A stretch of DNA of 26,007 bases. Source: a virus. The translations under genes and the position numbers were made by a program. Location of the stretch: the IMG/VR virus record IMGVR_UViG_3300044953_000300, positions 1 to 26,007 of that record. One strand, 5' to 3'. Shown piece after piece: positions 1-26,007 of the stretch. The notes beneath the pieces are model-generated. The model did no database searches. It was not told the origin of the DNA and was given only the letters and a program-made list of their open reading frames with translations. The first letter of the stretch is position 1; each line of letters opens with the position of its first letter.

Positions 1-1269
1 AATATTGCTGAAATAGTAGTTACTGATTCACTATTTAACCCATTTTTCAATGGCCGTGTAACACTTAAAACCACGAACAATAGTCTCGAATCAACACCGT
101 TATTAGGATTCGAATTCGTTGCTAATAATAATAATGCTATATCGTTCAACATTGAGTCGGAAGATACAATAACTGCTGAGGTTGGTGTTAGAAAACTAAA
201 CACACTTAAGTTTTATGGTGTGATTAATGACAATAATGCATATGGTCCAGATACGTCACTCGGTCAGCTTCATGTGTATGATCTTATCGATTGGAGAGAA
301 TCAAAACTAAAGGAAATAAAGTTAGCTACCGTAGATGTTCCTTTTGTTGATGAATCAATTACTATAAGCCAAAATATCAAAAGAGTTATCAGAGCTGCTA
401 TAGGTGAAGAGCCGTATGACGACTTTGCTGAGGGTGGTGTTTATTTCAGATATACATATCCAAACCATTTCAATGCTTTTGACGCTATAAATTTTTTAAC
501 ACCTTACAATATTACTGATGTTGGTGATTTACCTGTGCAGAATATTTTAAAGTATGACTATACAGCAGCGAAATATTCATCACAGCCTATCACAACCGTA
601 TTTCAGAACCCAGGTAGTTTTGAGTCAAATTTAGAAACATTTACTATTGGTGAAGACCAGTTAGCACAGCTAGAAAGTAGGGGTTCAGAAGGTCCGAGTG
701 GCCCATATTCACCATCTGCTGTAGCAACGATAGATAACAAGTTAAATAATATAGCATATACTAACGTTAGCTTCAACGTCGCTAATAATGACTTATCACC
801 TATTTGTGTGATGAATACCATAGCTGCTAACAATATCGTTTCCGTTGTGTATATTGATTTAGAAGAGCAGATTAAACTATTCGATAAAAATATTATAAAG
901 AAAAACTTGTCAAAGATGTATAGCGATGACGTTAGACTCAACGTAGATATTGACGCATCAAAACAAAACAAGCGGAACTACAAAATAGTTAATTCTAATT
1001 TCGATATTAATACATCTATCAAGGTTGCAAGATCTCAGCTATTCAATTCATTCATCTTTCAAAATATGTGTATGGCCATTACTGTGAAAGGTCAGCCATA
1101 TAGACAAGCTGGTAAATTTATAAACATTAAGCGATCATACAATACTAATAGCGCTGCAGATCGTAAGTTGATTGGTCAGTGGTTGGTGGTAGATGTTAAA
1201 CATATCATTAATGATAATGGGATGTACATGAATGTGCTGCAGTGTGTTAAACCTTTCGTAAATAAATAA
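1..1269 (+). CDS. Baseplate hub protein, gp27-like (5' end outside the window)
   Basis: The reading frame is open from base 1, so this is the 3' part (about 422 residues) of a longer gene. An internal GTG at 220 is not the start. The C-terminal region has the layout I associate with tail hub proteins of the gp27/gpD type: a short basic strand (GKFINIKR), then a K-LIGQWLVVDVKHII segment and a closing strand ending LQCVKPF. Such proteins form the trimeric ring linking tail tube to central spike. The next two genes follow within 4 bp on the same strand and carry cell-wall-enzyme folds, which fits a hub-spike-lysin operon. The N-terminal half has no motif I can name. The hub role rests on fold-level resemblance and position. 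Confidence 0.6.
   Translation, partial: NIAEIVVTDSLFNPFFNGRVTLKTTNNSLESTPLLGFEFVANNNNAISFNIESEDTITAEVGVRKLNTLKFYGVINDNNAYGPDTSLGQLHVYDLIDWRESKLKEIKLATVDVPFVDESITISQNIKRVIRAAIGEEPYDDFAEGGVYFRYTYPNHFNAFDAINFLTPYNITDVGDLPVQNILKYDYTAAKYSSQPITTVFQNPGSFESNLETFTIGEDQLAQLESRGSEGPSGPYSPSAVATIDNKLNNIAYTNVSFNVANNDLSPICVMNTIAANNIVSVVYIDLEEQIKLFDKNIIKKNLSKMYSDDVRLNVDIDASKQNKRNYKIVNSNFDINTSIKVARSQLFNSFIFQNMCMAITVKGQPYRQAGKFINIKRSYNTNSAADRKLIGQWLVVDVKHIINDNGMYMNVLQCVKPFVNK
1261..1268 (+). promoter_or_regulatory. AATAAATA motif before the RlpA-like gene
   Basis: The motif overlaps the stop codon of the hub gene and lies 5 nt before the next ATG. It could be a late promoter or a translation start signal. Confidence 0.3.
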
Positions 1270-1273
1270 TTGT

Positions 1274-2731
1274 ATGTTAATTTACTCACACTCCACGCCG
1301 GAGATTTTAACAAACACTATTCGTGATGTTGACGATGTTAAAAATTCAGAGTATTGTGGTCTCATTGGTCCTGATTTCCCTGAAGATGTTATGGCATTGG
1401 AAGGTGATGATTTAGTTATTCCCGATGAACCAGATAAGCTCAATAAGGAGATTGCAGTAGCTATAGCTTTCAATTCGGTGAGAGATTGCGAGAGTGCAAA
1501 ACAATTTGTGCGGTTATTTTTATTGAATGGAGCTACAATGGATACTGCTACAGTCCTATACTATAAAGATAGAATAGCAAGTGGACCATTTGCAGATTGC
1601 GCGCAAGAGTATTCGAGATTAGCTTTTGAAGCTGCATCATTTGGTTTACCTAGTCATGGTGGGGTCAAGGTGGAGACAGGGGGTGGTTCATTTGGTAAAT
1701 CATCGAAAGATAGACGTTTCCTTAAGACACTATTAAAGGCTCTTAGTGATTGCTTGAATGCTCCTTGTGATTATATGAAAGCAAGTAGTGCGTATGGGTT
1801 TCTAGAAGGTGATTCACCAATCGGTGATGGTGGTGAAGATAGCCCACCGGTTATCGACGACTTATTAACATTCAATAAAATACCTGAAGCGTTTCAGCAA
1901 GCAGCTACAACATTATCTATAATTGGTCATTCGACTTACCAATCGATGAAGCATGTATTTTCATCAAAAGAAGAACGCAAAGCAGCTCAAGATGCAGTCA
2001 AACAGAAATTCGACAAATCAACAACCAAACCACCACCTAAAAAAGAAGGAGAAAAAAGAAGAAGTATTGGTACATCACTAGCTAAGTTAATACCTACTAA
2101 TATCGTTGAAGGCGTAAAAAAGTTAATAGCTGCATCGAAGATAAAAACTGCGATGATAGCTAACCTAGGTGATTGCTTCAGGCAAAATGAATATCAAAAA
2201 AACCACAACCCATATACGTATGTAAAAAGTGGTGGTACTAACGGTGAAGGTGTTGGTCCGCGATCTGCCATGGGTGTAGTTGAAGCTACTATTCAGCGAG
2301 GTAAAGGTCCACCAACTACGGGTAAATCTAGTAACATTGACTACACACCACCACCCGGCTTAAATGGGTTCGGTGGTGTAGGTATCGCTACTGTATTCGG
2401 ACTTAATTTAAATGGTAGTACCGATACGCAGGACCTAAATGGTGTGGGTGCTTTTGGTGCGAATCTAAGAGATCCAAAGCTTGTTGGTGTTTCAATACCA
2501 TTCGGAACTGCGGTGAGATGGTTTGGTAAAAACTATAGACAGATTATAAGAGAGACCAAACCACTGGTTGAAGTAACATTAAAAGATAAGACCATTCGTG
2601 CACCTATAGTAGACCTTGGTCCAGCTGCTTGGACAAAGAACGACCTCGACTTAACATACCGTACAGCAAAAAAACTAGGATCCACAGGTAAAGATACCGT
2701 TACATATAAATTAGTTAGCCCACCTAAATAA
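1274..2731 (+). CDS. Tail-tip protein with C-terminal RlpA-like double-psi beta-barrel
   Basis: The protein has 485 residues and starts 4 bp after the hub gene. The last 100 residues or so look like an RlpA-like double-psi beta-barrel. There is a strand-rich stretch, then APIVDLGPAAW with D447, and DLDLTYRTAKKLG with D457 and D459, matching the family pattern V.DRGP...IDLS..AA..LG. The usual Arg after the first Asp is Leu here. Proteins with this fold bind or cleave peptidoglycan glycan strands. In T4 the comparable position holds gp5, a hub protein with lysozyme, so a wall-penetrating role is likely. Residues about 225-270 are Lys/Pro-rich and probably a linker. The N-terminal 200 residues are not recognised. 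Lytic activity cannot be judged from sequence alone. Confidence 0.55.
   Translation: MLIYSHSTPEILTNTIRDVDDVKNSEYCGLIGPDFPEDVMALEGDDLVIPDEPDKLNKEIAVAIAFNSVRDCESAKQFVRLFLLNGATMDTATVLYYKDRIASGPFADCAQEYSRLAFEAASFGLPSHGGVKVETGGGSFGKSSKDRRFLKTLLKALSDCLNAPCDYMKASSAYGFLEGDSPIGDGGEDSPPVIDDLLTFNKIPEAFQQAATTLSIIGHSTYQSMKHVFSSKEERKAAQDAVKQKFDKSTTKPPPKKEGEKRRSIGTSLAKLIPTNIVEGVKKLIAASKIKTAMIANLGDCFRQNEYQKNHNPYTYVKSGGTNGEGVGPRSAMGVVEATIQRGKGPPTTGKSSNIDYTPPPGLNGFGGVGIATVFGLNLNGSTDTQDLNGVGAFGANLRDPKLVGVSIPFGTAVRWFGKNYRQIIRETKPLVEVTLKDKTIRAPIVDLGPAAWTKNDLDLTYRTAKKLGSTGKDTVTYKLVSPPK
2724..2730 (+). promoter_or_regulatory. CTAAATA motif before the M15-like gene
   Basis: The motif contains the upstream stop codon and lies 4 nt before the ATG at 2735, which has no Shine-Dalgarno sequence. 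Confidence 0.3.
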
Positions 2732-2734
2732 CAT

Positions 2735-3682
2735 ATGGTTTCCGCATATACAAAATTTATTTCAATACCATTCACCGATAAAAACCAATTATACACACTC
2801 GAACGGTATTATTCAAACAACGCACCATACGTAGCAATGATTGGTGCACCTGTTGTAGAGACAGACATATATTTATTTCATAATTTATTTAAAGACCCAT
2901 CAGGGAACCTAATTCCATTTCGGGTAATCTCTAACGACCCATCATTAGCATCGATACCACCATCTAAAACGTTTCCTACCAGGATTAACATCCTATCAGA
3001 CAACGCTGACGCGGTTAAGACTATACCTGCTTTTCTTGTAGATTGGCAAGAAGGTGGTCGATCTAATCTTATAGTTAAGCCAACACCAACAAGCTTGGGT
3101 ATTGTAACTGGTATGCCAGGTACAACCGGTCTTATTAAATCATTCGAGTTGAATAATTCACCTCCACCCGCTAACCAAACACCGATACCACCAACAGCAG
3201 TAGGTGGATCAGGTATAACTACAAACTATGTACCACCAGAATTAAATACACTAGGTAACGGTAAGCTCAGACCGAGTGATCTACTAACGTTATCGTTTGT
3301 AAGAAGCCAACATCAGTTATTTTATTCAGCCGCTATAGCGTTTGAGTTGTTAGTAGCTGATGCTAAAGCGCAAGGTGTATTGGTACCAACAAAAATTGAT
3401 AGCAGTTATGTATCGTATGGTGATCAGCTTACACAAAACATCGACCGACCGTCGGTATATCCGGAGCCAGGTAAGTCAATTTTTGGTTGGGGGTTATCAC
3501 TACAATTCAACAAAAGAGAGCCTAGTTTTGATAGATTCAAAAAGTGGCTTATGATAAACGCATACAAGTATAACATATATGGTTTACGAGCAGATAATCG
3601 TGATCAGTTTTATGCAAAAGGTTTTATTGACGGCATAGATAATCGTTGGGATTATAGAGGCCCTATTGCATTCCCAGCCTAG
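2735..3682 (+). CDS. Tail-tip protein with inactive-looking M15 (VanY-type) peptidase domain
   Basis: The protein has 315 residues and starts 3 bp after the previous stop. Residues 1-140 are unassigned. A Pro/Gly-rich linker spans about 141-180. The C-terminal domain follows the order of landmarks of M15 D-Ala-D-Ala carboxypeptidases: SSYVSYGDQ (223-231) for the S.YRS...Q strand, SIFGWGLSLQ (248-257) for SxHxxGxAxD, KKWLMINAYKYNIYGL (269-284) for the WL..NA.KYGF helix, and NRWDYRG (303-309) for EPWHWRY. All three zinc ligands are changed: His to Phe250, Asp to Gln257, His to Asp306. It is therefore probably a structural or peptidoglycan-binding relic, not an enzyme. Its place after the hub and RlpA-like genes supports a tail-tip role. 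Confidence 0.5.
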   Translation: MVSAYTKFISIPFTDKNQLYTLERYYSNNAPYVAMIGAPVVETDIYLFHNLFKDPSGNLIPFRVISNDPSLASIPPSKTFPTRINILSDNADAVKTIPAFLVDWQEGGRSNLIVKPTPTSLGIVTGMPGTTGLIKSFELNNSPPPANQTPIPPTAVGGSGITTNYVPPELNTLGNGKLRPSDLLTLSFVRSQHQLFYSAAIAFELLVADAKAQGVLVPTKIDSSYVSYGDQLTQNIDRPSVYPEPGKSIFGWGLSLQFNKREPSFDRFKKWLMINAYKYNIYGLRADNRDQFYAKGFIDGIDNRWDYRGPIAFPA

Positions 3683-4155
3683 TGGCCAGACTGAGGTGTT
3701 ATATCAATCACGTTATCATCGTCTCTACCGCTATCATTAACTAATTGTTTGATCAATTCTTCTCTACTTATCAATAGCTTTGTATTATTATCAATTACAT
3801 TAAGCTCTTTACGTGCTTTGATATCCATCTCTTTAAGTTGAGTTGATGATTTAATCTTTTCTCGAGTTTGAAGCAGCCTATTAAGTGATTCAAGCGCAGA
3901 TGATGATGCTTTCACCACCTCTGCAAATGCAGTGATTTCTCTATCACTAGCACCAGCTTGAATATAGTCTTTCAAGTTATCAACAGCTTCCATTGACTGT
4001 AGAACTAACGTAGCAGATTTATCAAGAACAAACTTCTCTAAATTTTCTGGTGATAACTCTTGCAGTGGAGCTGGTTGTGGTTTTATGGTGAGTGAATTTT
4101 GTAATTGATCTAAAATTGAATCACCAATTTTATCTAAATCTGCGTCAGGTTCCAT
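3679..4155 (-). CDS. Probable terminase small subunit, gp16-like
   Basis: The protein has 158 residues, is acidic and mostly helical. Residues about 50-125 form two long helices around ASDREITAFAEVV and ESLNRLLQTREKI. This matches the layout of T4 gp16, where a similar helical pair contains ADSPRHMEVFATLM and REILKLHKDMKDI, flanked by disordered acidic tails. gp16 forms a ring that recognises DNA and stimulates the gp17 packaging motor. T4 gp16 is 164 residues, close in size. The C-terminal tail ends in an Asp-rich DDDNVIDI segment. The gene lies alone on the minus strand, its stop overlapping the upstream plus-strand gene by 4 bp. No large terminase is in the window. A generic coiled-coil structural protein is the alternative. 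Confidence 0.45.
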   Translation of the reverse strand: MEPDADLDKIGDSILDQLQNSLTIKPQPAPLQELSPENLEKFVLDKSATLVLQSMEAVDNLKDYIQAGASDREITAFAEVVKASSSALESLNRLLQTREKIKSSTQLKEMDIKARKELNVIDNNTKLLISREELIKQLVNDSGRDDDNVIDITPQSGH

Positions 4156-4161
4156 TTATTG

Positions 4162-4168
4162 TATTTAG
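4162..4168 (-). promoter_or_regulatory. CTAAATA motif before the small terminase gene
   Basis: Read on the minus strand, the motif lies 6 nt before the start codon at 4155, in a gap with no upstream gene on that strand. This favours a promoter role at this copy. Confidence 0.42.
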
Positions 4169-4172
4169 TTAG

Positions 4173-4200
4173 TTGATTTCAAAAACAACCAAGTTAATAT
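4173..4200 (+). promoter_or_regulatory. Possible sigma70-type promoter before dut
   Basis: TTGATT (4173-4178) and TAATAT (4195-4200) are separated by 16 bp, an acceptable -35/-10 pair. It would put the transcript start only a few bases before the dut ATG. AT-rich DNA often produces such matches by chance, so this is weak. It fits the idea that dut and the clamp loader are expressed earlier than the surrounding structural genes. Confidence 0.22.
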
Positions 4201-4210
4201 ATACAAAGAG

Positions 4211-4645
4211 ATGAATAACACACCAATTCTTAAATTTGAAAAGACGAATGATAAAGCTCAACTCCCAACTAAAAACCATTATAATGATACAGGTTTTGAT
4301 GTATATTGTGTAGAAGATAAAGTCATACCAGCAAAAGGGTCTGCTGTTGTTGATGTTGGGTTAAAGTTTGCTTTCATTCCAAGTGGTTACTGGGTTAAAA
4401 TCGAAGGCCGTTCGGGATTGGGATTTAAACATGGTATTTTACCACACCCAGGTATTATCGACAACGGCTATCGTGGTTCAGCAGGAATTAAACTCTACAA
4501 TCTAACTGATATTGATTATGAAATTAAATCAGGAGATAGAATTGCGCAGTTTGTTCTTTATCGTAATCATGTAGCACGTGTTGATTGGAGTACTGCAGAA
4601 GATTCAGTTCGTGGTGATAAAGGTTTTGGATCTTCAGGAAAATAA
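4211..4645 (+). CDS. dut: Deoxyuridine 5'-triphosphate nucleotidohydrolase (dUTPase)
   Basis: The 144-residue protein is the normal size for a trimeric dUTPase, which hydrolyses dUTP to dUMP and pyrophosphate in the cytoplasm. This keeps uracil out of DNA and supplies dUMP for thymidylate synthesis. All five family motifs are present in order: I DTGFD (26-30), II GRSGLG (66-71), III GIIDNGYRG (81-89) with the catalytic Asp and ring-stacking Tyr, IV GDRIAQ (108-113), and V RGDKGFGSSG (134-143), the Gly-rich lid over the triphosphate. The start has a weak purine-rich AAAGAG just upstream, and the TAAATA motif seen before many neighbouring genes is absent. It opens a short plus-strand group with a small basic peptide and the clamp loader. 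Confidence 0.95.
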   Translation: MNNTPILKFEKTNDKAQLPTKNHYNDTGFDVYCVEDKVIPAKGSAVVDVGLKFAFIPSGYWVKIEGRSGLGFKHGILPHPGIIDNGYRGSAGIKLYNLTDIDYEIKSGDRIAQFVLYRNHVARVDWSTAEDSVRGDKGFGSSGK

Positions 4646-4658
4646 CTATAATAATATT

Positions 4659-4751
4659 ATGAGCAAAAGGCAATATGTAAAAGAAGTAACACGTAAAGGT
4701 GTACGTATTCGTAAGACAGTTACTATAACAAGGAAACGTGTTAAAAAGTAA
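4659..4751 (+). CDS. 30-residue Lys/Arg-rich peptide
   Basis: A short ORF starts with ATG 13 bases after the dut stop and ends in TAA two bases before the clamp loader ATG. The 30-residue product begins MSKRQYVKEVTRKG and about 13 residues are Lys or Arg, with alternating polar and hydrophobic residues (VRIRKTVTITRKR) that could form a beta hairpin. It fills the dut-clamp loader gap almost exactly in a genome that otherwise wastes little space, which argues for a real gene. No family is recognised. A nucleic-acid-binding peptide is the simplest guess from charge. There is no clear ribosome binding site. Confidence 0.5.
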   Translation: MSKRQYVKEVTRKGVRIRKTVTITRKRVKK

Positions 4752-4753
4752 AT

Positions 4754-5683
4754 ATGGATTTAAATAAAATCTGGGTAGAAAAGTATAGACCGGCAACCAT
4801 CGATGAACTAATCGTTGATGAAGATATTAAGTCAATTGTAAAGGACTTTGCAAAAGCTGAGCAGATTCCTAATCTGTTATTTGTAGGCTCACCTGGTACG
4901 GGTAAAACGAGCTTAGCTAAGATTCTTGTACATGATGTGTTAAAATGCAACTATTTGTATCTTAATGCATCAGATGAAAATGGTATTGATACAATTCGTA
5001 CTAAAGTAAGCAACTTCTCACAAACTAAATCGTTTGATGGAAAGGTAAAGGTTGTTATTCTTGATGAGGCAGATGGTATTACCGCACAAGGTCAGCAAGC
5101 TTTACGTAACTTGATAGAGAGTTATAGTGGTTATACTCGATTCATTTTAACTGCAAACTTTAAGCATAAGATCATTACACCTCTTCAATCACGTTGTCAG
5201 AGTTTGAATCTTAAACCATCTTTAGAACAAGCAGTCAAACGTTGCTATTATATTCTAAAGCAAGAGAATGTAGATTTAGAAGAAGATCAAAAGCGTAGGT
5301 TTGTTGAGTTAATTAAAAATTATTTTCCTGATTTGCGGAAGACTATCAATGAACTACAAAAGAGTGTTGTTGATGGTAAGCTTGTAATTAAATGTACAAC
5401 TATTGATAATGAGTTTATTAAAAAGATCTTTGAATATATCAAAACTAAAAAGGTTTTAGATGGTCGTAAGTTTATTATCCAAAACGAAGATATATTTCAA
5501 AATGATTATCAAACTTTGCTTAAGCAAATGTTAGAGTATGTTTATACTGTTGGGGGTGTGGATGAGTTTAAAAAGAAACAGATGATTGCTATTATTGCAA
5601 ATCATCTGTTTCAAAGTGTGTTCGTTATTGACCAGGAAATCAATGCTTTCAGCTGTTGGATTCAGCTTGAAAATATTTGTTAA
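4754..5683 (+). CDS. 44: Sliding clamp loader ATPase subunit, gp44/RFC-small-subunit-like
   Basis: This is a 309-residue AAA+ ATPase of the replication-factor-C/gp44 type, which opens the sliding clamp and loads it on primer-template junctions. Seen in order: the WVEKYRP entry motif (7-13) typical of RFC and gp44, Walker A GSPGTGKT (45-52), Walker B VVILDEAD (100-107), sensor 1 TAN (133-135) and the SRC arginine-finger motif (146-148). T4 gp44 has 319 residues, so the length is normal. The C-terminal 100 residues are helical, as expected for the collar domain. In T4, gp44 works with gp62 and the gp45 clamp, neither of which is in the window. Its stop overlaps the convergent minus-strand gene by 4 bp. 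Confidence 0.93.
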   Translation: MDLNKIWVEKYRPATIDELIVDEDIKSIVKDFAKAEQIPNLLFVGSPGTGKTSLAKILVHDVLKCNYLYLNASDENGIDTIRTKVSNFSQTKSFDGKVKVVILDEADGITAQGQQALRNLIESYSGYTRFILTANFKHKIITPLQSRCQSLNLKPSLEQAVKRCYYILKQENVDLEEDQKRRFVELIKNYFPDLRKTINELQKSVVDGKLVIKCTTIDNEFIKKIFEYIKTKKVLDGRKFIIQNEDIFQNDYQTLLKQMLEYVYTVGGVDEFKKKQMIAIIANHLFQSVFVIDQEINAFSCWIQLENIC

Positions 5684-6168
5684 GCTACTTTACCACCCAT
5701 AGTACCTGCTGCAGTTCTAAACTGACCCTTTGCGGTAACTTGTTTTAGATGTCTGGTGATTGTTTGTGTAAGTTCAGTTGAAAGAGCCGCTTCATCATCA
5801 ATAGGCATCCCCAATTTATTGAGATCAGTAAGAACAGTTTGTACGGTATTGCTAATATATGATTTATATTTAGCTTCATCACCAGCGCGCTGACCAGCTC
5901 CAACTTGTTTGGTGCCTGCTTGTGTAAGTTGAGCACCTTTTTGTGCTAAACCTCCTTTAGAAGTATCAACGCCAAGTGCGCGACCCCCTAGTTCAGCAGT
6001 TTTGCTTAGTGCACCACCAGCAACTTGTTTTGCTTTACCAGCGATTTGTTGACCAACACCCTTTACAGCGCCTACAGCCTGTGCACCCCTAGCTTTAAGA
6101 CGGTCAAACAACCCTTCTTGAATTTGTTCATATCTTTCGTTGATTAGATCTTGATCAGTTTTGTTCAT
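5680..6168 (-). CDS. Putative head-internal/structural protein with (L/I)xE N-terminal helix
   Basis: The 162-residue protein is of unknown function. It begins MNKTDQDLINERYEQI, then GLFDRLKARG, followed by a repetitive amphipathic Ala/Gly/Lys-rich stretch (about 30-95) and a helical C-terminus. The start closely resembles that of the neighbouring 231-residue protein (DQQLIAEAY ... FLSRLG), so the two share an N-terminal module. That module resembles T4 capsid-targeting peptides (FIAEA), which the gp21 prohead protease cuts after (L/I)xE. Location inside the capsid is therefore an inference. It is the last gene of a three-gene minus-strand group, with a TAAATA-type motif of its own in the gap before it. 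Confidence 0.5.
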   Translation of the reverse strand: MNKTDQDLINERYEQIQEGLFDRLKARGAQAVGAVKGVGQQIAGKAKQVAGGALSKTAELGGRALGVDTSKGGLAQKGAQLTQAGTKQVGAGQRAGDEAKYKSYISNTVQTVLTDLNKLGMPIDDEAALSTELTQTITRHLKQVTAKGQFRTAAGTMGGKVA

Positions 6169-6174
6169 AAATAT

Positions 6175-6182
6175 TATTTAAT
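6175..6182 (-). promoter_or_regulatory. ATTAAATA motif before the gene starting at 6168
   Basis: Minus-strand copy 6 nt before the start codon, in the 30-bp gap after the preceding gene of the group. Confidence 0.35.
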
Positions 6183-6198
6183 TTTTTCAGTTAATTTG

Positions 6199-6894
6199 TC
6201 ACATATCATCTAAAACTTTTTGTAAAAACTTAATACCTTCAGCTCTTTGTGGGCTACCTACAGGATTTGCTAATAAAGCATGTACATCTTTAAGAGTTTT
6301 TTGATTACCATCAGTATCTTCTAGTGTAGACTGTTGTTGTTGTGGGTTATTCCAGTCTCCTATAATTTTTTTAAGTTTATTTTCCTGCGCCATATTTAAT
6401 ACATTAGATTTTAGATATGTATCTATAATATTTTGTAGTACAGCTTGTTCTTTTGAAACACCACCACCGCTCATATCTCTTACAGCAAATGCAACTGTAA
6501 TTGCTTGGTTGATTTGTTTATCTGTTATTTTTGGAGCTACAAAATAACCTTTAAGAGCTGGGTCATTTATATCTGCTCGTACTACATTTTTGATAAAATC
6601 AACAACAAATTGTCTATCCGCACCGGTAAAGCCGCTATACTTTTTGCCTGTTTTTTGTTTGTAGTATGTTTCAAATTGAGCTTTTGATTTATTAATTTGT
6701 TGCTGAGCCTCTTTATTTGTCTCAAATCTTTCTTTTGCTCCTGCAAAAGCATGACCTAAAATAGGAATGTTAGTCGCTTTATCTATTAACTTGCCCTTAA
6801 CACTGCTTCCCAATCTACTTAAAAAACCTTGTGGAGCTTTTTCAAGTACCTTGGTATACGCTTCAGCAATTAATTGTTGATCACGAACATTCAT
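6199..6894 (-). CDS. Putative head-internal/structural protein, paralogous N-terminus
   Basis: The 231-residue protein has no family I can name. It starts MNVRDQQLIAEAYTKV, and LIAE|A is a good match to the (L/I)xE|A sites cut by T4-type prohead protease. Next comes GFLSRLGSSVKG, parallel to GLFDRLKARG in the downstream neighbour. The rest is charged and helical, with a Gln run (about residues 184-189) just before a probable C-terminal helical unit. Its start codon overlaps the stop of the upstream gene by one base (TAATG), so translation is probably coupled. An ordinary virion or scaffold-associated protein is an equal alternative. Confidence 0.5.
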   Translation of the reverse strand: MNVRDQQLIAEAYTKVLEKAPQGFLSRLGSSVKGKLIDKATNIPILGHAFAGAKERFETNKEAQQQINKSKAQFETYYKQKTGKKYSGFTGADRQFVVDFIKNVVRADINDPALKGYFVAPKITDKQINQAITVAFAVRDMSGGGVSKEQAVLQNIIDTYLKSNVLNMAQENKLKKIIGDWNNPQQQQSTLEDTDGNQKTLKDVHALLANPVGSPQRAEGIKFLQKVLDDM

Positions 6895-7460
6895 TATTTT
6901 AATCCTTTTAAATACATTGCAGTGGTTGCCTTTGCAGACTTATTAGGCAAACTTACATTCTTATTTTTGAGAGAACGATCACCAAATCCTAATTTACCTT
7001 TACCTTGAATATCAGAAAGATTAGATTGGTTTTCTTCATCTGGTTCAAGTTCTTCTGGTTTGATATTTACCTTCTTAACAATTTCTCGTTCCTTAGAAAG
7101 AGGCATTAAGTTTGGATATGTATCGATTTTATCAATAATAGAAGGGCAGCAAAGAGTGTAATCACTATAACGACCACCACCTTGATCGAGAGCAATAGTT
7201 AATATAAGTTGAACCCCATTACCAGCTGGATTTGCAGGTGTTGCAGCAGGCATATAACTCTTGTCATCAACAACACGAATGTTTAAACTACTATCAGCCA
7301 TTGCGTCTAATCTTGCTTTGATATCATCATTTAAGTTTTTGTAGTATTCCTTTGACTTGTAGTTATCTTTGAACTTAACATAATCACCAATAAGGAACCC
7401 ACCTTCACGTTGATAACGTTGATAAACAGATTCAAAAAGTTTTTCGAATTTCTTTTGCAT
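6894..7460 (-). CDS. Conserved-looking phage protein of unknown function
   Basis: The 188-residue protein starts MQKKFEKLFESVYQRYQREGG, again a short helix containing an LxE site (LFE|S). Next comes GFLIGDYVKFKDNY, a segment that looks like a small beta-barrel entry (a DYVKFK strand), then a strand-rich region including LILTIALDQGGGRYSDYTLCCPS. The C-terminal third is charged and probably disordered. I do not recognise a family with certainty. It is first in the minus-strand group and diverges from the gene at 7497, with only 36 bp between the two starts. Confidence 0.5.
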   Translation of the reverse strand: MQKKFEKLFESVYQRYQREGGFLIGDYVKFKDNYKSKEYYKNLNDDIKARLDAMADSSLNIRVVDDKSYMPAATPANPAGNGVQLILTIALDQGGGRYSDYTLCCPSIIDKIDTYPNLMPLSKEREIVKKVNIKPEELEPDEENQSNLSDIQGKGKLGFGDRSLKNKNVSLPNKSAKATTAMYLKGLK

Positions 7461-7468
7461 TGTAAATA

Positions 7469-7476
7469 TATTTATT
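7469..7476 (-). promoter_or_regulatory. AATAAATA motif before the gene starting at 7460 (minus)
   Basis: The motif lies 8 nt upstream of the minus-strand start codon and resembles the T4 late promoter TATAAATA. It pairs with a second copy facing the other way in the same 36-bp divergent gap. Confidence 0.4.
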
Positions 7477-7483
7477 TTATCCT

Positions 7484-7491
7484 AATAAATA
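7484..7491 (+). promoter_or_regulatory. AATAAATA motif before the gene starting at 7497 (plus)
   Basis: The motif lies 5 nt before the ATG at 7497, which has no Shine-Dalgarno sequence. It supports that ATG over the longer frame starting at 7410, which would run into the divergent gene. Confidence 0.4.
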
Positions 7492-7496
7492 ATCAT

Positions 7497-8921
7497 ATGA
7501 CATTTGTAGAATTAGTTCAAAAAATTGTAAATGAAGCACTAACATCGCCAGTGGGTAGATTAGATTTTAACCCACAATTACCTTCAGCTTCTAAAAAACG
7601 TTTACCGACAGATAGACCCGGAACGGGTAATACATCCACAACAAGAACCATTCGTAATATTTTTAGACTGTTAAAAAATGACAGTGCATTTTTTGGTGAA
7701 ATAAATGAAATCCTCAAAAAATATGCTCAAAGACAGCAAGTAAGTTATGAGTATGAAACTGATATTGTAAATTTAATTCAACAAGTTCAAGATAGTGAAA
7801 ATGATTTATTAGCATATAAAAAGGCATATCGTGAACACCAATTAGGTCGAACTGCACTTGAATCACCTGAAAAAATTAAAGATAAAATTAATACTTTGGA
7901 AGGTGTTAATAAGGATACTCAAGAAAAATTAAATGATATCCTAAAAACAATTGAAAAGTTTCCCGAAGAAAATGAAGATTTAGAGTTCACACTTCGTAAT
8001 AAACTTATTAAAGCGGTAAAAGCAGCTGCAGATAGATTGTTAAAAGAAATCGATACATCTGCAAAAAACGTATCTGAAGTTACATCATTGGATCAGCTTG
8101 ATAATCTTATTACAACAGATGAAGAATTGCAGCAAAATGCAACTAAACAAGCTGTTTTAGATTCACTCACAAAAGATACTGCAAAAGATAACGTTCTGTT
8201 AAGATATTTCCATAATGAGGAAAACAAATATCAAGACTTTATAAAAGGTCGTTCCTTTTCAGGTAAGTTAGCTGCTATTGAACAAAATAAGCAGTTTAAT
8301 ATGTTACCTCTTTCTGTATTCGCTAGGTTCTATAATTCTAGTGTTAAAGATGCAAGTTCTATTAAACTGTTAACAACTGTTGGTGCAAAAGCTCTTCAAG
8401 GCGGCTTTGCTGGGTCACAAGCTGGTAGAAAAGCTGTTGATAAACCATTAATTGACTTGAGAAAGTTAGTCGATAGAAATTTTGACAGTAAAGACCGAGG
8501 TGTTGAAAGACGTGCATTTGGATTAATTGACGCATCCTCCGCATCATCTGATAAAAAAGATAGACTCAAGCAAGTGGTTACACAAGTATTAAATGGTGAA
8601 ACACCACCAGCTACACTTGCTAATGTTATTTACAATGAATCTATTTTCGGTTTTGATATGCTTGTTGAAGATTTGTTGACAGAAGCTAAGAAAGGTGCTC
8701 GTTGCACTAAAGTAACAGGACAGCAACCATCATCACGCGCATCAAAAAAATATATGAGATGTGTGAGAGTTGATGGTAAGCTTAAGAGAATTCACTATGG
8801 TGACCCCAACTTAAGAATCAAGAAGTCTAATCCTAAGAAAAGGAAGTCTTTTAGAGCGCGTCATAAGTGCTCATCTGCTAAACCAGGAACCGCAAAATAT
8901 TACTCTTGTAAGAATTGGTAA
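7497..8921 (+). CDS. Putative virion/internal protein with C-terminal basic RARHKC-type motif
   Basis: The 474-residue protein starts at the ATG at 7497. It begins MTFVELVQKIVNEALTSP, an N-terminal helix with a possible cut site (VNE|A). Residues about 60-230 are strongly helical and charged, probably coiled coil. The last 70 residues form a compact basic module: RCVRVDGKLKRIHYGDPNLR, a Lys-rich KKSNPKKRKSF, RARHKC, and a final YYSCKNW. I recall very similar Cys/Trp-ended basic tails in many environmental phage proteins of unknown function. A DNA-contacting or head-internal role is plausible but unproven. It heads a plus-strand group of motif proteins. Confidence 0.55.
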   Translation: MTFVELVQKIVNEALTSPVGRLDFNPQLPSASKKRLPTDRPGTGNTSTTRTIRNIFRLLKNDSAFFGEINEILKKYAQRQQVSYEYETDIVNLIQQVQDSENDLLAYKKAYREHQLGRTALESPEKIKDKINTLEGVNKDTQEKLNDILKTIEKFPEENEDLEFTLRNKLIKAVKAAADRLLKEIDTSAKNVSEVTSLDQLDNLITTDEELQQNATKQAVLDSLTKDTAKDNVLLRYFHNEENKYQDFIKGRSFSGKLAAIEQNKQFNMLPLSVFARFYNSSVKDASSIKLLTTVGAKALQGGFAGSQAGRKAVDKPLIDLRKLVDRNFDSKDRGVERRAFGLIDASSASSDKKDRLKQVVTQVLNGETPPATLANVIYNESIFGFDMLVEDLLTEAKKGARCTKVTGQQPSSRASKKYMRCVRVDGKLKRIHYGDPNLRIKKSNPKKRKSFRARHKCSSAKPGTAKYYSCKNW

Positions 8922-8935
8922 TAGCTCAATAATTT

Positions 8936-8943
8936 AATAAATA
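8936..8943 (+). promoter_or_regulatory. AATAAATA motif before the gene starting at 8949
   Basis: The motif lies 5 nt before the ATG in the 27-bp gap after the previous stop. It is identical to the copy at 7484-7491. Confidence 0.38.
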
Positions 8944-8948
8944 ATAAT

Positions 8949-9497
8949 ATGCCACTCAAAAAAGGAAAATCTAACGTTAGTGAAAATATCAAAGAATTGA
9001 TGAAAAGCTATAAAAAAACAGGTAAACATGGTACATCGAAGCCTAAGTCTAAAAAAGCAGCTCACAAACAAGCTGTAGCAATCGCTCTTAACAAGGCTGG
9101 TAAATTAAAATTTAATAAAGAGTCATACGACAATCTCGTTAATGAATATCTCAAAACATATCTTTTAGAAATGCAGTATATTGAATTTGGAGGTGATCGA
9201 GAAAACGCTACACCAGAAGATCGTGAGTTTAACGAGTGGTTAAAACAGAAATTTAAAGACCGTCCAGGGTTTTTAAGAAATTTACCTTACGACCAAGATA
9301 TGGTGACAGACTTATTGCATGATTTTAGACAAGAAAGAGCACAGTCTGGAAAAGAAGATGACGACGAAGAATGTAAATCTACTAAAGACGGTTGTGGGTG
9401 TGCTAAAGACGGTTGTAAGTGTGATAATTGCCCTGAATGCCAAGCTAACCAAGAGCAAGGCGACCAAATGTTATCATTTTATTTTCCAGCGAAATGA
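8949..9497 (+). CDS. Basic-motif protein with Cys-rich (metallothionein-like) tail
   Basis: The 182-residue protein appears to have three parts. Residues 1-55 are Lys-rich and include KAAHKQAVAIALNKAGK, a short motif I recall from small phage proteins of the DUF6496-like type. Residues 60-140 are acidic and helical, with a LVNEYLKTYLLE helix. The tail holds seven Cys within about 24 residues, in CxC, CxC and CxxC spacing (KDGCGC, KDGCKC, NCPEC). Such spacing suggests metal binding or disulfide cross-links. No overall function is known. Its stop overlaps the next ATG in an ATGA arrangement, so the two are translationally coupled. Confidence 0.5.
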   Translation: MPLKKGKSNVSENIKELMKSYKKTGKHGTSKPKSKKAAHKQAVAIALNKAGKLKFNKESYDNLVNEYLKTYLLEMQYIEFGGDRENATPEDREFNEWLKQKFKDRPGFLRNLPYDQDMVTDLLHDFRQERAQSGKEDDDEECKSTKDGCGCAKDGCKCDNCPECQANQEQGDQMLSFYFPAK

Positions 9498-9715
9498 ATT
9501 ATAACAAAGTTTATCTTGAATTTATGCAACAGTATGCAGGTGAAACGCTGTATACTAAAGAAGAGCTTGAAGCTTTAATTAGTGATTTAAGTAGTATGGT
9601 TGATAATCCTGAAGTGAAACTTACAAAGGATGATATCATTAAGAAGCTTAAAGGTTATATCAGCATGCTTAACGATACACCTGAAAATAAAGACATATTA
9701 CAGGCAAAACAGTAA
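9494..9715 (+). CDS. 73-residue acidic helical protein, probably truncated by a frameshift
   Basis: The ORF starts in an ATGA overlap with the preceding gene and encodes MNYNKVYLEFMQQYAGE followed by charged helices. Its TAA stop comes right after an A4 run at 9706-9709. One extra A there would keep the frame open into VTEGEKDACYRK, the opening of the conserved basic motif described at the next feature. The present product is therefore probably the surviving N-terminal part of a longer protein. Whether the shortened protein still works is unknown. Confidence 0.45.
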   Translation: MNYNKVYLEFMQQYAGETLYTKEELEALISDLSSMVDNPEVKLTKDDIIKKLKGYISMLNDTPENKDILQAKQ

Positions 9716-9831
9716 CAGAAGGTGAAAAAGATGCATGTTACCGCAAAGAATGCGAAGTATGATGTCTTTCCTTGCGCTTACGTCAGCAGGTACATTTAAA
9801 ATGCCGCAAACGTAAAGGTAAAATTAAATGA
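9706..9831 (+). pseudogene. Decayed basic motif (DACYxK...FPxAYxS...KCRK type)
   Basis: Reading across frames gives TVTEGEKDACYRK in one frame, NAKYDVFPCAYVS in the next, SAGTFK in the third, and KCRKRKGKIK then TGA back in the first. Joined, these match a motif I recall from environmental phages, roughly DACYHKVKxRYxVxPSAYASGxLVKCRK. At least three indels (near 9748, 9780 and 9801), plus the A-run slip at 9706-9709, are needed to restore it. Neighbouring genes of up to 875 codons are intact, so general sequencing error is an unlikely cause. No single ORF covers this stretch. Confidence 0.6.
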
Positions 9832-10083
9832 TTACATTTGCTAAATTTTTCACTGAAAACTTACGTAATTGGTTTAAGTCTCATCGTGACCCAAAAACTG
9901 GTAAAAAATTTAAAGGTTAGATAAACTGCAAGACTGGTGGTCCTTGTGGTAGAAACGACACTAATAAAGATTCTTACCCTACGTGTCGTTCCACAAAACA
10001 ACAATGCAAAAAGACAAAAGGGTAAGATGTATAAGAAAAAAGGACCAAAACGTATATAATGGAAGAGTAAGAAGAAAGACTAG
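9828..10083 (+). pseudogene. Decayed Lys/Cys-rich protein gene (PCGR...YPxCRxT type)
   Basis: An ATG at 9828 opens MITFAKFFTENLRNWFKSHR and reaches TAG at 9918-9920 after 30 codons. The same frame continues with INCKTGGPCGR and SYPTCRSTKQQCKKTKG up to TAA at 10023. A shifted frame then gives MYKKKGPKRI, TAA at 10057, and WKSKKKD before TAG at 10081. I recall related phage proteins reading GWVDCKTGKPCGR...YPACRPT. This suggests the TAG replaces a Trp codon (TGG to TAG), followed by a frameshift near 10022-10026 and another nonsense change. It overlaps the preceding decayed gene by an ATGA. Only a 30-residue fragment could be made. Confidence 0.6.
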
Positions 10084-10085
10084 CT

Positions 10086-10093
10086 ATTAAATA
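10086..10093 (+). promoter_or_regulatory. ATTAAATA motif before gp25-like gene
   Basis: The motif lies 8 nt before the ATG of the first gene of the baseplate wedge block and is a candidate late promoter for 10102-18275. Confidence 0.42.
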
Positions 10094-10101
10094 TAATATA
10101 A

Positions 10102-10611
10102 ATGGCCGTAAAATTAGACTTCCTACAAACAACACCAGCGGTGGTTGCTGCGTCACAGCAACCACAGCAAATTAGTTATTTGTATAAAGATCTATTATTA
10201 GATCTTTTGTTGGAATACACTAGCAGTCCAGAACTACTCAAAAATCAAGAAGTTAAAGACACCGCTCCAATATATGATTTTAGAGCTATTGATCAGTCAA
10301 TGAAAAACTTGTTCAGCACAACACCTGGTCAAAAAATACTAAACCCGGTATATGGGTTAGATATTAAAAAGTATCTGTTTGATAATGTAAGTACTGCAGT
10401 TGGCTATATAATTGGTCTGGAACTGTATGATTCAATACCGATGTTTGAACCACGCGTTTCTATAACTAGTATTCATGTCATTGCTGATCCCGAAAACAAC
10501 CAATACACAATTGAACTATCGTATATAGTACCGACGTTGCAAGTGGGAACTGAATCAAAATCACAGGCAGTTAGCGTAACATTAAATCAAAACGGATTCT
10601 CACTAATATGA
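10102..10611 (+). CDS. 25: Baseplate wedge protein, gp25-like
   Basis: The 169-residue protein contains the gp25/GpW-type fold, the inner wedge component joined to gp6 in contractile-tail baseplates and found in all contractile injection systems. Visible landmarks are an early helix with DFRAIDQSMKNLFSTTPGQ, then PVYGLDIKKYLFDN, a helix ending YDSIPMFEPRVSI, and a final beta meander (YTIELSYIV). The order helix - TxPGxxxxxPxxG - xEPR - strands is the family signature. T4 gp25 has 132 residues; here an extra N-terminal 40 residues or so precede the core. The stop overlaps the next ATG by 4 bp, and that gene is gp6-like, the usual partner. Confidence 0.85.
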   Translation: MAVKLDFLQTTPAVVAASQQPQQISYLYKDLLLDLLLEYTSSPELLKNQEVKDTAPIYDFRAIDQSMKNLFSTTPGQKILNPVYGLDIKKYLFDNVSTAVGYIIGLELYDSIPMFEPRVSITSIHVIADPENNQYTIELSYIVPTLQVGTESKSQAVSVTLNQNGFSLI

Positions 10612-12431
10612 CAAAAGACCCTAATTTCGTAGAATATAGCTTACCTTCAAATGCATATGCGTCGTTTGATGCTATGTCGATGAAACAGCAAATCATCAAC
10701 AAGCTCACAACAAGCGGTGTATTCACAGACCAAGTGTTTGAAGGTAGTAATCTTAACGCAATCATTGACATCGTTGCGTACATGTATCATATCTTACTCT
10801 TTCAACTTAATCAAAACGCATCAGAAGGTGTATTCACACAAACCACCATTTATGAAAACATGAATAAGTTGGTAACGTTGTTAAACTATAAGCCCACTGG
10901 TCAACACACATCATTACTAGATTTCACAATGACAGCCAATGCCGGTATACCAGCTGGTGTGTATCTAATTAGGCGTTTTTGTTACATTACTGTTGATGGT
11001 TATAACTACACAGCAATCAATGACATTAACTTTGAAAAGACGATACAGGGTGTTGAACAAGTTATAACTAATAATATACCCCTCTATCAAGGTACTCTCA
11101 CAGAATACCCAACATATGTTGCAACAGGTGAGAGCTTTGAAACTGTTTTCATTGCATATAATAACCTAGTGGATGTTAACACACAGAAATTCGTAAGTGA
11201 TAATACATTTTCGGTCTTTGTTAGGGAGGGTAATGATGGAAAATGGTATGCATATACTGAAACACCATCTTTATATCTTAATACTACAACTGATCGGGTT
11301 TTCGAAAGACGATTGAATGAAAACGGTAGATATGAAATCAAATTCGGTGATGGGGTTACTGGTAAAAAATTAGCGACAGGTGATGCAGTTGGTATCTACT
11401 TTATTCTATCTGATGGTGCACCTGGTGTGGTTTCTGCAAATGCATTACTCGATAAGAAGTTATTGTTATTCAATTCAAGTAGATTTAACGCAATTAGCCG
11501 AGATATATATGGTGATGTTACATTCATCACCCAGAATGATCTATCTAACTTAGCATTTGACAACAAGCATAATAGTACACCTGTTTCAGATTCCGAAACA
11601 GTAGATGAAATTCGTGTTAATGCACCGAAATTATTCAGTGCACAAAATCGCGCAGTTACATTAACAGATTATAAGTCAATTTTAGACAAGAATTTTAACT
11701 ACATACTAGCTTCAACACAAGCTGTTAACAATAACCAATATATCAACACATATATGAAATATTTCTATGATATTGGTGTTGGTCAACCAAATGAAGACAC
11801 TGATGTATTGTTAAATCAAGTTACTTTCATGACAAGCACTAACTTCAACAACGTATATTTGTTTATGGTGCCTAAGTTTGGTACCATTAGAAATGAAACA
11901 ACACCAGCTACATTAAGTGTATCGCAAAAGCAATTGGTTGTAACAGAGTTAAACAAGGTTAAGAGCGCCACACATGAAGTTGTGCCAATGGACGCTATAT
12001 ATAAGGCGTTCTCATTCGGGTTAAATCTACCTGGTGAACGACTATCACCGAACATCAAGGATGAAACGTTTTTAGTCATTAAAAGATCGGAGCTGAGTAA
12101 ACAATCACGATTAAAGATTAAAAATGACGCCATCTCGGTGATCACCAGCTATTTTAACATCGAAAATAGTGAACTAGGTCAAGTTGTTGATTTGACAGCG
12201 TTATCGAATTCAATCTTAGCTATAGAAGGCGTTAGTCAGTTTTACACCAGACGGGTATCTGGTGATAGAGTTCTTCAGTTACCAGTAATTAGTCTATTAT
12301 ATTGGAACCCTAATTATGCTGCTAATGATATCAATATTACAGCTCAAAACGTGCCATTACAGATATTTGAGTTCCCGTTTTTTTACCAGCAATCACTATT
12401 AAGTAATAAAATTATAGTTGAAAATGAATAA
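10608..12431 (+). CDS. 6: Baseplate wedge protein, gp6 / baseplate-J-like
   Basis: The 607-residue protein compares with 660 for T4 gp6. gp6 forms the continuous inner ring of the baseplate around the hub and transmits the sheath-contraction signal. Family landmarks are visible: a helical N-terminus (IIDIVAYMYHILLFQLNQNA), a GRYEIKFGDGVTGKKLATGD segment (about 240-260) typical of baseplate J domains, and DEIRVNAPKLFSAQNRAVTLTDY (about 330-355), the strongest family signature. The C-terminal part includes SNSILAIEGVSQFYTRR, usual near the end of these proteins. It overlaps gp25 by 4 bp and the next gene by 8 bp. Confidence 0.88.
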   Translation: MTKDPNFVEYSLPSNAYASFDAMSMKQQIINKLTTSGVFTDQVFEGSNLNAIIDIVAYMYHILLFQLNQNASEGVFTQTTIYENMNKLVTLLNYKPTGQHTSLLDFTMTANAGIPAGVYLIRRFCYITVDGYNYTAINDINFEKTIQGVEQVITNNIPLYQGTLTEYPTYVATGESFETVFIAYNNLVDVNTQKFVSDNTFSVFVREGNDGKWYAYTETPSLYLNTTTDRVFERRLNENGRYEIKFGDGVTGKKLATGDAVGIYFILSDGAPGVVSANALLDKKLLLFNSSRFNAISRDIYGDVTFITQNDLSNLAFDNKHNSTPVSDSETVDEIRVNAPKLFSAQNRAVTLTDYKSILDKNFNYILASTQAVNNNQYINTYMKYFYDIGVGQPNEDTDVLLNQVTFMTSTNFNNVYLFMVPKFGTIRNETTPATLSVSQKQLVVTELNKVKSATHEVVPMDAIYKAFSFGLNLPGERLSPNIKDETFLVIKRSELSKQSRLKIKNDAISVITSYFNIENSELGQVVDLTALSNSILAIEGVSQFYTRRVSGDRVLQLPVISLLYWNPNYAANDINITAQNVPLQIFEFPFFYQQSLLSNKIIVENE

Positions 12432-14607
12432 TATTTTTGCGCCATTCTCTATCACAAATTTTCAGGGGTATAGCACAGAATCTACCACCACATCTTCGTT
12501 TTCTTTAACAGGTTATACACTACCCATAACACCATTCACGTGTAAACCTGCAACTAATATTAAAATTGTAGGGGACCCAACTAAATTTATTACCGAACCA
12601 GTTTTTTTTAGCTTTTTGACATCTGAAAATAATAGCGGTAATCTTAACTTCATTGTTGAAAAGAATGTAGTACCCACAAACTTATCCAATAAAAAAATTG
12701 TTTGGTATTTTGGTGATGGTACATACACTACTCAAATAACAGGTGTTCATGTATATACCAAGCCTGGTATATACAATATAACTAACGTATATTTTGATGC
12801 CGATGGTTATCCATTTCAAAACACATTTTCACTTCAGCTCACAGTACATAACTATATACCAGATACGTTAACACCATCTATATCTAGTGAATATATTACA
12901 TCAGATCGGTATGAATTAACAGCTGGTAAAATTGCAACACCGTTCAAGGTTACTAGAACATCATCATGGCAAGATAATGATGCGCTAGCTGGAACAGTTA
13001 CATATAATTTATATTCACTAAGTGGGTCAAAAAACTACTTTGACCAACAACTTACAACAAACAAATACGGTCATCTATATACAACTTCGTCGTTTTATGA
13101 TATCATAGAAGATGAATTTGTAGAAATTAAAGACTTTACAATATCTAACACCTCGCTATATTGTAAGCTCAGTAACTCAACAGTGGTACCCACAACTCAA
13201 GATGATATCACTAGTGTATTCTGTGGTTCATCTGGTGACAAGATAATATACTTTGAAGATGATCTACCTCAAACTAGTGTCACTCTGTATGTAATACCTA
13301 CTAACACCCTTGTCAACTATGTGCCAATTAGCATAAACTGTACTGTTGTTCCTAATACAGCTCTAAGCGCACTCACCATTACATCTACAGGTATTACAGG
13401 TGAAGGTAGACGAAACAATACGTTCAACATCGATAATATCAAGTTTGTCAACGAAAAAATTAACTTCGTTGTAACGGTCAAAGACAAAGATTGGTTTACA
13501 GTATCAAAAAATACCAATCTAGTATTAGGTAACACATCGCTAACAAATCGCATTTCGGTATACCCTATAAACAGCTCTGGGGCTCCAGTACATACCCTCG
13601 GCACTATTACTAGTAACTTTTCATATCTATCAGCTGTATCTGGTGGTTACTTCCGTGGTCTATTTACACCACACACAGCTGCATCTAATATCAGGTTGAA
13701 AGTAGAAGGCCTGTCTCTTAGTGGTGTTTCGTCAACATTCAATATATACCCTTCCGCGGGTCAGTACAGTATATCAAAAGTTAATGAAGACTTTGATTTC
13801 ACCAAACAAATGAAAGATCTGAGATATCAGGAATTTTTGCAAAAGTATAATGTGCTGTTTGATGACTTTTTTGGTTCAATATTTGGTAATCTATCATCTG
13901 AGTCAATGTCGATGGGTAAGCTACCATATGAAAAAATAACAAACTATATATCTAACAAGCACAGTGTGGATAAATGTGATGTGGATTCACTATTTGCAAT
14001 GTCGTATGGGCTCGCTAATGGTTTCAAGAAATTTGAAAAGACTAACTTCAACTACCCTGCAAAACTTAAACGATACATGGATATCTTTTCGATTAACCAT
14101 TCTCGACTATGGGGTACAAAAAACCAGTGGAATATGAACTTTGATAATAAGTTTGGTGTTGACCCAACCAAATATGGTATCAACTTCGGTAGCAAGCTAG
14201 ATCTTTATTCAACAGTCCTTACAGCAGTGGATGGTTATGTAATAGCGTATGAAAAGTTCAGTAGAACATTCAAGCTATGCAATACATTCATAACAACAAT
14301 GTCAACCTCTATGTTGAATCCATCATTATCAACATATGCTTTAAGTTCATATAACGATACGTGGGGTTGGGGTCTCGTTCTCGGTGACGTCACCGGTGTT
14401 AGTGAGATCGCAAAATACTATGATTTCTATCGCTTTAATAATGTAATTGATGGTACGATTGTAGACAGTGTACTCAACTTTAACGATGTAGTAAACACAA
14501 TAAACTACACCAATTCATCATATAGCGCCTGGATGGGTGATAATAGCATTTTCGATAACATGGTATCAAATGTATTATACACTAGTATCAATTTGCTTAG
14601 TGCCTAA
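12424..14607 (+). CDS. Baseplate wedge/structural protein with PKD-like domain
   Basis: The 727-residue protein starts at the ATG at 12424, overlapping the gp6 stop; a TTG two codons earlier is less likely. It contains a clear PKD-type immunoglobulin fold: WYFGDGT (94-100) and HVYTKPGIYNIT (109-120), the family's W.FGDG...H.Y..pG.Y.v pattern. More beta-rich, Ser/Thr-rich segments follow. The C-terminal third changes to a helical unit starting near KYNVLFDDFFGSIFG and containing KLKRYMDIFSINHSRLWG. Position after gp25 and gp6 corresponds to T4 gp7, but no direct gp7 similarity can be claimed. Role in the wedge or as a tail-fibre attachment protein is inferred. Confidence 0.55.
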   Translation: MNNIFAPFSITNFQGYSTESTTTSSFSLTGYTLPITPFTCKPATNIKIVGDPTKFITEPVFFSFLTSENNSGNLNFIVEKNVVPTNLSNKKIVWYFGDGTYTTQITGVHVYTKPGIYNITNVYFDADGYPFQNTFSLQLTVHNYIPDTLTPSISSEYITSDRYELTAGKIATPFKVTRTSSWQDNDALAGTVTYNLYSLSGSKNYFDQQLTTNKYGHLYTTSSFYDIIEDEFVEIKDFTISNTSLYCKLSNSTVVPTTQDDITSVFCGSSGDKIIYFEDDLPQTSVTLYVIPTNTLVNYVPISINCTVVPNTALSALTITSTGITGEGRRNNTFNIDNIKFVNEKINFVVTVKDKDWFTVSKNTNLVLGNTSLTNRISVYPINSSGAPVHTLGTITSNFSYLSAVSGGYFRGLFTPHTAASNIRLKVEGLSLSGVSSTFNIYPSAGQYSISKVNEDFDFTKQMKDLRYQEFLQKYNVLFDDFFGSIFGNLSSESMSMGKLPYEKITNYISNKHSVDKCDVDSLFAMSYGLANGFKKFEKTNFNYPAKLKRYMDIFSINHSRLWGTKNQWNMNFDNKFGVDPTKYGINFGSKLDLYSTVLTAVDGYVIAYEKFSRTFKLCNTFITTMSTSMLNPSLSTYALSSYNDTWGWGLVLGDVTGVSEIAKYYDFYRFNNVIDGTIVDSVLNFNDVVNTINYTNSSYSAWMGDNSIFDNMVSNVLYTSINLLSA

Positions 14608-14610
14608 ATA
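14604..14610 (+). promoter_or_regulatory. CTAAATA motif before the gene starting at 14617
   Basis: The motif includes the TAA stop of the preceding gene and lies 6 nt before the next ATG, which has no Shine-Dalgarno sequence. Confidence 0.33.
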
Positions 14611-14616
14611 TATTCG

Positions 14617-17244
14617 ATGGAAACCACGGTTATATTTTCGTTTAGTGAGATAGAGTATTCTATTACTAACCCAAAAGCTATTGTTACGCTTGATACCGGT
14701 GCTCCATTCACGTTTGTAGATTTCCTGAAGTATACAGGGAATACATATACCCCAAGTGTATATGATAAGTTCTATCAAGAGTATCTTAAGAGATGGTATT
14801 CAACTCAAAATGATGCAGCTGTAGATGAAGTTAACTTTATTGCAAGACAGTATGTAGATCTACTAAAGCAGCTCACACTAACATATTCAACAAAAGACGA
14901 GCAGCGATTCTTATCGAATATTGATTTTGATGACCCTGAAGATCTTGAAATTGTAATTCCATTCTATACTAGGAAGTTAAAGGAAGTTGTTAGTTTCTAT
15001 AAAGATCAACGTGATAAGCTTAAGTTCGCGATTGAGAAGAATAAACGAAAGACAACTAACTTCAGCGTCGAACTTGCGATTAAAGAAAACATAATAGACT
15101 TCCTATTTGATAACGATACGTTCCGTACGCTGAACCAACCTTATTCGGCTATCGCAACTAATGTTGAAATTGAAGTTGAAGAGCTGGTAGACACATTTGG
15201 TGCATATCTAAACGTATCTCCCACCCCATCGTCTTATGGTGGTGAAGACAGACAGCAGTACATTACAGCAAATCGCAATGATATCGAGTCTATTAACAAT
15301 TATCTAACAGATAAGTTGTTCAAAAATACGTTTTTGAAAGAGCTTGGTGTCATATTCACTGTTAATGTAAACTTAGAATATGACCCAGTTTGTAGTCCGA
15401 ATAACCCAATCGGTAAGTTCATTGAAGAGAAGACAAGAAACGGTGTAACGCCATCTATTAAACAGGCATTACAGACATCACTCTTAGAAAAGTACATTGG
15501 TGTTGATTACTACTTTGTACAACGCACCACTGACAATCTTATACTATCAGGTAAGCTATTAACTTCACAAAACCCATCTGGTAATCTACTAAACGTTAAA
15601 AATGCATCTGTTGCAGCAATTCCATCTGATCAGCTCGTATCACTAAAGAAGGTTGGTCTATTTTTCAATGAAGATCGCCTAGGCGTGTTAAGATTCGATA
15701 GTTCAAGAAGTTACTACGATATCAATACCGATTTAATACAAGCTGGTCAAACAATTGTATACCCTGACCCTTCTATATATGGGGATGTATTTTATCAAAA
15801 TAAGACACCACTAGTATTCTATGTTGATAACACAGTTAACGCAAAAAACTTAACCACATCATATGCATCAGGTGATCCACTAGTAACCTATCGTGATCAA
15901 CCATTTTACGCGTACTATTCAAAACAGCAGACTTATAGTGAAACACCTGATACAAATCAAGACGATTTCAAGCAACTATACAACCAAGGGTATACACAGG
16001 GTTGGAAAGAAGATATCTATGGTAATGAATATGGTCTATTTAAAGATCCGTATGGTCAATATTTCTACGGCATTCAACAACTAGATGAAAGATTCACTAA
16101 GTTACTACCGTTAAATGGGTTTATATTCAACTTTAATATTGCTAATGATATCTCTGGATACCCAACCACACTAATAAACTCTAAGCTATATCTTAGTGGT
16201 GGGACATTTACAGGTGCATCAGCAACACCTAACTATTATTTTAACTTTAGAAACTTTACACCATATCAGGATATACCAGCTACATACGATCTATACCCTC
16301 TATCCGGAGCAGCTGGTGGTCTACTAAGACAATCACCACTATCACAAGCTACCACTGTGGTCAGATCTGTTACAAGTACTAATAGCTACGTAGATATCAA
16401 AAACAAAACACTTCTAGAGGGTAGTGTATATGTGAAAAATATAGTCACTAATGATATATTACCACTATCAACTGCGCTACAACCACTGTTTAACAAATAT
16501 CCTGAAGCTGTTCGAAATGATATTTATAATGGTATAACCGCATTTGATATATTTTACAATACAATCATACTAGACTCACCAAATTACGTGGTGGTAGAAA
16601 AAATCGAGTTCGGTGATAATGGATTTAGATCTCCAAAAACACCAAACAGTTATGTAGCTGCTAATGGTACACCATTAATTAAGAATAGTAATAAATTCTT
16701 TATACCTAAGACGAACGATATTTACTTCTACTTGACGAAGACATATAGTCAGTTCAGCAACGATAGTAGTAAGATAATTTACCCTGAGATATACAAATAT
16801 AACATTAACGAAAGCAAGTTATTAAAGGTATTTCCTCAAACTAGTAGCTATATCAACAACCTTAGCTCGAACTTCAGTCTATTCAACGTTATTAGTAGTT
16901 TAAACATTATTGAAATTGATACACCTAAGCTATCCTATAATAGTAGTAATAACCTGTTCGTCGCTAGTTATATCGGCAAAGATTCTAATAAATCACCTTA
17001 CATATATGACATACAGTTCAAGCTAGTTGCGGGTCAGGTCGAATTTGAATCATGTAAAGTGTTTGATATTAACACCGCGAAAGCTACTAGTAATTTCTAC
17101 TGTGCTTCATCATCTATGGTTAGGTCAACAATATCAGCTCCAGCATCGAGTGTTTATAGTTTTTACAATCTTAACCTCTCTTTCTTCAACACCGTGTCAA
17201 CATACAGTGTGTTAAATAACCTAGAAGGGTATTTCCAATTCTAA
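14617..17244 (+). CDS. Large baseplate/tail structural protein, unassigned
   Basis: The 875-residue protein is the longest complete one in the window. The N-terminal 250 residues are helical and charged (QEYLKRWYSTQNDAAVDEV, then a Lys-rich helix at about 125-150). The remainder is mostly beta and rich in Ser, Thr, Asn and Tyr. A segment near residues 460-490 (QGWKEDIYGNEYGLFKD) resembles a YGNEYGLFK motif I recall from large phage structural proteins. No catalytic motif is visible. The gene lies between two PKD-containing proteins in the wedge block and shares a 1-bp overlap (TAATG) with the next, so a wedge or peripheral baseplate component is likely. gp8 or gp10 equivalence cannot be tested by eye. 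Confidence 0.45.
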   Translation: METTVIFSFSEIEYSITNPKAIVTLDTGAPFTFVDFLKYTGNTYTPSVYDKFYQEYLKRWYSTQNDAAVDEVNFIARQYVDLLKQLTLTYSTKDEQRFLSNIDFDDPEDLEIVIPFYTRKLKEVVSFYKDQRDKLKFAIEKNKRKTTNFSVELAIKENIIDFLFDNDTFRTLNQPYSAIATNVEIEVEELVDTFGAYLNVSPTPSSYGGEDRQQYITANRNDIESINNYLTDKLFKNTFLKELGVIFTVNVNLEYDPVCSPNNPIGKFIEEKTRNGVTPSIKQALQTSLLEKYIGVDYYFVQRTTDNLILSGKLLTSQNPSGNLLNVKNASVAAIPSDQLVSLKKVGLFFNEDRLGVLRFDSSRSYYDINTDLIQAGQTIVYPDPSIYGDVFYQNKTPLVFYVDNTVNAKNLTTSYASGDPLVTYRDQPFYAYYSKQQTYSETPDTNQDDFKQLYNQGYTQGWKEDIYGNEYGLFKDPYGQYFYGIQQLDERFTKLLPLNGFIFNFNIANDISGYPTTLINSKLYLSGGTFTGASATPNYYFNFRNFTPYQDIPATYDLYPLSGAAGGLLRQSPLSQATTVVRSVTSTNSYVDIKNKTLLEGSVYVKNIVTNDILPLSTALQPLFNKYPEAVRNDIYNGITAFDIFYNTIILDSPNYVVVEKIEFGDNGFRSPKTPNSYVAANGTPLIKNSNKFFIPKTNDIYFYLTKTYSQFSNDSSKIIYPEIYKYNINESKLLKVFPQTSSYINNLSSNFSLFNVISSLNIIEIDTPKLSYNSSNNLFVASYIGKDSNKSPYIYDIQFKLVAGQVEFESCKVFDINTAKATSNFYCASSSMVRSTISAPASSVYSFYNLNLSFFNTVSTYSVLNNLEGYFQF

Positions 17245-18275
17245 TGCAAACATCAACCACCACATATGCTGTTTCAACTAACCGATGGGTAACACAAGGT
17301 GATGCTGTCATCTATAGCGATATAATATACATCAAAGGACAGACAGCATTTGAATTAGATTTAACAGGTATCGATGAGACAGCAAAGAAAGTTAAGAGCG
17401 TTACTATCGATTGGGATGATGGGTCGCCAACCGAAACATATAATATTGGTTTAGTAAAAAATTATTACAATGAGAGTGTTATTAATGAATTTTTAACAGG
17501 TGTAGATCAGACAGTATGCTCAGATTACCTACATACATACTACCCATTGCAGTCTAGCTATCTAGTAGAAAGAACTTGCAAAGCAATTGTTACATTCCTT
17601 GCTAACGAACAATCTCTACTATCCCAGAGTACATTAGAAATATACGTACCTCTAAGAATATCTCAAACGTCATATTATGACTCGGTAGAAGAGCTTTTCC
17701 TAATTAACAATCAATTACTACCACTATCTTCATCAAACACACTACTAAACGTTCAAACCCTTAATAGTAGATATACAATACCAGTTATTACTGATACAAC
17801 TTTATCTGGATCTGCTGTTTCAACTCTAACCTCGTTTAGTACTAGTAACTTCTCAACATCAATAACACCTCTATCAGATCTTTATACATTATATGATGTT
17901 ACCATTGTAACTAACTTTGATGGTGATTATAACATAACACCTGCAGAAACAATAAGACCAAACGTACCTCGTTCACTTTACCCAACTATTGGTATAGTTG
18001 ATCCGTTAGTAGTGTCGGTGACAGATGAATATCAAGTAGGTGTATATGAAAACGGGTCAACCAGTTGGGGTGCATATAAATTTTATGATGATGGGTCAGT
18101 TCATACAATTCGACTGACTACATTGAGTGGTGCATTTAATAGTGCTCAAATTATTTCTAATACATGTGGTGTGGGTATTATATCATTAACATCACCTGTA
18201 AGCTCGACGTATGATATACAAATTACAACACCTCAGAGTAATGGTACGCTCTTTATCCGATATAGCAAAACATAA
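17244..18275 (+). CDS. Tail/baseplate protein with PKD-like Ig fold
   Basis: The 343-residue protein is coupled to the preceding gene by a TAATG overlap. Residues about 45-115 show a degenerate PKD pattern: VTIDWDDGSPTETYNI, then YLHTYYPLQSSYLVERT, the DGs...HtY...Y.v arrangement. The rest is beta-rich and Ser/Thr-rich, with no recognised enzyme motif. PKD/Ig folds in tail proteins are often exposed and bind carbohydrate weakly or act as spacers. It is the last gene before the tail-collar fibre and may form the fibre's attachment point. That last step is inference. Confidence 0.5.
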   Translation: MQTSTTTYAVSTNRWVTQGDAVIYSDIIYIKGQTAFELDLTGIDETAKKVKSVTIDWDDGSPTETYNIGLVKNYYNESVINEFLTGVDQTVCSDYLHTYYPLQSSYLVERTCKAIVTFLANEQSLLSQSTLEIYVPLRISQTSYYDSVEELFLINNQLLPLSSSNTLLNVQTLNSRYTIPVITDTTLSGSAVSTLTSFSTSNFSTSITPLSDLYTLYDVTIVTNFDGDYNITPAETIRPNVPRSLYPTIGIVDPLVVSVTDEYQVGVYENGSTSWGAYKFYDDGSVHTIRLTTLSGAFNSAQIISNTCGVGIISLTSPVSSTYDIQITTPQSNGTLFIRYSKT

Positions 18276-18282
18276 ATAAATA
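18275..18282 (+). promoter_or_regulatory. AATAAATA motif before tail-collar fibre
   Basis: The motif lies 6 nt before the fibre ATG in a short TAAATAAATATATAA tract just after the previous stop. It is a candidate late promoter for the fibre-chaperone group. Confidence 0.4.
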
Positions 18283-18288
18283 TATAAA

Positions 18289-19449
18289 ATGCCAAACATT
18301 AAGTTTTCAGAATTACCACTTGCTACAACTGTCGACGGTGATGATATTTTTACCCTGGTAGAACAACCCCAGCTCGTTAACAAAATTATCACATATCAGA
18401 CTCTTGCAAGTCATCTCACCGCTTCAACACCATGGTGGTCGATACCATCACAACAAACGTCTTTTGTTCGTTTATCTGGTGATACAATGACTGGGTATTT
18501 AACTCTTAATGCAAACCCAGTTAACAATTTACATGCAGCAACAAAACAATATGTAGATACGTTTGCAAGTACTTTAGATAGGGTACCAATTGGCATGGTA
18601 ATGTATTTTGCTGCAAGTGCGGCACCTACAGGTTGGTTAGCATGTGACGGTAGAATTTTAAATACAGCTTCGTTCCCTGATTTATTTGCTGTTATCGGTT
18701 ATACATATGGTGGTAGTGGTGTATCTTTTAAACTACCTGACTTGCGTGGTGAATTTTTAAGAGGTTGGGATGGCAGTGGTGTGCTAGCTGCACGTGGTGT
18801 GGATTCTAATCGTGTTTTTGGTAGTTCGCAAGCTGATATAATAAAGGGTCACACGCATAAAATACCTGTAGATTTACCACTTGCGTACGGGGGTGGTTCG
18901 ACCGGGTATACACAACGAGGTAATTTAGCATACCCACCAGGTGCAGAATTTACGTTAGCTCAAGCTAATAGTGGTACCGAAACACGCCCACGTAACGTTG
19001 CAATGTTGCCATGTATAAAATATTCTTCTGAAAGTCAAGTTTCGCAAATTGGGTTAAGTGCTCAGCAGCTAATTAATTACATAACCAGCTTGAGTTCATT
19101 AATACCAGCAGCTAAATCTGTAGCTAAAGCATGGGTTAACTTTAGTGGTGTGGGTTCAGGGGTAATTAGATCAAGCTTTAATGTCATCAGTATTACCAAA
19201 AACGGAACAGGTTGGTATTCCATATATTTTCCCAGTGGTGTGTTCACAGACCCAAATTATGTTGTAGCTAGTAGTTCAAGACAATACCCTGATGTGCAAA
19301 GCTATATTAGTGGTGTAGCTGGTATATCCTTTCCAGGCATGTCAGATCTGAATGTAGCAAAAACCACACTACGATGCGATGTCGGTATCGGCGGCGCGTT
19401 CACCCTCGGAGATTCAGATAGTGTAAGCTTCGTATTTTTTGGCAATTAA
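18289..19449 (+). CDS. Tail fibre with phage tail-collar domain and C-terminal receptor-binding-like domain
   Basis: The 386-residue fibre has clear sections. Residues 1-60 form an N-terminal attachment region. LSGDTMTGYLTL and NPVNNLHAATKQYVD (62-90) make up a fibre-shaft repeat common in tail fibres. Residues about 99-240 are a tail-collar domain: PIGMVMYF, PTGWLACDGR, LPDLRGEFLRGWD, GHTH (187-190) and RPRNVAMLPCIKY. From about 262 to the end, KAWVNFSGVGSG...SSFNVISITKNGTGWYSIYF is a beta domain often found at fibre tips. It probably acts as a trimer and contacts the host surface. The next gene looks like its assembly factor. Confidence 0.85.
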   Translation: MPNIKFSELPLATTVDGDDIFTLVEQPQLVNKIITYQTLASHLTASTPWWSIPSQQTSFVRLSGDTMTGYLTLNANPVNNLHAATKQYVDTFASTLDRVPIGMVMYFAASAAPTGWLACDGRILNTASFPDLFAVIGYTYGGSGVSFKLPDLRGEFLRGWDGSGVLAARGVDSNRVFGSSQADIIKGHTHKIPVDLPLAYGGGSTGYTQRGNLAYPPGAEFTLAQANSGTETRPRNVAMLPCIKYSSESQVSQIGLSAQQLINYITSLSSLIPAAKSVAKAWVNFSGVGSGVIRSSFNVISITKNGTGWYSIYFPSGVFTDPNYVVASSSRQYPDVQSYISGVAGISFPGMSDLNVAKTTLRCDVGIGGAFTLGDSDSVSFVFFGN

Positions 19450-19452
19450 ATT

Positions 19453-19863
19453 ATGATATACATTTTAACACCACTACAAAACAATAAATTAGCAGTAACC
19501 ATTCCATGTGTTGATTTGGAATTAGCAATCGCAGCGTTACCAACCAAAATATATAAGGTTGTTGAAACACTTAATATCAATGATGATTTTTTCGATGCAT
19601 ATGAGTTTGATCAAGACAAAGGCGCTGTAATTAATATTGAAAAAGCTAAAGATATTAAACGCAATCAATTTAGACAGTCTCGCAAACAATTACTCGAACA
19701 GTTAGATGTTGAATATATGAAAGCTATTGAAACATCTAATACTAATAAAAAGAAGTCTATTGTAGCGAAGAAACAAGAATTGAGAGATGTAACTAGCATT
19801 GATTTACCAGATGGTATAGATGAATTGGCTAAATTCTGGCCAGATGTCTTAAAAAGTGCTTAA
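19453..19863 (+). CDS. Tail fibre assembly/chaperone-like protein
   Basis: The 136-residue protein starts 3 bp after the fibre gene. Residues 1-65 form a small beta-rich part. Residues 68-136 are helical, with AKDIKRNQFRQSRKQLLEQLDVEYMKA, then KKQELRDVTSIDL and a final ELAKFWPDVL. The pattern K.ikR...R..R..lL..LD..ymkA...LRD...WP..L is familiar from small proteins placed right after fibre genes in aquatic phages and from tail-fibre assembly proteins. It likely helps the fibre trimerise or fold, or caps it. Stoichiometric presence in the virion is possible. Confidence 0.6.
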   Translation: MIYILTPLQNNKLAVTIPCVDLELAIAALPTKIYKVVETLNINDDFFDAYEFDQDKGAVINIEKAKDIKRNQFRQSRKQLLEQLDVEYMKAIETSNTNKKKSIVAKKQELRDVTSIDLPDGIDELAKFWPDVLKSA

Positions 19864-19870
19864 AACAAGC

Positions 19871-20116
19871 ATGCAGATTTACGATTTTACAACTCATACA
19901 TGCAGTATGGGTAATGTTTATCATTCAGAAAATGGTAATTCACGATTCAAATACTACGACGACGAAAAGCATCAAGTAGTTACATTAAATGAAAAGCCAG
20001 GTTGGCAAGTGAATAGATTTATCATACCACAACGACCAAAGAAGTTCTGGCATTGCGTTGAGAGTGATACACATCGAGTTAGTATTGGGCTGCATATACT
20101 TCCGAAGGTAGTTTAA
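19871..20116 (+). CDS. Small cupin/2OG-oxygenase-like beta-barrel protein
   Basis: The 81-residue protein starts at the ATG at 19871; an upstream GTG at 19856 would overlap the preceding gene. The protein is almost all beta, with PGWQVNRFIIPQRPKKFWHCVESDTHRVSIGLHI. A proline-flanked strand, HC(V/I)E and R(V/I)S(I/L) before a final strand recall the second half of double-stranded beta-helix enzymes such as 2OG/Fe(II) oxygenases. The first half with the HxD pair is missing, so it would be either a stand-alone mini-cupin or a remnant. It lies between the fibre chaperone and APS kinase. Function is unknown. Confidence 0.4.
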   Translation: MQIYDFTTHTCSMGNVYHSENGNSRFKYYDDEKHQVVTLNEKPGWQVNRFIIPQRPKKFWHCVESDTHRVSIGLHILPKVV

Positions 20117-20131
20117 TTATTACTGGGTTTC

Positions 20132-20139
20132 ATTAAATA
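20132..20139 (+). promoter_or_regulatory. ATTAAATA motif before APS kinase
   Basis: The motif lies 5 nt before the APS kinase ATG in the 28-bp gap after the cupin-like gene. This puts the kinase in the same apparent expression class as the structural genes. Confidence 0.38.
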
Positions 20140-20144
20140 TTCAT

Positions 20145-20633
20145 ATGAATATTTGGCTATATGGCTTACCAAGTTCTGGTAAAACTACACTGTCTAATGA
20201 ATTATGTATTAGGTTACCTGAGTTGAAGCAGCTTGATGGTGATATAGTTCGTAAGACATTCGATGATAATTTAGGGTATTCAAAAGCTGATAGATTCGTT
20301 CAGCTAAAGCGAGTTGTTGATCTGTGTAACAATTTAAATGATGTGGGTGTAGATTGTATTGTATCAGTTATCACACCATATCGTGAATTTAGATCATATA
20401 TTAGAGAGCATCTTGAAAGTGTGAAGCTTGTATACGTAGATTGTTCTCCGGAAACTTGCGAACGACGGGACCCGAAAGGAATGTACAAAAAAGCTAGAAA
20501 CGGTGAGCTTAAAGAATTTACAGGTGTGTCTGGCACATTTGAATACCCATCAGTGGGTGAGTATGATTTCTTTATAAATACCGAAAACAATACTGTCAAT
20601 CAGTGTGTGGACTCAATTATCAAAAAACTTTGA
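20145..20633 (+). CDS. cysC: Adenylylsulfate (APS) kinase, CysC-like
   Basis: The 162-residue P-loop kinase phosphorylates APS with ATP to give PAPS, the sulfate donor for sulfotransferases. Seen: Walker A GLPSSGKT (7-14), LDGDIVRKTF with D31 and D33, LGYSKADR (43-50), VITPYREFR (75-83), and the lid RDPKGMYKKARNGELKEFTG (108-127), all in the order of APS kinases. The family's DGDNVR has Ile for Asn. It lacks the N-terminal extension of about 25 residues found in bacterial CysC, so it is slightly short. Its 3' end overlaps a convergent sulfotransferase gene by 21 bp. ATP sulfurylase is not in the window, so APS would have to come from the host. Confidence 0.85.
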   Translation: MNIWLYGLPSSGKTTLSNELCIRLPELKQLDGDIVRKTFDDNLGYSKADRFVQLKRVVDLCNNLNDVGVDCIVSVITPYREFRSYIREHLESVKLVYVDCSPETCERRDPKGMYKKARNGELKEFTGVSGTFEYPSVGEYDFFINTENNTVNQCVDSIIKKL

Positions 20634-21314
20634 CATGATTTTATAATCTAGTTCTTTATATCTATCAAAGAACGACTGGGGTATTCTATCTTTGAATTGT
20701 TGATATAGGTCACCATATGTATCAACATTGCGGTATCTAAACCCGTCACGTCCTGTCTCGTGAAGGTTGAGATGTGTTTCACATATACGTCGGAATTCTA
20801 AATATCGATTATCATCGAATAGTGTTTGATGTGTAACTACAGTTAAGCTTGGTGTCCCTGGGTAGTGAGACACACCTGTCTCCCTATTAAATGGTAATTT
20901 CCAAATATTGAGACCGGTTAACTGTTCTAGCTGCTTGAAATTATAGTCATATGAACACCAATCAAACGAACCCCAATCAAATGATGTAAAATGATCAACC
21001 ATGTCATCTATATTGTCTATGATAGGTTCTTTTGCATATTCATATGGATAATAACCAGCTATCGTTTTGAAGTCCTTGATATACGCTGACATAAAGATAT
21101 CAGTTGGTTTACGGATGCAAGTTATAACATGATCAAACAAGATATCTTTGAAAAGTTGTATAGGTGTAGTATGGTCTTTAACGATCATATCAGTTGCTGT
21201 ATTAGTACCCGATAGCTTGTTCGCGAACGTAATTTGTACGTTGTGAGTTCTTGCGACTAAATGCGTCATAAAACTAGAACCACATCGAAATGGTGTATAT
21301 ATTAAATATTTCAT
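20613..21314 (-). CDS. PAPS-dependent sulfotransferase
   Basis: The 233-residue protein starts at the ATG at 21314, preceded by AGGTG; the GTG at 21317 is an alternative. Two PAPS-binding signatures are visible. The 5'-phosphosulfate loop is YTPFRCGSSFMTHL (6-19), matching the prokaryotic TPRSGST type. The 3'-phosphate motif is CIRKPTDIFMSAY with R68 and S76, the R-x7-S spacing of the family. The length suits compact bacterial carbohydrate sulfotransferases. It would move sulfate from PAPS to a hydroxyl on a sugar or another acceptor, which cannot be named. It converges on the APS kinase gene that would make its donor, the strongest clue to a shared pathway. No signal peptide is evident, so it likely acts in the cytoplasm. 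Confidence 0.72.
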   Translation of the reverse strand: MKYLIYTPFRCGSSFMTHLVARTHNVQITFANKLSGTNTATDMIVKDHTTPIQLFKDILFDHVITCIRKPTDIFMSAYIKDFKTIAGYYPYEYAKEPIIDNIDDMVDHFTSFDWGSFDWCSYDYNFKQLEQLTGLNIWKLPFNRETGVSHYPGTPSLTVVTHQTLFDDNRYLEFRRICETHLNLHETGRDGFRYRNVDTYGDLYQQFKDRIPQSFFDRYKELDYKIMSKFFDN

Positions 21315-21337
21315 CACCTATATGTATTATATATAGA

Positions 21338-22273
21338 ATGTTACTTATGCAGAATAACCACAATATACAACAACATAAAAAACCATTTATTAGGTGGGGT
21401 GGGGGGTTAGGTGACGCGATCAAGTGGTATTGTATATGCGAACCAGCAGTATTACGTGCTGCTGAACTCAATGATACAATAATACTAAGTTGTAACAGTC
21501 ATAATAGGTTTCAAACTGAATTGCTAACGCTAGCTCCGTATGGTGGTAAATTCCAAACTTTTACACCTCTTGATGAGCTTCGAGATGAAGAAGAGGCTAA
21601 ATATTACCATAGCTTACGGTCACCAGACAACGACAAGTTTCGAGCAGAACACTTAGATCTTAGATATCTCATAAAGAATGGAATCAACCCTAATGATACA
21701 TATATTATAGGTGGTCATCACGTATTACCCGGCGAAACATATAAGTTATATCCAACAGCTGCAGATAAAATTATCATTAATAGTATCACAGACAAACCTA
21801 TTATTGTGATAGCACCCGGAGCTAGCGAAAGTACACGTCTGATTCCAGATAGTATATTGCAGCGTATTGTTAGTCACCTTGATGTTAATGAATATAATGT
21901 AGTTTTAGTTGGTAGATCTAATTCCAATATTAATAGTCGATATAGCGGGTGTGGTCACACTACAACACTACCTGGTGTTATCAATCTAGTTGATCAGATC
22001 ACAATTCAAGGTACGCTCAGCTTGATTGATCAAGCACATGGTTTAATATGCAGTGATAGTTCATTATTTCACTTCGGTGCTGTGAAACGCATACCAATGT
22101 TAGTATTGGTACCATCGAAGACCAATAAAATATACGGTCTAATCGATATAAATGACAGACTTGAAAATTACTTCAGTGTATTTAGCTCGCATAACGTTGT
22201 TGTGGTTGATTTTGCTGATTTTTGTGTTACAAATGTTAACAATTTCAACATACACGTTTCGCACCAATCATAA
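21338..22273 (+). CDS. GT9-like (heptosyltransferase-type) GT-B glycosyltransferase
   Basis: The 311-residue protein starts at the ATG at 21338 (ATG 21347 also possible). The longer frame from 21290 would overlap the divergent sulfotransferase. RWGGGLGDAIKWY (19-31) fits the Gly-rich start of GT9 heptosyltransferases. The C-terminal half has PIIVIAPGASESTR, EYNVVLVGRSN, and LVDQITIQGTLSLIDQAHGLICSDSSLFHFGA, matching the GT9 pattern G..sl.e...l...a...i..DSg..HlA. GT9 enzymes transfer heptose or related sugars to lipopolysaccharide or other acceptors. Donor and acceptor cannot be read from this sequence. The gene is divergent from the sulfotransferase and its end overlaps the convergent methyltransferase by 29 bp. 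Confidence 0.65.
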   Translation: MLLMQNNHNIQQHKKPFIRWGGGLGDAIKWYCICEPAVLRAAELNDTIILSCNSHNRFQTELLTLAPYGGKFQTFTPLDELRDEEEAKYYHSLRSPDNDKFRAEHLDLRYLIKNGINPNDTYIIGGHHVLPGETYKLYPTAADKIIINSITDKPIIVIAPGASESTRLIPDSILQRIVSHLDVNEYNVVLVGRSNSNINSRYSGCGHTTTLPGVINLVDQITIQGTLSLIDQAHGLICSDSSLFHFGAVKRIPMLVLVPSKTNKIYGLIDINDRLENYFSVFSSHNVVVVDFADFCVTNVNNFNIHVSHQS

Positions 22274-22736
22274 ACGAATTGTTGAGATCAACACCACTGG
22301 AGAATACCGGTGCAAACTGGTTGTGGGTGAAATAATCAGTCAAAATCTGCGGTGTTAATATGTGGATATGTTTGGTATTATTCCATGGTCTCCAATATTC
22401 TTGACTATAGTCTGGTAAGTATAAAAATATAACACCACCGATCTTTAGTCTGGTAGTCCAGTAGTTTAAAACTGTAACCCAATTATCGACATGTTCTAAA
22501 CAATGAGATGAAAATATATAGTCTAAATCAGTATATGGTATATTCAATGCATCATATTCATTGAGAGCTGGGTCGATCGGATACGCTCCCGGAAAACACC
22601 AATCTAACTTCTTACACCCAACATCCACACCAACACCACGGCAGAACTGTTTTGCATATGGTAAAGCAAATTGCGCAGCATTACCCTCTGTTTGAAACTT
22701 CGGATAAACTTTGTTATTGAATGTTACTATATCCAT
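22245..22736 (-). CDS. SAM-dependent methyltransferase (class I)
   Basis: The 163-residue protein has a Rossmann-type methyltransferase core. GVGVDVGC (34-41) is motif I, AYPIDP (51-56) the acidic strand-2 region, DYIFSSHCLEHVDNW (72-86) the family's post-motif region, and LKIGGVIFLYLPD (97-109) the motif with its Gly-Gly turn. The CLEHV...W....L...LK.GG.i...lP pattern matches methyltransferases that act on sugars and small metabolites more than DNA methyltransferases, and no NPPY/DPPY motif is present. It is short because the N-terminal helices are reduced. Its start lies inside the GT4 gene (23-bp overlap), so the two are translated together. Methylation of a glycan is inferred from context. 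Confidence 0.72.
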   Translation of the reverse strand: MDIVTFNNKVYPKFQTEGNAAQFALPYAKQFCRGVGVDVGCKKLDWCFPGAYPIDPALNEYDALNIPYTDLDYIFSSHCLEHVDNWVTVLNYWTTRLKIGGVIFLYLPDYSQEYWRPWNNTKHIHILTPQILTDYFTHNQFAPVFSSGVDLNNSFMIGAKRVC

Positions 22737-23892
22737 CTGTTAATATCTTAGACCACCATAGTGCAATATAATCCCAATTATAATTAAGTACATTTTGCTG
22801 TGCTTTGGCTGATTTATTTACTAGATCGGTTGTAGTTGTGTTATAAATAACATGCGCAGCTAATTCAGCATCAACGTAAGGCCAATATTTATTTTCATAT
22901 AAGACACTATTTTTAGTTGGAAGAAAAGTGCATGTTTCATCAGAGAATATTTCCTCAAAACTCGTATGTTTAGGCACTGCAACTGGGGTGCCACATGCTG
23001 CAGCTTCTGTTGTTGTTAACCCCCAACCTTCACCATGCGATGTGGTTATAACAAGATCTGATGCGCTATAGATTTTAGCTAACAACTCTTTGCTGCAATT
23101 ATATTTACTGAAGTTATCTCCAAACAGTGGATCTGCAAATATAACATTACGTAGTAAGTTTAGATCAGCTGCTTTTGCCTTAATATTTAACCCAATATTA
23201 GGGTTAGGGTTCATATGAAGATATAGCTTGTATTTAGGATCTAGTTTTAGTAATTCAGCTAACACATATAATGAAGTGAATGGATCTTTTCGATATGAGT
23301 TAGAATTAACGTTAGTTATTAAAAAATCATCATCTGTTATCTGTGAGAATAAATCACATCTGCACTGATATCTATTATAGCTTGTATTATACACCTCATG
23401 CTCAACACCGTGCGGTGTAACGTATATTGGTTTTTTGGTATGTTTTTGAATTTCATATGCACCAAACTGAGTATATGCAACTGGGACATCGACACGTGAT
23501 AAGAAGTCTCTATCTTCAGGTGTGGTATATGAATCGACCGGTATATACGCTATTATTTTGAGTGAATTTGTTTCTCTGATCTTATCAATTATAGGTGCTA
23601 ATACTTTTAATCTACACGAATCGTGTAATACCCACATCACGATTGGTGTTTTGAAATAGCTCAAAAACTCGTAAAATTTCTTAAGATTAGCCTCAGACTG
23701 CCATGACGAACCGGGGTTACCTGGGTACAATTTGCAGTTATAGTTATGGGGTATGTTACCATATCCTAATCCCCAGAAATGTATTTTATCACGAAACGGC
23801 AACCTTGTTACTATATTTCTAGTAACACATGCGAACCCAGTATCAAGTGTTGGTGAATCACCAAAAAACACATAATTTACGTCACCTACCAT
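22714..23892 (-). CDS. GT4-family glycosyltransferase
   Basis: The 392-residue GT-B enzyme has the features of GT4 retaining transferases. The N-terminal Rossmann domain opens VNYVFFGDSPTLDTGF, with a Gly-rich acceptor-side region. An inter-domain segment reads YVTPHGVEHEVY (157-168). A nucleotide-sugar phosphate-binding NSNSYRKDP sits near 196-204. The E-x7-E motif lies in HGEGWGLTTTEAAACGTPV (286-304; E288 and E296), followed by PKHTSFEEIF. It would transfer a sugar from a nucleotide donor onto an unknown acceptor. The gene lies 43 bp downstream of the repeat-fibre gene on the same strand and overlaps the methyltransferase gene, so the three probably form one operon. Confidence 0.85.
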   Translation of the reverse strand: MVGDVNYVFFGDSPTLDTGFACVTRNIVTRLPFRDKIHFWGLGYGNIPHNYNCKLYPGNPGSSWQSEANLKKFYEFLSYFKTPIVMWVLHDSCRLKVLAPIIDKIRETNSLKIIAYIPVDSYTTPEDRDFLSRVDVPVAYTQFGAYEIQKHTKKPIYVTPHGVEHEVYNTSYNRYQCRCDLFSQITDDDFLITNVNSNSYRKDPFTSLYVLAELLKLDPKYKLYLHMNPNPNIGLNIKAKAADLNLLRNVIFADPLFGDNFSKYNCSKELLAKIYSASDLVITTSHGEGWGLTTTEAAACGTPVAVPKHTSFEEIFSDETCTFLPTKNSVLYENKYWPYVDAELAAHVIYNTTTTDLVNKSAKAQQNVLNYNWDYIALWWSKILTDGYSNIQ

Positions 23893-23935
23893 TAACTACA
23901 TTTAAGCTTGAGTGGTGTGGTTATCAACAGTAATA

Positions 23936-26007
23936 TTATGCAATTTTAAGTGTACCGGAGTCATTCCAAAGAGTACCTACTGGTAAGCCAGCAGATAATG
24001 TTGGTAATCCCAAGAACGTAACATATTCAGTTGCTGTTAGTGTAGCGGTCCTGGTGCCAATTGCCACATTAACACCGCCACTCACAAACATGTTTGATGA
24101 GAATATACCCCAATTACCACGTACTGCAGACTCTGCTGTTATGCTATTAACATATGTGTGATTTTCTGTGCTAGCATTTAAGTTAGATCCTAACACGAAT
24201 GCATTGAATGCAGTTGCTGTGTTATTCGTTCCACCAACGATACCAGATTTAATACCACTCACATTGTTAGCAGACCCACCACCAATATATGTAAAATCAC
24301 CAGATGTGAAGTTAGATAAACCACCCACAATGGTACTATATGCACCACTTACGTTATTTCTATTACCACCAGCTACTGTGCTGTAGTTATTCGATGCAAC
24401 GTTACTATTACCACCAGCTACTGTGCTGTATGGTGCACTAGCTTGGTTATAATAACCACCACCAACAAAACTTGTATGACCACCAGCTATATTCGTATTA
24501 CCACCAGCTACTGTGCTGTATGGTGCACTAGCTTGGTTATAATAACCACCACCAACAAAACTTGTATCACCACTAGCTTGGTTATAATAACCACCAGCTA
24601 CTGTGCTGTAGTTATTCGATGCAACGTTACTATTACCACCAGCTACTGTGCTGTATTGTCCACTAGCTCGGTTATAATAACCACCACCAACAAAACTTGT
24701 ATCACCACTTGATGTATTACCAATACCACCACCAACAAAACTTATATCACCACTAGCTTGGTTACTATTACCACCAGCTACTGTTGCAAATTCTTCATAC
24801 ACGATATTACCTAATCCCCCACCAACAAATGAATACAACTCACTAGCTATGTTACTTAATCCACCACCAATAGTGCTATATAGTCCTATAGCACTATTGC
24901 TTAGACCACCAGCAATAGTAGATGCATAGTTACTAGCTATATTCATATCACCACCAGCTACTGTGCTGTATGGTGCACTAGCTTGGTTATTACTACCACC
25001 ACCAACAAAACTTATATCACCACTAGCTTGGTTACCAATACCACCAGCTACTGTGCTGTAGTTATTCGATGCAACGTTACTATTACCACCAGCTACTGTG
25101 CTGTATGGTGCACTAGCTCGGTTATAATAACCACCACCAACAAAACTTATATCACCACTAGCTTGGTTAGCAATACCACCAGCTACTGTGCTGTATGGTG
25201 CACGAGCTTGGTTATTAACACCACCACCAACAAAACTTGTATCACCACTTGATGTATTACCAGTACCACCAGCTACTGTGCTGTATTGTCCACTAGCTTG
25301 GTTACCAGTACCACCACCAACAAAACTTGTACCACCACTTGATGTATTACCATTACCACCAGCTACTGTGCTGTATTGTCCACTAGCTTGGTTACCAGTA
25401 CCACCACCAACAAAACTTATATCACCACTAGCTTGGTTACCAACACCACCAGCTATTGTGCTGTAGTTATTTGATGCAACGTTACTATTACCACCAGCTA
25501 TCACACTAGTATGGCCAGAAGCTTTATTTCTGTACCCACCACCAATTGTACTAAATTGGCCGGTTGCACGACCACTGGACCCACCAGCTATTGTGGAAAA
25601 TATATTAGTGATAATATTACCACTACCACCACCAACAAATGTATGACCGGTTAGTGCGTTATTATAACAACCACCAACGACAGTTGCATGGTCATCATTC
25701 GATATATTAAAGCTACCGCCACCAACAAAACTTGTATTACCACTTGATGTATTACCATTACCACCACCAACAAAACTTGTATTACCACTTGATGTATTAC
25801 CAGCACCACCACCAACAAAACTTATATCGCCACTAGCTTGGTTATAATAACCACCAGCTACTGTGCTGTAGTTATTCGATGCAACGTTACTATCACCACC
25901 AGCTACTGTGCTGTATGGTGCACTAGCTTGGTTATTACTACCACCACCAACAAAACTTGTATCACCACTAGCTTGGTTACCAACACCACCAGCTATTGTG
26001 CTGTAGT
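23936..26007 (-). CDS. Giant repeat fibre/adhesin with YadA-head-like 15-residue repeats (5' end outside the window)
   Basis: The frame is open from the right edge to TAA at 23936-23938, so at least 689 residues are visible and the start is beyond base 26007. A GTG at 25504 is internal. About 40 tandem 15-residue units follow the pattern xxN.ASG.YSTVAGG or xxN.ASGDTSFVGGG, matching the left-handed parallel beta-roll repeats of YadA-type trimeric adhesin heads, here in a phage. The last 90 residues differ and form a C-terminal cap ending LPVGTLWNDSGTLKIA, similar to endings I recall in phage fibres. No membrane anchor or S74-type self-cleaving chaperone is visible. Likely a long trimeric tail fibre contacting the host. 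GT4 and methyltransferase genes follow directly. Confidence 0.8.
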   Translation of the reverse strand, partial: YSTIAGGVGNQASGDTSFVGGGSNNQASAPYSTVAGGDSNVASNNYSTVAGGYYNQASGDISFVGGGAGNTSSGNTSFVGGGNGNTSSGNTSFVGGGSFNISNDDHATVVGGCYNNALTGHTFVGGGSGNIITNIFSTIAGGSSGRATGQFSTIGGGYRNKASGHTSVIAGGNSNVASNNYSTIAGGVGNQASGDISFVGGGTGNQASGQYSTVAGGNGNTSSGGTSFVGGGTGNQASGQYSTVAGGTGNTSSGDTSFVGGGVNNQARAPYSTVAGGIANQASGDISFVGGGYYNRASAPYSTVAGGNSNVASNNYSTVAGGIGNQASGDISFVGGGSNNQASAPYSTVAGGDMNIASNYASTIAGGLSNSAIGLYSTIGGGLSNIASELYSFVGGGLGNIVYEEFATVAGGNSNQASGDISFVGGGIGNTSSGDTSFVGGGYYNRASGQYSTVAGGNSNVASNNYSTVAGGYYNQASGDTSFVGGGYYNQASAPYSTVAGGNTNIAGGHTSFVGGGYYNQASAPYSTVAGGNSNVASNNYSTVAGGNRNNVSGAYSTIVGGLSNFTSGDFTYIGGGSANNVSGIKSGIVGGTNNTATAFNAFVLGSNLNASTENHTYVNSITAESAVRGNWGIFSSNMFVSGGVNVAIGTRTATLTATEYVTFLGLPTLSAGLPVGTLWNDSGTLKIA
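24209..26007 (-). repeat. Coding 45-bp tandem repeat array (about 40 units)
   Basis: Within the fibre gene, 45-bp units encode 15 residues each. Unit sequences fall into a few near-identical classes that recur in changing order (for example NSNVASNNYSTVAGG, YYNQASGDTSFVGGG, TGNQASGQYSTVAGG). A block of more than 60 bp that includes GTTATTCGATGCAACGTTAC recurs almost exactly near 24367, 24590 and 25042, and with small changes near 25450 and 25855. Units near 24800-24950 and 25510-25700 are more diverged. There are no spacers, so this is not a CRISPR array. Confidence 0.9.

Follow-up and report, generated by a model that had tools for sequence, protein, structure and literature searches.

A probable phage glycan-sulfation cassette: an APS kinase gene convergent with a gene for a putative PAPS sulfotransferase

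Does a phage that carries an APS kinase gene (cysC) use it to support the sulfur assimilation of its host, or to sulfate a surface? Phage cysC has been interpreted in terms of assimilatory sulfate reduction, with sulfotransferases going unmentioned in the main text of the studies concerned (PMC10914622, PMC9529941, PMC8190135). The question is raised anew by a virus locus in which, according to an earlier note, an APS kinase gene faces a gene for a protein with PAPS-binding signatures. That note proposed a phage-directed sulfation system, suggested searching both proteins against the APS kinase and sulfotransferase families and surveying phage genomes for the pair, and regarded homologous phages carrying either gene alone as evidence against it.

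The window and its APS kinase

The window, i.e., the whole stretch of 26,007 bases analysed here, is a linear virus record and a fragment. Family scans identified clamp loader, dUTPase, baseplate wedge and tail-collar fibre genes in it, as in a myovirus-like phage. The pair formed by cysC and the putative sulfotransferase gene opens a cassette (GT9-like, methyltransferase, GT4) that is flanked by tail-fibre and adhesin-like genes (Table 1). An 86-aa ORF at 19856-20116, which matches no family and is not at that place in the closest phage relative (L002, see below), separates the fibre-assembly gene from cysC. On the far side, the minus strand from 23936 to 26007 holds a long adhesin-like fibre region of the UspA1 type, which contains numerous nearly identical repeats and reaches the end of the contig.

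Table 1. Features of the window, and nucleotidylyltransferase (NTase) genes at other viral cysC loci.
Feature	Position	Strand	Basis
Tail collar-domain fibre gene, upstream of the cassette	18289..19449	+	PF07484 E 4e-21; PHROG tail collar fibre
Tail-fibre-assembly-like gene	19453..19863	+	weak PHROG tail fibre assembly matches; synteny and 77% identity with L002
cysC-like APS kinase, 162 aa	20145..20633	+	PF01583; TIGR00455 above cut-off; PDB APS kinases
P-loop GLPSSGKTT, CysC residues 7-15	20163..20189	+	alignments
DGDxxR APS/Mg site, CysC residues 31-36	20235..20252	+	DEGxxR in relative L002
RDPKGMYKKAR motif, CysC residues 108-118	20466..20498	+	alignments
Probable PAPS sulfotransferase (ST), 233 aa, convergent with cysC	20613..21314	-	motifs only; no profile match
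5'-PSB-like motif TPFRCGSS	21273..21296	-	sequence; motif-pair background test
3'-PB motif R68-x7-S76 (RKPTDIFMS)	21087..21113	-	sequence; IMG/VR pattern test
GT9 (heptosyltransferase-like) glycosyltransferase	21347..22273	+	PF01075 E 2.7e-6; ORF open from 21290
SAM methyltransferase (MTase)	22245..22736	-	PF13489/PF08241
GT4 glycosyltransferase	22714..23892	-	PF00534 E 5e-11; PHROG 2170 E 1e-33; N-terminal remnant in L002
Segment missing from syntenic relatives L002/L003 (ST, GT9, MTase, most of GT4)	20641..23760	no strand	DNA alignment, both edges
UspA1-repeat/beta-roll adhesin-like fibre ORF, far side of the cassette	23936..25504	-	PF18792 E 1.8e-19
Fused NTase/CysC ORFs	L054:9989-10795, L057:9659-10501, L089:9905-10951, L119:9914-10984		
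NTase adjoining cysC	L052, L055, L059, L063, L073, L084, L088, L112, L123, L126		

By its family and its active-site residues, the plus-strand protein is shown to be an APS kinase, with the corresponding activity predicted. The Pfam search for APS kinases matched it with 136.2 bits against a cut-off of 21.1 (PF01583, E 1.2e-39), TIGR00455 scored 145.9 bits against a cut-off of 138.7, and every match in a PDB sequence search was an APS kinase. In the alignment, the P-loop, DGDxxR, LGF/Y, DR, RDPKG and FTG elements are intact, while a single site that is usually N is occupied by Q; D31, G32 and D33 are each conserved in 51 of the 52 CysCs compared. These matches, together with GLPSSGKTT, DGDxxR, RDPKGMYKKAR and FTG, bear out the complete kinase motif set of the earlier note. 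A chance overlap of ORFs was rejected, the identity of the kinase being beyond doubt.

One segment of the kinase departs from the usual pattern, with VQLKR in place of ENIRR, which could be taken to mean that this APS-kinase homologue makes another 3'-phosphorylated donor, from which its partner would transfer a group other than sulfate. A precedent exists in Campylobacter jejuni, where Cj1415 to Cj1418 yield CDP-phosphoramidate 3'-phosphate (PMC11800397); Cj1415, the CDP-phosphoramidate kinase, resembles the window kinase in being an APS-kinase homologue encoded in a surface-glycan cluster and acting on a donor that becomes 3'-phosphorylated, and differs in the donor itself. However, the window kinase lies above the APS-kinase equivalog cut-off and below that of NF004041, and at the other conserved motif positions compared it has the usual residues or conservative replacements. 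Moreover, the neighbours of cysC across phages belong to PAPS sulfotransferase families, whereas the partners of Cj1415 (Cj1416-1418-type genes: glutamine kinase, cytidylyltransferase, amidase) were not recognised in the 26-kb window fragment by the family scans run. We regard such an alternative donor as very improbable.

A convergent protein with two PAPS-binding motifs

The minus-strand gene starts at an ATG at 21314 (giving 233 aa) or at a GTG at 21317, and its end shares 21 bp (20613-20633) with that of the kinase gene, to which it is convergent; ORFs and overlap were thus found where the earlier note had placed them. Both signatures that it had reported are likewise present in the protein, TPFRCGSS and R68-x7-S76 (IRKPTDIFMSAY). 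The former is a variant 5'-PSB loop near the N-terminus, following the first predicted strand, and the latter corresponds to the 3'-PB motif RxPxxxxxS. To assess the second motif, a degenerate DNA pattern fitting its window version was searched in IMG/VR, where it retrieved 36 loci, and the in-frame ORFs of all 36 match PF03567; the 3'-PB motif is therefore not noise. The motif pair occurred in none of 200,000 shuffles and in none of 4,283 other (non-sulfotransferase) phage ORFs, the regular expression having been written with the window in view.

Beyond these motifs, the protein is hard to place. Searches of Pfam (up to E 10), PHROGs, NCBIfam and the PDB sequences gave no match, and the profiles PF03567, PF13469 and PF00685 left it unmatched, so the sulfotransferase-family search came back empty. 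Homologues were found neither by searching viral and genome contigs for exact 8-mers, nor by tblastn in phages and plasmids, nor with the mixed alignment A2 or a motif pattern in genome contigs. When aligned with phage PF03567 sulfotransferases using hhalign, the 22-residue stretch around the 3'-PB motif alone aligns, and no better than in shuffles in which the motif was kept. AlphaFold reached a pLDDT of 34 from the single sequence and of 53 with 15 sequences, 14 of which are phage sulfotransferases. Foldseek returned non-significant matches to this low-confidence model (E of at least 0.14), with several PAPS sulfotransferases in the top 50.

At face value, these results might suggest that the ORF is not a sulfotransferase, and that its motifs arose by chance or belong to another fold. 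This we consider quite improbable, given the specificity of the 3'-PB pattern (36/36). In addition, the low-confidence model puts both motifs at sulfotransferase-like positions, each surrounded by a predicted strand-loop-helix, and the ORF adjoins an APS kinase gene, a place where sulfotransferases are over-represented (see below). The best phmmer match of the window protein among 4,421 ORFs, albeit weak, is itself a sulfotransferase on a contig that also encodes CysC. Altogether, the two motifs and the context make the 233-aa protein a probable PAPS sulfotransferase, a description that we adopt because of the motif specificity (36/36 PF03567; motif pair absent from the background). We keep it out of PF03567, PF13469 and PF00685, because it matches none of these profiles and the hhalign alignment covers the motif only; it is thus placed in no Pfam family. 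The identity given in the earlier note accordingly stands at the level of the motifs, while the protein as a whole has no profile match.

Linkage of cysC and sulfotransferase genes in phages

The survey set consisted of viral contigs with CysC relatives, from which the best 80 of 224 were retained by likeness to the window CysC; 50 contigs of these 80 (7.8 Mb, several of them fragments) were scanned with profiles. PF03567 was present in 19 of the 50 and PF13469 in 18, so that 36 encode a sulfotransferase of either family. Among 50 random viral contigs used as a control, which are shorter than the cysC contigs, only two had a sulfotransferase, both of PF03567. Because of this difference in length, the test of distances within contigs is the stronger one: a sulfotransferase gene lies at most 3 kb from cysC in 25 contigs, against 2.9 expected under random placement (maximum 10 in 20,000 draws). 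After de-duplication by clustering the CysCs at 90% identity (41 clusters), sulfotransferases remain in 28 clusters, and at most 3 kb away in 18, against 2.4 expected (maximum 10 in 100,000 draws). The proximity of the two genes is thus recurrent, and the functional pairing put forward in the earlier note agrees with a strong linkage in unrelated phages. Several pairs are adjacent or overlapping on the same strand. The linkage could partly reflect the residence of both genes in glycan islands. Relatives of other cassette genes occur in similar settings: the cysC-sulfotransferase cluster of L115/L118 includes a methyltransferase that shares 55% identity with that of the window, and in L081 a relative of the window GT4 adjoins cysC and a sulfotransferase gene.

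Under the published view (PMC10914622, PMC9529941, PMC8190135), cysC alone would be an auxiliary metabolic gene boosting host assimilatory sulfate reduction, by providing PAPS for CysH, and its neighbour would be unrelated. Yet PF01507 (CysH, PAPS reductase) was matched in 2 of the 50 cysC contigs, one of them above the cut-off, compared with 36 for the sulfotransferases, mostly nearby; in the window, the family scans run recognised no PAPS reductase. With CysH this rare and sulfotransferases this common, the sulfate-assimilation reading of phage cysC does not fit; as an account of the window it was rejected on the near absence of CysH from cysC contigs, and we deem it unlikely. The same counts contradict the remark of the earlier note that phage genes for PAPS use are usually reductases. 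Since the kinase gene is usually accompanied by sulfotransferase genes and very rarely by the gene for sulfate reduction, phage cysC probably serves surface sulfation rather than sulfur nutrition.

Phages with cysC and no sulfotransferase gene, which would favour assimilation, do exist in the closest relative, L002 (a 75-kb contig), and in L003, which is 99.98% identical to it. L002 is syntenic with the window, its baseplate and tail genes being mostly 73-88% identical, and it retains cysC (78% identity) directly 3' of the fibre-assembly gene. Searches of the L002 contig with the window protein, PF03567 or PF13469 found no sulfotransferase elsewhere. According to the DNA alignment, however, both relatives lack any counterpart of a segment of about 3.1 kb of the window (Table 1), with clean edges and a persisting GT4 stump (cysC at L002:8001-8489, GT4 remnant region at 8502-8624; L003 is identical here). 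Because of these edges and this stump, a deletion in the L002 lineage is the simplest reading. Furthermore, the L002 CysC has LDEGVVRK where LDGDxVRK is expected, the sole change from DGD to DEG among the 52 CysCs, and this loss of DGD argues against a role in assimilation. Between the window and L002, cysC has a dN/dS of 0.14/1.23; at so low a ratio, the L002 gene is no long-standing pseudogene, and any decay must be recent. For L002 and L003, in which cysC does occur alone, the best interpretation is thus that the segment was lost recently and that cysC has since been decaying; an absence of linkage was rejected. The DEG variant is what would be expected of a kinase that worked for the lost cassette, although a single case is no proof of this.

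Three further loci deserve mention. In L015 (4028-4828) and L047 (5630-6430), a sulfotransferase domain stands in the same ORF behind a tail-fibre-assembly-like N-terminal segment starting with MKIFAQLDSNN, and these ORFs sit downstream of fibre-type genes; they may be another sign of sulfation linked to tail fibres. In the uncultured 462-kb phage LR756500.1, CysC (112884-113285) and a PF03567 sulfotransferase (134038-134607) are encoded about 21 kb apart.

A predicted sulfation pathway and its relation to known systems

In our reading, which we hold to be likely, the locus is a phage glycan-sulfation cassette. The window kinase would phosphorylate APS to PAPS, and the convergent sulfotransferase would use this PAPS to transfer sulfate onto a glycan or another acceptor, itself built or decorated by the products of the adjoining GT9, GT4 and methyltransferase genes. 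The APS is presumably host-derived, since PF01467, the candidate family for an ATP-sulfurylase partner, was not found in the window or in L002. As the cassette sits amid tail-fibre and adhesin-like fibre genes, the sulfated product would most likely be carried by the virion fibres or by the envelope of the infected cell. We infer the enzyme activities, the use of PAPS by the window protein and the acceptor from sequence and context; the convergent orientation of the kinase and sulfotransferase genes, which do not form one operon, counts against the pathway.

The chemistry predicted here, from APS to PAPS to a sulfated acceptor, is that of cellular CysDNC, or PAPSS, acting with carbohydrate sulfotransferases, from which the window differs by having no ATP-sulfurylase candidate of the PF01467 type. 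Like the phage auxiliary metabolic genes already described (PMC10914622, PMC9529941), the viral kinase gene of the window codes for a CysC-family APS kinase; those were published as sulfate assimilation genes, whereas the window and most of the surveyed phages display a sulfotransferase and glycan context in place of CysH. Phage sulfotransferases of PF13469 are known from OM43 phages and from Synechococcus phage S-SRM01, where their function was called unclear (PMC10580990). Like these and like the PF03567 proteins of phages, the window protein would be a phage-encoded PAPS-dependent sulfotransferase (putatively so), but neither profile recognises it, and it comes with an adjacent kinase of its own. 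In the open-access literature, we found no paper on the pairing of phage cysC with a sulfotransferase or a nucleotidyltransferase gene.

If correct, this reading points to viruses that provide the PAPS for sulfating surface glycans themselves, which would be relevant to adsorption, superinfection exclusion and host defence. Because the gene for the enzyme that makes the donor is adjacent, the role of phage sulfotransferases (PMC10580990) becomes testable. Phage cysC is also counted as a sulfur-cycling auxiliary gene, and such ecological inferences may need revision, because most of the surveyed phage cysC genes sit with sulfotransferase and glycan genes.

Finally, a HIGH-superfamily nucleotidylyltransferase of about 125 aa (PF01467) is adjacent to cysC or fused with it at 40 of 79 viral cysC loci. 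The fusions occur in both orders, CysC-NTase (L089/L096/L097, L119, L054) and NTase-CysC (L057). In profile searches, the mini NTase is nearest to archaeal NMN adenylyltransferase, far below the family cut-off, and its nearest solved relatives are likewise archaeal; its conserved core comprises FiGRxQPxHxGH, vRD, IPDIxxVxxGRxVGY and ISaTxIR. ATP sulfurylase is a member of this superfamily too, which makes the mini NTase a candidate miniature ATP sulfurylase completing a viral PAPS synthase. More tentatively, then, phage cysC in general might belong to a viral sulfation pathway complete in itself, in which the mini NTase would act as ATP sulfurylase, CysC would make PAPS and the linked sulfotransferases would sulfate surface glycans of the phage or the host; of this pathway, the window phage would carry the part made up of kinase, sulfotransferase and glycan genes, and it would borrow its APS from the host.
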